Assembly: GCF_026672425.1 (NCBI RefSeq)
Contig: NZ_JAPPRC010000006.1
Coordinates: 1,116,001 to 1,180,000, forward strand
Length of the DNA: 64,000 bases
Direction: 5' to 3'
Source: Pannonibacter sp. SL95
GTDB taxonomy: Bacteria; Pseudomonadota; Alphaproteobacteria; Rhizobiales; Stappiaceae
The position numbers were made by a program, and so were the translations under genes. The notes below the pieces were generated by a model, which was given only the letters and a program-made list of their open reading frames with translations, was not told the origin of the DNA and made no database searches. Shown in pieces: positions 1-64,000 of this stretch; the stretch's first letter is position 1, and each line of letters begins with the position of its first letter.

Positions 1-680
1 TCAACACGGGCGAGAAGCTGGTGCTGGTCGATGCAGGCACCTCCGACAAGATGGGCCCGACGCTGGGCCATCTGCCGAAGGCGCTCGCCGCCGCCGGGGT
101 GTCGCCGGACCAGATTGATGCGGTGCTGATCACCCACATGCATCCCGACCACATCTACGGTGTGCTGACGCCGGCCGGCCAGCCGCTGTTCCCCAATGCC
201 GAACTGCTGCTGCCGGAACTCGACCGCGCCTTCTGGTATGACGATGCGGCGATGAATGCCGCGCCGGACCTGACGAAGAGCTTCTTCCTGGGAGCCCGGC
301 AGGCAGCCGATGCCTATGCCAAGCGCCAGACCCTGTACAAGGCCGGCGAGGAAGTGCTGCCGGGCATCACCGCCATTGGCTTGCCCGGCCATACGCCCGG
401 ACACAGCGGCGTGCGCATCGACAGCGACGGACAGAGCCTGCTCATCGTGGCGGATCTGGTGCATGTTCCGGCCGTGCAGTTTGCCCGGCCCGAGTGGTCG
501 GTCGCCTTTGATGTTGATCCGGCGCTGGCGGCGGCAACGCGCAAGCGGACGCTCGACATGGCGGCAGCCGATGGCTTGCTGATCGCCGGCATGCATCTGG
601 GCTTCCCGGGGATCGGCAATGTGGCGCGGGATGGCGATGCCTTCCGCTATGTCGCGGCAAGCTGGCCCTACGCCTACTGA
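1..680 (+). CDS. MBL-fold metallo-hydrolase (5' end outside window)
   Basis: The reading frame is already open at base 3 and no credible start is visible, so the gene begins upstream of the window. The visible 225 or so residues are the core of a metallo-beta-lactamase-fold hydrolase: the zinc-binding HxHxDH motif appears as THMHPDH near bases 135-155, a second metal ligand lies in GLPGHTPGHSG near base 380-410, and a further histidine is in GMHLGFPG near the C-terminus. This family includes lactonases, glyoxalase II-like and quorum-quenching enzymes; an upstream signal peptide cannot be judged. The exact substrate cannot be told from sequence. It ends 17 bases before the stop of the convergent molybdopterin gene. 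Confidence 0.85.
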   Translation, partial: NTGEKLVLVDAGTSDKMGPTLGHLPKALAAAGVSPDQIDAVLITHMHPDHIYGVLTPAGQPLFPNAELLLPELDRAFWYDDAAMNAAPDLTKSFFLGARQAADAYAKRQTLYKAGEEVLPGITAIGLPGHTPGHSGVRIDSDGQSLLIVADLVHVPAVQFARPEWSVAFDVDPALAAATRKRTLDMAAADGLLIAGMHLGFPGIGNVARDGDAFRYVAASWPYAY

Positions 681-697
681 GGCCGTTTCGGGCCGGT

Positions 698-2575
698 TCA
701 GGCTTGCACGCCGAGGGCGGCGAAGGACAGGAACGGAACGGGCGCTCCGAGTTGAACAGCGCCTACGTCCTCTGCCAGTTCGACGAGCCCATCCGCTGCG
801 CGCAGGCTGGAAATGAGGCCGGAGCCCGAGCGGGCATAGAGGTCGGCAACAAGGGTTCCATCGGGGCCGGTGATGAGCCGCGCCCGGTGGAATTCACGCC
901 GGCCAGTCTTGCGCGAGGGCAGGGAAAAGCCGGCTGCCACCATCAACCGGTGCGGCGGCGTGACCGTCGCACCGGCCCGGCGCAGCAGCAGAGGCCGGGC
1001 ATAGAGCAGGAAAGAGATCATGGCCGCCACCGGGTTGCCGGGCAGGCCGATGACCTCGCAGCTGCCGATCCGCCCCAGGATCAGCCGGCGGCCAGGCTTG
1101 ATGGCAAGATCCAGGATCTCGACTTGCCCGAGCGCGGCCAGCACCGAGACAAGATGATCCTCCTCGCCATGGCTCGCCCCGCCCGAGGTCAGGATGATAT
1201 CTTGCGCCCCGGCCGCTTCCGAAAGGGCGATCTGAAGAGCTTCGCGCCGGTCGCCGCAGATGCCGAGATCGCTCACATCGGCGGGGTAGCTGGCCAGAAG
1301 GCTGGTCAGCAGAAAATGGTTGGCGTCATAAAGCGCGCCCGGTCGCAGCGCCGCCATGCCGGGACGCAGCAGTTCATCACCGGTCGACAGCACGCCAACA
1401 CGGATTGGCGCGAAGGCGGTGAGGTCCGCGCGTCCAATCGATGCCAGCGCCGCAATGTCTTGCGGCCGGAGCCGGTCGCCTGCCTGCAGCAGCAGGTCGC
1501 CCGCCTTGAGATCTTCGCCGGCGCGGCGCCGGTTGCTGCCGCGAGGAAGGGACAGAGGCACCCGCACCTTGCGCCCATCAGGCTCTGCCAGGGTTTCGCA
1601 ATCCTCCTGCATGGCGACCGTGTCGGCGCCGTCCGGCATGACGGCACCGGTAAAGATCCGTGCCGCTGCCCAGGGCGACAGGGGTGCCGAGCCGGGGTGA
1701 CCGGCGGCAATACGCGCCTCCAGAGCGAACAGGCCACCTGCAGCATCGAGATCAGCATGGCGGAAGGCATAGCCATCGACTGCGGCCGTGTCGGCGGGCG
1801 GAACGTTTCGTGGGGCTGTCACGACTTCTGCCAGCACCCGGCCATGCGCCTTGCCAAGCGGCACGGTCACCCGTGCCGGTTCGGGGAGGGCGCGCGCAAG
1901 GATCCGTGCTTCAGCGGCCTCGTGGTTCAGCCGGAATGGATCCGGACGGAGGCAGTCGTTGATCTGCGCGGCCAGATGGCTGCGGGCGAGGGCCAGATCC
2001 TCCGGCGTGTTGATGTTGAAGAATGGGTCCAGCTCGCCGGGCGCTGCTGCAAAGCTGACCGACCTTGCGCCGGCGGCAGCAAGGAAGGCGCGGACGCGGC
2101 GGTTGTCCGTCTCCGCCAGGAACGCGGAAAGACCGGACAGAAGGTCCAAGGGCCAGAAGGCGACAGCAGGATGGAGGCCGGTGGCGCTCTCCGCCATCAC
2201 GGGCAGGCGGCCACCGTCCGAGGCGGCAAGGAGCTGGGAGACCAGATTGGCCGGGATGAAGGGCGTATCGGCAGGGACCGTGACGATGCCGGAAACAGGT
2301 GGCGGCAGGGTGGCCGCGTAGGTCAGGCCTGCCAGGACGCCGGCCAGCGGCCCCGGATGATCCGGCAGCGTATCGGCGATGACGTCATGACCGAAGGCGG
2401 CGAAGCGGCCCGGCTCGCCATTGGCGTTGATGACGAGACGGGTCACCTGCGGTTCGAGCCGGGAGAGCAGGTGGCCTAGGACCGGCCGATGATCGAGCGG
2501 CAGCAGTCCCTTGTCTGCGCCACACAGACGCCGTGCCAGTCCACCAGCCAGCACGCAGCCAATGATCACGGTCAC
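698..2575 (-). CDS. Fused molybdenum cofactor guanylyltransferase / molybdopterin molybdenumtransferase (MobA-MoeA)
   Basis: One 625-residue protein carries two steps of molybdenum cofactor synthesis. Residues 1 to about 190 are MobA-like: the nucleotide-binding start CVLAGGLARRL followed by DKGLLPL and later PGPLAGVLAGL, the GTP-using step that makes the guanine dinucleotide cofactor. From about residue 215 it is MoeA, which inserts molybdate into adenylylated molybdopterin: PPADTAAVDGYA, LTSGGASHGEEDH and LPGNPVAAMISFLLY are the family signatures. I chose the GTG at 2575 because AGGGAG lies about 10 bases upstream and the LAGG motif then sits at residues 9-12; an ATG at 2611 would add 12 residues without a ribosome site. 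It lies 100 bases downstream of the BLUF gene on the same strand. The two activities are usually separate proteins. Confidence 0.9.
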   Translation of the reverse strand: MTVIIGCVLAGGLARRLCGADKGLLPLDHRPVLGHLLSRLEPQVTRLVINANGEPGRFAAFGHDVIADTLPDHPGPLAGVLAGLTYAATLPPPVSGIVTVPADTPFIPANLVSQLLAASDGGRLPVMAESATGLHPAVAFWPLDLLSGLSAFLAETDNRRVRAFLAAAGARSVSFAAAPGELDPFFNINTPEDLALARSHLAAQINDCLRPDPFRLNHEAAEARILARALPEPARVTVPLGKAHGRVLAEVVTAPRNVPPADTAAVDGYAFRHADLDAAGGLFALEARIAAGHPGSAPLSPWAAARIFTGAVMPDGADTVAMQEDCETLAEPDGRKVRVPLSLPRGSNRRRAGEDLKAGDLLLQAGDRLRPQDIAALASIGRADLTAFAPIRVGVLSTGDELLRPGMAALRPGALYDANHFLLTSLLASYPADVSDLGICGDRREALQIALSEAAGAQDIILTSGGASHGEEDHLVSVLAALGQVEILDLAIKPGRRLILGRIGSCEVIGLPGNPVAAMISFLLYARPLLLRRAGATVTPPHRLMVAAGFSLPSRKTGRREFHRARLITGPDGTLVADLYARSGSGLISSLRAADGLVELAEDVGAVQLGAPVPFLSFAALGVQA

Positions 2576-2676
2576 GGTTCGCAAGCTCCCTAGCGCTGCC
2601 GAAGCAGCCATCTGGAAGAACTAGCGTCCCGATGGCATCAGCGCCAGAGGGCATTGCCGGCGAAGCTTGACCCGGA

Positions 2677-3129
2677 TCAACTGGCGAGCAGGGCATCCAC
2701 GTGCCGGTCATCCTGGGTCAGGACGGCCAGAAGGGTTTTCATCTCGCGCGGGTGCAGGTGTCTCGACGGATTGTCGAAGGCTGCCCGGATCTCCTCGATC
2801 GCGTCGGCGCCAAGGGGCGAGGCGACACCTGCCGTCGCGAACATGTCGGAAAAGGCGCGCTCGAGGATCGGGCCCTCGCTCAGGACCCTGACATCGGTGT
2901 GCCGTGCATCGCGTGAAATCCGGCCGAAGGTCTCAAGGACATCGGCTTCGCTGCCTTCGAGCACCTGGAGGAAAACCTCACCGGTGAAGAGCAGGCAACC
3001 GCTCAGGCCGACTTGCGCGTTGTTGCGGCGAGAGTTCTGAATCAGCTGCTCCAAACCCGCCGCGATGCCTTGCGGAAACTCGGAGCGCTGCATCAGGCTC
3101 ATGTAGCAGATATGATAGAGGTCCGACAC
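2677..3129 (-). CDS. BLUF-domain blue-light photoreceptor
   Basis: A stand-alone 150-residue BLUF protein, a flavin-binding blue-light sensor. The residues of the photocycle align with AppA: Tyr9 (CYMSL), Asn37 (RRNNAQVGLSG) and Gln55 in FLQVLEG. The semi-conserved Trp/Met region reads AFSDMFA, with Met where AppA-type proteins often have Trp. The C-terminal 40 residues contain no recognisable output domain, so it should act through protein contacts. The start is a GTG with a textbook AGGAGG ribosome site 9 bases upstream. The next gene on the strand is mobA-moeA, with 101 bases between; co-transcription is possible but not shown. A photolyase gene lies 8 kb away. Confidence 0.9.
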   Translation of the reverse strand: MSDLYHICYMSLMQRSEFPQGIAAGLEQLIQNSRRNNAQVGLSGCLLFTGEVFLQVLEGSEADVLETFGRISRDARHTDVRVLSEGPILERAFSDMFATAGVASPLGADAIEEIRAAFDNPSRHLHPREMKTLLAVLTQDDRHVDALLAS

Positions 3130-3258
3130 GATAACAGTCCTCCTGTTAGTCTGACATATCCATCATAAATCATGAGTTCCATAGGTTTCCTGAAGCTGTC
3201 TTCGAAAATTCGAGACATTCCAGGAGTAACTCTGAAAGCTTGCCGCAGCGTCTTGCGA

Positions 3259-3945
<687 letters not shown>

Positions 3946-3973
3946 TGTGAATTCCTGTCTTTGCGATGAAACA

Positions 3974-4001
3974 GGACCGCCGGGGTGTCCCCCGGCGGTC
4001 C
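3974..4001 (-). terminator. Hairpin terminator of the cpdB-like gene
   Basis: A perfect 12-bp stem (GGACCGCCGGGG and its complement) with a 4-base loop lies 20 bases after the stop codon of the nucleotidase gene on the minus strand. It is followed on that strand by TGTTTC, a weak T-tract. It should end or attenuate transcription before the SDR gene. Confidence 0.75.
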
Positions 4002-4021
4002 GCAGTCCGAGCCGGACGAAA

Positions 4022-6001
4022 TCAGAGCGTGATGCGGTAGCGGGCAAATCCTTCGGCACCATCGCCGGCCGGTTCAATCACGACACCCTTCACGTTGGCA
4101 AGATGTGCCTTGCCGCCAGGGCCTGTGTCAAACAGGACCGAGGTTCCGGGCATTGGCACGAACGACCAGTTCGCGTCAGCCGACGGGTTGATGGTGCCCT
4201 TGTCGACAATGTAACGCACCAGGACGTCGCGGTTGGTGTCGGGGCCGACGAAGACGACGACCTTGTCGTTGATGCCCGGGAAATTGCCGCCGCCGCTTGC
4301 CCGGTAATTGTTGGTCGCGACGATGAACCGGGCCGCCAGATCGATCGGCGCGCCATTGAAGCGCAGGTCGGTGATGCGGTTTGCATCGGCATTCACGACC
4401 TCACCCTTGTCGTTGTACTTCGAGGGTTGGGTCAGGTCGATCCGGTAGGTGACGCCGTCGATGATGTCGAAATTGTAGCTCGGGAAAGCCGGGTCGATCA
4501 GCGCCTGATCCTTTTCGCCCGCCTTCACCTGAAGGAAGATGCCAGCGGAGCGTTCCAGCCACTCCTTGACGTCCTTGCCGGTGATGGCAACGGCCCGCAC
4601 GGTGTTCGGGTAGAGATAGAGGTCGGCGACATTCTTGATCGCCACCGCGCCGACGGGGACGTCGGTGTAATAGTCCGGACCGCCACGGCCACCGGCCTTG
4701 AAGGGGGCAGCGGCAGACAGGACCGGCAGGCCGGCCCATTCGGTGCCTTTCAGCATCTCGGAGATGTACCAGGTCTGGGCCTGCGAGACGATTTGCACGC
4801 TCGGATCATCGGCAACAAGCGCAAAATAGGAATGCAGCGGCGCTTCGGTCTTGCCAACCGGACGGCGGACATAGGCCAGGGTCGCTTCGTGGTCATCCTT
4901 CACCGCGTCCAGAACGTCCTGCTGGCTTTCGACCAGCGGCACGTTGTTGCGGCCGTCCTTCTTGTAGATTGGCCGGGCTTCGGTGGCAAAGCCGGTGATC
5001 TTCCAGCTGTTTCCGTCGCGGGCAAGCATCAGGTCGATGACGCCGAGATGCGAGCCCCAGAAGCCGCCCATGGCCGCCGGCTTGCCGAACAGGGTGCCCT
5101 TCTCGGCATCGACGCCGGCAAGGTTGGCATAGGCCGGACCAGGGAACACAAGGTGATGGTGGCCGCAGAACACGGCGTCGATGCCCTCGACCGCCGCCAG
5201 ATGCAGCGAGGCATTTTCCATCCCGTCCGCATAGGCATCGGCGCTGATGCCCGAGTGGGACAGGGCGATGACGAGATCACAGCCCTGTTCGCGCATCTCC
5301 GGGACAAAGGCCTTTGCCGTCGCGACGATGTCGCGCGCATTGGCGCTGCCTTCCAGATGCTTGCGGTCCCAGTTCATGATCTGTGGCGGCACGAAGCCGA
5401 TGAAGCCGAGGCGGATCGGATGGGTCTTGCCGGCACCATCGCGCAGTTCCCGGTCCAGGATGACATAGGGCTTCAGGAACAGGCTGTCCTGACGCGGGCT
5501 GGCCGTCAGCTGCCCCTTGACCAGGTTGGCGCAGACAAACGGGAAGTTGGCGCCTGCCAGAACCTTCGACATGAACTCGAGGCCATAGTTGAACTCATGG
5601 TTGCCGAGCGTTGCCGCGTCATAGCCAAGGACATTCATGCCCTTGATCACCGGGTGAATGTCGCCGTCCTTCAGACCGCGCTCGTAGGCAACGAAATCGC
5701 CCATGGGGTTGCCCTGCAGGAAGTCACCATTGTCGACGAGGACAGAGTTGGCGGCCTCGTTGCGGATCTGCCGGATGAGGCTTGCCGTGCGCGCCAGGCC
5801 GGCTGTGTCCATCGGCTTGTCGGAATAATAGTCATACGGGAACACGTGGACATGAAGGTCGGTCGTTTCCATCAGGCGCAGATGCGCCGTGCCTTCCGCT
5901 GCGCGCAGGGAATAGGGGTGCAGGACGGCCGAGAAGCCGGTTGCCGCCGCGCCAGCCAGGAAGCCGCGCCGGGACAGGGAAGGAAAATAGGAAGCTGACA
6001 T
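4022..6001 (-). CDS. cpdB: Periplasmic 2',3'-cyclic-nucleotide 2'-phosphodiesterase / 3'-nucleotidase
   Basis: A 659-residue enzyme that hydrolyses 2',3'-cyclic nucleotides to 3'-nucleotides and then to nucleosides, salvaging RNA breakdown products outside the cytoplasm. The N-terminus has a twin-arginine signal (SRRGFLAGAAA, residues 10-20). The calcineurin-like metallophosphatase domain shows TTDLHVH, then LGNHEFNYGLEF and CGHHHLVFPG. The C-terminal 5'-nucleotidase-type substrate domain contains VATNNYRASGGGNFPG. The start at 6001 has AAGGAG 8 bases upstream; longer in-frame starts would bury the Tat signal. Length matches the CpdB family. No obvious operon partner upstream. Confidence 0.92.
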   Translation of the reverse strand: MSASYFPSLSRRGFLAGAAATGFSAVLHPYSLRAAEGTAHLRLMETTDLHVHVFPYDYYSDKPMDTAGLARTASLIRQIRNEAANSVLVDNGDFLQGNPMGDFVAYERGLKDGDIHPVIKGMNVLGYDAATLGNHEFNYGLEFMSKVLAGANFPFVCANLVKGQLTASPRQDSLFLKPYVILDRELRDGAGKTHPIRLGFIGFVPPQIMNWDRKHLEGSANARDIVATAKAFVPEMREQGCDLVIALSHSGISADAYADGMENASLHLAAVEGIDAVFCGHHHLVFPGPAYANLAGVDAEKGTLFGKPAAMGGFWGSHLGVIDLMLARDGNSWKITGFATEARPIYKKDGRNNVPLVESQQDVLDAVKDDHEATLAYVRRPVGKTEAPLHSYFALVADDPSVQIVSQAQTWYISEMLKGTEWAGLPVLSAAAPFKAGGRGGPDYYTDVPVGAVAIKNVADLYLYPNTVRAVAITGKDVKEWLERSAGIFLQVKAGEKDQALIDPAFPSYNFDIIDGVTYRIDLTQPSKYNDKGEVVNADANRITDLRFNGAPIDLAARFIVATNNYRASGGGNFPGINDKVVVFVGPDTNRDVLVRYIVDKGTINPSADANWSFVPMPGTSVLFDTGPGGKAHLANVKGVVIEPAGDGAEGFARYRITL

Positions 6002-6268
6002 GTCGGGTGTCTCCTTGATCCGCTGGCCACCCTTCACATGGTCCCCGGCCAGCCCGGTCATGGTCATTCGAATGACTGGGCAAAACAATCGAAAACTGGC
6101 GGGGCAACCGAGGGTCGCACTGCGACAAACACGCCATGTCCACATAACAGCCTGATGAACCTCGCCGTTCATGTGGATGATGCAATTGACGGGACGGTTC
6201 GACGGACTAGGTTAGGGCAACAGGCTGGCGTTGAGACCGGCTGCAAGACAACAGGGACCGGTGGTCGG

Positions 6269-7457
6269 ATGAGCGAAGCAATCAAGGCGGCAGTACTCGA
6301 AGCGCTGGGACGGATTTCCGGCCCTGATGGAACCGGGAACCTCGTCAGTCTGGGGCTGGTGTCGGATGTCTTTGTCTCCGACGGCCGTGTGGCCTTCTCG
6401 ATCACCGTTCCCGCCGACCGCGCCCGCGCGCTCGAGCCACTGCGCCTGGCGGCGGAGACGGCCGTGAAGGCCGTTCCGGGCGTTGAGAAGGCCATGGTGG
6501 CCCTGACAGCCGAACGTCAGCCGGGCAGCGCGCAGGCGGCAAGGCCCGCGGCAGCGCGCGGCGGCAGGGCAGGGGCACTCTCACGGGCACTCACATGGGC
6601 ATTCGCACGCTCCCGCTCAGGGGCAGCGGGCCGGTGGTCCGACCAAGGCGGGCGTGCCGGGTGTCGCGCATATCATCGCGGTTGCCTCGGGCAAGGGCGG
6701 GGTCGGCAAGTCGACCACCACGGCCAACATCGCGCTGGGCATGAAGGCCAATGGCCTCAGGGTCGGCGTGCTGGATGCCGACATCTACGGCCCCTCGGTG
6801 CCGCGTCTCTTTGGCGTGTCCGGCCGTCCGGAACAGGTCGAAGGCCGCATCCTGAAGCCTCTGGAAGCCCATGGCATCAAGGTCATGTCCATCGGCTTCA
6901 TGGTCGAGGAAGACACGCCCATGATCTGGCGTGGCCCGATGGTCATGTCGGCGCTGACCCAGATGCTCAGGGAAGTGGCCTGGGGCGAGCTGGATGCACT
7001 GGTCGTCGACATGCCTCCGGGCACCGGTGATGCGCAGCTGACCATGGCGCAACAGGTGCCGCTGTCGGGTGCCGTGATCGTCTCGACGCCGCAGGATCTG
7101 GCCCTGATCGACGCCCGCAAGGGCCTCAACATGTTCCGCCGTGTCGACGTGCCGGTGCTCGGCATCGTTGAGAACATGAGCTATTTCGTCGCCCCTGACA
7201 CGGGCAAGCGCTACGACATCTTCGGTCATGGCGGCGCCAGGGCCGAGGCGGAACGGCTGGACATTCCGTTCCTGGGTGAAGTCCCGCTCGACATGGACAT
7301 CCGCATCAACTCCGACAATGGCACACCGATTGTCGTGGCAGATCCGGATGGTGCGCATGCCGCTGTCTACCGCGACATCGCGGCAAAGGTCTGGGCGGAG
7401 GTGTCGCGGCCGCTGGGCGAAGTGCGCCGGGCGGCGCCGGCCATCGTGTTCGACTGA
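6269..7457 (+). pseudogene. mrp: Mrp/ApbC-type iron-sulfur cluster carrier ATPase, split by a frameshift
   Basis: Two adjacent frames together make one Mrp protein of about 395 residues. The first, from ATG 6269, encodes the MIP18/DUF59 domain (LGLVSDVFVSDGRVAFS). The second contains a GHSHGHSHGHSH linker (about 6573-6605) and the P-loop ATPase domain: GKGGVGKST, DADIYGPSVPRLFG, DMPPGTGDAQLT and IFGHGGA. To join them, one base must be removed between about 6515 and 6572, a very G/C-rich stretch, so this is either a real mutation or a sequencing slip. If real, a shorter ATPase-only product could start at GTG 6654. The CPxC motif of typical Mrp proteins is replaced by APDT (MSYFVAPDTG). The protein is a cytosolic Fe-S scaffold/carrier. 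Confidence 0.85.
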
Positions 7458-7474
7458 AACCGATTGCGGAAAAA

Positions 7475-7500
7475 GCGCCCGGACCAGCCGGTCCGGGCGC
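7475..7500 (+). terminator. Stem-loop after mrp
   Basis: A perfect 11-bp stem (GCGCCCGGACC with its complement) and 4-base loop begins 17 bases after the mrp stop. It is bracketed by AAAA on both sides, so the T-tract is on the minus strand; as a plus-strand terminator it would rely on the stem alone. No minus-strand gene ends here. Confidence 0.6.
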
Positions 7501-7644
7501 AAAACCGGCCTAAATCCATTGAAGAAACCGCGTCGATCGGGTTCAGCCCGGTTGACGGACGCCGCGAAAACGCGGAAAAGCGAGGGGTTCCTGCCGCCAT
7601 TTGCCCTGTCCCCAGGCGGCTTTCTCCCTTTTCAGGATCCGACC

Positions 7645-8535
7645 GTGGACCTCAAGGAAAATGGCAAGGCCATTTTGGCGATGCTGGTGGCGATGGCTGC
7701 TTTCATCGGCAACGACGCATTGGTCAAGATCGTCTACGAGACGGTCCAGCTCGGCCAGATCATCGTGGTGCGCGGCCTGATCGCGATCATCATGATCATC
7801 ATCCTGTCCTATGCGACCGGCGTCCACCGCGAATTCCGCCATCTGGCGAACTGGATGGTGTTCCTGCGCGCGCTGGGCGAGGTGGGGGCAACGCTGTGCT
7901 ATCTCATTGCGCTGATGCACATGCCCATCGCCAACATCACCGCGATCCTGCAGGTGTTGCCGCTGATGGTGACAGGTGCCGCCGCCATCTTCCTCGGCGC
8001 ACCTGTCGGGTGGCGGCGCTGGACCGCCATCGGCGTTGGTTTTCTCGGCGTCCTCATCATCGTGCGCCCCGGTGTCGAAGGCTTTGACCAGTGGTCGATC
8101 CTGGCCCTCGTCGGTATCCTCTTCATGGTGCTGCGCGACCTGACGACCCGGATGATGCCTGTTGAAGTGCCGACCTTCGGCGTGACGCTGGTCACCTGTG
8201 CCGGCGTGCTGCTGCTCGGCTTTGGCGTAGTCGGCGTCGAGGGCTGGGAGCCGATGACCCTGGTTGACCTTGCCTATCTGGCCGCGGCTGCCGCCTGCCT
8301 GCTCGCCGGATATGTTCTGCTGATCGTTGCCATGCGCATCGGTGACATTTCGCTGGTCTCGCCGTTCCGCTATTCGATCATCGTCTGGGCGATCATGATC
8401 GGCTACTTTGTCTGGGGTGATGTTCCCGATGCCCTGACGCTGCTGGGCACAGCCATCGTGGTCGCGACCGGCATCTACACGGTGCTGCGCGAACGACGCG
8501 TGGCTCAGCTTGCCCGATCAGAACAACCGCGCTGA
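7645..8535 (+). CDS. DMT-superfamily (EamA) transporter
   Basis: A 296-residue inner-membrane protein of about ten hydrophobic segments arranged as two EamA repeats, each of about 140 residues. It resembles the S-adenosylmethionine/metabolite exporter branch of the drug/metabolite transporter superfamily; the cargo cannot be assigned. GTG at 7645 was chosen because CAGGA lies 8 bases upstream and the sequence turns hydrophobic within 10 residues; an ATG at 7681 is an alternative. It begins about 145 bases after the mrp hairpin and is followed 33 bases later by an MFS exporter on the same strand, so the two may be co-transcribed. Confidence 0.85.
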   Translation: MDLKENGKAILAMLVAMAAFIGNDALVKIVYETVQLGQIIVVRGLIAIIMIIILSYATGVHREFRHLANWMVFLRALGEVGATLCYLIALMHMPIANITAILQVLPLMVTGAAAIFLGAPVGWRRWTAIGVGFLGVLIIVRPGVEGFDQWSILALVGILFMVLRDLTTRMMPVEVPTFGVTLVTCAGVLLLGFGVVGVEGWEPMTLVDLAYLAAAAACLLAGYVLLIVAMRIGDISLVSPFRYSIIVWAIMIGYFVWGDVPDALTLLGTAIVVATGIYTVLRERRVAQLARSEQPR

Positions 8536-8568
8536 GCCAGGCGTGCCGAACAAGGACGGGCAGCCCAT

Positions 8569-9834
8569 GTGGCGCCCCGCAGTCAGGTCATTCGCATGAA
8601 CCAGCAGATGCAGAAATCCGGAGAGCCTGCTGACCAGCCGCTGCCGCGGCCGTCAATGGCGATCCTGGTCGCCATTTCGACCGTCAATCCGCTGGCGCTG
8701 AACATCTATCTGCCGTCGCTGGCAGGGATGATCGCGGCCTTCAACACGACCTCAGCGCAGGTGCAGCTGACCATGTCGCTGTACATGGCCGCCGTGGGCG
8801 TCACGCAGATTTTCCTCGGGCCTTTGTCTGACCGCTATGGCCGCCGTCCGGTGGTCATCGGCGGGATGGCCGTGTTCGTGGTCGGGACGCTCATCTGCCT
8901 TGCAGCGCCCGACATCAACACCCTGATCGCCGGCCGCATCATCCAGGCCATGGGCGGCTGCGCCGGGCTGGTGCTCGGCCGGGCCATCGTGCGCGACCTG
9001 TTCGAACGGGAACGTGCCGCCAGCATGATCGGCTACGTCACCATGGGCATGGCCGTCGGGCCGATGTTTGCCCCCGCCATCGGCGGTGCGCTCGACGGGC
9101 ACTTCGGCTGGCAGGGCGGGTTCTATCTCATGCTGGCCATTGGCGTGATCATTCTGGTGGCTGCCTGGTTCGACCTGCACGAGACGCACCACAACCGCAC
9201 GCGCGGGCAGGGCTTTGGCGGGCTGGTCGCCAGCTACCGGGCGCTGGGCTCCGAACGGCTGTTCTGGGCCTATGCCGCGACCTCGATGTTCACGTCCTCG
9301 GTCTATTTCGCCTTCCTGGGCGGCGCTCCCTTCATCGCGGCCTCGGTTCTGGGCATGTCGCCCGTCGTCATGGGGCTATACTTCATGCTGGTCGCGGCCG
9401 GCTACATCGTCGGCAACGGCCTGTCCGGACGTTACGCGCAGCGCATCGGTGTGATCCGGATGATCACCGCCGGATCGCTGATGCCGCTCATTGCCGTCGT
9501 GCTGGTCGCAGCGCTGTTTGGCGCCGGCGTGGTGCATCCGCTGTCGCTGTTCCTGCCCATGCTGCTGGTGGGACTTGGCAACGGGCTTTGCCTGCCGAGT
9601 GCGATTGCCGGGGCTGTCAGCGTGCGCCCAGATCTCGCAGGCGCGGCCTCGGGCCTCGTCGGCAGCATGCAGATCGGACTGGGCGCTGTCTCGTCGGCGC
9701 TGGTTGCGTTCCTGCTGTCCGATGGCATGTATCCGGCAACCACCTGGCCGCTTGCCGCGGTCATGGGAGTTTGCGTCGTGATGACGCTGGTGGCCGTGGT
9801 GGCGGCCGCGATGCTGGAACGGCGCAGCGACTGA
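8569..9834 (+). CDS. MFS multidrug exporter, Bcr/CflA type
   Basis: A 421-residue major facilitator with 12 predicted membrane segments. Features of the Bcr/CflA drug-resistance branch are NIYLPSL in the first helix, the loop motif GPLSDRYGRRPV between helices 2 and 3, and GRIIQAMGGCAG in helix 4. It is expected to export drugs or metabolites in exchange for protons. The start is uncertain: GTG 8569 has AAGGACGGG upstream, ATG 8596 is nine codons further in and loses only a polar tail. Its stop codon directly abuts the stop of moaA on the other strand (TGATCA shared boundary). Confidence 0.88.
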   Translation: MAPRSQVIRMNQQMQKSGEPADQPLPRPSMAILVAISTVNPLALNIYLPSLAGMIAAFNTTSAQVQLTMSLYMAAVGVTQIFLGPLSDRYGRRPVVIGGMAVFVVGTLICLAAPDINTLIAGRIIQAMGGCAGLVLGRAIVRDLFERERAASMIGYVTMGMAVGPMFAPAIGGALDGHFGWQGGFYLMLAIGVIILVAAWFDLHETHHNRTRGQGFGGLVASYRALGSERLFWAYAATSMFTSSVYFAFLGGAPFIAASVLGMSPVVMGLYFMLVAAGYIVGNGLSGRYAQRIGVIRMITAGSLMPLIAVVLVAALFGAGVVHPLSLFLPMLLVGLGNGLCLPSAIAGAVSVRPDLAGAASGLVGSMQIGLGAVSSALVAFLLSDGMYPATTWPLAAVMGVCVVMTLVAVVAAAMLERRSD

Positions 9835-10893
9835 TCAGCCGCCGGTGACGCTCATGTGGCGGGCGACGGCCGGTCTTTTTGTCCGCCGGTCGATGATGAA
9901 ATCATGCCCCTTCGGCTTGCGGCCGATGGCCTCGTCGATGGCCCGTGCGATCAGCTCATCGCCCTCCGAAGCGCGCAAGGCCGCGCGCAGGTCGGCGCTG
10001 TCGTCCTGGCCAAGGCACATGTAGAGCATGCCGGTGCAGGTGACGCGCACCCGGTTGCAGGTTTCGCAGAAATTATGCGTCATCGGCGTAATGAAGCCGA
10101 TGCGACCGCCGGTTTCCGCAACCTGCATGTAGCGGGCCGGGCCGCTGGTCTTGTACGGGATATCCGTCAAGGTAAAGCGTTCGGCCAGACGGGCCCGAAC
10201 CAGGCTCAGCGGCAGGTACTGATCCGTGCGGTCGCCGTCGATGTCGCCCATGGGCATGGTTTCGATCAGTGTGAGATCGTGACCCCCAGCATGGGCCCAC
10301 TCGAGCATGGGCACGATCTCGTCCTCGTTGACGCCCTTCAGCGCCACCATGTTGAGCTTGACCGCAATACCGGCCTCTTGCGCGGCGCGGATGCCGTCCA
10401 TGACCTTGCCGAAATCGCCCCAGCGGGTGATTGCGCGGAAGCGGTCCGGATCCAGCGTATCAAGGGACACGTTGATGCGCCGGACGCCAGCCTCCGCCAG
10501 CTCGCCGGCATAGCGGGCGAGCTGCGAGCCGTTGGTGGTCAGCGTCAGCTCCTCGAGAGCTCCGGATTTCAGATGCCGGGAGAGGGAGCGGATCAGGTCA
10601 AGGATGCCCTTGCGCACCAGCGGCTCGCCGCCGGTCAGGCGAAGCTTGCCGACGCCCTTGGCAATGAAGGCCGTGCAGAGCCGGTCCAGTTCCTCAAGCG
10701 TCAGGATCTCGCGCTTGGGCAGGAAGGTCATGTCTTCCGCCATGCAATAGACGCAGCGGAAATCGCAGCGGTCGGTGACCGAAACGCGCAAATAGGACAC
10801 GGCGCGACCGAAGGGGTCGATCATCTGGGGACGGACAGCCGGCTGGGGCGTCGCAAAGGACGGCACAGCTCGTGGCAGGATGATCTCCTCCAT
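9835..10893 (-). CDS. moaA: GTP 3',8-cyclase
   Basis: The 352-residue radical-SAM enzyme that starts molybdenum cofactor synthesis by converting GTP to the cyclic precursor of cPMP. The SAM-binding cluster motif is CDFRCVYC (CxxxCxxC), the second cluster motif is CETCNRV with a third cysteine 14 residues later (GMLYMC), and the protein ends in GG, as functional MoaA does. [12 protein letters not shown] is also characteristic. The start at 10893 has GGGAGAG 5-8 bases upstream; earlier in-frame starts lack this. It is the second cofactor locus in the window beside mobA-moeA. Its upstream region (175 bases) is shared with the divergent photolyase gene. Confidence 0.95.
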
Positions 10894-11068
10894 GCGTCTC
10901 TCCCTCATTCCCGGGGGCGTCGGTCCCGGGGTCACGTCGTTCTGTTCCACCAAACATATTGCATTTTTGCCGCCGGGCAAGGGCTGTGCTGGCAGGTGAT
11001 CCTGAACTGTCGCACAAGCGTATCAGCACGAACACTGTCAAACCGACCTGCAGCAATCAGAGCCTCCC

Positions 11069-12520
11069 ATGACCACCATCGTCTGGTTCCGCCAGGACCT
11101 GCGCCTTGCCGACAACCCCGCACTTGCCGAAGCGTTTGCCAATGGCCCGGTGCTGCCGCTCTACATTGTCGAAACGCCGGAGCAGGCCGCAGACAGCCAT
11201 CCCATGACCGGGGCGAGCCAGTGGTGGCTGCACCACAGCCTCAAGGCGCTGGATGCGGACCTTGGCACCCTCGGCGGACGCCTCGTGGTGATGGAAGGAC
11301 CAGCCGAAACGGCGCTGGAACGGGCGGTGGCGCAAAGCGGCGCAACGGCGATCCACTGGAACCGCTGCTACGAGCCGCATGCGATTGCCCGCGACAAGCA
11401 CCTGAAGACCCGGTTCAGCGCCGATGGCCTCAGCGTACGCAGCTTCAACGCCAGCCTGTTGCATGAACCCTGGGACGTGGAAACCAAGACCGGCGGCCCG
11501 TTCAAGGTCTATTCGCCCTTCTGGCGGGCGGCCCTGACCCGGCCGGTCGCGGCGCCCCTGCCGCGCGCCAGTGGCCGCCTTGTCAGCCCGGACGGGCTGG
11601 GCCGGCCCCTGGACAGCTTTGGCCTGACGCCGAGCAAGCCCGATTGGGCAGCTGGATGGCTGGACCTGTGGCAGCCGGGCGAGGCCGGGGCCAGTGCGCT
11701 GCTTGGCACGTTCCTCGAGGAGGGGCTGAAAGGCTATGGCGAGTTGCGCAATCGCCCGGACCTTCCCAATGTCTCGCGCCTGTCACCGCATCTGCATTTC
11801 GGCGAGATCTCGCCGCGCCAGGTCTGGGCCGCAACCCGGCTCTACACCGACATGCATCCCGCGTTCGCCAAGGACGGCGACAAGTTCCTGTCCGAGATCG
11901 GCTGGCGCGAGTTTGCCTATCACTTGCTCTACCACTTCCCGACCCTGCCGGCGAAGAACTGGAAGCCAGCATTCGATGCCTATCCCTGGCGCGAGAGCGA
12001 GGCCGACCTGAAGGCCTGGCAGCGCGGCATGACCGGCTATCCGATGGTGGATGCGGGAATGCGGGAACTCTGGGCCACCGGCTACATGCACAACCGGGTG
12101 CGCATGCTGGTCGCCTCCTTCCTGATCAAGCATCTCCGGCTCGACTGGCGGCACGGCGAGGCCTGGTTCCGTGACACGCTGCTGGACGCGGACCTTGCCA
12201 ACAATTCGGCCAGCTGGCAGTGGGTGGCCGGCAGCGGCGCTGATGCCGCGCCTTACTTCCGCATCTTTGCACCCGTCGGGCAGGGGCAGAAGTTCGATCC
12301 GGACGGCACCTATGTCCGGCGCTGGTGCCCGGAACTGGCGCGGCTGCCGATCGAATTCCTGCACGCCCCCTTCGAGGCTCCGGACCGGGTGCTGAAGGCA
12401 GCTGGTGTCGTGCTGGGCAAGACCTATCCCCGGCCGATCGTCGATCACGCCGCCGCCCGCGCGGCAGCGCTCGCCGGCTATGAAGCCGTTAAAGAGGCAG
12501 GTGGCGTCGCCGCCGAATAG
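11069..12520 (+). CDS. phrB: Deoxyribodipyrimidine photolyase
   Basis: A 483-residue class I CPD photolyase that repairs UV-induced pyrimidine dimers with light. The N-terminal antenna-binding Rossmann domain begins TTIVWFRQDLRLADNP; the FAD-binding helical domain contains LSPHLHFGEISPRQVW, EIGWREFAYHLLYHFP and, near the cofactor, GMRELWATGYMHNRVRM. The C-terminal region NSASWQWVAGSGADAAPYFR is the lesion/FAD signature of CPD photolyases. Length is normal. It is divergent from moaA and convergent with the FkbM gene. Light repair and the BLUF sensor in the same region suggest a light-exposed bacterium. Confidence 0.95.
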   Translation: MTTIVWFRQDLRLADNPALAEAFANGPVLPLYIVETPEQAADSHPMTGASQWWLHHSLKALDADLGTLGGRLVVMEGPAETALERAVAQSGATAIHWNRCYEPHAIARDKHLKTRFSADGLSVRSFNASLLHEPWDVETKTGGPFKVYSPFWRAALTRPVAAPLPRASGRLVSPDGLGRPLDSFGLTPSKPDWAAGWLDLWQPGEAGASALLGTFLEEGLKGYGELRNRPDLPNVSRLSPHLHFGEISPRQVWAATRLYTDMHPAFAKDGDKFLSEIGWREFAYHLLYHFPTLPAKNWKPAFDAYPWRESEADLKAWQRGMTGYPMVDAGMRELWATGYMHNRVRMLVASFLIKHLRLDWRHGEAWFRDTLLDADLANNSASWQWVAGSGADAAPYFRIFAPVGQGQKFDPDGTYVRRWCPELARLPIEFLHAPFEAPDRVLKAAGVVLGKTYPRPIVDHAAARAAALAGYEAVKEAGGVAAE

Positions 12521-12549
12521 ACTTACCCGCGCGTAGCCACCGGATGGGT

Positions 12550-13575
12550 CTATTCAGCCGCCTGTGTGCGGGCGATGTCCGCCGGAATGCGGAAATCCAG
12601 CAGCGCGGCGAGGTCCCGCGCCTCCTGGCCGATGAGCTCGAATTCGGCCGAGGTGGCGAAGGTGCGCGCAAGGCTCCAGAAGTTGGGCTGGGCAAAATGC
12701 GGCTGCATCGCTGCAAGGCTCTCAGGTTCGCGCCCGAGCACAAGCCGGTAGGCCGCGCGGATCTCCGCTTCGCTGCGTGGTGCACCCGCCGGTGCCGACC
12801 CTTCCGGCAGCCGGCCGGTCAGCACCATCTGCGCCAGCGTGGCAAGGCCAGTGGCGCGGGCGGCCAGGCGCGACAGGGCCACGCTGGCGCCGCCGCCGTA
12901 CCAGATGAAATCGTCGAACACATTGGCACCGAGACCAAACCGGTCGGCCAGCTCGCGGCGGGTCTGATGCAGGTAGAAGCGGTTGAGCCCGTCAAACTGC
13001 ATCGCCGTGTAGCCAAGATCCTGCAGCTGCCGGTCCACCTCGTTTTCGGCGACAGACCCCTCGCTGTGGACGGTTGTCTCGATGGCCACGACCCACGGGC
13101 GCACGGGCGAGGTGCCCCAGCTCGCCAGCACGTCCTGTTCCATGCCCTCCACATCGATCTTCAGCCAGTGCACCTCGCCGGGGGCGGCATTCAGCACCTC
13201 GGCCAGGGACAGCGCCGGCACGGTCAGCGCCACGGCACTGTGACCGGCTGCGGCATGCGCGGCGGCGACATCCGCCCGGCCTGTCGAGAGCCCGCTGGTG
13301 CCATCGATGCGGTGGAAGGTGACGCTGCCCGGGCTGGTGGACAGGGCCACTTCGAACACCCGGTCACCAGGACGCGCGGCGCGGAGCGCTGCGGCCATTT
13401 CCGGCAGCGGCTCGACATGGAAGCCGCGCCAGCCCTTGCGATAGAAGCCGAGGGAAACGGAATCCTGCACCGGATGGGCGGCCCCCACGTCAATGTAAAA
13501 ACCGGCCTCGACATCGCGCAGCACGCGCCAGAGAAGGACATCCTCAAGGTTCTGGAAAAAGGATTCAAAGCGCAT
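12550..13575 (-). CDS. FkbM-family methyltransferase with a C-terminal DUF4214-like segment
   Basis: A 341-residue protein. Residues about 15-215 are an FkbM-type SAM-dependent methyltransferase: FYIDVGAAHP is the SAM-binding motif, followed by HWLKIDVEGMEQDVL. The C-terminal 85 residues contain AAYRLVLGREPE and a following hydrophobic/aromatic pattern ending TSAEFELIGQ, which resembles the DUF4214 repeat found in surface and secreted proteins. Such enzymes typically O-methylate sugars of surface glycans. The start at 13575 lacks a strong ribosome site, and a few residues of extension are possible. The gene is 25 kb from the capsule locus but may act on surface polysaccharide. Confidence 0.8.
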   Translation of the reverse strand: MRFESFFQNLEDVLLWRVLRDVEAGFYIDVGAAHPVQDSVSLGFYRKGWRGFHVEPLPEMAAALRAARPGDRVFEVALSTSPGSVTFHRIDGTSGLSTGRADVAAAHAAAGHSAVALTVPALSLAEVLNAAPGEVHWLKIDVEGMEQDVLASWGTSPVRPWVVAIETTVHSEGSVAENEVDRQLQDLGYTAMQFDGLNRFYLHQTRRELADRFGLGANVFDDFIWYGGGASVALSRLAARATGLATLAQMVLTGRLPEGSAPAGAPRSEAEIRAAYRLVLGREPESLAAMQPHFAQPNFWSLARTFATSAEFELIGQEARDLAALLDFRIPADIARTQAAE

Positions 13576-13735
13576 CTGGCAGGTCCGGGCATAAATCTGG
13601 TGCGCAACTAATGATATCGCGTCGCATGTCTGGCAAGCGATATCGCGGCTGTGCTTGACCTGTGCACGCAAGACACTAGGTTCTGAAGCGATTTTGCATC
13701 GCTGCACTCCCGCCCCTTGCCTCTGGATTTTCTCC

Positions 13736-14095
13736 ATGACCACGCCCTGGCCCACCGAACTTCGCCTCTCCAAGGACAAGAAGACCCTGACGGTCGCCTT
13801 CGACACCGGCGAGAAGCATGACTACAGCGCGGAATATCTCAGGGTCTGCTCGCCTTCGGCCGAGGTGCAGGGACATAATCCGTCGCAGAAGATCACGGTT
13901 CCGGGCAAGCGCGACGTGATGATCCTGAGCGTCGAGCCCGTGGGCAACTACGCCGTCCGCCTGCATTTCGACGACCTGCACCAGACGGGCATCTACACCT
14001 GGCCCTATTTCCTCGACCTCGCCCGCAATCCGGACAAGCACTGGGGCGTCTATCTGACGGAACTTGAGGCCAAGGGCCTGTCGCGGGATCGGTGA
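13736..14095 (+). CDS. DUF971 (GBBH-like N-terminal domain) protein
   Basis: A 119-residue stand-alone DUF971 protein, the domain found at the N-terminus of gamma-butyrobetaine hydroxylase. Typical features are WPTELRLSKDKKTL, LRVCSPSAEVQGH and the C-terminal GIYTWPYFLDL. Single-domain versions are widespread in proteobacteria and often lie near Fe-S or Mrp genes; here mrp is 6 kb away. Function is not established. It is transcribed divergently from the FkbM gene with 160 bases between. Confidence 0.9.
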   Translation: MTTPWPTELRLSKDKKTLTVAFDTGEKHDYSAEYLRVCSPSAEVQGHNPSQKITVPGKRDVMILSVEPVGNYAVRLHFDDLHQTGIYTWPYFLDLARNPDKHWGVYLTELEAKGLSRDR

Positions 14096-14117
14096 GGCTA
14101 GGAAATTTTACTCGTCG

Positions 14118-14271
14118 CTCCTGCGCAGGCAGGAGACCAGGAATCAGGTGTGACTTGTCTCCCTCGGACGTCATCCCCGCCTTGTGCGGGGATCAAGCGC
14201 TCGGGTCCGGCTGGTCTGGGATCTATGAGAGCGTCCAGGCAGAATGGATCCCCGCACAAGGCGGGGATGAC
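14118..14271. repeat. Intergenic palindromic repeat element
   Basis: The 280-base gap between the DUF971 gene and the transpeptidase gene holds no gene. It contains a small hairpin at 14118-14135 (CTCCTGC stem) and a perfect 25-bp inverted repeat, 14170-14194 against 14247-14271, whose outer end reads GTCATCCCCGCCTTGTGCGG. This style of mobile palindromic repeat is common between genes in alphaproteobacteria. It may also serve as a transcription barrier between these convergent genes. Confidence 0.8.
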
Positions 14272-14377
14272 CGCAAAGGGTAGGCAAGTCCGTGGCAAGA
14301 ACCCGGGTGCGGCAATCGCGTTCGGCAGGCCGCTTGGACCGGGCCGGACGAGAGGGCTGGTGCCCTCTCTTGCGACC

Positions 14378-14971
14378 TTACCGCTTGACGACGACCGTCG
14401 CGCCGATGTCGACGTTTTCGTAGAGGTGCTCGACGTCCTCGTTGGCAAGGCGGATGCAGCCGGAGGACACGGCCGAGCCAATGGTCCAGGGCTGGTTGGT
14501 GCCGTGGATGCGGTAGATCGTCGAGCCGATGTACATGGCGCGGGCACCGAGCGGATTGTTGATGCCGCCGACCATATGCGCGGGCAGGATACGGCCCTTG
14601 GCGCGTTCGCGGGCGCGCATCTGCGGCGGCGGGGTCCAGCCCGGCCACTCGGCCTTGCGCGTGACCTTGTGCACGCCGGACCACTGCATGCCTTCCTTGC
14701 CGACGCCAACGCCATACTTCATCGCCCGGCCGCCTTCGCGCACGTGGTAGAGACGGCGCTCCTTGGTGTCGACAACGATGGTGCCCGGCGCATAAGTGCC
14801 GGAATAGCTGACCATCTCGCGCTCGATCGGCGAGCGGCCGGACCCGGTGCCCGGTCCGTAGCTTTCCCACTGCTTGGTCACCGGATCATAGAAGCGGCCC
14901 GCCTGGGCGCCTGCCGCTGACGTGCCAGCCACAAGTGCAACGGCGGCCAGAAGACCGATCATCTTGCGCAT
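14378..14971 (-). CDS. L,D-transpeptidase (YkuD domain)
   Basis: A 197-residue secreted cell-wall enzyme that forms 3-3 peptidoglycan crosslinks or attaches proteins to peptidoglycan. A signal peptide covers residues 1-23 (MIGLLAAVALVAGTSAAGAQ region). The YkuD catalytic signature is IHGTNQPW followed by SSGCIRLANED, with the catalytic Cys in SSGCIR. The start at 14971 has GGAG 8 bases upstream; it sits directly before the signal peptide. The short N-terminal YDPVTKQWESY segment is typical of the alphaproteobacterial ErfK/YbiS branch. Confidence 0.92.
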   Translation of the reverse strand: MRKMIGLLAAVALVAGTSAAGAQAGRFYDPVTKQWESYGPGTGSGRSPIEREMVSYSGTYAPGTIVVDTKERRLYHVREGGRAMKYGVGVGKEGMQWSGVHKVTRKAEWPGWTPPPQMRARERAKGRILPAHMVGGINNPLGARAMYIGSTIYRIHGTNQPWTIGSAVSSGCIRLANEDVEHLYENVDIGATVVVKR

Positions 14972-15352
14972 TGAAAGTGCTCCCCACACACAGCGCCACC
15001 CCGGCGCCTGTCTCCAAATCCCGCCGCAGACTAGAGCATGCGTCTTTCTACCAACTTAACGCAAGGGGATTGGGTTTTACGTCGGGTTTGACCGGCCTTG
15101 CTCGTGCTCAGAACTTTTTGCGTGTCAGCCGGTCGGGCGGAGCCGGAGCGTCGCCGAAGGATCTGCAAAACGACGCAGGGCCCCGGCGGGGCCCTTGATG
15201 TTGGTCATCAACCTCGGCGTCACCGGCGTCATCCCGGCCAAGCGAAGCGCCGAGCCGGGACCGGAGAGCAGAGGTGTCGATCGTACAATGAACAGGGAGC
15301 CGATAAGCTCAGGCTCTCCGGTCCCGGGTCTCCGCTGTGCTCTCGCCCGGGG
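14972..15352. repeat. Gene-free stretch with an orphan hairpin and REP-like palindromes
   Basis: No convincing gene is present. An 8-bp-stem hairpin (AGGGCCCC, 15177-15195) looks like a terminator although no gene ends nearby. A REP-like pair follows: a perfect 15-bp inverted repeat, 15255-15269 against 15313-15327 (CCGGGACCGGAGAGC). A further palindrome CCCGGG...CCCGGG (15323-15351) is the site where the IS110 element entered. Confidence 0.65.
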
Positions 15353-16520
15353 TTGTTTGTTGTCCGAGGTGCTAGGGTAAAGGGGAAGCTGCGACCCTTA
15401 ACCCGCAGCTTCAGCGTCAGGCGACCGTCCCGGGGTCGGGTTTTCACCCGCTGTCATCATGGCTCCCTGACGCTTCCCTTTTCCCGCTTGGAGAGTTGAT
15501 TGGGCCTCTGGCTGACACCCACGCCCGCAAACAATCCGAAGCACGTCAAGGATAGCACGGCCATGCCCGCCCTGCAGCAGCCTCCCGCCCATGTCTGCGG
15601 CTTCGATGTCGCCAAGGACAGCATCACCGCCTTCGACACCGCCACCGGCCGTGTCACGACCTTCCCCAACCGCTCCGCCAGCATCCGCAAGGCGCTGACA
15701 GGCCTGTCGGCCGACTGCCTGTGCGTGTTGGAGCCGACCGGCGGCCACGAGCGCCTGCTGGTGGGCGAACTGACGGCAGCAGGCCTTGCCTGCCACCGGG
15801 CCGATACCGTTAAGGTCAAGGCATTCAGCCGGTCCTTCGGCCGTCTTGCCAAGACAGACGCCATCGATGCCCAGGCTCTGGCCCGCTATGGCGAGGAGCG
15901 CTGGAAGACACTCGCCCTGGTCACGCCGGCCGATGAGACCCAGAGCACACTCGCCAGCCTCAATGCCCGCCGTCAGGAGCTTCTCGCCCTCAAGGTGGCC
16001 GAGCAGAACCGCTCAAAGATCCCCGGAGAGGGACCTGGCATCGCGATCATCCGCCGCTCCTGCCAGGTCATCCTGCGGGCGATCCTGCACGAGATCGAGG
16101 CCATCGACGCCGCCATCGAGGCGCTCGTCGACGCCTCGCCGCAGCTCGCCCGCCGGATCGAGGTCTGCTGCTCCCTGCCGGGCGTGGGCAAGCGCACCGC
16201 CATCACCCTCGCCGCAACCATGCCGGAACTGGGAACGATGGACCGGCGCCAGGCCGCAAGCCTCGCCGGGGTCGCCCCTCATCCCAAGGACAGCGGAACC
16301 CTCAAGGGATATCGCCGGATGCATGGCGGACGCTCCACCGTCAAGCCGGCCCTCTTCATGGCCGCCTTGTCCGCAAGCCGCGCAAACGGGCCATTAAAAG
16401 AGGTCTATCAAAGGCTTATCAACAACGGGAAGAAGCCAATCCTCGCAATCTCCGCCCTCATGCGAAAGATCATCGTCATCCTGAACGTAAGGATCAGGCA
16501 AAACGCACAACAACAGAGTT
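15353..16520 (+). mobile_element. IS110-family insertion sequence, copy A (complete)
   Basis: About 1,168 bp with no terminal inverted repeats, as expected for IS110. The limits come from comparison with copy C: sequence is shared from the GTTG at 15352-15355 to the GTTG at 16518-16521, and the flanks differ outside CCCGGGG on the left and ATGAC on the right. It consists of a leader of about 210 bases, which folds as a bridge RNA, and one transposase gene ending inside the right end. It sits in a REP-like palindrome, downstream of the fumarase fragment. Confidence 0.88.
15385..15545 (+). ncRNA. Putative IS110 bridge RNA, copy A
   Basis: The leader folds as three units in the order known for IS110 bridge RNAs. 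First, a 9-bp hairpin (15385-15412). Second, a target-binding loop: outer stem 15413-15421/15466-15474 (AGCGTCAGG/CCTGACGCT), cap hairpin 15437-15450, left guide CCCGGGGT (15429-15436) equal to the sequence left of the element, and right guide GTCATCA (15453-15459) complementary to TGATGAC on its right. Third, a donor-binding loop: stem 15486-15491/15536-15542 with one bulge, left guide AGAGTTG (15492-15498) equal to the element's right end, and right guide CAAACAA (15528-15534) complementary to its left end TTGTTTG. The RNA's true ends are not known. Confidence 0.75.
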
Positions 16521-16522
16521 GA
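15563..16522 (+). CDS. IS110-family transposase (RNA-guided recombinase), copy A
   Basis: A 319-residue DEDD/serine recombinase of IS110. The N-terminal RuvC-like domain shows HVCGFDVAKDS (first Asp), VLEPTGGHE (Glu) and KTDAIDAQALARY (Asp pair). The C-terminal Transposase_20 domain contains LPGVGKRTA, AASLAGVAPHPKDSG and MHGGRSTVKPALFMAAL with its catalytic Ser region. I placed the start at ATG 15563, with AAGGA 10 bases upstream. A TTG at 15500 with GGAGAG before it would extend the protein by 21 residues, but it lies inside the donor loop of the bridge RNA. The stop codon overlaps the right end of the element. Confidence 0.9.
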   Translation: MPALQQPPAHVCGFDVAKDSITAFDTATGRVTTFPNRSASIRKALTGLSADCLCVLEPTGGHERLLVGELTAAGLACHRADTVKVKAFSRSFGRLAKTDAIDAQALARYGEERWKTLALVTPADETQSTLASLNARRQELLALKVAEQNRSKIPGEGPGIAIIRRSCQVILRAILHEIEAIDAAIEALVDASPQLARRIEVCCSLPGVGKRTAITLAATMPELGTMDRRQAASLAGVAPHPKDSGTLKGYRRMHGGRSTVKPALFMAALSASRANGPLKEVYQRLINNGKKPILAISALMRKIIVILNVRIRQNAQQQS

Positions 16523-16550
16523 TGACGGATGGTGAGGTCGTTGGAAGTGG

Positions 16551-16575
16551 CGAAGGGCCCCGGCGGGGCCCTTCG
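16551..16575 (-). terminator. Fumarase terminator, left repeat copy
   Basis: Perfect 11-bp stem CGAAGGGCCCC with a 3-base loop, 30 bases past the stop codon of the fumarase fragment on the minus strand. It lacks a clear T-tract. An identical hairpin ends the intact fumarase gene at 21108-21132. Confidence 0.7.
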
Positions 16576-16604
16576 AAATCAGCTGATCAGTTCAGGACTA
16601 CACC

Positions 16605-17453
<849 letters not shown>

Positions 17454-17596
17454 ATGAGTTCACCATGGTCCCGTGGCGGCCAATGATTGATCGCCAGCTT
17501 GGCCGTGAGGTCAGCGGCATTGTGCAAGGTGGGTCGGTATCGTGGCAGTTGGGAAGACAGAGGGGATTGGGCCTGTAACAGGCATCAACGGTCGTA
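17454..17596. other. Left end of inserted segment, no gene seen
   Basis: The 143 bases between the fumarase breakpoint and the stop of the LysR gene show no homology I recognise and no convincing reading frame. They are the left edge of the unique DNA enclosed by the direct repeats. Confidence 0.5.
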
Positions 17597-18463
17597 TCAC
17601 GTTTTCAGGGACGGCTCCGCTGCGACGATCGTGGATACGAAATCCATCACTGCGCGTACAGCGGGCGTCTTGCGGAGATCGCGATGCACGGCAATCCAGA
17701 TGTCGCGCGAGAAGGTCGGAGCGTCCGCTTCGAGACGAACGAGATCAGGATCGCGATCCCCGATGAAAGAAGGAAGTCCCGCGACGCCCGCACCCGCGCG
17801 TGCGGCGATCAGGTGCCCGCTTATATCGTTCAGTTCACAGGCCACAGGTCGGTCCCCGGCGATATCAAGCAGCCAGCCTTGTTGCGGCATATCTGCGAAG
17901 CTTTGGTCATAGGCGATGAACTGCCAATGATCCGGCCTTTCCAGATTTGCATAGGCACGGTGAGCATAGAGAGCGAAGTCCATCTTCCCGATCCTACGCG
18001 CCACGTTGCCCGTTTCGGTCGGGTGTACGAGCCGAACAGCAACATCGGCTTCTCGATGGCTCAGAGAGACTTGTTTGGCCTCGGCCGCGAGCGAAAGTCG
18101 GATATCGGGATACTCTGCGCGAAAACGAGGCAGGTGTCGCGCTAGCAGATGGGCAACCAGAACCGGTGGCGCGCTGAGCGTGACGCGACCGACAAGCGGG
18201 GCACGGGCAGCCATTGCCAAGCGAGCGATGCCGTTTGCTTCGGCCTCCATATCAGCCGCTCGCTCAAACACCTGATTGCCAATCGCTGTCAATCGGCAGG
18301 AGCGTGGCAGCCGATCAACAAGCCTCACGTCGAGCGCGGCTTCAAGAGCCGCAAGCCGACGACTGACGGTGGCGTGATCGACTTTCAGGCTTCGTGCTGC
18401 GCCAGAAAGCGTGCCGCAACGCGCTAGGGCAAGAAAGTGACGAATATCTTCCCAATCGGCCAT
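17597..18463 (-). CDS. LysR-family transcriptional regulator
   Basis: A 288-residue LTTR. The winged helix-turn-helix is at residues 3-60 (IRHFLALARCGTLSGAARS, then DHATVSRRLAALEAAL), followed by the periplasmic-binding-like effector domain. The HTH variant (VDHATVSRR) is the branch that includes many regulators of divergently placed efflux or metabolic genes. The start at 18463 places the HTH at the N-terminus; an upstream frame would add a tail with no support. It is divergent from the MFS exporter with 100 bases between, the classic layout in which an LTTR controls its neighbour. Base composition is visibly more A/T-rich than the flanking chromosome. Confidence 0.9.
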   Translation of the reverse strand: MADWEDIRHFLALARCGTLSGAARSLKVDHATVSRRLAALEAALDVRLVDRLPRSCRLTAIGNQVFERAADMEAEANGIARLAMAARAPLVGRVTLSAPPVLVAHLLARHLPRFRAEYPDIRLSLAAEAKQVSLSHREADVAVRLVHPTETGNVARRIGKMDFALYAHRAYANLERPDHWQFIAYDQSFADMPQQGWLLDIAGDRPVACELNDISGHLIAARAGAGVAGLPSFIGDRDPDLVRLEADAPTFSRDIWIAVHRDLRKTPAVRAVMDFVSTIVAAEPSLKT

Positions 18464-18563
18464 CTGTGCAAAAACTCCGGCATCACTGGCAAAAATATAG
18501 AATTTTCGCACAGACGTGGCCAGCGTATTTCCAAGGCAAAGTCAGTTTTCTGGATTGCCGCAC
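18464..18563. promoter_or_regulatory. Divergent LysR/exporter control region
   Basis: A 100-base A/T-rich gap between divergent start codons. It includes the A/T run AAAAATATAGAATTTT (18491-18506) and a 7-bp dyad, TCTGTGC at 18463-18469 against GCACAGA at 18508-18514. These are plausible promoter and LysR binding elements; exact -35/-10 boxes cannot be assigned. Confidence 0.45.
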
Positions 18564-19949
18564 ATGTCTTCGAACACCACACGATCAAATCTTACGCTGA
18601 TCGGCTCAGCCATCGGCTTTGTCGTCGTTCTCCTCGATGTCAGCGTCGTCAACGTCGCTCTCGATGCCTTTCGCAGTCGTTTTTCGACCAATGTCGCCGG
18701 ACTCGAATGGGTCGTTAACTCCTACACCTTGATCTTCGCAGCCTTGCTCCTGATGGCTGGCGCACTCGGCGACCGCTTCGGTGCCCGCAAGATCTTTCTC
18801 GCCGGCTTCATCCTGTTCACCCTGGCATCGGTCGCCTGTGGATTGGCGCCAACGCTGACAGCATTGATAGCGGCACGGATCGTTCAGGGCGCAGGGGCAG
18901 CACTGCTCGTTCCCAATTCGCTCTCGATCATCCAGCAGGCGTTTCCCGATCAGGAAGCACGCAGCCGCGCCGTAGGCTGGTGGGGAGCAGCGGGCGGTAT
19001 TGCGCTTGCAGCCGGGCCAGTCGCCGGAGGTTTCCTCGTCGAGCATTTCGGCTGGCGCAGCATCTTTCTCATCAACCTGCCGATCGGGTTGATCGGTTTG
19101 GCGATGACACTCCGCTTTGCTCGTCCAAGCCCCGCCAATCCGCAACGCGCGCTTGATATGTTGGGAACGGCAACAGCTACCATCGCGCTCTCTGCTCTGG
19201 CGATGGCGTTGATGGACGCCGGCCACCTCGGCTGGACTCACCCGAGAATTGTCACCGCGCTTCTGGTCGCGATCATCAGCGCGGCAGCATTTTTCGCGAT
19301 TGAGGCGAAGAAACCGGCGCCGATGCTGCCGCTATCCCTGTTCAAGACGCGAGCGTTCACGATTGCATCCGTCAGCGGCGTGCTCGTCAATTTCGCCTAC
19401 TACGGTCTGATCTTCGTGTTCAGCCTGTTTTTCCAGTGGCAGATGAACCTGTCTCCGCAAATGACGGGCCTCGCGTTCCTGCCCATGACGGTTGTTCTGA
19501 TGGTGATGAACATTCTCGCTGGCCGTCTCATCACGCGCCTGGGCGCCCGACGGCTGATGATTTTGGGGCAATCAGTTGCAGCGTTTGGATATCTGCTGCT
19601 CATTCCAGCTGTCTGGACAGACGCTTACGCGGCATTGATCGCGCCCATGCTCATCGCGGCAAGCGGCATCGCCTTGATGGTGCCAACAATGACGAACCTC
19701 ACGCTGTCGTCGGTGGAAGCCTCTCGCGCGGGCATTGCGTCGGGTGTGCTTAATACAGCCCGGCAAATCGGCGGAATGTTGGGGGTCGCGGTCTGCGGTT
19801 ATCTCGTTCGAGACAACACGCCGGCTGCATTTGCAGCGGGGATGTATCTGTCTCTCGTCAGCGCTGCCGGGCTTCTCCTATCGGGCGTCCTTCTGTCGTT
19901 CCTCGGGCTGAGTCCGAAACAAGCGCCCAACCGGATCTCCAGCCGGTAG
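18564..19949 (+). CDS. MFS drug exporter, DHA2 (EmrB/QacA) type
   Basis: A 461-residue inner-membrane proton antiporter of the 14-helix drug:H+ antiporter branch. Diagnostic pieces are VVLLDVSVVNVALDAF in helix 1, GALGDRFGARKIF in the helix 2-3 loop, ARIVQGAGAALLVPNSLS in helix 4 and the antiporter motif GGIALAAGPVAGGFL in helix 5. Substrates of relatives include dyes, antibiotics and quaternary ammonium compounds. ATG 18564 starts just before helix 1; the 16-residue upstream extension is not needed. It is probably controlled by the divergent LysR gene. It converges with the truncated LysR gene at its 3' end. Part of the inserted segment. Confidence 0.9.
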   Translation: MSSNTTRSNLTLIGSAIGFVVVLLDVSVVNVALDAFRSRFSTNVAGLEWVVNSYTLIFAALLLMAGALGDRFGARKIFLAGFILFTLASVACGLAPTLTALIAARIVQGAGAALLVPNSLSIIQQAFPDQEARSRAVGWWGAAGGIALAAGPVAGGFLVEHFGWRSIFLINLPIGLIGLAMTLRFARPSPANPQRALDMLGTATATIALSALAMALMDAGHLGWTHPRIVTALLVAIISAAAFFAIEAKKPAPMLPLSLFKTRAFTIASVSGVLVNFAYYGLIFVFSLFFQWQMNLSPQMTGLAFLPMTVVLMVMNILAGRLITRLGARRLMILGQSVAAFGYLLLIPAVWTDAYAALIAPMLIAASGIALMVPTMTNLTLSSVEASRAGIASGVLNTARQIGGMLGVAVCGYLVRDNTPAAFAAGMYLSLVSAAGLLLSGVLLSFLGLSPKQAPNRISSR

Positions 19950-20004
19950 GGAGATCACCGCCATGCGTCAGCGGTCCATGCGATCCATTGTTCAGGGGCG
20001 GATG

Positions 20005-20657
20005 TCAAACGCGAGGCTCGCCCGTCCTCAACAGGAAGTCCCGTACATAAACCACGCGCGGATGACGCAACGCCGGCTTGTTCCAGGCGAGATAGAGCGT
20101 GTTTTCCGGTGTCGCGCCCTGTGTCGGGAGCACGGCGAGTTGGCCGGCCTTGACTGCATCCGCGCAGAGATAGTCGGGCAGCACCGTCCAGCCTGCACCA
20201 GCCTTCGCCATTTCCAGCAGAAGGCGCAGGTCCGGCGCGGTTGCCGCTGCCTGCATCTCCGGAGTCTTGTCGAACACGCGCTGGAAGAACTCGCGCACCA
20301 GCGGCAGGGTCTCGCCATAGGCGATGCACGGCAGGCCGCACAGGAAGTCGGCCGTCACGCTTCTGGCCTTCGCCCGCTCGGCGAGGCTCGGGGCCGCCAC
20401 CGGCAGCAAGCGTTCACGCCCCAATTCCGCGAACCCATGCGCCTTGCCTTCGGGTGGCGAGGCTGTGACGGCCAGATCGGCATGGCCCTCGTCGAGCGCG
20501 GCATAGATGCGCGCGCGATCCCCGGTCTGGATGCGCAGCCGCAAGCCTTCGCCGGTCAGCGGCGCGAGCCTCGGCGCAATCCGCAGCGACAGGTATTCAG
20601 CGGGGCCGACGATATGCACCGTGCCGCTCAAGCGGGAAGAGCGCGCCTGCGCCGCGC
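20005..20657 (-). pseudogene. LysR-family regulator lacking its DNA-binding domain
   Basis: About 217 residues of a LysR effector-binding domain (LSGTVHIVGPAEYLSLRIAP, then LPCIAYGETLPLVREFFQ and AGAGWTVLPDYL) with its natural stop codon. The N-terminal helix-turn-helix, about 85 residues, is missing: at 20657/20658 the sequence switches to the middle of an IS110 transposase gene. The frame stays open into the antisense of the IS, giving a chimeric reading frame that is not a real gene. The truncation is the right edge of the inserted segment. Confidence 0.88.
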
Positions 20658-21083
20658 CCATCGACGCCGCCATCGAGGCGCTCGTCGACGCCTCGCCGCA
20701 GCCCGCCCGCCGGATCGAGGTCTGCTGCTCCCTGCCGGGCGTGGGCAAGCGCACCGCCATCACCCTCGCCGCAACCATGCCGGAACTGGGAACGATGGAC
20801 CGGCGCCAGGCCGCAAGCCTCGCCGGGGTCGCCCCTCATCCCAAGGACAGCGGAACCCTCAAGGGATATCGCCGGATGCATGGCGGACGCCCCACCGTCA
20901 AGCCGGCCCTCTTCATGGCCGCCTTGTCCGCAAGCCGCGCAAACGGGCCATTAAAAGAGGTCTATCAAAGGCTTATCAACAACGGGAAGAAGCCAATCCT
21001 CGCAATCTCCGCCCTCATGCGAAAGATCATCGTCATCCTGAACGTAAGGATCAGGCAAAACGCACAACAACAGAGTTGATGAC
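20658..21083 (+). mobile_element. IS110-family insertion sequence, copy B (3' fragment)
   Basis: Only the last 140 codons of the transposase (C-terminal Transposase_20 domain, from AAIEALVDASPQPARR) and the right end with its TGATGAC flank remain. The leader with the bridge RNA and the RuvC-like domain are absent, so this copy cannot move by itself. Two residues differ from copy A (QPAR for QLAR, GGRP for GGRS). Confidence 0.9.
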
Positions 21084-21107
21084 GGATGGTGAGGTCGTTG
21101 GAAGTGG

Positions 21108-21132
21108 CGAAGGGCCCCGGCGGGGCCCTTCG
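21108..21132 (-). terminator. Fumarase terminator
   Basis: Perfect 11-bp stem CGAAGGGCCCC with a 3-base loop, 29 bases after the stop of the intact fumarase gene on the minus strand. Confidence 0.75.
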
Positions 21133-21161
21133 AAATCAGCTGATCAGTTCAGGACTACACC

Positions 21162-22799
<1,638 letters not shown>

Positions 22800-23249
22800 C
22801 GGGGTCTCTTTCCTGGCGGCCGTGCTTCGTGATTGGAACGGCTCAAAACGGGATGGCCTTCTTTACGGCAAAATGGCCGGTCCCGCCAAGCGGGTCCGGC
22901 CTCGGGTCGCTAACAAACCTTTTCCCTGTCATCCCGGCCCAGCTGAGCGTCAGCGAAGCGCCGAGCCGAGGTGACATCTCGGCCGGGGGCATTCACCATG
23001 CAATGGCACGCATTTCCTGGAAGCGGGCCCTCCCTCCGTGCGCGCCCGGCCCGAGCAACATCCTCTCCGTGTCACCCCGGCCGAGCATCGCGAGAGCCGG
23101 GGCCAACTCGCTTCCAGAGCGATGCGGTAATTGCAGCAGCGTTGCGGCAGGCATCGCGCGCCATCTCCGCAGCCTGTGGTGCGACCCTGCCAGTCTCTGC
23201 TGCTCTGCGAACGAGTAGGCCCCGGGTCTCCGCTGCGCTCCGCCCGGGG
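22800..23249. repeat. Fumarase upstream region with REP-like palindromes
   Basis: About 450 bases without a gene. It holds a near-perfect stem-loop at 22875-22901 (GGCCGGTCCCGC arm, one mismatch) and scattered REP-like pieces such as GTCATCCCGGCC near 22929 and GCCGAGCCGAGGTGACAT. A 20-base motif at 22989-23008 recurs with one mismatch at 24436-24455, on the other side of IS copy C. The palindrome CCCGGG...CCCGGGG (23221-23249) is the insertion site of copy C. The fumarase promoter must lie in the first part. Confidence 0.6.
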
Positions 23250-24417
23250 TTGTTTGTTGTCCGTGGTGCTAGGGTAAAGGGGAAGCTGCGACCCTTAACC
23301 CGCAGCTTCAGCGTCAGGCGACCGTCCCGGGGTCGGGTTTTCACCCGCTGTCATCATGGCTCCCTGACGCTTCCCTTTTCCCGCTTGGAGAGTTGATTGG
23401 GCCTCTGGCTGACACCCACGCCCGCAAACAATCCGAAGCACGTCAAGGATAGCACGGCCATGCCCGCCCTGCAGCAGCCTCCCGCCCATGTCTGCGGCTT
23501 CGATGTCGCCAAGGACAGCATCACCGCCTTCGACACCGCCACCGGCCGTGTCACGACCTTCCCCAACCGCTCCGCCAGCATCCGCAAGGCGCTGACAGGC
23601 CTGTCGGCCGACTGCCTGTGCGTGTTGGAGCCGACCGGCGGCCACGAGCGCCTGCTGGTGGGCGAACTGACGGCAGCAGGCCTTGCCTGCCACCGGGCCG
23701 ATACCGTTAAGGTCAAGGCATTCAGCCGGTCCTTCGGCCGTCTTGCCAAGACAGACGCCATCGATGCCCAGGCTCTGGCCCGCTATGGCGAGGAGCGCTG
23801 GAAGACACTCGCCCTGTTCACGCCGGCCGATGAGACCCAGAGCACACTCGCCAGCCTCAATGCCCGCCGTCAGGAGCTTCTCGCCCTCAAGGTGGCCGAG
23901 CAGAACCGCTCAAAGATCCCCGGAGAGGGACCTGGCATCGCGATCATCCGCCGCTCCTGCCAGGTCATCCTGCGGGCGATCCTGCACGAGATCGAGGCCA
24001 TCGACGCCGCCATCGAGGCGCTCGTCGACGCCTCGCCGCAGCTCGCCCGCCGGATCGAGGTCTGCTGCTCCCTGCCGGGCGTGGGCAAGCGCACCGCCAT
24101 CACCCTCGCCGCAACCATGCCGGAACTGGGAACGATGGACCGGCGCCAGGCCGCAAGCCTCGCCGGGGTCGCCCCTCATCCCAAGGACAGCGGAACCCTC
24201 AAGGGATATCGCCGGATGCACGGCGGACGCTCCACCGTCAAGCCGGCCCTCTTCATGGCCGCCTTGTCCGCAAGCCGCGCAAACGGGCCATTAAAGGAGG
24301 TCTATCAAAGGCTTATCAACAACGGGAAGAAGCCAATCCTCGCAATCGCCGCCCTCATGCGAAAGATCATCGTCATCCTGAACGCAAGGATCAGGCACAA
24401 CGCACAACAACAGAGTT
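23250..24417 (+). mobile_element. IS110-family insertion sequence, copy C (complete)
   Basis: Same length (1,168 bp) and orientation as copy A at an offset of 7,897, with a handful of substitutions and no indels inside the element. It too lies between CCCGGGG(T) on the left and (T)GATGAC on the right, although the DNA beyond these bases is different from that around copy A. That common flank defines the target motif. Confidence 0.88.
23282..23442 (+). ncRNA. Putative IS110 bridge RNA, copy C
   Basis: Identical to the copy A leader through all guide and stem segments: 5' hairpin 23282-23309, left target guide 23326-23333, right target guide 23350-23356, left donor guide 23389-23395, right donor guide 23425-23431. 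Conservation of a non-coding leader in both copies agrees with function, though the copies are too similar for this to be a strong test. Confidence 0.72.
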
Positions 24418-24419
24418 GA
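23460..24419 (+). CDS. IS110-family transposase (RNA-guided recombinase), copy C
   Basis: 319 residues, nearly identical to copy A; differences seen are Phe for Val in TLALFTPADE, Ala for Ser in ILAIAALMRK, and NARIRHN for NVRIRQN at the C-terminus. The RuvC-like DEDD residues and the C-terminal Transposase_20 domain are intact, so it should be active. The start is ATG 23460 for the same reason as in copy A: the upstream TTG at 23397 lies in the bridge RNA donor loop. Confidence 0.9.
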   Translation: MPALQQPPAHVCGFDVAKDSITAFDTATGRVTTFPNRSASIRKALTGLSADCLCVLEPTGGHERLLVGELTAAGLACHRADTVKVKAFSRSFGRLAKTDAIDAQALARYGEERWKTLALFTPADETQSTLASLNARRQELLALKVAEQNRSKIPGEGPGIAIIRRSCQVILRAILHEIEAIDAAIEALVDASPQLARRIEVCCSLPGVGKRTAITLAATMPELGTMDRRQAASLAGVAPHPKDSGTLKGYRRMHGGRSTVKPALFMAALSASRANGPLKEVYQRLINNGKKPILAIAALMRKIIVILNARIRHNAQQQS

Positions 24420-24542
24420 TGACTCGGAGCAAGGTGCATTCACCACGCAATGGCATATGCCGCATATGAGCAACACCTCTCCGTTTCACCCTGGGCTCGC
24501 GCGACGCTTGGCCGGGGTGACATCGGCGGGGGCAAAAACGAA

Positions 24543-24578
24543 GCGAAGGCCGGTCCGACAAGCGGGCCCGGCCTTCGC
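24543..24578 (-). terminator. Terminator of the YceI-cytochrome b561 operon
   Basis: An 11-bp stem (GCGAAGGCCGG and complement) with a 14-base loop, 27 bases after the stop of the last gene of the operon, followed on the minus strand by CGTTTTTGCC. A standard rho-independent terminator. Confidence 0.85.
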
Positions 24579-24605
24579 TATTCGTCGCGGGGACACGGCG
24601 TGTTG

Positions 24606-25154
24606 TCAGCGGCTGGCCGTCAGGTCCAGCTTGATAGTGACATCGTCGCCAACGGTGGCCGGCGGGAAGCTGGCGCCGACGCCAAAGGCGGAGCGCTTGG
24701 CAGTGGCTGTGCCAACCGCGCGGGCGCTGTCGCCGGTGATGTCGAGGGTGAAATCGAGCGTCACCGGCTGGGACTGGCCACGCAGGGTCAGCGTGCCCTC
24801 CATCTGGTAGGCGTTGCCGCCCTTCGAGGTAACAGCACCCGAGGTGAAGGTCGCGGTCGGGAAGCTGGCCGCGGCGAGCCAGTCGGCCCCCGGGATCATC
24901 TCGACGAATTGCGGGTTCGCCGTGGCAATGCCGCCGGTCTCGATGGTGGCCTCGATCTTGGCATCAGCCGGATTGGCCGGATCGAAGCGGATTGCCGCCG
25001 TCCAGGTCTTGAAGGTTGCCTCGACGGGCTGGCCACCCTGGTCGACGGCAAAGCCCAGGGTGCTCTTGGCCGGATCGACTTTCCAGTCGGAGGCGAGGGC
25101 CGGCGTGGCGGTGAGCGCCACGGCAATGGCCGTCAGTTGCAGGAACTTGCGCAT
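24606..25154 (-). CDS. YceI-family periplasmic protein (second of operon)
   Basis: A 182-residue secreted protein: signal peptide at residues 1-21 (ending TPALA-S), then the YceI lipocalin-like barrel that binds isoprenoid/quinone-like lipids in its relatives. Typical pieces are WKVDPAKSTLGFAV near the start, ASFPTATFTSGAV in the middle and AFGVGASFPPATVGDDVTIKL at the end. It is the last of three minus-strand genes, 26 bases after cytochrome b561. Compared with its paralog at 25857 it has no SHSNLSF-type histidine motif but keeps the fold signature. Confidence 0.9.
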   Translation of the reverse strand: MRKFLQLTAIAVALTATPALASDWKVDPAKSTLGFAVDQGGQPVEATFKTWTAAIRFDPANPADAKIEATIETGGIATANPQFVEMIPGADWLAAASFPTATFTSGAVTSKGGNAYQMEGTLTLRGQSQPVTLDFTLDITGDSARAVGTATAKRSAFGVGASFPPATVGDDVTIKLDLTASR

Positions 25155-25180
25155 GAAATGGTCCTTTCGGAAAGAGGCGT

Positions 25181-25792
25181 TCAGCCAGCGGTGCCAGGGG
25201 TCTTCTGGGTCATTTCGCGGGCGGTGCGATCGGGACGCAGCATCCGCAGGAGGACGCCGTCACGCGCCAGGAAGTGGTGCTTCAGGGCAGCCCCGATATG
25301 GGCGACCAGCAGCAGGATCAGCAGCCAGGCAAACAGCTCGTGCAGGTCCTTGAACAGGGTCTCGGCCTCCGCCTTCGTGCCGAGTGCTTCGGGCACGGCC
25401 AGATGCGGCATGTGCACGGCGCCGAAGAGAATGGTCGGAATGTTCCAGGGCGAGGCCGAAACCATCAGCCAGCCGGTGAGGGGAATGGCAAAGAGCAGGC
25501 CATAGAGCCCGAGATGGCCCAGATGCGCGGCTGCCTTTTCCCACGTCGGCATGGTCGCCGGCAGGGCCGGGCTCGGGTTGGCAAGACGCCAGACGAGGCG
25601 CAGCACGGTCAGGGCCAGCACCACGAAGCCGATCGACTTGTGCAGCTGGAACAGGGCAAAGGTCGCCGGGTCGGTGAGGGGCAGCTGGTGCATGTACATG
25701 CCAAGGCCGATCATCCCGACGATCATGAGGGCCATGGACCAGTGGAAGGCGATGGCGATCCAGCCGTAGCCATTGGAACTGTTGCGCAGCAT
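25181..25792 (-). CDS. Cytochrome b561-family protein
   Basis: A 203-residue inner-membrane di-heme cytochrome of four hydrophobic helices. Putative heme-ligand histidines are in AIAFHWSMAL, LFQLHKSIGF, KDLHELFAW and LVAHIGAALKHHF. Such proteins pass electrons between the quinone pool and periplasmic partners. It lies between two YceI genes, a conserved pairing in proteobacteria: YceI proteins bind quinone-like lipids, so the three probably form one redox/lipid module. Some relatives respond to acid, osmotic or superoxide stress. Confidence 0.9.
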   Translation of the reverse strand: MLRNSSNGYGWIAIAFHWSMALMIVGMIGLGMYMHQLPLTDPATFALFQLHKSIGFVVLALTVLRLVWRLANPSPALPATMPTWEKAAAHLGHLGLYGLLFAIPLTGWLMVSASPWNIPTILFGAVHMPHLAVPEALGTKAEAETLFKDLHELFAWLLILLLVAHIGAALKHHFLARDGVLLRMLRPDRTAREMTQKTPGTAG

Positions 25793-25856
25793 GCAGGCTC
25801 TCCCGATAGGTGGGCCGGACGTGATGGGGACCGTCCGGCCCGGACGCGGTCAGTCC

Positions 25857-26435
25857 TTACTTGGCCGCCGCGAGCGTTTCCGCGTGAAGGGTGATGGTGA
25901 CGTCGTCGCCGACATAGGGAACATACATGTTCATGCCGTAGTCGGAACGCTTGATCGTGGTGGTTCCGGCAAAGCCGATCGCCGGCATCTTGGCCATCGG
26001 GTGTTCGCCCATGGTGGTCACGGTGACCTTCAGGGTTGCCGGCTTGGTGACGTCCTTGATGGTCAGGTCGCCAACGATCTCCAGCTCCTTGTCACCGGTC
26101 TTGGTGACCTTGGTGCTCTTGAAGGTTGCCTTCGGGAACTTGGCGACATCGAAGAAATCGGCGCTCTTCAGGTGCTTGTCGCGGTCAGCGAAGAAGGTGT
26201 CCAGCGTCGTGGTGTCGATGGTCAGCTCGATCGAGGAAGCTTCCGGCTTGTCGGCGTCGACAACCAGCTTGGCGTCCCAGCCACCGAAGCGGCCATCGGT
26301 GGTGGAGTAGCCGAGGTGATTGTAGGCGAAGGACAGGTTCGAGTGGCTCTTGTCGAACTCATAGGCAACCGGATCGGCGAGGGCCGGGGTGGCGAAGAGG
26401 GCGAGGGCGAGGGCAGAAACGGCAATGCGGGTCAT
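25857..26435 (-). CDS. YceI-family periplasmic protein (first of operon)
   Basis: A 192-residue secreted YceI protein: signal peptide of about 20 residues ending TPALA-D, then YEFDKSHSNLSFAYNHLG and FGGWDAKL, ADFFDVAKFPKATFKS and RSDYGMNMYVPYVGDDV, all classic YceI positions. It begins the three-gene operon, 64 bases upstream of cytochrome b561. The ATG at 26435 follows GGAGACC. The promoter region upstream contains several palindromes. Confidence 0.92.
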   Translation of the reverse strand: MTRIAVSALALALFATPALADPVAYEFDKSHSNLSFAYNHLGYSTTDGRFGGWDAKLVVDADKPEASSIELTIDTTTLDTFFADRDKHLKSADFFDVAKFPKATFKSTKVTKTGDKELEIVGDLTIKDVTKPATLKVTVTTMGEHPMAKMPAIGFAGTTTIKRSDYGMNMYVPYVGDDVTITLHAETLAAAK

Positions 26436-26486
26436 GTGAGGTCTCCGGAAGGGAGGAACAGGATGGCATCGAGGATGCCGACGCCT

Positions 26487-26545
26487 CTACATGTAGCCGA
26501 AATTGCGCAAGGCACAATTTGACGCGCTGTTCATCATGGATGAAC
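26487..26545. promoter_or_regulatory. Palindrome cluster upstream of the YceI operon
   Basis: Three dyads within 60 bases, 50-110 bases before the first YceI start: the 10-bp palindrome CTACATGTAG (26487-26496), AAATTG/CAATTT (26500-26520), and GTTCATC/GATGAAC around a 3-base centre (26529-26545). The last resembles a LysR-type site (TTCAT-N5-ATGAA). Which protein binds is unknown. The rest of the 410-base gap up to the glycerophosphodiesterase start shows nothing else I can name. Confidence 0.5.
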
Positions 26546-26845
26546 AATGATCCGAAGCATACCTAGGGACTGATTACGAAATCCGGCCAAATCTCAAGGC
26601 AACCTGCGGGGAAATACGCATCCTCAGCGGCACAGTTGATGGTCTGGCGGCTCCCGATCACGCGTTGATGCCACAAATGTGAGAGCGCGAATTGGTGCGC
26701 TGCACAAGCGAAAGTCGGGTGCAGGCGGGAGGCTTGTCATGAATCCATCAACGGACTGGTGCAGGAAAGAGAGGGGCGGGAAAACACGCTGAAACTGCGT
26801 GTAAGTAAATTTCAATCTATAATTGCTGCTGCGAAGGGCCGAGTT

Positions 26846-27565
26846 GTGAGGAAAGCTGTGCTGATCTGCCATCGGGGTCTTTCGCTCCGCGCTCCCGAAA
26901 ACACGCTGGCCGCGCTGGAAGCTGCAATTGCCTTTGGCGCCGATGTGGTCGAGTTCGACATCCAGACTAGCCGCGACGGCATACTCTATGTCATCCACGA
27001 CGAAACGCTCGACCGCACCACGAACGGCCGTGGCAAGGTCGCCGACATGACGTCTGCCGAGATCGACGCCCTCGACGCCGGGAGCTGGTTCAGTCAAGCG
27101 TTTGCTGGTGAGCGCGTGCCGCGCCTGTCTGTGTTCCTGGATGCCTGCAAGGGGCGCATCGGCACATATGCAGAGATCAAGGCGGCGGATCCCGCCCGGG
27201 TGCGAGACATGCTGGCTGCCCGCGGCATGCTGGACCGGGCCTGGTCCTTCTCCTTCAACGAGGACATCCGGGCCCAGATGCGTGCCCGGGTGCCGGATCT
27301 CAGGCGCATGGTCCTTTTTAAGCACACCGGTTCCGTCGAACGCGCGGTTGCGGCGGGCGCGCACATCCTTGAGTTCCATGAGGGCAATGTTACGCAGGAG
27401 CGCGTTGCCCAAGCCAGGGAGGCGGGGCTGGTGACGCAGATGTTTTATGCGGGAGACAGCGAAGCTGTGTTCGAAAACGCGCTGCGCTGCGGCATCGAAC
27501 AGATGAATATTGATGAGGCGGAGCTGTTCCGGTCGGTTGAAGCGCGGCTGATGGTACGCGCTTGA
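26846..27565 (+). CDS. Glycerophosphodiester phosphodiesterase
   Basis: A 239-residue TIM-barrel enzyme that splits glycerophosphodiesters, products of phospholipid turnover, into glycerol-3-phosphate and an alcohol. The GDPD signature is clear: ICHRGLSLRAPENTLAAL (catalytic His and Glu ligands), VVEFDIQTSRDG and VIHDETLDRTTNGRG. GTG 26846 was chosen because it starts right before the first beta strand and AAGGG lies about 9 bases upstream; an ATG 29 codons upstream has no domain support. There is no signal peptide, so it is probably cytoplasmic. Confidence 0.87.
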   Translation: MRKAVLICHRGLSLRAPENTLAALEAAIAFGADVVEFDIQTSRDGILYVIHDETLDRTTNGRGKVADMTSAEIDALDAGSWFSQAFAGERVPRLSVFLDACKGRIGTYAEIKAADPARVRDMLAARGMLDRAWSFSFNEDIRAQMRARVPDLRRMVLFKHTGSVERAVAAGAHILEFHEGNVTQERVAQAREAGLVTQMFYAGDSEAVFENALRCGIEQMNIDEAELFRSVEARLMVRA

Positions 27566-27670
27566 GACACGCATCGAGCCGCCGGTCACGCAAGACCGAC
27601 GGCGACCATGTCGAGTCAGAAGGTGAGGCGCGCAGTCACGCTCGACGCCCGCACTGGCACACTTCCTGGC

Positions 27671-29128
27671 TCAGAGCCCCAGCCCGCCGATGCAGGCGTA
27701 TTTGATGCTGAGGTAGTCGTCGACGCCGTATTTCGAGCCCTCGCGGCCCATGCCGCTGTCCTTGACGCCGCCGAAGGGGGCGACTTCCGTGGTGATCAGG
27801 CCTTCGTTGATGCCGACAAGGCCGTATTCCAGCGCTTCCATGACCCGGAACACCCGGCCGAGGTTCTGGGCATAGAAGTAGCAGGCCAGGCCATACTCGG
27901 TGTCATTGGCAAGCCGAATGACTTCCTCTTCGGTCTCGAAGCGGAACAGCGGGGCAAGCGGGCCGAAGGTCTCCTCGCGCGCCACCTTCATCTCGGCGGT
28001 GGCACCCGCAACGATGGTGGGCTGGAAGAAGCTGCCCTCGTTGCCGATGCGCGCGCCGCCGGTCAGGACCTTGCCCCCCTTGGCGACTGCGTCGGCGATG
28101 TGTTCCTCGACCTTGGCAATGGCGTTGGTGTCGATCAGTGGGCCCTGGGTGATGCCGTCCTTGCGCCCGTCGCCCACCTTGAGCTGTGCTTCGACAGCGG
28201 CCTTCAGCTTGGCAGCAAAGGCGTCATAGACGCCGGCCTGGACATAGAGCCGGTTGGCGCAGACGCAGGTCTGGCCGGAGTTGCGGAACTTGGAAATCAT
28301 CGCGCCGGCGACAGCCGCATCGAGATCGGCATCGTCGAAGACGATGAAGGGCGCATTGCCGCCCAGTTCCATCGAGATCTTCTTCATGTGCTTGCCCGCC
28401 TCGCTGGCAAGCAGCTTGCCGACTTCGGTCGAGCCGGTGAAGGTGATCTTGCGCAGGAGGGGATGTTCGCACATCTCCGCCGCGATCTCGGCCGCCGAAC
28501 CGGTGACCACGTTGATGACGCCGGCCGGAATGCCCGCTGCCTCTGCCATCGCGCCGAAGGCGAGGGCAGAGTAGGGCGTCTGGCTGGCCGGCTTGATGAC
28601 GATGGTACAACCGGCCCCGAGCGCGGCGCCGAGCTTGCGCGCGATCATCGAGTTCGGGAAATTCCAGGGCGTGATGGCCCCGACGACGCCGACCGGCTCC
28701 TTGGTGACCAGGATGCGCTTGCCGGCCCAGGGGGCGGGAATGACGTCGCCGTAGATGCGCTTGCCCTCTTCGGCGAAGAACCGGATGTACTTCACGCCGA
28801 GCGCGATTTCGCCCTTGGCCTCGGCCAGCGGCTTGCCCATTTCGGTGGTGAGCAACTCGGCCAGCGCATCATGGTTCGCCATGATCGCATCGCACAGCTT
28901 GTGCATGCGGCCCGCGCGATCCTCTGCCGTCAGGGCCTTCCAGCCGGCCAGTGCCTTGTGTGCGGCCTCGATGGCGCGGCGCGTTTCGGCGCGCCCGGCT
29001 TTCGGAACGGTGCCGATGGTCTCCAGCGTTGCCGGATTGTCGACGCGGATGGTCTGGCCACTGTCCGCCGGAACCCAGGCTCCATCGATGTACAGCTGCT
29101 GCTTCACCAGATTTGCATCAAGGCCCAT
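27671..29128 (-). CDS. gabD: NAD(P)-dependent succinate-semialdehyde dehydrogenase
   Basis: A 485-residue aldehyde dehydrogenase. The GabD family fit is close: TPWNFPNSMIARKLGAAL, ITFTGSTEVGKLL, the catalytic Glu in MELGGNAPFIV and catalytic Cys in NSGQTCVCANRLYV, then EETFGPLAPLF. It oxidises succinate semialdehyde to succinate, the last step of GABA and related catabolism; glutarate semialdehyde is an alternative substrate. The start at 29128 has GGGGAG 8 bases upstream. No gabT is adjacent. A 14-bp palindrome lies 84 bases upstream of the start. Confidence 0.9.
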   Translation of the reverse strand: MGLDANLVKQQLYIDGAWVPADSGQTIRVDNPATLETIGTVPKAGRAETRRAIEAAHKALAGWKALTAEDRAGRMHKLCDAIMANHDALAELLTTEMGKPLAEAKGEIALGVKYIRFFAEEGKRIYGDVIPAPWAGKRILVTKEPVGVVGAITPWNFPNSMIARKLGAALGAGCTIVIKPASQTPYSALAFGAMAEAAGIPAGVINVVTGSAAEIAAEMCEHPLLRKITFTGSTEVGKLLASEAGKHMKKISMELGGNAPFIVFDDADLDAAVAGAMISKFRNSGQTCVCANRLYVQAGVYDAFAAKLKAAVEAQLKVGDGRKDGITQGPLIDTNAIAKVEEHIADAVAKGGKVLTGGARIGNEGSFFQPTIVAGATAEMKVAREETFGPLAPLFRFETEEEVIRLANDTEYGLACYFYAQNLGRVFRVMEALEYGLVGINEGLITTEVAPFGGVKDSGMGREGSKYGVDDYLSIKYACIGGLGL

Positions 29129-29211
29129 GTCGGTCTCCCCCGGTCTGTCTTGCCCGTCGTGTCGGACGTGTGTGGCATGTATCAGGCGGGACGTCACGTC
29201 ATCGCCTATTA

Positions 29212-29225
29212 TTTAACATGTTAAA
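29212..29225. promoter_or_regulatory. Palindromic operator upstream of gabD
   Basis: The perfect 14-bp palindrome TTTAACATGTTAAA, directly followed in the gabD direction by TAATAG, a possible -10 box. A repressor binding here would block the promoter. MarR-, GntR- or IclR-type repressors use sites of this kind; none is encoded next to it. Confidence 0.6.
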
Positions 29226-29300
29226 CAGTTCCGAGGCGCGCGGTAAAGGGCCTTTGCACATCGTGTGCAGGCCGGGGTGGGACCTGCACGCTGAGGCAGA

Positions 29301-32300
29301 TCAATATTCCTTCTCGAAATAGATGCCGGCCTTCGACGACCCGGTCGCCCCCACTTCGCCACGGGCTTTCAGATTGCGCGACAGGTCGATGTCGACCTTC
29401 ACCTTGGAGGAGTCGCGGCCGGTGCCCTGTTCGACGCCCAGATAGATGTTGTCATTGATGTACTTGCCCACCGACAGGGATGGTCCGCCCGGACCTGCGA
29501 CATTGAGATCGACCGCGTCCAGACCGAGCGACTTGCGCAGCTGGGCGAGGGGGCCCTGGTCACTGCCACCGGTCAGCGTTGCCACGGCGGCGGCCAACTG
29601 GGCGATCTGCGTCGGCGACAGGCTGGTCATGCTGCGGTCAAACAGCAGCTGGGCGAGGATTTCGTCCTGTGGCAGGGAGGGCGACGACGACAAGGCGATG
29701 ACCGGATCCGCGGCGCTGCCGCTGATGGTCACATTGATGGTGGTCGAACTGGCAGTGGTCGTGGCCACGAAGTTCAGCGTCGGCGTCAACGAGCCGGTGA
29801 AGGTCACTGAGCCTTGCGAGAAGGCAAGGCGCCGGGTGAGCACATCCAGCTGGCCCCGGCGCAGCGTGATGCCGCCAATGGCTTGCGGCTGCGCCGTGGT
29901 GCCAACGATCCGCAGCGAACCGCCCAACTCCGCATCAAGACCACGGCCGCGCACGAAGATGCGGGCCGGCGCATTGACAGTGACGTCGAGCGACAGCCCG
30001 CCGCTGCCTGAGCCGCCGCCTGTCTCGCCCATGTCCTGCTTCAGCTCTGCCACCTGCTCGCGCACGGGCTTGGGCGCATTGACGTGCCGCACCGCCAGCG
30101 GCGACAGGCTGCCGGGCAGGGATTGAGGAATGGCGATATTGGCGTCCTTGACGTTCACGGTGCCGGACAGCAGACCGCCACCTGCCAGCGGGCCGCTGAC
30201 CTTCAGGGCAGCGCCAATATCGGCCGTGACGATGCGGCCATCGCTGTAGCGGCCATTGTCGACCGTGATGGACAGGTCCGCCGGCATGTCTTGCGACAGC
30301 CCGACCGAGCCGCTGGCCTTCACAGTGCCTCCGGCGGCAATCGCTGCGGTGATGCCGTTGACGATGATCCGGTCACGGGTGACGTCGATGGTTCCGGTCA
30401 CATCGCGCAGGGTGAAGCCGGAGGAAAGCTCGGTGAAACTGACGCCTTGGGGACGCGCCGTCAGGGCGTAATCGGGCGCGGCAAACGTGCCGCCGATCCG
30501 CCCGGATACGGCAAACGCGCCTTCGCCCCGGAACCCGGACCGCGTCAGGGCAGGGCGGGCAAGCGCCAGCGGCACGTTGCCGGAAACATCCAGCGCCAGC
30601 GATCCTGCACCGGCGATGTTCACCGGGCCAGTTGCGGTGAGCGACAGGCCACCGTCGCCGATCACCTTGCTGGTCTGCTCGATGCGCTGGCCCTGGAAGC
30701 TGCCACGGCTGTCGAGGCCAAGCGGGGCAATGCCGTTGCTGGCGAGGGCCGCCGCCGAAAGACCTGCGCCCGTGAGCTGCCAGCTGGCAACCGGCGCGCT
30801 GGCCGCGCCGCTGACCTTGACCGAGCCACTGAGCGTACCGGCAAGCCCGAGCCCCGGACTGAAGGCGTTGGCGAGGGCCACTGGCACGGATTTCAGCGTG
30901 CCATTGAGGTTCAGTGTCTCGCCGGCAGTGCCCTGGATCACAAGGGCGCCATTGCCGAGGGCGAGGGCAACCTCGTCAAGCCGGGCAATGGCATTGGCGT
31001 AGGACAGCCGCGCCGGGCGCACCAGCGATGTCTTGAGGCCGCTGTAGGTGCCGTCGAGCCGGGCGAGCGTCAGGTCAAAGCCCGCCGCCACCGCCGTCAG
31101 GCTGCTAGCCGCCGCGACGCCGTCCTTGGCGGTGCCGGGCAGGCGCGCATCGAGCGTGAAATCCGTGCGGGTGCCGTCGCTCTTGGCCGTGGCCGCAAGG
31201 CTGGCCAGCCGGGTGCCGCCGGCCAGGAGGCCGGATGCCGACACCGTGCCGGAGGCTTGCGGGACGGCAGTGAGGTCAAACAGGTCCGCGTCGACCTTGA
31301 AGCTGTCGACGGCTGCTTGCGGCAGGCCCACGCCGGCGCCCTCTGCCGTCAGGCGGATACGCGGGCCCTTGGCGTCAGCGCTGATCGCTGCCTGCGCCGT
31401 CAGGCGGCCGGAGAGGGCGGTGAGGGCAAGGGGGGAGAGTTCCGAAAGGTCGGGGGCGTTCAGGGTGAGTGTGCCGCTGACACTCTCGAGCGCGCGCGTC
31501 AGGTCCGCGACTGTCAGCTCGCCGCTGAGCCGGTTGCCGCCGACGGCGGCCTCGAAGCCCGTCAGCTCGGCGCGGCCATCGTTGCTCGACACTTCACCCC
31601 GTGCCACCAGCGGCGCGCCGTTCAGCTTGGCCGACAGGTTCAGTTCCCCCCGCGGCGCATCCGGATCGGCTTCACCGGAAAGGGCCAGCGACAGGTCGGT
31701 GAGCGGCGTGCCTGACAGCAGGATCTGGTTCGAGGTCGCGGTCAGCTCAAGCCCGGGGCGCGCCAGCGCGCCGGACAGATCAGCCTCCGCCGTCAGGCTT
31801 CCGCCCAGTCGCGGATCAAGGCGCGACAGATCGGGCAGGGTGACACGGATTTCGCCGTCGAGGCCGTCCTCGTCGCCCTGTTTCATCGCAGCCGTGCCGG
31901 TGACCGAAACACCTGGTGCCAGCAGGGAGAGATCGCGCAAGGCCGCGGTGCCGTCCTTTGCAAGGCTCAGTTCGCCGGACGCCTGCGTCTTGCCGGCGAG
32001 AAGCCCATCCAGTGCTGCCACCCCCGTGGCAAGGTCCGTGCCGGCCAGCGACAGGGTGACCGCTCCGGTCAGATCCGTGAGGTCCAGCACGGAACGGAAG
32101 CCAGCGCCCAGACTGCCGGAGAGCGGCTTGCCTGACAGCGGGGCGAAAGGGCCAAGGTCCGGAATGCGCAGATCGCCGACGAGCCGGGTCTGCCGCGCCC
32201 GGATCTCGCTCTCCCCGATTTGCAGGGACAGGACCGGCAAGGAGGCACTTGCGCGGGCGAGGCGGAAGACGGCACTGCCGTCCTCGACGGCGAGCCGGCC

Positions 32301-33647
32301 GGTCAGGTCGGCCGAGGTCGTGCCGCTGAACGGAGCCAGTCGTGGGTCGGACGGGGCAAGCCCGGCGATTCGGAGCGTGGCATTGACCGGCAGGGACAAG
32401 GCACCCGGGCTGAGGTTGGCTCCCACCCCCGTGGCATCGATCCTTGCGGAGGGCACGGTGACAGTGGGTGTCTTCAGCGCATCCGCTTCGAGGCTGGCAT
32501 GCCAGGTGGCGCGATCCAGCGGGCCGTCGAGCTTGGCCGAGGCCGTCAGGCTCTTCAACGTGGCAAGGCCGGAACCGGTGTCGATGCCGATCAGGGCCTC
32601 GCCTGCAGCAGCCAGCCGTGCATCGAGCTTGCCCGCCAGAACCTGGCTTGCCGGATCGAGACTGGCGGTGCCGGAGGCGGACAGTGTGCCAGTCGTCATT
32701 TCTAATGTGCCGGCGCGGGCGCGGAAGTCCTGGGTGAGATCGATGGCTGCGGCGAGCCGGGTCTGGCCAGCCAGGACAGCCCCCGCCACAGGCGGAGCCA
32801 GCGGGGCAAGGTCCCCGCCGAGGTCAACGGTCAGGCGGCGCTCGCTGTTGCCCGTCTCGCTGAGGCGTGCGGTGCCGCTGGCGGTCGGGCGGCCATCCAG
32901 CGCCAGGGCCAGCCGGGCGCTCCAGTCTGCCAGCGGTCCGGCGCCGTTGAGGTCGAGATCAAGCGCGGGCAGATCCTCGATCCCGGCGAGGCGGGCAATC
33001 AGGCCGCCACGCGGTTCATTTGCCTTGAGCTTGAAGTCCAGCGTCCCGGCATCCGGCGCGAAGGTGACGTCAGCAGACAAGGCCCCGGCGGTCCCGTCGA
33101 TCCGGGTGACGTCCAGCTTGCCCGAGAGGGTCTCTGGCAGGGCATCCGCCGCGCCGCTGGCCTTGGCTGCAAGCCTGACCGGAACCCCGGCAACGGCAGC
33201 GCCGAGCTGAATGTCCGGCAGGTCGAGATGGTCAAGCCGCAGCGACGCTACGGGAAGCGGCAGGCCACCCTTCTTCGGGCTCGGCTCTGCTGGCTCTGCG
33301 GCTGGCTGCGGCCGGCGTTGCAGGTCGATGCTGGTGGCCGACAGGCTGTTGACCCGGGCTTCTCCGGTCAAGAGGGCGAGAGGCTGCCAGTCAAGCGCGA
33401 TGCCGGATATGGTGGCATAGGGGCCGGACGGGTCGGTCAGGGTCAGGCGGGCAAGGGACACATCGCCGGACCAGGAAATCGACAGGCCTTCCAGCCGGGC
33501 GCCGCCCTCGGGCAAGTCCAGCGCGTCATTGGCCAGCTGCTGGATCAGCCGTTCGCCGACCGGTGTGGGCACGAGCGCAAGCGCGAGCCCGGCGAGTGCC
33601 GTGCTGCCAAGGGCAGTGTAGAGCAAGGCTTTCAGAATGCGCCGCAC
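29301..33647 (-). CDS. tamB: Translocation and assembly module protein TamB
   Basis: A 1,448-residue inner-membrane-anchored periplasmic protein. One N-terminal membrane helix (residues 5-26, ALLYTALGSTALAGLALAL) is followed by a very long, low-complexity beta-helical stretch rich in Ala, Gly, Leu, Asp and Ser. The C-terminal DUF490 domain ends with GGITLRRGQLDVL, FSQGSVTFTG, SLPQDEILAQLLFDRS and a final FEKEY. TamB bridges the periplasm and works with TamA in outer-membrane protein or phospholipid delivery. The start is 14 bases after the tamA stop, so the two form an operon. Confidence 0.95.
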   Translation of the reverse strand: MRRILKALLYTALGSTALAGLALALVPTPVGERLIQQLANDALDLPEGGARLEGLSISWSGDVSLARLTLTDPSGPYATISGIALDWQPLALLTGEARVNSLSATSIDLQRRPQPAAEPAEPSPKKGGLPLPVASLRLDHLDLPDIQLGAAVAGVPVRLAAKASGAADALPETLSGKLDVTRIDGTAGALSADVTFAPDAGTLDFKLKANEPRGGLIARLAGIEDLPALDLDLNGAGPLADWSARLALALDGRPTASGTARLSETGNSERRLTVDLGGDLAPLAPPVAGAVLAGQTRLAAAIDLTQDFRARAGTLEMTTGTLSASGTASLDPASQVLAGKLDARLAAAGEALIGIDTGSGLATLKSLTASAKLDGPLDRATWHASLEADALKTPTVTVPSARIDATGVGANLSPGALSLPVNATLRIAGLAPSDPRLAPFSGTTSADLTGRLAVEDGSAVFRLARASASLPVLSLQIGESEIRARQTRLVGDLRIPDLGPFAPLSGKPLSGSLGAGFRSVLDLTDLTGAVTLSLAGTDLATGVAALDGLLAGKTQASGELSLAKDGTAALRDLSLLAPGVSVTGTAAMKQGDEDGLDGEIRVTLPDLSRLDPRLGGSLTAEADLSGALARPGLELTATSNQILLSGTPLTDLSLALSGEADPDAPRGELNLSAKLNGAPLVARGEVSSNDGRAELTGFEAAVGGNRLSGELTVADLTRALESVSGTLTLNAPDLSELSPLALTALSGRLTAQAAISADAKGPRIRLTAEGAGVGLPQAAVDSFKVDADLFDLTAVPQASGTVSASGLLAGGTRLASLAATAKSDGTRTDFTLDARLPGTAKDGVAAASSLTAVAAGFDLTLARLDGTYSGLKTSLVRPARLSYANAIARLDEVALALGNGALVIQGTAGETLNLNGTLKSVPVALANAFSPGLGLAGTLSGSVKVSGAASAPVASWQLTGAGLSAAALASNGIAPLGLDSRGSFQGQRIEQTSKVIGDGGLSLTATGPVNIAGAGSLALDVSGNVPLALARPALTRSGFRGEGAFAVSGRIGGTFAAPDYALTARPQGVSFTELSSGFTLRDVTGTIDVTRDRIIVNGITAAIAAGGTVKASGSVGLSQDMPADLSITVDNGRYSDGRIVTADIGAALKVSGPLAGGGLLSGTVNVKDANIAIPQSLPGSLSPLAVRHVNAPKPVREQVAELKQDMGETGGGSGSGGLSLDVTVNAPARIFVRGRGLDAELGGSLRIVGTTAQPQAIGGITLRRGQLDVLTRRLAFSQGSVTFTGSLTPTLNFVATTTASSTTINVTISGSAADPVIALSSSPSLPQDEILAQLLFDRSMTSLSPTQIAQLAAAVATLTGGSDQGPLAQLRKSLGLDAVDLNVAGPGGPSLSVGKYINDNIYLGVEQGTGRDSSKVKVDIDLSRNLKARGEVGATGSSKAGIYFEKEY

Positions 33648-33661
33648 GTGCTTTGTCCGGT

Positions 33662-35644
33662 TCAGAAGGCCTGACTGAGGCCGAGGTAGATCGCGAAATC
33701 AGGATCACCCTTTTCCGGCGAAAGTGGGACCGCAACATCGAGGCGCAGCGGGCCGATCGGCGTGAAGTAGCGGATGCCCGCGCCGATGCCGATCTTGAAG
33801 GGGCGCGAGAAGTCGGGCACCGAGGCATTGTAGACATTGCCGGCATCAACAAAGGCGACCGCGCCGAACGTCTCGGTCAGGCGCACGCGCACTTCCCCCG
33901 ACATCTCGATGAGGCTGCGTCCACCGGTGACCTCGCCATTGCGGCGCGGGCCGACGTTTCGGTAGGCGTAGCCACGGATCGAGCCGCCGCCGCCGGCAAA
34001 GAAGCGCCGGCCGGCCGGAATGTCATCCACCTGCGGCCCGACAATGCTGCCCGCGGCCAGACGACCGGCCAGGATGAAGCGTTTGGACTCGTCCAGCGCC
34101 GCGTAGCTCGACACCGACCCTTTCATGAACATCATCATGTTGCGGTTGCGGATGTCATAGGCCGGTTCGGCAAAGGCGGTCGCCAGCAAACCCTTGGAGG
34201 GATTGAGCTTGTCGTCCCGCGTGTCATAGGTGAGATCAGCAGGCAGGCCGGTTAGCAGATAGGTCTTCTTGCCATAGGCATCGGTCTCGTCGAGGAAGGC
34301 GATCTCGAAGCCGGCGCGGCCGCTGAACTGGTCGGTGAACTCCCGCTTCAGATAGGCGTCATAGGTGGCCGAGCGGCTGGTGTAGGCGTTGGGCGCTTCC
34401 TGCTTGGCCGACAGGGAGGTGCTGAAACTGGTCAGCGGGCCGAACACGCCCGGCTTTTCGAAGGCGATCTTCGCGGCATATTCCATGTCCTTGAACGAGG
34501 AATTGCCAAGCCGGCCGACCGAGCCTTCGACGGAAAGAAGCTCGCCCTGTCCGAACAGGTTGCGCCGCCGCCAGTAGGCCTCGAAGCCGCCGCCTTCCGT
34601 TGACGACCAGGTCGCGCCAGCGCCCAGCACGTGCCGCTTGCGCTCGGAGACCTCGATGTTGACCGGCAGCGCGCCGTCCGGTCCGATCGTGTCGGCCTCG
34701 ACCATGTTGACGCTGGCAAAGATGCCCAGGTCATTCAGGCGTTTCTGGGCGGCAGCCAGAATCTCGGGATCATAGACGGACCCTTCCGGGATCATCGCCT
34801 GTGCCACGACAAAATTCGGATCGGTCACCTTGGTTCCGGTGACCGTGACCGCGCCGAAACGCGCCTGCTCTCCCGCGTTGGCGACGAGCGTCACGTCCAG
34901 ATGGTCGTTGGCGTGGTCGGCGGTGATGTCGCGGGTGACGATGCGCGCCTTCGGGAAGCCGCGCGCGCGCAATGTGTTCAGGATCTGCCGTTCGGCAACG
35001 AGGACCTTGGACGAATCAGCCGTGGTGCCAGGCGCAAGGCCCCAGAAACCGGGATCGGTCGACAGCTGGCTGGCCGCAGCCCCTTCCGCGCCGATCCGCA
35101 CGTCGCCAAAGGTGAACAGCGGACCGGCCGAAATCGCGATGGTCACAGGGACCGGACGCGGACCCGGCAGGCTGCCGCGCTGCAGCGCGCTTTGCAGCGG
35201 CAGCCCGGCGATCTTGATGTCGACCGTGCCGCCATAGCGACCCTCGACATAGAGCTGGGCGATCAGCCGGTCGAAATCATTGAGCGCACGGGCAATGAGG
35301 CCCGCCTCGCCAGAGGGAGCCTTTTCGGCCTCGCTGACCAGAATGGACGCCGCCGTCAGCCGTTCCTTGAGCGGGTCATCGCCGCCCGAAAGGGTCAGCG
35401 TCGGAACATAGGGAAAGGCATCCGGCGTGTTGGCGTCGTCGCTCGCCGAACCCCACAGGCGGTAACCGAAAAGTTCGAAGGCCCCGGCCGGCAGAGGCGT
35501 CAGGATCGAGACCGTGGCAAGCAGGAAACCGGCGCAAAACAATGCTGTCCGCCAGGCCGTCCGGTTGGAAACGGGGCAGGGCAGGGGACCATCCGCACGG
35601 TGAACAACCGCTGCGGGGCCAGACTGTTTGGACGGAACTCGCAT
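33662..35644 (-). CDS. tamA: Autotransporter assembly outer-membrane protein TamA (Omp85 family)
   Basis: About 660 residues. A signal-like hydrophobic stretch (ALFCAGFLLATVSILTPLPAGA) lies at roughly residues 34-56, so the N-terminus is unusually long or the true start is downstream of ATG 35644. Three POTRA domains follow, then an Omp85 beta barrel with the hallmark RRFFAGGGGSIRGY (L6 RGY motif) and a C-terminal strand ending in Phe. It is the outer-membrane partner of TamB. A hairpin sits about 120 bases upstream and may separate it from the chemoreceptor gene. Confidence 0.93.
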   Translation of the reverse strand: MRVPSKQSGPAAVVHRADGPLPCPVSNRTAWRTALFCAGFLLATVSILTPLPAGAFELFGYRLWGSASDDANTPDAFPYVPTLTLSGGDDPLKERLTAASILVSEAEKAPSGEAGLIARALNDFDRLIAQLYVEGRYGGTVDIKIAGLPLQSALQRGSLPGPRPVPVTIAISAGPLFTFGDVRIGAEGAAASQLSTDPGFWGLAPGTTADSSKVLVAERQILNTLRARGFPKARIVTRDITADHANDHLDVTLVANAGEQARFGAVTVTGTKVTDPNFVVAQAMIPEGSVYDPEILAAAQKRLNDLGIFASVNMVEADTIGPDGALPVNIEVSERKRHVLGAGATWSSTEGGGFEAYWRRRNLFGQGELLSVEGSVGRLGNSSFKDMEYAAKIAFEKPGVFGPLTSFSTSLSAKQEAPNAYTSRSATYDAYLKREFTDQFSGRAGFEIAFLDETDAYGKKTYLLTGLPADLTYDTRDDKLNPSKGLLATAFAEPAYDIRNRNMMMFMKGSVSSYAALDESKRFILAGRLAAGSIVGPQVDDIPAGRRFFAGGGGSIRGYAYRNVGPRRNGEVTGGRSLIEMSGEVRVRLTETFGAVAFVDAGNVYNASVPDFSRPFKIGIGAGIRYFTPIGPLRLDVAVPLSPEKGDPDFAIYLGLSQAF

Positions 35645-35764
35645 CAACTCGCAGCCGTCTGGTGGCCCAAGGGGGCACGGCGGATCCGTGACCCATGGGT
35701 TTGTATCGCATGGTCAGGCCGCTGTTGCGAGCCCTGGCCCGTGCGCGGGACAAGAGATCCATAG

Positions 35765-35786
35765 CCGGTTGCAAACGAGCAACCGG
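35765..35786 (-). terminator. Hairpin between the chemoreceptor and tamA genes
   Basis: A perfect 8-bp stem CCGGTTGC with a 6-base loop, about 130 bases after the chemoreceptor stop and 120 bases before tamA. There is no T-tract, so it may be a terminator or a leader structure. The rest of this 270-base gap shows nothing further. Confidence 0.4.
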
Positions 35787-35914
35787 ATGAGGATAAAGCC
35801 CCAAGCTATCATAGTAACGGAAGAGTTAAGGCTTTCCTGTGCCTTTGAAGGGGTCGCGCGCCCTGTCCCGAGAAGCGGTCGCTGGCGGGAAAGACGCGCG
35901 CCAGACCCACGGCC

Positions 35915-37579
35915 TTATCGCGTGGCAGCCCGTGTTTGCTGCGTCTTTTCCCTGGCTTCGATGGCTGCACCCAGCTCATCGAGGCCGGTCAGGACATGGA
36001 CGCTTGCAGCATCCATACGCCGCAGGGCAGCAGTGATTCCGGAGGCATCGGAGCGAAAGGCCGCATCCAGTGCGGCCTTCGCCGATGCATGGACCTCCTC
36101 GTGCGGGGAAAGCAGGGCCTTGAAGGCCGGCATGCAGGTGATCTGCGGGTCTTTCAGGCCATCGTACCATTTGCCGAGCCGGCAGTTGCGGTGATCCGGT
36201 ACATCGCTGCTTTTCCAGCTATCCTTGCCCATGCACGTATCAATGACCCGTTTCTTGAAGGCGACATGGTCGATCTTGGCCATATGGCAGAGACAGACAT
36301 CGGATTCTGCAACAAACAGTTCCTTGGCCCGGTTGATGGAATGGGTCACCGCGCGATTGACGCCGTTGGCGATGTCTTCAACCATCTGCTTGCTGTCGTC
36401 GGCCATTCCGGCAATCGAGCTGATGTGCTCGGCAACGTCGCCGCTGGCTTTCTTTTGCTGATCGAGAATCCCGGCGATGTCATTCATGCGGGTCACAACG
36501 CCGCCGATCTTGCTGGCGAAATCCTCGATCTGCGTGGTGCTGATGTCGATCGCCCTCTCGCCTTCGACCACGGCTGCGGTCGAGCCGCGCATGTTGCCTT
36601 CGATCATCGACATGCCGTTGCTCAGCTCATGGATGCGGCGGGTGATCTCGTCGGTCGACTGGCCCGTCATTTCGGCGAGCTGCTTCACTTCAGAGGCGAC
36701 AACGGCGAAGCCGCGCCCCGATTCGCCCGCCCTGACGGCCTCGATCGTGGCATTGAGAGCCAGCAGGTTGGTCTGCTTGGCAATGCGCTCGATGACCGAG
36801 AGGGTCTTGCCGATCTGCTCGGTGATCCCGGACAGGGTGTCGACGCTTTGAGACGTGCCACCAATCGCCATGGAAATGTCGCGAACGGAGTCGGCCAGCT
36901 GATGTATGGCCTTCCGGTTTTCCTCGATGGATGCGTAGCTGGTCTGCGCGTCGGCGGCGACCTGCGTACCTGCACTGGCAATTTCCTCGACCGAGGCCAC
37001 GAGTTCGGTTGCCGCAGCTGAAATCGTCTGGCTATTGCTGGCGACCAGATTTGAATTCTTCTGCAGATAGGCAAGGTCAAGAAGGACCTGGTTGGTCTCC
37101 GACACCGTCTGCGCGATCGACTTGACCGAGTTGATCCGCCCTGCGCTCATCTCCTTGGTCTTGCGCGTTTCCTCCTCGGCCAGGAAACCGGCCATGTAGG
37201 CTTGCAGATCCTGTTCCAGGAGATCGAGAAGGCGAGTCAGGCCGCGGGACGGCGAACCGAACATGCTTTTGCGGCCCATGAGATCTTTCAGCAGGCGGGT
37301 TTGCACCCGCGCCCGGAAATGCAGCTCTGCCGCGATTCGCTGGCCAGCCATGGCATCTGCCCTGCCAGCTGCCATGGCGTTGTCTTGCAGGCCGTCGGCA
37401 GATGCCGTCAGCGCCTCGACCCAGCGGTCCGTCGCCGCCGCCTTGGTGCTTTTCCGCAGCCCTTGCTTGTCGTCCTGTTCGACCCACCGCACCGCTTCGT
37501 TGATCGCGGCGGCAAGAGAACGCTCAAGGGCGGGAGCAAACAGGGAAGCCGCCGTCTGCCGATTCGCAAGCTCACTCAT
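35915..37579 (-). CDS. Soluble methyl-accepting chemotaxis protein with a C-terminal zinc-binding CZB domain
   Basis: A 554-residue chemoreceptor without membrane helices. The N-terminal 170 residues are helical and unassigned. The signalling hairpin tip is [18 protein letters not shown] followed by [19 protein letters not shown]. The C-terminal CZB domain (last 130 residues) shows the zinc ligands in [23 protein letters not shown] and [12 protein letters not shown] domains sense zinc or hypochlorite in other bacteria. ATG 37579 has AAGGA 7 bases upstream; longer frames would start inside the T-tract of the folD terminator. No other chemotaxis gene is visible nearby. Confidence 0.88.
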
Positions 37580-37666
37580 GCCAAGTTCCTTTAGGGTCGT
37601 TTCGGCATGAGCATCGAACTTCATGGTTAATGAAACTATAAGCGTCAGCAGTCCTATAAATAAAAA

Positions 37667-37698
37667 CATCGCCTTCCGACTGCCTTCGGAAGACGATG
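37667..37698 (-). terminator. Terminator of folD
   Basis: A 13-bp stem (CATCGCCTTCCGA against TCGGAAGACGATG, one G-T pair) with a 6-base loop, 41 bases past the folD stop, followed on the minus strand by TTTTTATTTAT. Strong rho-independent form, separating folD from the chemoreceptor gene. Confidence 0.9.
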
Positions 37699-37739
37699 TC
37701 TTTTATGACTGGTATTAGTGACAGGAGGACTTTACCGGA

Positions 37740-38663
37740 TCAGAACAGATCCGGCTCCGCAGACACATTCAGCAACCTGCGGGCGGCGGTCAGCGTGTTT
37801 GCCATCAGCATGGCAATGGTCATCGGGCCGACGCCGCCCGGAACCGGCGTGATGGCGCCGGCATGGGCTGCCGCTTCCGCGAAGGCGACATCGCCGACCA
37901 GCCGCGTGGCATCCGCGCCGCGCGAGGGATCCGGCACGCGGTTGATGCCGACATCAATCACCGTCGCGCCCGGCTTGATCCAGTCGCCCCGGACCATTTC
38001 CGGCCGGCCGACGGCAGCCACCACAACATCGGCACGGCGCACGACATCCGGCAGGTCGCGGGTGCGGCTGTGGGCGATGGTGACCGTGCAGCTTTCCGAC
38101 AGGAGCAGCTGCGCCATCGGCTTGCCAACGATGTTGGAACGGCCGATGACCACGGCATCAAGGCCGGCAAGGGGGCGGGTCAGCGTGCGCTTCAACAGCA
38201 CGAGGCTGCCGGCCGGCGTGCAGGGGACCAGCGCGCGTTCACGGTCACCGGTTGCCAGCAGGCCGACATTGACCGGATGAAAGCCATCGACGTCCTTTTC
38301 CGGCCGGATCAGCTGCAGCACCTTGCCTTCGTCGATGTGCTTGGGCAGCGGCAACTGCACGAGAATGCCGTGGATCGCCTCGTCAGCATTGAGCGCAGCG
38401 ACCAGCGCCAGCAGCTCGGCTTCCGATGTGGTTGCCGGCAGCGTGTGCTTGACCGAGTGAAACCCGCAAGCGGCAGCGGCCTTGTCCTTATTGCGGACGT
38501 AGACCTGGCTGGCCGGATCCTCGCCGACCAGTACGACCGCGAGGCCGGGCTGACGGCCGGTCTCGGCCAGAAGACGGCCGGCGCGGGCGGTGATTTCTGC
38601 GCGCACGGAAGCGGCGATCGCCTTTCCGTCAATGAGAGTTGCCTGATGAGGGGGCTGGCTCAT
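37740..38663 (-). CDS. folD: Bifunctional methylenetetrahydrofolate dehydrogenase / methenyltetrahydrofolate cyclohydrolase
   Basis: A 307-residue cytosolic enzyme of one-carbon metabolism that supplies formyl-tetrahydrofolate for purine and fMet synthesis. Family signatures are [17 protein letters not shown] with the catalytic Lys, [18 protein letters not shown] and GRSNIVGKP for NADP binding, ending [15 protein letters not shown]. The start at 38663 has AAGG upstream. It is monocistronic, with its own terminator, and divergent from the capsule locus. Confidence 0.95.
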
Positions 38664-39087
38664 GGGGAAGGCCTTTCGGTCCGGCGCCATAGGGGAGAGG
38701 GCGCGCATGTGGCTGAAGTCGCGCGCACATTATGAATCGCAGGCTTGCATGGAAAGTGGGGGGCGCGACATTTTCCTCCCCAAATGCGCCGCATCGGCGG
38801 ATTTCTCTGGCCTGAGTCGGTTTCTACGACAGCCAAGCATGGCCGATTTCCCGCTGGAGCGGCCTTTGGACAGCCGGTATGAGCTGCAATGTGGCCGTTC
38901 GGCGGGCGAGAATCCGTTCAAACATCTCCTTGCGAAACCAAGTCCTTAATGATTTCCTTTCATTTCCTGTTGTAATTGAAGCACAGCGTTTCCGTCCTGC
39001 ACAGGTGCGGGCTCAGCCCGGCTTGGACTTTGGCCGCGCCGAGTGCTAGGAGGAATGCCGGGATTGGATGGAGCAGGCGGGGAACCG
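38664..39087. promoter_or_regulatory. Divergent folD/capsule control region
   Basis: About 420 bases without a gene, feeding folD to the left and the capsule export operon to the right. About 120-135 bases before the capsule start the heptamer ATTTCCT occurs twice at a 10-base period (38952-38958 and 38962-38968), followed by TTGTAATTG. This could be a phased regulator site, but no consensus promoter is clear. Confidence 0.35.
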
Positions 39088-40233
39088 ATGCGGTCGTTGT
39101 GGCTTTTGTCTTGTGTACTGCTTGCTGCTGGCTGTTCGGCGTTGCCTTCCGAAGGCCCCACCGCGATTGGCATCACCTCTGACCAGATCACGGCTGACCA
39201 GTCGGCTGTTCCGTCGGGCATGGAAAAATATGCCGTCATCGACGTGAACCCGTCCAACATCGAGTACCTGAAGAATTATCGCCCGCTGGCTTTCATGAAC
39301 CAGTTCAAGGGTGTTGGCGGCGGCGGATCGAGCGCAAGGCTCGGCGTTGGCGACAATCTGCAGATCAAGATCTGGGAAGCCTCGCGTGAGGGGCTGTTCT
39401 CCAACGGCAGCGACAGCACCCAGATTCCTGCGACGATCGACGAGAGCGGCTTTATCTTCGTCCCCTACGCCGGACGCATTCAGGCAGCCGGCCAATCGGT
39501 CGAAGGTCTGCGCCAGACCATCGAAAGCAAGCTGGCCGGCAAGGCCATCGAACCGCAGGTTCTGGTCGTCGTCTCCGGCAAGATGAGCTCCACCGCCGTG
39601 GTGGTCGGCGATGTTGCCAAGCCGGGCGTCTATCCGCTGCAGGTGCGCGACACCCGTCTGCTGGAACTGGTGGCCCAGGCCGGTGGCGCCCGTGCGGCAA
39701 CCTACGAAACCGTCGTGACGCTGAAGCGCGGCGCGCGCTCCGGCACGACCCGGCTCGAGCATCTGATCGATTTCCCGGAAAACAACGTGCTCGTGGCACC
39801 GGGCGACAATGTGCTGCTGTCACATCGCCCGCGCACATTCTCGGCCTTCGGCGCGCTCAAGGCCAACCAGCTCGTCCCCTTCCGCACCAAGTCGGTGTCG
39901 ATGGCAGAAGCGCTTGCCACCGTTGGCGGCCTGAATGACTACCGCGCCGATGCTGGCGGCATCTTCCTGTTCCGCTACGAAGAGGCAGATCTTGTCCGCC
40001 AGCTGCGCCCGGATCTGGCGCAGAAGATGGCTGGCCAGACCGAAGTTCCGGTCGTCTACCGCGTCAGCCTGCAGGATCCGCGCGGCTTCTTCATGACCCG
40101 CTTCTTCGAGATGCGTGACAAGGATATCCTCTATGTCGCGAACCATCCGACGGCGGAGTTTGGCAAGTTCCTGCAGATCATCGCACCGCTGACCAACAAC
40201 GCGCTCAGTGTTGCCGCGATCTTGAACAAGTAA
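39088..40233 (+). CDS. Capsular polysaccharide outer-membrane export lipoprotein (KpsD/Wza-like)
   Basis: A 381-residue polysaccharide export (OPX) lipoprotein. The signal peptide ends in the lipobox LLAAGC with the lipidated Cys at residue 16. A poly-export domain (LGVGDNLQIKIWEASREGLF, then FIFVPYAGRIQAAGQSVEG) and two SLBB-type segments (VVVGDVAKPGVYPL; FSAFGALKANQLVPF) follow. It forms the outer-membrane gate for the polysaccharide and works with the KpsE/M/T proteins encoded 9 kb downstream. ATG 39088 follows GGGGAACCG. It opens the capsule locus. Confidence 0.92.
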   Translation: MRSLWLLSCVLLAAGCSALPSEGPTAIGITSDQITADQSAVPSGMEKYAVIDVNPSNIEYLKNYRPLAFMNQFKGVGGGGSSARLGVGDNLQIKIWEASREGLFSNGSDSTQIPATIDESGFIFVPYAGRIQAAGQSVEGLRQTIESKLAGKAIEPQVLVVVSGKMSSTAVVVGDVAKPGVYPLQVRDTRLLELVAQAGGARAATYETVVTLKRGARSGTTRLEHLIDFPENNVLVAPGDNVLLSHRPRTFSAFGALKANQLVPFRTKSVSMAEALATVGGLNDYRADAGGIFLFRYEEADLVRQLRPDLAQKMAGQTEVPVVYRVSLQDPRGFFMTRFFEMRDKDILYVANHPTAEFGKFLQIIAPLTNNALSVAAILNK

Positions 40234-40270
40234 TCCCTCCCTGTTCGTAGGGGTGAACAAGGACGGTGCC

Positions 40271-41665
40271 ATGGCGGACAAGCCGCAAGGGCAGGGCATG
40301 AGCGGGCCAGAACCGTCCGGCGGTGGCAAGAAGACTTTCGTCTTTCTGCAAGGCCCGCCCTCGGTGTTCTGCCGCCGTGTCGCTGACGAGCTGGACCTGC
40401 TCGGCCACCGGACCCACCGGATCAACCTGTGCCCGGGCGACTGGCTCGCCTGGCACGACCGCAGGGCCGTCAATTACCGGGGCTCGCTCGCAGGCTTCAA
40501 GGATTGGCTGCGGGAATTCGTGCGCAAGGTCGGGGCGACGGACATCGTCTATTACGCCGACCGTCTGCCGTATCATGTCGCAGCTGCCGAGATCGCGGAC
40601 GAGCTGGGCCTGACGGCCAGCGCCTATGAGTTCGGCTATCTGCGCCCGGACTGGATCACGCTGGAGCGCAATGGCATGTCGGCCCATTCGCGGTTTCCGG
40701 AAGATCCGGAGCGGATCCGGGCGCTGGCTGAAGGGTTGCCGCCAATCGACCGCCGGCCGCTCTACACCCATCCCTTCTGGATGGAGGCGTTTCACGAGGT
40801 CGTCTACAACCTCTCCAACGTCTTCTGCGCCTGGTTTTCCTTCCCGCGCTTCTACCGCGACCGGTTCTATCATCCGCTGGCGGAATATCTGCGTTTCATT
40901 CCGCGTCTGGTGCAGTCGAGCTGGCGCAACAGCGTGGCCGAGCATCTGATCGACGATGTCATCGGAAGCGGGATCCCCTATTACGTCTTTCCGCTGCAGA
41001 TCCAGAGCGACTACCAGCTGCGCTACAACTCGCCCTTCAGCCACATCGGCGAGGCGGCGGAAGAGGTCATCCGCTCCTTCGCCAAGTCCGCGCCGGTGTC
41101 GGCCCGTCTGGTGTTCAAGATCCACCCGCTCGACAATGGCATCGAGCCCTGGCCGAAGCTCCTGAAGCAGATCGCCCGGCGCTATGGTGTGCGCAAGCGC
41201 GTCTATGTGATCGACGGCGGCAACCTGAACCGGCTGCTGGAACACGCCAAGGGCGCGCTGATGATCAACAGCACCACCGGCATTCACGCCCTGCGCGTCG
41301 GCTGCCCCACCAAGGTGCTCGGCATTGCCCTTTATGACATCGCCGGTCTCACCAGCCAGGTGCCGCTCGACCAGTTCTGGGCCGACCGGACACCGCCGGA
41401 CGCCGGCTTGCTGGATCAGCTGGAGCGCCTGCTGGCCGCCACGATCCAGGTAAAGGGCAATTTCTACGTCGAGAAAGGCCGGCGGGCAGGGGCCTATGCC
41501 ATGGCCCGGCGGCTCGCAGATGGCAGCGTGAACGGCCTCGGCACGCTCGAAACGCCGCCGCCACGGCTGGCCAGGGCGCGGGCTGCCGGCATCGCCACGA
41601 CCTTCGACGAGCAGATCAATGATGGCACGCACACCGAACGGTGGTTCCATGCCTGGCGCGGCTGA
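40271..41665 (+). CDS. KpsS-like capsule polysaccharide (Kdo-transferase family) protein, copy 1
   Basis: A 464-residue cytoplasmic protein of the capsule polysaccharide synthesis family. Starting with FVFLQGPPSVFCRRVAD, it shows the family motifs INLCPGDWLAW, YEFGYLRPDWITLERNG, FPLQIQSDYQLRYNS, FKIHPLDNGIEPW and NSTTGIHALRVGCPTKVLG. In E. coli KpsS adds the first beta-Kdo to the lipid anchor of group 2 capsules. ATG 40271 has AAGGA 8 bases upstream. It begins 37 bases after the export lipoprotein gene and overlaps the next glycosyltransferase gene by 17 bases, so these are one operon. A clear paralog lies at 52381. Confidence 0.9.
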   Translation: MADKPQGQGMSGPEPSGGGKKTFVFLQGPPSVFCRRVADELDLLGHRTHRINLCPGDWLAWHDRRAVNYRGSLAGFKDWLREFVRKVGATDIVYYADRLPYHVAAAEIADELGLTASAYEFGYLRPDWITLERNGMSAHSRFPEDPERIRALAEGLPPIDRRPLYTHPFWMEAFHEVVYNLSNVFCAWFSFPRFYRDRFYHPLAEYLRFIPRLVQSSWRNSVAEHLIDDVIGSGIPYYVFPLQIQSDYQLRYNSPFSHIGEAAEEVIRSFAKSAPVSARLVFKIHPLDNGIEPWPKLLKQIARRYGVRKRVYVIDGGNLNRLLEHAKGALMINSTTGIHALRVGCPTKVLGIALYDIAGLTSQVPLDQFWADRTPPDAGLLDQLERLLAATIQVKGNFYVEKGRRAGAYAMARRLADGSVNGLGTLETPPPRLARARAAGIATTFDEQINDGTHTERWFHAWRG

Positions 41666-42962
41666 CAACGAGGCGAGCGCCCGCCGCCATGTGCTGCTGG
41701 ACATCACGCGGCTGATGGGGCGCGGTCTGCGCTCCTCGCCGACCGGCATCGACCGGGTGGAGTTTGCCTATCTGGACCATCTGCTGGCGCGGCCCGACAT
41801 CGAGCTTGGCTTTGTCGAGGCCGGCGACTTCGGCTTGCGTCTGTTGTCCCGGGACATTGGTCAGGATCTCAGGGACCGGACGGCTGCCAACTGGGGCGTT
41901 GCCGACAGCACTGCCAGCCCGGCCTATGCGCGCACGTTGACCTTCCTCGGCCTGCCTGCCGATGCGCCAGCGCGTGGCCCCGGCCGCCGCGATGCCGTGA
42001 CAGGAGCTGCGGCTTGGGTGAAGCGCGCGGCCGGCCAGGTGGTCGGCACCCTGTCGAACATCCCCGGCCATATCGGCGGCGCTGTCTACATCAACGTCGC
42101 CCACTCCAACCTGACCGCGCCGGCGCTGCCGCGCTGGCTGCAGCGCTCCGGCGTCCGGCCGGTGTTCCTGATCCATGATCTTATCCCGATCACCCATCCG
42201 GAATACTGCCGTCCAGGACACGCAGACCTGCACCGGCGCAGGATGGCGACCGTGGCGGCCCATGCCGAGCTGGTGATCACCAACTCCGCCTATACCCGCG
42301 ATGTGTTCGAGGCCCATGTGACCGCATCCGGCCTCCGGATGCCCCGCACGGAAGTCGCGCTGCTCGGGATCGAGGACCAGTTCCAGGCTCGCGCCGGCGC
42401 CCTCGCCGTGCCGCAGCCCGACACGCCCTATTTTGTTGTTCTGGGCACCATCGAGCCGCGCAAGAACCATCTGCTGCTCATGCCCTTGTGGCGCGACATG
42501 GTCGAGCGGATGGGCGAGGCCGCGCCAAAGCTGGTGCTGATCGGTCGCCGGGGCTGGGAAAACGAGAACATCGCCGATTATCTCGACCGCTGTCCCGCCT
42601 TGAGCGCGCATGTGCATGAGGCCGGTGGCCTGACGGACGCGGAAGTGGCCGCGCTGATGCGGGGCGCCGCCGCCGTTCTCGTGCCGTCCTTTGTCGAAGG
42701 CTTCAGCCTGCCGCTGGTTGAGGCCGAGGCCTTGGGCGCGCCGGTCATTGCTTCCGACATTGCCGTTCACCGTGAGGTCGCAGGCCCCGCCGCCCGGCTC
42801 CTGTCACCGCTCGACGGCCTCGGCTGGATGCGGGCCATTGAGGGCCTTGCCCGCGGCGACCGGGGCGCCCGGCTCGACATCGAACCAGGCGTGCCCGAGG
42901 CCATGACCTGGCCCGCCCATTTCCGCGTGCTGGATCGCTTTCTTACCCGAGCCTCAGCCTAA
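41649..42962 (+). CDS. Family 4-type glycosyltransferase
   Basis: A 437-residue GT-B glycosyltransferase. The acceptor domain begins HVLLDITRLMGRG and SPTGIDRVEFAYL; the linker has FLIHDLIPITHPEYC and ITNSAYTRDVF. The nucleotide-sugar domain contains LGTIEPRKNHLLLM and the EX7E motif in SFVEGFSLPLVEAEALG. Same fold and motif order as the larger enzyme at 44489 (both have DIIPITHPE-type and IEARKNH-type segments), suggesting successive steps in building the repeat unit. The start may be ATG 41619; 41649 is preferred for its shorter overlap. Confidence 0.87.
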   Translation: MPGAADNEASARRHVLLDITRLMGRGLRSSPTGIDRVEFAYLDHLLARPDIELGFVEAGDFGLRLLSRDIGQDLRDRTAANWGVADSTASPAYARTLTFLGLPADAPARGPGRRDAVTGAAAWVKRAAGQVVGTLSNIPGHIGGAVYINVAHSNLTAPALPRWLQRSGVRPVFLIHDLIPITHPEYCRPGHADLHRRRMATVAAHAELVITNSAYTRDVFEAHVTASGLRMPRTEVALLGIEDQFQARAGALAVPQPDTPYFVVLGTIEPRKNHLLLMPLWRDMVERMGEAAPKLVLIGRRGWENENIADYLDRCPALSAHVHEAGGLTDAEVAALMRGAAAVLVPSFVEGFSLPLVEAEALGAPVIASDIAVHREVAGPAARLLSPLDGLGWMRAIEGLARGDRGARLDIEPGVPEAMTWPAHFRVLDRFLTRASA

Positions 42963-42985
42963 ACTGTGACTGGCATTCCGCCCCC

Positions 42986-44323
42986 TCAGAGCAGCCAGAT
43001 GCCATTGGCGATCTGGGTGCCGACGAGGGACTGGTTTTCCGGGCTTTCGGAGAAACCGAGAAGCACGTCCTGGCGGTCCCATGTGCCGTTGGCGAGACGA
43101 TCGAGCCAGCCGTTGAGGCCGACCTGGTCGGGGCCGCGGCCGAGCACGTTCTGGTACAGTGCAGTCAGATAAGTCGTGTTCGAAGTGCCGACGCCATAGC
43201 GCTGGATGAACTCGGCCGAACCGATGAAAGCGCCGGCCATCTGCTTCAACGTCATGCCCTGGTCGACCAGGTTGACGTTGTGCGACAGGCCCGGGCGGTC
43301 TGGCGTACGGGCAAAGGCGGCCTGATACAGACGATAGGTCTGGCCGGCGCTGCCGCTGAAATCGAAGGCGAGGGTGCCGTTGTCGAAGGTCAGGCGCTCG
43401 ACGTCATAAAGCGTGTCACGGCCTTCGCTGCCAGTCTTGTCAGTGACGGTGAGCGTGGTGCCGTTGCGGGTGAAAGTGAAGTCACTGCCCGGTCCCTGAT
43501 ACTTGACCGTGTCGCGGCCAGCACCGCCGTAGACCGTGTCATTGCCGACGCTGGTGTAGCGGCCCTTGCCGGCAAACAGGCCGAAGACGTCATTGCCAGA
43601 GGTGCCGTTCACCGTGTGGCCGGAATAGCCCTCGATGAAGCGGTCGTTGTCCTTCATCGTCTCCTTGATCCAGCTCCAGTGACCGCCAATGTCGGTGAAG
43701 TAGGACTTGGTTGAGACGAGCCCGACGGCATAGGGGCCGTTGGAGGTGTCGTAGAAGATCGGGCCGCCGGAATTGCCCGGATTGATCTCCACATTGCCGT
43801 TGTTGACATAGATCTGGTCGGTGGCATCGGCATAGACCGAGCCTTCGTCGCGCACGGCATAATTGTCATAGGCGCCGGGGAAACCGATCACCGAGACGTT
43901 GCCGCCGTTGTTGAAGTCTGGATCCACGTCGAACCAGTTGTAGGTATCGCCCAGCGGCTTTGACAGCGACAGCAGGGCAATGTCCACCTCGGCGTGGCCC
44001 ATGGTGCTGAACCGGTTGTCGCCGGCAGAAATCAACCCATCCCGATCCGGATCAAAGGCTCCGGGATTGGAATTGTTGTAGAAGTCCATCGCGGAATACG
44101 AATAGAAATTCTGGTTCGACTTGTCCGGATTGTAGACCGGATAAATCTTGATCGTGTCAGCAATGCGCCCGGCCTTTGGGTCATAGACCACATGGGCGGC
44201 GGTCAGCAGGTCGTTGCGGCCCACAAGGAACCCGGTTCCAGTATAGGTGGTGTTGCCCCAGGTCGCCTTGATGAAGACCACGGACTTCGCAGGGTAGGCG
44301 GTCTCGGTAACATAATACGTCAT
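42986..44323 (-). CDS. Secreted V8-like serine protease with a DUF4214 C-terminal domain
   Basis: A 445-residue protein transcribed against the capsule genes. Residues 10-225 are a trypsin-fold V8-like protease with triad His44 (LLTAAHVV), Asp114 (EVDIALL) and Ser185 (PGNSGGPIF). An EF-hand-like calcium loop DPDRDGLISAGD sits at residues 91-102. Residues 235-310 have an RTX-like pattern (GTSGNDVFG, GNDTVYGGAGRDTV), and the C-terminal 110 residues form a DUF4214 domain (YQAAFARTPDRPGL; YQNVLGRGPDQVGLNGWL). It has no N-terminal signal, so type I secretion is likely. GGAG lies upstream of the start. It may process surface or capsule-associated proteins. Confidence 0.88.
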   Translation of the reverse strand: MTYYVTETAYPAKSVVFIKATWGNTTYTGTGFLVGRNDLLTAAHVVYDPKAGRIADTIKIYPVYNPDKSNQNFYSYSAMDFYNNSNPGAFDPDRDGLISAGDNRFSTMGHAEVDIALLSLSKPLGDTYNWFDVDPDFNNGGNVSVIGFPGAYDNYAVRDEGSVYADATDQIYVNNGNVEINPGNSGGPIFYDTSNGPYAVGLVSTKSYFTDIGGHWSWIKETMKDNDRFIEGYSGHTVNGTSGNDVFGLFAGKGRYTSVGNDTVYGGAGRDTVKYQGPGSDFTFTRNGTTLTVTDKTGSEGRDTLYDVERLTFDNGTLAFDFSGSAGQTYRLYQAAFARTPDRPGLSHNVNLVDQGMTLKQMAGAFIGSAEFIQRYGVGTSNTTYLTALYQNVLGRGPDQVGLNGWLDRLANGTWDRQDVLLGFSESPENQSLVGTQIANGIWLL

Positions 44324-44488
44324 TCAAATCTCCAAACTGCGCCCTGCGCTCGCCCAGTCGATATCATTATCTGCCTCCTTGGCAGAAATACGGCAGCCAG
44401 TGGCGCAACCACCCTGTATCTGCCGAGTTGAAAAGCACCGCACGTACGGTTATGTCAGCTGGTCGCTTGCCCCTTCCGGAGACCTAGT

Positions 44489-46699
44489 TTGGACCCCTTT
44501 CGCCGACTTCTGAACCGTGGCACTGCAAAGAAGGCCGGGCAAGTGTTGCGTGAGGCTGACGAAGCCCGCGATGCCGGAAAATGGACCGAGGCGGCAGAGC
44601 TGTACGCCGCCTTCCTGGAGCTGAAGCCCGAGGCTGACGGCATCTGGATCCAGCGTGGCAACATGCTGAAGGAAGCGGGCCGCCATGACGATGCGCTGGC
44701 AGCCTTCGACCGGGCCATCGCGCTGAAGCCGGACAACGCCGATGCCTTCCTGATGAAGGGCCATCTGTTCAAGGTGATGGGCAACCTGGACGCTTGCGAG
44801 GTCGCCTATCGGCAGGCGTTTGTCCTCAACAGCGAAGACCGCACCGCATTCCGCGAGCTCAGGGCGCTGGGGGCAAGCCTTGATGCCGATACCTTTGCCG
44901 CTGCCGCCGGCAACCTGGCCGCGCGCGGCGAACAGGTGCTGATGGACCTGTCGGATATCTTCAAGTTCCTCAAGGATCACGCCACGGTGTCCGGCATCCA
45001 GCGGGTGCAGCTGCACCTGTCGGAAAGCATCATCCGCGCGGGCGGCGACACGTTCCGCCTGTCTTATCTGGATGAAGTCACCCGCGCCTATTACACGATT
45101 GCCGCCGAAACGGTGCTGGACCTGTCGGCAGCCTTGCGGCGCCAGCCGGTCGATCACGGCGAGATCCGGTCGATCATCGCGCGGGCGGAGCAGGGCGCAG
45201 AAGTCTATGTGCCGCGGGCCGGGGACGTGGTCTTTGTCGCCGGCGCGTTCTGGATGCTGCCGGACAGCGCCAATGTCTATCAGGCCCTAAAGCGGGCCGG
45301 GGTCCGGATCGCCGTCTACATCTACGACATCATCCCGATCACGCATCCGGAGTTCTGCGCGCCGGAGCTGGTGGCCCGTTTCTCGCGGTGCCTGTTCCAT
45401 TTCATTCGCCTCGCCGATGTGATCTTCACGATCTCCGAGTTCTCGGCCGTTGATCTGAAGCGCTATTGCGCTGAGCGCGGCATCCCGCTCGCGCCCGTGC
45501 GTCCGGTGAAGCTGGCGCATCAGCTCGACAGCGGCGAGAGCTCTGCCGGGCGTGCCAGCCCTGCGGTCAAGTCCCTGCTCGACCGGCCCTTCGTGCTCTT
45601 CGTCTCCACCATCGAGGCGCGCAAGAACCACAATTACCTGTTCCAGATCTGGCAGAAGCTGCTGGAACGGCATCCTCGGGATCAGGTGCCGGAGCTTGTC
45701 TTCGTCGGCCGGCCGGGCTGGCGGGTGAAGGACCTGATGGGGAGCTTTGCCTCGCGCAACCATCTCGATGGCAAGCTGCACATCCTCAGCAACGTCTCGG
45801 ATGCCGATCTGTCGCTGCTCTACCGCGCGGCGCAGTTCTCGGCCTTCCCGAGCTTTGTGGAAGGCTGGGGCCTGCCGATCGGCGAGAGCCTGGCCTTTGG
45901 CACGCCCTGCATTGCCTCGACCACATCCTCGATGCCGGAGGTCGGCGGCGACCTCGTCGACTATGTCGATCCCTACAACGTGACGGGCGGACTGGAGCTG
46001 GTGGAAGAATTGCTGTTCACGCCCGGAGCGCTGGACGCCCGCCGCGCACGCATTGCCAACGAGTTCCGCCCCGTGATCTGGCCGCAGGTTGCCGACGAGA
46101 TGCGGACGCGGTTTGCCGAGGTTCTCGCCCGGACAGCGCCCTATGATGCGCCGGACAAGACCGGCAGCGATCTGGTGGCCCGGCTTGCGGCGGGCGCGCA
46201 GATCGACTTCGAAGAATCTGCGCTGGAGCCACGCATCGACCGGATGCGTGAACTGGCCGAGGCTGATTTTGTCTTTGATGACAAATGGATCTGGGACGAG
46301 CTTCAGGTCAAATGGCTGACCGGTAGCCAGGCGGATCTTGCATTCAGGCTGCCGGACGGGGCAGCTGCAGCGGGCAATGTCGTGCCGGTTGCGCTGGAGC
46401 TACAGTTCCGCAAGCCCGGCGCGGAGGGCAATCGCCTCGTGTTCCGCTCGGGCGGTGCCGAGGTCGGGCGGATGGACATCAAGACTGGAACCATCCTGGC
46501 GGTCTGCGGCGCTGAGGTGGATGCGCAGGGTGTGGTCCGGCTCGGGCTGTCGATCGAGGGAGTGATGCCGCGCGACGACCGGCTGCGGCCGATCCTGATG
46601 GCCGTGCGCAGCATCGGCGTCGGCAGCCCCGTCGCGGCGCAGTCGCTGGTCGTCATGGAGCAACGCATTCGCCTGGTCCGCCCCAAGCTCGAACGCTAG
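44489..46699 (+). CDS. TPR-containing family 4-type glycosyltransferase with a C-terminal extension
   Basis: A 736-residue protein. Residues 1-125 hold tetratricopeptide repeats (GKWTEAAELYAAFLELKP, HDDALAAFDRAIALKPD). Residues about 150-570 are a GT-B glycosyltransferase: TVSGIQRVQLHLSESI, YIYDIIPITHPEFC, STIEARKNHNYLFQIW, and the EX7E motif in SFVEGWGLPIGESLAFG. The last 130 residues form a beta-rich domain of unknown role. The start is a TTG with GGAG 9 bases upstream; no ATG near the first repeat fits better. It is divergent from the protease gene. The TPR part may dock to the export or synthase complex. Confidence 0.87.
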   Translation: MDPFRRLLNRGTAKKAGQVLREADEARDAGKWTEAAELYAAFLELKPEADGIWIQRGNMLKEAGRHDDALAAFDRAIALKPDNADAFLMKGHLFKVMGNLDACEVAYRQAFVLNSEDRTAFRELRALGASLDADTFAAAAGNLAARGEQVLMDLSDIFKFLKDHATVSGIQRVQLHLSESIIRAGGDTFRLSYLDEVTRAYYTIAAETVLDLSAALRRQPVDHGEIRSIIARAEQGAEVYVPRAGDVVFVAGAFWMLPDSANVYQALKRAGVRIAVYIYDIIPITHPEFCAPELVARFSRCLFHFIRLADVIFTISEFSAVDLKRYCAERGIPLAPVRPVKLAHQLDSGESSAGRASPAVKSLLDRPFVLFVSTIEARKNHNYLFQIWQKLLERHPRDQVPELVFVGRPGWRVKDLMGSFASRNHLDGKLHILSNVSDADLSLLYRAAQFSAFPSFVEGWGLPIGESLAFGTPCIASTTSSMPEVGGDLVDYVDPYNVTGGLELVEELLFTPGALDARRARIANEFRPVIWPQVADEMRTRFAEVLARTAPYDAPDKTGSDLVARLAAGAQIDFEESALEPRIDRMRELAEADFVFDDKWIWDELQVKWLTGSQADLAFRLPDGAAAAGNVVPVALELQFRKPGAEGNRLVFRSGGAEVGRMDIKTGTILAVCGAEVDAQGVVRLGLSIEGVMPRDDRLRPILMAVRSIGVGSPVAAQSLVVMEQRIRLVRPKLER

Positions 46700-46762
46700 G
46701 AACAGTTTTCGCGGCCTCGCTCAGGGCACTTCGCTCTGGTCAATACGCTCTGGCCAATCCGC

Positions 46763-47839
46763 TCAGGAGGGCGGGAGCAGGGTGCTGGTGTCGAGATCGC
46801 CGGCGTCGTGGTGGCTCTTGCGGCGGAACTCGGCGTAGCCGATCGCCATGCGCCCGTCGAAGATGGCCTTCTCCGTCAGCAGGCGCACCTGCAGCGGCAT
46901 CAGCGGGTCGGTGATCTCGAAGGACAGCGAGATTTCCATCCGGCCGCGCGAGGATACTGCCATGTGGGCCCGTGTCAGCTCGTGGTAGACGGGGCCTTCC
47001 GAGACGCCGACGTCGATGATGCAGGGCGTGCCCATGGCCTCGGCCGAGAAGCCGACGACGTAGCGCAGGGACCAGGCGCCTGCCGGAATGTGCATGTAGG
47101 GGCCAAAGGCAATGAAGCGCGCGCGCCCGGTCATGTCCAGCGGCAGGGTGACATGGTCATGCGGCGGATCACCGGCCAGGAAGAACTCCTTGGTGATGAT
47201 CAGCGGCGTGTCACGCTGGCCGGCGAGCATCTGCTCGAAGCCACCCAGAACGTAGTCGGCTGCCGCTCCCAACGCCTCGCCGAAGCTCTCGATCAGGCCA
47301 GCCTTGGGGTCCGCGCCGCCGATTTCCGGTCCGGTCGCGTCGGCAAGCTGGGTCACGGTCCGCTCAAGCACACGCCGGGCCTGCGAGGCATCGGGCTTCA
47401 GCCCGTAGACGGCACCGATTCGTTGGATGGCGCTCAAAGGGTCCGCCAGCGCGTCTTCCAGATGCAGCCGGGTGACGTGATCAACGCCATCGAAGCCGAC
47501 GAGACACGAACAATCCCCCGAGATCAGCCGGACGCTGGTGCGCTCATCGGCCTTGCCGCTGCTGAACAGATGCAGCGCACCCTGACGCGGGTCGGATAGG
47601 GCGAGCAGGAGAGGGCGGCGGAATTCCTTCAGCCGCGCCATCAGCGTCACATCCGGCCGGCCGACCGAGAAGACGAGATGGTCCCGGTCACTGCGCAGCA
47701 GTTCGGTCGCAACGTCGGCGAGGCTGCCGGCGATATGCGTGTCCGATGCCCGCTCCCCGCGTTCGGCAACCAGTTCGCACACGACGGCGCGGCACCAGCT
47801 GGTGAAGGGGCCCGGCAGGCCGAGAACGGTATAGATCAT
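46763..47839 (-). CDS. Capsule-locus protein of unknown function
   Basis: A 358-residue protein I cannot assign. The N-terminal 110 residues look like a worn sulfotransferase pattern: GLPGPFTSWCRAVVCEL where sulfotransferases have a PAPS loop, and RRPLLLALSDPRQGALHL where they have the 3'-phosphate-binding RDPR; the key Arg/Ser/Lys residues are missing. The C-terminal 160 residues are a beta-rich domain (FGPYMHIPAGAWSLRYVVGF, IIDVGVSEGP). There is no signal peptide or membrane helix. It starts 27 bases after gmd on the same strand, so it belongs to that operon, and sits amid capsule genes. Confidence 0.75.
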   Translation of the reverse strand: MIYTVLGLPGPFTSWCRAVVCELVAERGERASDTHIAGSLADVATELLRSDRDHLVFSVGRPDVTLMARLKEFRRPLLLALSDPRQGALHLFSSGKADERTSVRLISGDCSCLVGFDGVDHVTRLHLEDALADPLSAIQRIGAVYGLKPDASQARRVLERTVTQLADATGPEIGGADPKAGLIESFGEALGAAADYVLGGFEQMLAGQRDTPLIITKEFFLAGDPPHDHVTLPLDMTGRARFIAFGPYMHIPAGAWSLRYVVGFSAEAMGTPCIIDVGVSEGPVYHELTRAHMAVSSRGRMEISLSFEITDPLMPLQVRLLTEKAIFDGRMAIGYAEFRRKSHHDAGDLDTSTLLPPS

Positions 47840-47866
47840 CCCTCGAAGTCCTGTTCCGGGCTGACC

Positions 47867-49308
<1,442 letters not shown>

Positions 49309-50526
49309 ATGGTCAAGCCGGAGGCCCCTTCGGGATTCAAGACGCTTAGCCCGGCCAACATCGCCAAGCCGCTGCAGCGCCTGTCGCGTGCGCCCACCGG
49401 TGCCTTCGATCATGTGCGCAAGGACTGGAAGTCACGTCTGCGAATCGGCGGCTGGGGCTCGTTCATCGCGCTGGTGGTTGTGCCCACCTTCTTTGCCTTC
49501 ATCTATTATGGCTTCATCGCGTCGGACCAGTACGAGTCCGAGGCCCGCTTCATCGTCCGCTCCTCGGAAAAGCCGCAGGTTGGCGGGTTGGGCGCGCTGC
49601 TTCAGACGACCGGCCTTGGACCGGCGCAGGAGGAAACCTATTCCGTCCTCGACTACATGGCCTCGCGCGACGGTCTGCGCGATGTGCAGGCGAGTGTCGA
49701 CTACAAGGCCCTGATGGGCCGCGATTTCGTCGATTTCCTCAGTGCCTTTCCCAATCTCATCGATGGATCGACCTTCGAAGGCCTGTTCGACCACTACACC
49801 CGCCACGTGACGCCCAAGCACGACACGGCATCGGGCATTTCGACGATTACCGTCCGCGCCTTCACGCCGGACGATGCCAAGGCCATCACCGAGGCGCTGC
49901 TGAGCAACTCGGAACAGCTGATCAACCGGATGAACCAGCGCTCGCGCGAGGATTCGCTGGCCCTGGCACGGGAGGAAGTGCGCAATTCCGAACAGCGTGT
50001 CCTCGACAACCAGCTGCGGATGAAGGCGTTTCGCGTCAAGGAAGGCATCGTCGATCCGGAACTGGCCTCCAAGGCCGCGCTGGAACTGATCGGCGAGCTG
50101 TCCGGCGAACAGGCCAAGCTGGAAACCCAGCTGCGGCTCGTCAAGGAACAGACACCGAATAACGTCCAGATCCAGGTGCTGCAGAAGCGGCTGGATGCGC
50201 TTGTCGCGCAGCTCGATCAGGAGCGCGCCAAGCTCGTCAGCCAGAATGGCTCGCTCGTCGGCACCTATGCCGAATACGAGCAGCTGGTGCTGGAACAGGA
50301 ATTCGCCTCCAAGGCGTTGCTGACGGCGCAGGCAAACCTCTCCTCCGCCCGGGTCGAGGCGGCGCGCAAGCAGCTGTATCTGGAGCGGATCGTCGAGCCG
50401 AACGCGCCTGACGATGCCCGCTATCCGCAGCGCATCTTGCGCATCCTCACCGTGTTCATGACGTTCTTCCTCGGCTATGCCATCATCTGGCTGCTGTATG
50501 TGAACGCCCGGGAGCACAAGCATTGA
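49309..50526 (+). CDS. Capsule export inner-membrane protein (KpsE/CtrB-like)
   Basis: A 405-residue polysaccharide co-polymerase type 3 protein. One membrane helix near residue 50-70 (SFIALVVVPTFFAFIYYGFI) and one at the C-terminus (VFMTFFLGYAIIWLLYV) bracket a long periplasmic coiled coil (residues 180-330, rich in Glu, Gln, Arg, Leu). The motif DQYESEARFIVRSS follows the first helix. It links the ABC transporter to the outer-membrane lipoprotein. ATG 49309 was chosen over ATG 49279 because AAGGA is 8 bases upstream. Its stop overlaps the kpsM start by four bases. Confidence 0.92.
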   Translation: MVKPEAPSGFKTLSPANIAKPLQRLSRAPTGAFDHVRKDWKSRLRIGGWGSFIALVVVPTFFAFIYYGFIASDQYESEARFIVRSSEKPQVGGLGALLQTTGLGPAQEETYSVLDYMASRDGLRDVQASVDYKALMGRDFVDFLSAFPNLIDGSTFEGLFDHYTRHVTPKHDTASGISTITVRAFTPDDAKAITEALLSNSEQLINRMNQRSREDSLALAREEVRNSEQRVLDNQLRMKAFRVKEGIVDPELASKAALELIGELSGEQAKLETQLRLVKEQTPNNVQIQVLQKRLDALVAQLDQERAKLVSQNGSLVGTYAEYEQLVLEQEFASKALLTAQANLSSARVEAARKQLYLERIVEPNAPDDARYPQRILRILTVFMTFFLGYAIIWLLYVNAREHKH

Positions 50527-51347
50527 GCCTTCAGACCGGCAACGACGACAGGCAGACCGGCTGGCTGACCCAGGCCCGCGAAGTTGCGGCCACCCAGACC
50601 CGTGTGATCGGCGCGCTGGTGATGCGCGAGATCCACACGCGCTTTGGCCGCGACAACATCGGCTTTGCCTGGATCATCCTCGAGCCGGTCATGTTCTGCC
50701 TTGGTGTCATCGCCATGTGGTCGATCGCCAAGTCGAGCAGCCACGTCGAGACGCCGATCGTGCCGTTCCTCCTGTCCGGCTACATGCCGCTCCTGATGTA
50801 CCGCCACTGCGTCATGCGGGCGCTGCGCTGCATGCAGGCGAATCTGGAGCTGATGTACCACCGCCAGGTGACGATCTTCGCCATGTACATGGCACGCATG
50901 GGGGTGGAGGTGATCGGCACGCTGGCCGCCTTCTTCATCACCTGGATCATCTTCTACATCTGGGGCTTCGTGGAGATGCCCGATGACCTCGGTCCGATCC
51001 TGTTCGGCTGGGGGCTCTATGCGTGGTATTCTGTTGCCGTCGCCATCCTGATCGGAGCCTTGTCCGAGCGCTCGGAGATCGTGGAGAAGATCTGGAACCC
51101 GCTGTCCTACATCATGATCCCGCTGTCCGGCACCTTCTACATGGTGAGCTGGCTGCCCGAGCCGTTCCGCGAATATGTGATCCTCGTGCCGCAGGTCAGC
51201 GCCGTCGAATACATCCGGCACGGCATCTTCGGCCCCACCGTTGCGACCTATTACAATCTGCCGGTTGCCATCTATGTCACGGCGGTGATCACCGTCCTCG
51301 GCCTCTATTTCCTCAAGGACGCCCGCTCCTATGTGGAACTGCAGTGA
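50523..51347 (+). CDS. Capsule polysaccharide ABC transporter permease (KpsM-like)
   Basis: A 274-residue ABC-2-type permease with six predicted membrane segments. It starts with a TTG inside the TTGA overlap with the kpsE stop, so translation is coupled. Recognisable parts are VIGALVMREIHTRFGRDNIG at the N-terminus, LEPVMFCLGVIAMW, and the C-terminal MIPLSGTFYMVSWLP and NPLSYIM that mark the KpsM/Wzm group. It carries the lipid-linked polysaccharide across the inner membrane together with KpsT. Confidence 0.92.
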   Translation: MSLQTGNDDRQTGWLTQAREVAATQTRVIGALVMREIHTRFGRDNIGFAWIILEPVMFCLGVIAMWSIAKSSSHVETPIVPFLLSGYMPLLMYRHCVMRALRCMQANLELMYHRQVTIFAMYMARMGVEVIGTLAAFFITWIIFYIWGFVEMPDDLGPILFGWGLYAWYSVAVAILIGALSERSEIVEKIWNPLSYIMIPLSGTFYMVSWLPEPFREYVILVPQVSAVEYIRHGIFGPTVATYYNLPVAIYVTAVITVLGLYFLKDARSYVELQ

Positions 51348-51356
51348 GCACGCCCC

Positions 51357-52004
51357 GTGATCCGCGTCGTTGACCTCGTCAAGGAGTACAGCCACGGCCA
51401 CGGCACCAAGCGGGTGCTGGACGGGGTGAACTTTGAAGTCCGCAAGGGCGAGCGCCTGGCCGTTCTCGGCCGCAACGGTGCCGGCAAGTCGACGCTCGTG
51501 CGTCTGCTCGGCGGACTGGAATATCCGACGTCCGGCAAGATCCAGTGTGACATGACCCTGTCCTGGCCCCTCGGCCTCAACGGTGGCTTCCAGGGCAGCC
51601 TGACCGGCATCGACAACATGAAGTTCATCGCGCGGCTGTACAATCGGCCTTACCGCGAGGTCTTCGACTATGTGGAATATTTTTCCGAGCTTGGCGCTTA
51701 TCTCGCGCAGCCGGTGAAAACCTATTCCTCGGGCATGCGGGCCCGTCTCGCCTTTGGTCTGTCGCTGGCGATCGATTTCGACTGCTACCTGATCGACGAG
51801 GTGATCTTCGTCGGTGACCAGCGCTTTCACCGCAAGTGCAAGGAAGAGATCTTCGAAAAGCGGGCGGATCGGGCATTGTTGCTGGTCTCGCATGACGCCG
51901 CGATCCTCAACGACTATTGCAACGGCGCTCTGGTGCTGCATCAGGGCCGCTCGAAGTTTTTTCAGGATATTTCGCTCGCCCTTGATATCTATAACAATCT
52001 CTGA
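51357..52004 (+). CDS. Capsule polysaccharide ABC transporter ATPase (KpsT-like)
   Basis: A 215-residue ABC ATPase, the usual KpsT length with no carbohydrate-binding extension. Walker A is GRNGAGKST, the ABC signature YSSGMRARLAFGLS, Walker B CYLIDEVIFVGD and the H-loop LLVSHD. It powers KpsM. The start is a GTG, nine bases after the kpsM stop. The lack of a C-terminal substrate-recognition domain is typical of group 2 capsule exporters, unlike O-antigen Wzt proteins. Confidence 0.93.
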   Translation: MIRVVDLVKEYSHGHGTKRVLDGVNFEVRKGERLAVLGRNGAGKSTLVRLLGGLEYPTSGKIQCDMTLSWPLGLNGGFQGSLTGIDNMKFIARLYNRPYREVFDYVEYFSELGAYLAQPVKTYSSGMRARLAFGLSLAIDFDCYLIDEVIFVGDQRFHRKCKEEIFEKRADRALLLVSHDAAILNDYCNGALVLHQGRSKFFQDISLALDIYNNL

Positions 52005-52105
52005 TCCCACGCGGCTTTGACGTGCCGCGCCCGGACCCTTATAGGGATGGGATTGACGACAAGGGCGGATAGCCCTCCATGCAACCAACAAGAAAGACGA
52101 GACAG

Positions 52106-52309
52106 ATGAGCGCTTCGGACAACACCGTCACCATCGATGGCAAGGTTTACAAGCTTTCCGACCTCAGCGCGGAAGCACAGAACCAGCTGCGCAACCTGCA
52201 GGAAGTCGACCGCAAGATCGCCATGGCTCAGAACGAGATCGAGACCATGACGACCTGGCGCACGATCCACAGCCATGCGCTGAAGGTCGAACTCGACAAC
52301 ATGGCCTGA
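52106..52309 (+). CDS. Small DUF6447-like protein
   Basis: A 67-residue, mostly helical, charged protein (VTIDGKVYKLSDLSAEAQNQ near the start, then a heptad-like region to the end). It resembles the small DUF6447 proteins found near polysaccharide genes; this name is from memory and the function is unknown. ATG 52106 follows GACGAGACAG, a weak ribosome site; an ATG at 52079 would add nine residues. It lies 100 bases after kpsT and 71 before the second KpsS-like gene, in the same direction. Confidence 0.7.
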   Translation: MSASDNTVTIDGKVYKLSDLSAEAQNQLRNLQEVDRKIAMAQNEIETMTTWRTIHSHALKVELDNMA

Positions 52310-52380
52310 TCGTCTGCTCCCGTCCCCTGCCGTGCGGCGGGGGAGGGGGGAGGCCAGGCAGGACTGGTCCGGCCGCCGGA
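52310..52380 (+). terminator. Possible attenuator before the second KpsS-like gene
   Basis: The sequence around 52324-52347 forms a stem (CCCCTGCCG against CGGCGGGGG, with one G-T pair) and a 3-base loop. There is no T-tract, so partial read-through into the downstream capsule genes is likely. Confidence 0.4.
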
Positions 52381-53757
52381 GTGACCGGCGCGCCGCTTCA
52401 GGCGGAAGGATCGCTGGTGATGCTCGGGGCTGTGGATCTGGAACTGGCCGACGCGCCGGCGTGCGAGGATCGGACCGCCCCGCTCAGCCGGCATATCCTG
52501 TTTCTGCAAGGGCCGTTGTGCCCGCTCTATGCCCGCATGGGCGCCTTGATGCGGGGGGCCGGGCACCGTGTGTCCCGGATCAATTTCTGCCCCGGAGACT
52601 GGCTGCACTGGCGCAGCCCGGATGCGCTGTCCTATCGCGGACAGCCGGAAGCGTTCCGGCATTTCATCGACGATTATCTGCGACAGAACGCTGTCACCGA
52701 TCTGGTGCTGCATGGCGACCAGCGGATCTATCACAAGGCGGCGATCGCGGCAGCGGCCCCCCTCGGCATCCAGATCGCGGTGACCGAACTTGGATACCTG
52801 CGCCCTGGCTATCTGACCCTCGAGCGCGACGGCCTCTCCACCTTGAGCCGCTTCCCCGACGATCCCGATGCGATCCGGGCACTGGCAGCCGAGGCCCCGG
52901 AGGCTGACCTTGAGCCGATCTATCCCGGCTCCTTCGCCCTCGAGGCGATCCCGGACATGATCTACAATCTTTTCAATGTGTTCGCTGGATTTACCTATCC
53001 GCATTATCAGCGCCACACGATTTACCATCCGCTTGTCGAATATCCCGCCCATGGGCTGCGTCTCCTCGGCAAGGGCCGCCGCAACACGGCTGTCGCCAGC
53101 GCGCAGACGCTGCTGTTTGCGGGCAACGCGCCCTTTTTCGTGCTGCCGCTGCAGCTGGAGGGGGACTTTCAGCTGCGTGCCCACTCGCCCTACACCAGCT
53201 TTGCCGAGGTCATCGAGACCGTCATCGCCTCCTTTGCCGCCAATGCGCCGCAGGCAAGCCGTCTTGTGCTCAAGAGCCATCCGCTCGATGCCGGGTTCGA
53301 GCGCTGGCCAGAGCGGACAGTGGCGATTGCCGACCGGCACGGGGTACGTGACAGGGTGCTGTTCTTCGACGGTGGCACGCTCGGCCCCCTGTTCCAGCGT
53401 GCGGCCGGCGTGGTGACACTGAACAGCACGGCGGGACTGGAAGCGATGCAGGCCGGTTGCCCGGTCAAGACGCTGGTGCCGGCCCATTTCGACATTCGCG
53501 GGCTGACCCATTCCGGACCGCTCGATGGCTTCTGGACTGCACCGCAGCGGCCGGACCCGGAGCTGCTCGACAACTACATCCGCGCAATCGCCGCCAATAT
53601 TCAGGTTCGCGGATCGATCCATAACCGCGAGGGCCTGGAGGCGGCAGCCGGGAACATGGCACGCCGGATCCTTGATCGCGGTCTCAATCAGGGTGCTGCC
53701 CATGTGACGCCGCCCCCGCGTCTGGCGCGGGCGAGGGCGCTCGGGGTGCCGCTGTGA
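52381..53757 (+). CDS. KpsS-like capsule polysaccharide (Kdo-transferase family) protein, copy 2
   Basis: A 458-residue paralog of the protein at 40271. The same blocks appear in order: HILFLQGPLCPLYARMGAL, INFCPGDWLHW, TELGYLRPGYLTLERDG, FFVLPLQLEGDFQLRAHS, LKSHPLDAGFERW and NSTAGLEAMQAGCPVKTL, and both end in PPPRLARARA. GTG 52381 is the start used; the first 40 residues are weakly supported and a later start is possible. Its stop overlaps the start of the KpsC-like gene (GTGA). It probably builds the Kdo linker together with that partner. Confidence 0.9.
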   Translation: MTGAPLQAEGSLVMLGAVDLELADAPACEDRTAPLSRHILFLQGPLCPLYARMGALMRGAGHRVSRINFCPGDWLHWRSPDALSYRGQPEAFRHFIDDYLRQNAVTDLVLHGDQRIYHKAAIAAAAPLGIQIAVTELGYLRPGYLTLERDGLSTLSRFPDDPDAIRALAAEAPEADLEPIYPGSFALEAIPDMIYNLFNVFAGFTYPHYQRHTIYHPLVEYPAHGLRLLGKGRRNTAVASAQTLLFAGNAPFFVLPLQLEGDFQLRAHSPYTSFAEVIETVIASFAANAPQASRLVLKSHPLDAGFERWPERTVAIADRHGVRDRVLFFDGGTLGPLFQRAAGVVTLNSTAGLEAMQAGCPVKTLVPAHFDIRGLTHSGPLDGFWTAPQRPDPELLDNYIRAIAANIQVRGSIHNREGLEAAAGNMARRILDRGLNQGAAHVTPPPRLARARALGVPL

Positions 53758-55679
53758 AGAGACGCGCACCACGCCTGGTGGTGGCCGATCCGGCGCTGGA
53801 GCCTTTGCATGCGGATCTGATCGCCCTGTCGCGCAGCCGGACCGGGCCGCTGGCTGCCTGCAGCATGGCCAATGGCCGCCGGCGCATCATCGCCACCGGG
53901 TTCGATGCATCGGCCTATGCACGGGCCCGCAACGAGGCGCTGGCAACGGGGGCCTGCCTTGCCCTGGTGTTTCCTGGGCCCTTCGGCACGGAGCCGGTGA
54001 GCCGCTTTCCGCATGTGGTCGGGCTCATTGTCGTGCCGTCACGGGTGCTGCTGCTGTCGGAACAGCCGCAGACGGCGTTTTTGTCTTCTTTGCGCGCGCT
54101 TGCACCGGCGGACCATGGCGCAGCGCTTGCCGCATGGCGCGCGGACTGGCCGGATCCCTGGTATCGCCACGCACCGCTGGACCTGCCGGAGACAACGAAC
54201 TTCCCGCTCGAGCTGCGCCACCTGCAGGCCGACCGGCCGCCGGATGACGGCGAGTTTCGCCTCGTCGCCAGCGGCAACGGGGCTTTCGCGCCTTGCAGCG
54301 ACACCAGCGCCCGCCTGCTGCGCGCCGCGCCAAGCCCCGGCAATCCGCGTCCCTGGCTGGCGGCCGCAAGCCAGCTGGAGACCGACAGCGCGTCGCTGGC
54401 GCTCTACGCGGTCCTCTGCGGCATCACGCTGGCCGAGGCCCCGGCCGGATCGGCGGCAGCGCTGATTACGGCGGCACCGGATCGTGATGCGCTGACCGCC
54501 GTTCTGGCTGCCGAGGGGCTGGCCTGGATCGAGCCCTATCAGCGTCAGGCCGTCAGCCTTGCCGAAGGCCTCGACATTGGGGCGGCGCTGGCAGATGCCT
54601 ACAGCCGCAATGCCCAGAGCACTTATTGCGTTGGCGCGCAGAGCTGGAACCATCCGGCGATCCGCGCGACCTTTGCCGGTGCTGGCGGCGTCACCTTCTG
54701 CAGTGCCCCGGCAGCGGCGCTGGAGGGCGCGCGCAAGACCGGCGGGCGGATCCTGTCCTGGGCCAGCAAGACCACACCGGAACTGGAGGCAGCGGCCGAG
54801 GCAATCGGCGTGCCCCTGCTGCGCATCGAGGATGGCTTCCTGCGGTCGGTCGGGCTCGGTGCGGGTCTTGCCCGCGGGGCCTCGCTCGCCGTTGATGATC
54901 GCGGCATCTATTACGATCCCTCGCGCCCCAGCGCCCTCGAGCGTCTGCTGATGGAGGCGGACGTCAGTGCGCAGCAGAAGGCGCGCGGTGCCGCGCTGCG
55001 CCAGGCCATCGTGGCGGCGCGGATCACCAAGTACAATTTCGGCGAACGGCGCAGCTATGCCTTCCCGACGGACCGGCACGTGGTTCTCGTGCCCGGCCAG
55101 GTCGCCGACGATGCGGCCGTGCGCCGGTCGAAGTCCGCGACCATCGACTGCGCCAACACGCCCAACGTCAACCTTGACCTGTTGCGGCTCGCCCGGCAGC
55201 GAAATCCGGACGCCTATCTGGTGTTCAAGCCGCATCCGGACGTGGAAACCGGCCTGCGCAAGGGCAAGATCGATGACACGGACCTCGTCGGTCTTGCGGA
55301 TTTCGTCGCCCGGGATGCCGATATCGTGGATCTGATCGAGGCGGCAGACAAGGTCGAGACCTTCTCCTCCCTGTCCGGCTTCGAGGCGATGCTGCGCGGC
55401 AAGGCGGTGACGACGCACGGTTTGCCGTTCTATGCCGGCTGGGGCCTGAGCGAGGACCTGACCGCCTGTGAGCGGCGCGGGCGGGCGCGGGAGCTTGACG
55501 AGCTGGTCTATCTGGCGCTGGTGGTCTACACCCGCTGCATTGACCCTGTGACGCTGCTGCCCTGCCGGCCGGAAGACGTCATCGCCCGGCTTGTGGCACA
55601 GCGCCAGAGCCGGCGTCACAGGCTCGTCGCCGACTTCTGGCGGCATCTTTCCTGGCTCGGCCGACGCCTGGGCCTTTAA
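53754..55679 (+). CDS. KpsC-like capsule polysaccharide (Kdo-transferase) protein
   Basis: A 641-residue protein of the KpsC/RkpJ family, which in E. coli alternately adds beta-Kdo residues to the lipid anchor. The N-terminal 290 residues are divergent; the C-terminal half is clear: GGRILSWASKTTPELE, IEDGFLRSVGLGAGL, DDRGIYYDPSRPS, VPGQVADDAAVRRSKS, FKPHPDVETGLRKG, TFSSLSGFEAMLRGK and PFYAGWGLSED. It starts at a GTG overlapping the preceding stop by four bases (translational coupling) and is followed 15 bases later by an rkpH-like gene, the order seen in rhizobial K-antigen loci. Confidence 0.9.
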   Translation: MKRRAPRLVVADPALEPLHADLIALSRSRTGPLAACSMANGRRRIIATGFDASAYARARNEALATGACLALVFPGPFGTEPVSRFPHVVGLIVVPSRVLLLSEQPQTAFLSSLRALAPADHGAALAAWRADWPDPWYRHAPLDLPETTNFPLELRHLQADRPPDDGEFRLVASGNGAFAPCSDTSARLLRAAPSPGNPRPWLAAASQLETDSASLALYAVLCGITLAEAPAGSAAALITAAPDRDALTAVLAAEGLAWIEPYQRQAVSLAEGLDIGAALADAYSRNAQSTYCVGAQSWNHPAIRATFAGAGGVTFCSAPAAALEGARKTGGRILSWASKTTPELEAAAEAIGVPLLRIEDGFLRSVGLGAGLARGASLAVDDRGIYYDPSRPSALERLLMEADVSAQQKARGAALRQAIVAARITKYNFGERRSYAFPTDRHVVLVPGQVADDAAVRRSKSATIDCANTPNVNLDLLRLARQRNPDAYLVFKPHPDVETGLRKGKIDDTDLVGLADFVARDADIVDLIEAADKVETFSSLSGFEAMLRGKAVTTHGLPFYAGWGLSEDLTACERRGRARELDELVYLALVVYTRCIDPVTLLPCRPEDVIARLVAQRQSRRHRLVADFWRHLSWLGRRLGL

Positions 55680-55694
55680 CCTCCCGAGGACTGC

Positions 55695-56495
55695 ATGGCC
55701 CGTTTCTCCCCGACCTCGATTGTCCTGACAGGCGCCAGCGGGGGCATCGGCACGGCGCTGGCGCATGAGTATGCGGCTCCCGGCCGCGTTCTGCTGCTGG
55801 TGGCTCGTGATGCGGACAAGCTCAAGGCGCTGGCCCGTGATGTCGAGGCGCGCGGGGCGACGGCAGAATGGGCAGCCATCGACGTGCGCGACCGGGCTGC
55901 GCTCAGGGCCGCGCTCGCCGAGTTCGACGGCCGCCATCCGGTGGATCTGGTGATCGCCAATGCCGGCGTCACCGGCGGGCTTGGACCGGACCGCTCGCGC
56001 GAGCCGGATGCAGCGTCCGACCGGCAGTTCGACATCAACCTCGGCGGGGTCATCAATACGGTGACGGCGCTGGTGGAACCGATGCGCCTCAGGGGCCAGG
56101 GCCGGATCGCGCTCGTCGCCTCGCTGGCGGGCCTGCGTGCCCTGCCGGACATGCCGTCCTACAGCGCGTCAAAGGCGGCGGTGGTCGCCTATGGCCATTC
56201 CCTGCGTGGATGGTTGAAGCCCTTCGGCGTGTCGGTGACAATCCTGTGCCCCGGTTTCGTCACCTCGCCCATGTCGGCCCGGCACAAGGGGGCCAAACCT
56301 TTCGAGATCTCCGCCGAGGATGCCGCCCGCCGCATGCGCCGGGCCATCGAGCGCCGCGCGGCGATCCATGCCTTCCCGCTGCTGCTCGCCACCGGCATCT
56401 ACCTGCAGGGCCTGCTGCCCCCCAAGCTCGCCGACCTGTTCATGAAGGGATTTGAAGCCGAGATCGACCCGGATCCGCGGTTCGAGCGGGAGTAG
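55695..56495 (+). CDS. rkpH: RkpH-like short-chain dehydrogenase (3-ketosphinganine-reductase type)
   Basis: A 266-residue classical SDR with TGASGGIG at residues 12-19, the NAG motif in VIANAGVTGG, and catalytic Ser and YxxxK in LVASLAGLRA and YSASK. The C-terminus (FPLLLATGIYLQGLLPPKLAD) is hydrophobic, as in lipid-acting SDRs. Context drives the name: it sits between a KpsC-like gene and an alpha-oxoamine synthase/PKS pair, the arrangement of rhizobial rkpH with rkpJ, rkpG and rkpA. The expected job is to reduce the ketone made by the RkpG-like enzyme. CGAGGA precedes the start. Confidence 0.82.
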   Translation: MARFSPTSIVLTGASGGIGTALAHEYAAPGRVLLLVARDADKLKALARDVEARGATAEWAAIDVRDRAALRAALAEFDGRHPVDLVIANAGVTGGLGPDRSREPDAASDRQFDINLGGVINTVTALVEPMRLRGQGRIALVASLAGLRALPDMPSYSASKAAVVAYGHSLRGWLKPFGVSVTILCPGFVTSPMSARHKGAKPFEISAEDAARRMRRAIERRAAIHAFPLLLATGIYLQGLLPPKLADLFMKGFEAEIDPDPRFERE

Positions 56496-56533
56496 GGGGG
56501 ATCGCAGCAGACGTGCCGCTTGCCGTCGCCTCC

Positions 56534-56680
56534 CTCTCCCCCCTTGAGGGGGAGATGCCCCCGGAGGGGGCAGAGGGGAGTATGCAGCACTGCAGCTTTC
56601 GCTGGTGTCGTGACGGGGACGAGGGGCCGATACCCCCCTCTGTCTGCTGACGCAGACATCTCCCCCTCAAGGGGGGAGAG
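56534..56680. repeat. Long inverted repeat between rkpH- and rkpG-like genes
   Basis: A perfect 24-bp inverted repeat, 56534-56557 against 56657-56680 (arm begins CTCTCCCCCCTTGAGGGGGA), plus inner complementary pieces (GGCAGAGGGGAGTAT near 56570 against ATACCCCCCTCTGT near 56630). The 220-base gap between these convergent genes holds no coding sequence. This is a common type of alphaproteobacterial intergenic repeat and would also form a bidirectional terminator. Confidence 0.85.
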
Positions 56681-56715
56681 GGGCGCGATAAACGGCGCCC
56701 TGGAGAGATCAGCCC

Positions 56716-58104
56716 TTACCGCGTGGCCTTCAGCAGCCGCTCCACGGCTGAGCCGCCGGCGCGGACGCCATCCAGTTCTTCGGCGGTGATCGCCACCACG
56801 CGGTCGATCTGCTCGAACGTGTGCTCGCTGGTGATGAAGAAGCGCAGCCGGGCGGCCTTTTCCGCCACCGCCGGGAAGATGATCGGCAGGGCGTTGACGC
56901 CGCGCTCCAGGAGGCGATTGGCGAGGGTCACGGCGCCGATGCTGTCGCCGACGATGACCGGAACCACCGAGTAGCCGGCACTCGGTCCGGTGTCGAGACC
57001 GGCAGCCTTGGCCGCTTTCAGGAAATGCTGGCCATTGGCCTGCAGCCGGGCCACCCGCTCCGGCTCCCGCTCCAGGAGTTCGGCGCTCTTGGTTGCCGCA
57101 GCCGTGAGGGCCGGGGAGAGGCCGACGGAGAAGACGAAGCCTGGAGCCGTCGCCTTCAGGTAGTCGCACAGCACCCGCGATGCCGCGATATAGCCGCCGC
57201 AGGACGAGAAGGTCTTGGACAGGGTCCCCATCCACATCTCGACCTCGTTCGGGTCGACGCCGTAATGCTCGGCAATGCCGCGTCCGGTTTCTCCAAGGAC
57301 GCCAATGGAATGTGCCTCGTCCACCAGCAGCCAGGCATCATAGGCCTGCTTCAGCTTGACCACGCGCCTCAGATCCGGGAAGTCGCCATCCATCGAGTAG
57401 AGGCCTTCCACGACGATCAGCACATGCTCGTACTTGTGCCGGTTTTCCGCCAGCAGACGCTCCAGCGCATCCAGATCGTCATGCGGGAAGTTGATCCGGG
57501 TTGCCCCGGACAGCCGCGCGCCTTCGGCGATGGAATTGTGCACGAGCTGATCGGTGAGGATCAGGTCGCCCTTGTTCATCAGGTGGCCGATGGTGGTGAC
57601 ATTGGTTGCGTGTCCGCTCACCATCACCACCGCCGCCTCGGTTCCGTGGATACGGGCGAGCGCTTCTTCCAGCTGCCGGTGGATCGGCCGTTCGCCGGCC
57701 ACAACGCGGCTGGCCGATACGCTGACGCCATAGGTCTCGACGGCTTGTTGCGCAGCGGCAATCACTTCCGGATGACCATTGAGGCCAACGTAATTGTAGG
57801 AGGCAAAGTTGTCGTAGACCTTGCCGTCGATCGTCGTGGTTCCGGCGGCGAGGCCATCATGCGCCCGGAAGAACGGGTTGCCGATCCCCATCATTTCCGC
57901 CGCCGCACGCTGCATCTGCAACTGGCGTACCTGCGGCAGTTCGGTGAAGTCGAAGGCGCGGCGCTTGGCCGGTGCCTCGGCGCCCGCTGCCGGCGCGGCG
58001 GGACGGCGGTCGCGGCCAGCACGGCGGCCAGCGCGCACGCTGTCCATCAGCTTGTCGCGGTCTCCGCTGGCAATGCCGCCAAGGCTCGGGCGCTTCTCTG
58101 TCAT
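56716..58104 (-). CDS. rkpG: RkpG-like alpha-oxoamine synthase (AONS/serine palmitoyltransferase family)
   Basis: A 462-residue PLP enzyme of the group that condenses an acyl thioester with an amino acid (8-amino-7-oxononanoate synthase, serine palmitoyltransferase). After a 50-residue basic N-terminal extension come NFASYNYVGLNGHP, SGHATNVTTIGHL, the cofactor-stacking and Asp motif LLVDEAHSIGVLG and the PLP lysine in MGTLSKTFSSCGGYIA. Its ATG overlaps the stop of the giant synthase gene (ATGA), so the two are translationally coupled, which argues that the acyl donor is the ACP-bound product of that synthase. Rhizobial rkpG is the closest known context. Confidence 0.87.
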   Translation of the reverse strand: MTEKRPSLGGIASGDRDKLMDSVRAGRRAGRDRRPAAPAAGAEAPAKRRAFDFTELPQVRQLQMQRAAAEMMGIGNPFFRAHDGLAAGTTTIDGKVYDNFASYNYVGLNGHPEVIAAAQQAVETYGVSVSASRVVAGERPIHRQLEEALARIHGTEAAVVMVSGHATNVTTIGHLMNKGDLILTDQLVHNSIAEGARLSGATRINFPHDDLDALERLLAENRHKYEHVLIVVEGLYSMDGDFPDLRRVVKLKQAYDAWLLVDEAHSIGVLGETGRGIAEHYGVDPNEVEMWMGTLSKTFSSCGGYIAASRVLCDYLKATAPGFVFSVGLSPALTAAATKSAELLEREPERVARLQANGQHFLKAAKAAGLDTGPSAGYSVVPVIVGDSIGAVTLANRLLERGVNALPIIFPAVAEKAARLRFFITSEHTFEQIDRVVAITAEELDGVRAGGSAVERLLKATR

Positions 58105-61100
58105 AGCAGGGACCTCATCTCGCGGCTCTTGGCTTCAACCTGTTCGGCAATCCCGGCCAGGTCACCGGCCTCGGCGAAGTCGCCGGAGACGTGCTGGCTG
58201 GCGAGCTGCTGTGCTTCGGCCGATGCACCATTGTCGCCTTCACCGCCAAGAACGCGGTTGACCACGCGGGTGGCAAGGTCGATCAGCGTCGCGCCATTGG
58301 CCAGCGACATCAGCGGGATGTCGATGCCGAGCTGGCGTTCGGCGCTCATGCGCAGCTCAAGTGCCATGAGCGAGTCCATGCCGACGTCCGACAGCGGCTT
58401 GTGCGGATCGATCTCCTCCGGCGCAATGCGCAGGATCTTGCCGATCTCGCCAGCCAGCAGGCCACACACGGTGGTCACGGCCTTGACCTTGTCCATGCCC
58501 TTCAGGAGCACGTTGAGGTCAACGGCGCCTTCTGCAACCGCGCCGTCTTCGGCGGACCCGAGCCCCATGAGATCGACCAGCGGCGTATCGAGCAGCGCCA
58601 GTTCGCGCCGGGCCGACTGCCAGTCGATGCGGGCAAAGCCGACTGCCGCCGTCTCGAGATCTGTCTGCGGCTCGCCCATCAGCGCAATCAGCCCGTCGAG
58701 GGCTTCGCGTGCGGAGAGAGCGTGGCGGCCAAGCTTGCGCGACAGCAGCTCGTTGACGTCCTGGTTGCGGGCGAGATAGCCGGCATCCGAGATCGCGCCC
58801 CAGGCCACGGCAAGGCCCGGCTTGCCGGCAGCGCGGCGCTTGCGGGCCAGCGCTTCCAGATAGCCGTTGGCGGCAACATAGTTCGCCTGTCCCGGGTTGC
58901 CGACGAGCGTCGTTGCCGAGGAGTACAGCACGAAATGCTCCAGCGGATCGTTCGCCGTCAACCGGTCCAGCAGCTCCGCGCCGCGCACCTTCGGTGCCAG
59001 CACGCGGGTCAGGCCGTCGTGGTCGAGGTTGGAGATCAGCACGTCGTTCAGCACCATGGCGGTGTGGAACACGCCGCGGATCGGCGGCAGGCTGGTCCGC
59101 GCCGTCTCAAGGGCGGCAGCAAGGCTCTTCTCATCGGTCAGGTCGCAGGCCGGAGCCACCACCTTGACGCCGCGTGCCGACAGTTCAGTGATGACTGCGG
59201 CGGCTTCCTCGGTGCTGCCACCACGCCGGCTGAGCACGACGAGATTGCGTGCGCCCAAATCGGCCATGCGGCGCAGCAGCTCGGTGCCGAAGCCACCGAA
59301 GCCGCCACCGATCACATAGGTCGCATCTGCACGCAGCGCGAAGTCATGGCTGCGGCGCACATCGGCCGGCACATGCGGCGGCCGCAGGATGATCTTGCCG
59401 ATATGCCCGGCCTGCTGCATCAGGCGGAACGCCTCGACCACGCCATCGGCCTCGAAGACGCGATAGGGGAGCGGTGCCAGCGTACCGGCTTCGAACAGGC
59501 GGACCAGCTCGACGAACAGCTCCTTGGCCAGCTTGGGCTGACGGGTCAGCAGCTGGTCGGCATCGATGCCAAAGTAAGTCAGGTTCTGGCGGAACGGCCT
59601 GAGGCCAATGCGGGTGTTGCCGTAGTAGTCGCGCTTGCCCAGTTCCAGGAAGCGGCCGAACGGACGCAGCACCTCGATGGAGCGTTCCATCGCCTCGCCG
59701 AACAGCGAGTTGAGGACGACATCCACGCCTTCCCCGTCGGTCGCGGTCATGACTTCGTCGACGAAGGCAAGGCTGCGCGAATCCAGCACCAGATCGGCGC
59801 CGAGCAGTCGCAGGAAGCTGCGCTTCTCTTCAGAGCCAGCGGTCGTGATCACCCGCGCACCGCGCCACTTGGCAATCTGCAGGGCGGCCAGGCCGACACC
59901 GCCGGCGCCGCCGTGGATCAGCACCGTCTCGCCTTCCGACAGACGGGCCAGATGCACCAGCGCGTAATAGGCGGTCAGGAACGTGACCGGAATGGTCGCA
60001 GCCTCTTCCGGGGAGACGGTCGTGGGCATCGGGGCACAGGCATCCTCGGACACCGTCACATGCGAGGCAAAGCAGGCCGGCGCAAAGGTGATGACCCGGT
60101 CGCCCGGCCGGAACCGGCCGGCATCCGGACCGGTCGCCAGCACGATACCGCAGCATTCCATGCCAAGCGTCGGGCCGGCAAAGCCGTCTTCCAGCGCCTC
60201 TTCCGGCAACAGGCCAAGCGCCCACATCACATCGCGGAAGTTGAGGCCGCTGGCCTCGACCGCGATCTCGATCTCGTTGCCTTCAGGTGCCTTGCGGCCA
60301 ACCGCGTGCCAGGACAGCTGGTCCAGCGAACCCTGACGCAGGATATCGAGGCGCATCGCCGGGTTGGCTTCAGGCGCGACTTCGCTATCACTGAACAGGC
60401 CACCCTGCACGATGCGCAGACCAGAGCGGCGGCGGCCGTCAATGATGACTTCCCGCTCTGCGCCGCTCTTGAGGATCTCATCGGCAAGGCGCACGGCGGC
60501 AACGCCGGGTTCCAGCGTCGGCGACACGTCGATGAGGCGGATGCCGGCGTTGGCGAACTCGTTCATCGCCACGCGGCCATAGGCCCAGACGGCGGCCTGG
60601 TCAGGACGGTGCGCGGAGCCACCGGCTACATCCTGCATGCCGCCGGGGGCGACGATCCAGAGGCGTGTGTCAGCAAAGCCGATGCTGTTGAGAAGGCGCG
60701 TCAGCTGCCACGTGCGCTGGTCGACGACAGCCAGTGCATCGCCGGCGGGAGCATAGGCTCCGGCCAGATGGACGATCCCGGCGCTGGCGCGCTTCAAGAG
60801 CTGCGCCGTCTCGGCATTGCCGGCGTCAAGGTTGAGGTTGATGAGGCCATCGCCGGCACCGGTTACGGCATCGGCAACGGCAACGGCAATGGTCACCTTG
60901 AGGCCACGCGGCGCGAGCGTCGTGATCAGAGCTTCGGCCAGCTTGCGGCTTTCGCCATCGGCGTCAGCAATCACCAGCAGTTCGGAGGCGGTGACGGTCT
61001 CGGCATCAGCTGCCCCGGTTGCGGCCTGCGCCAGGGGCGGCTTGCGGGCAGCAATGAGGGTTGCCTCGGCGACGTCGCTGGCAAGCGCGGTGGTCTCTAC

Positions 61101-64000
61101 GGCTTCGAGCCCGAAACCTTCCAGAACGCTGCGCCATTCCTCAGCGCCGCGCTGCCGCGAGATCGGGAAGCTGGCGACTGCGGTCTCACGCCACCAGTCT
61201 GCGCCGATACCGCGCAACAGGTCTGTGAGCGGGGAGGGCACGAACTCGGCGCTGAACAGCAGCCCGCCTTGCACGAGATGCTTGGCAACGGCCGCAATGT
61301 CGTCGGCGTTGCGGTCACTCAGGCTGCCACCGGACAAGATGATGTCGAACGGACCGGCGGCGGCAAGGCCATCGGCGTCGTCGAAGGCAATAAAGCGGAG
61401 ATTGTTCGAGCCGGTCCACTGCCGCTCGGCGCGGCCGAGCAGTGTTGACACCGGGTCGGTGACGGTCACGGAAGCGCGGCGCGGATCGGCGGCCCGGTCG
61501 AGGGCCAGCAGCAGTTCCGGGCTGTCGGCACCCAGCACCATCAGGCGCAGCGCCTGGTCCTGCGGCCAGCCGGCGATGATCTTTTCGGCCAGGTGACGCA
61601 GGCCCTCGTTGCGGGCAAGCGCAGCCGGCGAGGAGGTCTGATAGGCCTCGTACAGGCCAGAGGCAAACCAGCCCGATGCCTTGTCTGCAAGACCCCGGGC
61701 CAGCAGCGCCTCAAGGCCTTCGTGCAGGCGCGACAGCAGCGAGGCTTCAGCGATGTGGCCGGAGGCCTCCAGCGCAACGGTCTTCAAAAGGTCAGCCGTC
61801 GCCGGGCCATCCGCCGGATCCGTCAGGACGGTGTGGCTGCCGGCTTCATCGGCCAGGCCACTGTCGATCAGCCAGCCGACGAGGGCATGGACGAGCGGCA
61901 GGGCGCTGTCGGCGATCTTGCCGCTGGCAACCAGCGCGTCGACATCGAAATTCGCCCCACCAGCGATGCGCCAGAGCGTCTCGTGGGCGATGGTCCGCCC
62001 CATCGCCTCGACCAGCAGCAGGGTCTCGCCCGGCTCGAAGTCAGTTTCGCTGGCAATGCCGGCGGCCCGGGCAAAGGCGGCAAAGCCCTCCGGCATGACG
62101 TCGGCGATCGGGGCAATGCGCGCGGCGTCAGGCAGCAGCGTTGCGAACGTGCGGTAGGCAAGGTCGTCGCGGCGGGTTTCGCGGCCAAGGCGCACCGCGC
62201 GGAAGCGGGCCTGGGTCAGCCGGGCAATGACGTCGCCATTTGCGTCCAGATACTCGAAGCTTGCCTCGATGGAACGCGGCGAAGCCTTGGTGACCTTGAT
62301 CGTCACGCTGGCCGGAACGGCTTCCGGTGCCAGCAGGCGCAGCGCGCCGAAACGGATCGGCAGGAAGCTGGTCTGCGCCGGGATTTCCTTCACGCCGTTC
62401 AGCAGCGCGAACAGGCCGTGGAAGCCTGCGTCCAGCAAAGTCGGACACAGCGCGAAGCGTTCGTCTGCCAGCGTCTCGATCTGCGGCTTCAGGGTCACCG
62501 TTGCGGTCGTCGCATCATGGGTGACGACGGTTTCCGCGCGCTGGAAGGCTGGGCCGTAGCGCAGCCCAAAGGCCCGGGTGACCTCGTAGAGGGCCGCATG
62601 GTCGAGCGTGACAAGCGTCTCGCTTCCGGTCTTCAGAACCGGCGTCCGGTCCTTGCGAACGGCGGACACATAGTGGCCACGGGCATTGAGCGCCCATTCG
62701 GCACCCGCCAGACGCGGCCGCGACATGACTTCCACGACATGGTCGTCGGAGGAGATGCGGACCTGGGTCTCGAAGGTCTCGGCACCGTCAAACACCAGCG
62801 GCCGCAGGATGTCGAAATCACGCAGCTCGATCTCGTCGGCACCGGACCAGCGCAGGGCAGCGCGCAGGGCCATTTCGGTGTAGTAGCCGGCGGCCGGGAA
62901 CACGATGGACTCTTCCACCTTGTGATCGGCCAGCCAAGGCAGCATGGCCGGATCAACGTGGTTGAACCACTCGCCCACGTCCTGGCGCAGCCGGTAGCCA
63001 AGCAGCGGCCAGCTCTTGCCGAACATGTAGTCGACGCTTTCGGCCGTCGCCTCAGGCTTGAAGGGCACGTTCTGCCAGGGGTAGTTCGGCAGGGCAACCG
63101 GCTGCAGCGGCGCTTCGCCGAAGAACGCATCCAGCTCGACCGCGCCACCAAAGGCCAGCACGCCGGCGGCGGTGTGCTCGACCGGATTGCGGGCGGTTTC
63201 ACCATTCTTGGCCGGCATGTCGAGGCTGGCGAGCACATCGGCACGCTGGCCGCCCTCGCGCAGCACGTCGGTCATGTAGGTGCCGAGCACCGGACGCGAG
63301 CCAATTTCCAGGAACACGGAGATGCCGTCAGCCGCCATCGCCTCGATGGCCGAGGAGAACAGCACCGGCTGGCGCACGTTGCGCCACCAGTAATCCGGGT
63401 CCAGCGCCACATCGCGCTTGTCCGGGTCAACGGTCGAATAGAACGGGATGTCGGACTGACGCGGCACAACGCCATCCAGCGCGGCCAGCAGCGGCTCGCG
63501 GATCGGCTCCACCAGCGCGCAGTGGAACGGATAGGCGAGGTTGAGCTTCTTCATCGCCCAACGCTTCTTGCGGGCGTATTTGCCGAAGGCGTCGAGGCTC
63601 TCGACCGGGCCGGAGATGGTCACGCTGCGCGGCGAGTTGATCGCGGCCAGCTCGATGCGTGGGAACCCGGCCTCGTCGATGGCTGCCTGTGCGTCCTGCG
63701 CCGACAGCAGGAGGGCGGCCATGGTGCCAAGATCACGAATGACCTCCTGACGCGTCGAGCGGGCGTGGATGACCTTGACGGCCTGGTCCAGCGTCAGCGC
63801 GCCAGAGCACCAGGCGGCCGCGACTTCGCCCACGCTGTGGCCGGCAACCGCGCTCGGGCGCAGGCCGCGCTTGGCCAGCGCCTCGACGAGGGCAACCTGG
63901 ACGGCAAACAGCAGCGGCTGTGCGATTTCCGTGCGCTCGATCTCGTTTTCGAGATCCTCGGAGAACAGCGTGGTCAGCAGCGACCAGCCGCCAAGGCCCA
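58101..64000 (-). CDS. rkpA: RkpA-like type I polyketide/fatty-acid synthase (N-terminal part outside window)
   Basis: About 1,966 residues are visible and the frame is open through the right edge. In order: acyltransferase (active-site AGHSVGE at about 63842-63830, later HARSTRQEVIR and SITISGP-type segments), dehydratase (ADHKVEESIVFPAAGYY; LLDAGFHGLF), a degenerate methyltransferase-like region (about 61.0-61.9 kb), enoyl reductase (LIHGGAGGVGLAAL), ketoreductase (GGGFGGFGTELL; YSSATTLVGNPGQANYVAAN) and an acyl carrier domain (DVGMDSLMALEL). A ketosynthase should lie upstream. With a full reductive set it should make a saturated or modified acyl chain, held on the ACP for the coupled RkpG-like enzyme. 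Confidence 0.93.
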   Translation of the reverse strand, partial: GLGGWSLLTTLFSEDLENEIERTEIAQPLLFAVQVALVEALAKRGLRPSAVAGHSVGEVAAAWCSGALTLDQAVKVIHARSTRQEVIRDLGTMAALLLSAQDAQAAIDEAGFPRIELAAINSPRSVTISGPVESLDAFGKYARKKRWAMKKLNLAYPFHCALVEPIREPLLAALDGVVPRQSDIPFYSTVDPDKRDVALDPDYWWRNVRQPVLFSSAIEAMAADGISVFLEIGSRPVLGTYMTDVLREGGQRADVLASLDMPAKNGETARNPVEHTAAGVLAFGGAVELDAFFGEAPLQPVALPNYPWQNVPFKPEATAESVDYMFGKSWPLLGYRLRQDVGEWFNHVDPAMLPWLADHKVEESIVFPAAGYYTEMALRAALRWSGADEIELRDFDILRPLVFDGAETFETQVRISSDDHVVEVMSRPRLAGAEWALNARGHYVSAVRKDRTPVLKTGSETLVTLDHAALYEVTRAFGLRYGPAFQRAETVVTHDATTATVTLKPQIETLADERFALCPTLLDAGFHGLFALLNGVKEIPAQTSFLPIRFGALRLLAPEAVPASVTIKVTKASPRSIEASFEYLDANGDVIARLTQARFRAVRLGRETRRDDLAYRTFATLLPDAARIAPIADVMPEGFAAFARAAGIASETDFEPGETLLLVEAMGRTIAHETLWRIAGGANFDVDALVASGKIADSALPLVHALVGWLIDSGLADEAGSHTVLTDPADGPATADLLKTVALEASGHIAEASLLSRLHEGLEALLARGLADKASGWFASGLYEAYQTSSPAALARNEGLRHLAEKIIAGWPQDQALRLMVLGADSPELLLALDRAADPRRASVTVTDPVSTLLGRAERQWTGSNNLRFIAFDDADGLAAAGPFDIILSGGSLSDRNADDIAAVAKHLVQGGLLFSAEFVPSPLTDLLRGIGADWWRETAVASFPISRQRGAEEWRSVLEGFGLEAVETTALASDVAEATLIAARKPPLAQAATGAADAETVTASELLVIADADGESRKLAEALITTLAPRGLKVTIAVAVADAVTGAGDGLINLNLDAGNAETAQLLKRASAGIVHLAGAYAPAGDALAVVDQRTWQLTRLLNSIGFADTRLWIVAPGGMQDVAGGSAHRPDQAAVWAYGRVAMNEFANAGIRLIDVSPTLEPGVAAVRLADEILKSGAEREVIIDGRRRSGLRIVQGGLFSDSEVAPEANPAMRLDILRQGSLDQLSWHAVGRKAPEGNEIEIAVEASGLNFRDVMWALGLLPEEALEDGFAGPTLGMECCGIVLATGPDAGRFRPGDRVITFAPACFASHVTVSEDACAPMPTTVSPEEAATIPVTFLTAYYALVHLARLSEGETVLIHGGAGGVGLAALQIAKWRGARVITTAGSEEKRSFLRLLGADLVLDSRSLAFVDEVMTATDGEGVDVVLNSLFGEAMERSIEVLRPFGRFLELGKRDYYGNTRIGLRPFRQNLTYFGIDADQLLTRQPKLAKELFVELVRLFEAGTLAPLPYRVFEADGVVEAFRLMQQAGHIGKIILRPPHVPADVRRSHDFALRADATYVIGGGFGGFGTELLRRMADLGARNLVVLSRRGGSTEEAAAVITELSARGVKVVAPACDLTDEKSLAAALETARTSLPPIRGVFHTAMVLNDVLISNLDHDGLTRVLAPKVRGAELLDRLTANDPLEHFVLYSSATTLVGNPGQANYVAANGYLEALARKRRAAGKPGLAVAWGAISDAGYLARNQDVNELLSRKLGRHALSAREALDGLIALMGEPQTDLETAAVGFARIDWQSARRELALLDTPLVDLMGLGSAEDGAVAEGAVDLNVLLKGMDKVKAVTTVCGLLAGEIGKILRIAPEEIDPHKPLSDVGMDSLMALELRMSAERQLGIDIPLMSLANGATLIDLATRVVNRVLGGEGDNGASAEAQQLASQHVSGDFAEAGDLAGIAEQVEAKSREMRSLL

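What the first reader, a model, noticed from the sequence alone, without database searches (positions are those of the whole stretch)
15353..15562. Bridge RNA of an IS110-family element can be read directly: all four guide segments match target and donor
The leader of this IS folds into a 5' hairpin and two internal loops. Loop 1 (outer stem 15413-15421/15466-15474, cap 15437-15450) carries CCCGGGGT, identical to the DNA left of the element, and GTCATCA, complementary to TGATGAC on its right. Loop 2 (stem 15486-15491/15536-15542) carries AGAGTTG, identical to the element's right end, and CAAACAA, complementary to its left end TTGTTTG. This is the layout of the bridge RNAs described for IS110 elements (IS621), where a recombinase uses one RNA to pair with target and donor. 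Both full copies share GTTG at each end; the guides meet at TT, so the crossover core is probably TT within GTTG (inference). This would be an additional, REP-targeting, bridge-RNA system.
Basis: partly seen in the sequence, partly recalled or inferred. Interest (0 to 1): 0.88.

Follow-up and report, generated by a model that had tools for sequence, protein, structure and literature searches.

The report
RNA-guided jumping element targeting repeats
A mobile DNA element in a Pannonibacter-like bacterium appears to carry a small RNA whose two loops spell out both the repeat it inserts into and its own ends: a clean new example of the recently described bridge-RNA systems, not a new kind of system.

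Summary
This is an IS110-type element (19 full copies in the genome) whose leader folds into a 5' hairpin, a target loop and a donor loop. In 18 element types (57 insertions) the left target guide matches the target at 102 of 108 positions (mean 68 after re-pairing; 0 of 100,000 permutations as high). The other three guides covary more weakly but above permutation. A relative 97-98% identical in protein differs at two of eight left-guide letters, and its target differs at the same two. An orthologous empty site and 23 of 25 free repeats read show a single AT or GT, not TTG. So the core is AT (GT at some targets), not TT. All four guides then contain the core, as in IS621, and GTCATCA is right target guide, core and 'handshake' bases, complementary to the recombined right junction. 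Targets are one end of REP-like repeats; 17 of 43 strict ones are occupied. Bridge RNAs and REP targeting of IS110 elements are published: new member of a known kind. Less expected: 18 of 57 insertions join a GT target core to an AT donor core.

The parts
15323..15351 (+). REP-like repeat core on the left flank (target side), ending CCCGGG
   Evidence: strict repeat pattern, 43 in the genome, this one at C6:1131323-1131351
15352..15353 (+). Left core dinucleotide GT (target copy)
   Evidence: free repeats and orthologous empty site hold one AT/GT here
15354..16521 (+). IS110-type element, copy 1, TGTTTG...GAGTTG between the two cores
   Evidence: 19 full copies compared
15373..15378 (+). Weak -10-like TAGGGT of a putative promoter whose -35-like TTGATT exists only at the circle junction
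   Evidence: 18 joined ends, 67 of 108 matches, shuffled mean 43, 0 of 5000; inference
15385..15412 (+). 5' hairpin, stem 15385-15393/15404-15412
   Evidence: 9 pairs, 7 with changes on both sides, 100% of cells paired
15413..15474 (+). Target-binding loop: outer stem 15413-15426/15461-15474, cap stem 15437-15441/15446-15450
15428..15436 (+). Left target guide TCCCGGG-GU (last two = core)
   Evidence: covaries with target, 102 of 108 over 18 types
15453..15459 (+). Right target guide GUC, core AU, handshake CA
15486..15542 (+). Donor-binding loop, stem 15486-15492/15535-15542
   Evidence: pairs here mostly invariant
15491..15500 (+). Left donor guide (G)AGAGUUG-AU
15528..15537 (+). Right donor guide CAAACA, core AU, handshake CC
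15563..16522 (+). Recombinase gene (319 aa from the likely ATG start; start codon inferred)
   Evidence: PF01548 and PF02371 (on the longer TTG frame); IS621 and ISCro4 structures
16522..16523 (+). Right core dinucleotide AT (donor copy), followed by target GAC
   Evidence: AT in 57 of 57 insertions
23251..24418 (+). Copy 2 of the element (cores 23249-23250 GT and 24419-24420 AT), same guides
20658..21078 (+). 3' fragment of the element without leader

Best explanation
The leader encodes the bridge RNA of an IS110-type element. Model: the element leaves as a circle whose joined ends read GAGTTG-AT-TGTTTG and assemble a promoter for RNA and recombinase (inferred). Loop 1 pairs with one end of a REP-like repeat (CCCGGG-GU on the left, GUC-AU on the right). 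Loop 2 pairs with the circle junction (AGAGUUG-AU and CAAACA-AU). The recombinase joins the two at the core: donor AT, target AT or GT. After exchange, GUCAU-CA and CAAACAAU-CC are complementary to the two new junctions, as IS621's handshake bases are. Shown here: boundaries, core, target, conserved RNA fold, guide covariation. Inferred from IS621: transcription, RNA binding, circle, cleavage and strand exchange.
For: Guide-target and guide-donor covariation over 18 types; P. carbonis element with matching guide and target changes; empty site 978 of 1033 identical, no gap at the junction; 23 of 25 free repeats read are CCCGGG-RT-GAC; structure covariation; recombinase domains and relation to IS621; handshake bases pair in most types (18 of 18 and 15 of 18 Watson-Crick with the donor, 17 of 18 and 15 of 18 with the target); junction promoter-like motif.
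Against: No transcript, circle or activity was tested. Permutations ignore relatedness of the elements. Right target and left donor guides vary little, so their signal is modest (66 of 72 against 59.7; 148 of 162 against 142.2). G074a targets do not follow its guide after GAC (5 of 5 differ) and two of its five copies have a changed left guide. Handshake bases fail for L192 (both) and partly for L189, L191, L195. The P. carbonis row shows one TAG in the translated match, so that copy may be inactive.
Confidence: 0.95

Rival explanations
1. One reading: core TT within GTTG, right target TGATGAC.
For: GTTG is at both ends of both full window copies; guides read as CCCGGGGT and TGATGAC meet at TT.
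Against: No unoccupied CCCGGGRTTGATGAC in the genome list: best sites have one mismatch. Free repeats read CCCGGG-RT-GAC. The orthologous empty site has one AT. Left G is A in 6 of 19 copies.
Confidence: 0.01
2. The RNA guides only target choice (seekRNA model); the donor ends are recognised by protein and the donor-loop matches are incidental.
For: Left donor guide and right end vary little. The seekRNA paper describes target matches on both strands (PMC11187229, passages).
Against: Right donor guide covaries with the left end (99 of 108 against 85.5, 0 of 100,000), and L196 shares GACTTGA in guide and right end where the others have GAGTTGA.
Confidence: 0.04
3. Copies spread by homologous recombination between repeats; the guides are fortuitous.
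For: Copy 2 and C3:1034396-1035819 share 1.4 kb including flanks; one copy pair shares near flanks.
Against: Only that 1 of 171 copy pairs passed the flank test; a clean empty site exists; relatives sit at other sequences that follow their guides.
Confidence: 0.02

Closest known systems
IS621 bridge-RNA system (PMC11208160 and PMC11208158; passages seen)
   Same: Recombinase family and aligned D-E-D-D and S positions, 5' hairpin plus target and donor loops, core in all four guides, handshake bases, promoter-like joined ends, REP targeting.
   Different: Core AT (GT at some targets) instead of CT; alphaproteobacterial repeats ending CCCGGG-RT-GAC; distant protein (phmmer E 8e-19). Activity unproven.
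seekRNA of IS110/IS1111 elements (PMC11187229; passages seen)
   Same: Upstream non-coding region with matches to both target strands; natural guide change between relatives (ISEc11/ISXne4).
   Different: Here a donor loop is also supported by covariation.
REP-targeting IS elements of Tobes and Pareja 2006, e.g. ISRm19, ISRm22, ISPpu9, ISPpu10, ISPa11 (PMC1525189; abstract and Results read)
   Same: Every copy at one position of a REP.
   Different: Other hosts and repeats; their sequences were not compared with this one.

Membership tests
IS110 family | DEDD/RuvC-like domain and Transposase_20 domain | tested here: met
   PF01548 58.8 bits (cut-off 29), PF02371 56.2 bits (cut-off 21.3)
IS110 family | Catalytic D, E, D, D and S of IS621 | tested here: met
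   Alignment to 8wt6 pairs giD/gfD, iEa/lEp, kTDtvDa/kTDaiDa, eSG/dSG; D15, E57, D99, D102, S244 invariant in 10 relatives; residue list of IS621
IS110 group (not IS1111) | Long non-coding region upstream of the gene, short right end | tested here: met
   About 210 bp upstream of the likely ATG; the stop codon lies in the last bases of the element
IS110 group (not IS1111) | No 11-13 bp subterminal inverted repeats | not tested
   -
Bridge-RNA system | RNA with 5' stem-loop and two internal loops | tested here: met
   Covarying consensus fold of 9 leaders
Bridge-RNA system | Target guides covary with target sites | tested here: met
   Left 102 of 108 (mean 68.4, 0 of 100,000), right 66 of 72 (59.7, 143 of 100,000)
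Bridge-RNA system | Donor guides covary with element ends | tested here: met
   Right guide 99 of 108 (85.5, 0 of 100,000); left guide 148 of 162 (142.2, 520 of 100,000)
Bridge-RNA system | Core dinucleotide in all four guides | tested here: met
   GU, AU, AU, AU in this element; some relatives depart in the left donor guide, e.g. G007, G062, L191, L192, L195, L196
Bridge-RNA system | RNA transcribed and bound by the recombinase; circular intermediate; RNA-dependent recombination | not testable with these tools
   Promoter-like joined ends only

The most novel reading that the evidence does not exclude
This lineage naturally recombines unlike cores: donor AT with target AT or GT. The RNA of this element carries one form in each target guide (GU on the left, AU on the right), each able to wobble to the other. 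In 18 of 57 insertions the left junction is GT and the right AT, and never the reverse, so natural junctions record that the exchange lies 3' of the first core base and that this base need not match between donor and target: a relaxed core rule for bridge recombinases.
Probability: 0.6. Interest if true: 0.5.

Novelty: new member of a known kind. Interest (0 to 1): 0.42.

Why it matters
It is an independent check, starting from raw sequence, that bridge-RNA guides can be read off a genome, with natural retargeting between near-identical elements and targets ranging from CCCGGG to CTCGCA. The AT/GT junctions make a testable statement about which core base must match. It also adds a case of IS110 elements using REP-like repeats as landing sites.

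Tried and rejected
Rejected: core TT (see rivals). Rfam gave no match up to E = 1 in 15200-16700. The leader had no match in 72,556 plasmid records at E 1e-5; the best listed plasmid relative of the protein is 39.4% identical. A 17-leader alignment misaligned the 5' hairpins of L189, L192 and L195 and gave only 24 pairs, 7 with changes on both sides; the 9-leader alignment was used for pair counts. Guide-extraction scripts were incomplete (missing fields). The -10-like motif is weak in this element (3 of 6) and best in L191 (6 of 6); promoter consensus is recalled.

Left out of the covariation test. Of (24 of 87 genomes with a match) I used the own genome plus G007, G014, G021, G062, G070, G074 and G082, elements of 57% identity or more with both ends. 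Those cut at contig ends (G040, G060, G079, G084), a two-piece G074 copy and the elements at about 28-39% identity were not tested. Of the 80 loci I used 9; L184 and L187 are the same as G007 and G021; L190, L193, L194 and L206 are cut; 65 were not examined. Guides were located by fixed RNA context, not by fit to target, but the context required a purine-pyrimidine core guide, and the right end was located by a pattern that contains TTGATGA (no insertion of the 57 failed it).

Literature: the listings showed no title or abstract on this element. Only open-licence PMC texts are held and ISfinder was not on hand, so it may already have a name.

Full report
What is there. The window lies in a 5,035,802-base genome. 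The leader occurs 19 times, each before a full recombinase frame, plus one 3' fragment. The 19 elements are each 1168 bp from first T to the T of GAGTT, in 15 versions, lowest pairwise identity 98.8%. The protein has both IS110 domains and matches IS621 (8wt6) and ISCro4 (9t56) among solved structures.

Insertion sites. All 19 copies have a REP-like repeat end on the left and GATGAC on the right (16, 3). The genome has 43 strict repeats; 17 are followed by the IS. Of the other 26, 25 were read: 16 continue ATGAC, 7 GTGAC, 2 GCGAC. The unoccupied site is thus CCCGGG-RT-GAC, not CCCGGGGTTGATGAC. The repeat unit is longer, about 125 bp, with many matches in the genus. For copy L024 the orthologous locus in P. 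carbonis is empty: left and right flanks meet there sharing two bases, and the joined flanks with one AT kept align at 978 of 1033 positions, with two one-base gaps that lie left of the junction and none at it; that site reads CCCGGAATGAC. At the locus syntenic with window copy 2, P. carbonis has CCCGGG-GT-GAC without the element.

Core. With core AT the donor junction is GAGTTG-AT-TGTTTG and the guides of this element read CCCGGG-GU, GUC-AU, AGAGUUG-AU and CAAACA-AU. Each includes the core, as described for IS621 (PMC11208160, passages). The bases after the two 3' guides, CA and CC, can pair with TG of the donor and GG of the target, as IS621's handshake guides do after strand exchange (PMC11208158, passages). 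Over 18 types the first and second of these bases pair Watson-Crick with the donor in 18 and 15 (2 more wobble), and with the target in 17 and 15.

Covariation. For 18 types (57 insertions) modal left target guide and modal target agree at 102 of 108 non-core positions (mean 68.4 on permutation, 0 of 100,000 as high); a reduced set of 9 types gives 53 of 54 (31.6; 1 of 100,000). Right target guide 66 of 72 (59.7; 143 of 100,000), left donor guide 148 of 162 (142.2; 520), right donor guide 99 of 108 (85.5; 0). Permutation ignores relatedness. Targets include GCGTAGG-AT (soil MAG), CTCAGG-AT (Asaia MAG), CACGGG-AT (Robiginitomaculum MAG), CTCGCA-AT (Novosphingobium MAG) and, in Mesorhizobium camelthorni, a right target ATGAGG with guide CCTCAT where the others have ATGAC and GTCAT. 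Deviations: six types miss one left-target position each. In the base after GAC, guide and target are identical in 30 of 57, wobble-compatible in 18 more, unlike in 9, including 5 of 5 in G074a. Two G074a copies have a changed left guide. The P. carbonis element (97-98% protein identity) has TCCGGG-AU against CCCGGG-GU here, and its target is TCCGGG-AT; one of the 19 targets here is also TCCGGG-AT.

Core mismatch. The left core is GT in 18 and AT in 39 of 57 insertions; the right core is AT in 57 of 57. This element (left guide GU) has GT on the left in 13 of 19 copies; the others (left guide AU, one AC) in 5 of 38 (Fisher p = 5e-5). Within this genome occupied strict repeats are GT:AT 12:5 and free ones 7:16 (p = 0.024, two GC sites left out). 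This fits a guide preference but also depends on which repeats each genome has. IS621 cuts the top strand 3' of the core, which predicts target core left and donor core right, as seen. The absence of the reverse class suggests that top-strand letters are kept, by cleavage position or repair (inference).

RNA. Nine leaders give 55 pairs, 97.6% of cells paired and 13 pairs with changes on both sides (shuffled mean 5.2; slid versions 1-2). Nearly all of this comes from the 5' hairpin and target loop; the donor-loop stems hardly vary. Joined ends of all 18 types contain a -35-like TTGATT with a -10-like hexamer 15-18 bases on (67 of 108 matches, shuffled mean 43, 0 of 5000), consistent with the circle-junction promoter in PMC11208160 (passages). 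Transcription was not tested.

Placement. Bridge RNAs of IS110 elements and REP targeting by IS621 (PMC11208160, passages), REP targeting by other IS elements (PMC1525189, abstract and Results) and natural guide change (PMC11187229, passages) are in print. This is a new member. The AT/GT pairing is its one less expected trait; the passages I saw change both cores together, and I did not see whether unlike cores were tested for IS621.

Noticed in passing
16101-17453 and 20658-22010: A 1.35-kb direct duplication (98.8% identical) holds the IS 3' end and the 3' part of a fumarate-hydratase-like gene (name recalled); the longer frame is 21162-22799(-), the shorter 16605-17417(-).
   Followed up: partly
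23099-24522: Copy 2 together with about 150 bp left and 100 bp right flank is 98% identical to C3:1034396-1035819, so it or the other moved by recombination or conversion rather than by an independent insertion.
   Followed up: partly
L091-L095: A different IS110 (about 35% aa identity) in genome G002 has CCGGGTCT-type repeat sequence on its right flank, i.e. it seems to insert at the other end of similar repeats.
   Followed up: no
L193, L194: Woodsholea maritima has fragments 90-91% identical to the C-terminal 125-129 residues of this recombinase at two contig starts, much closer than other genera.
   Followed up: no
L196, 1195-1500: The leader of the Phenylobacterium element carries a tandem duplication of its 5' hairpin region.
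   Followed up: no
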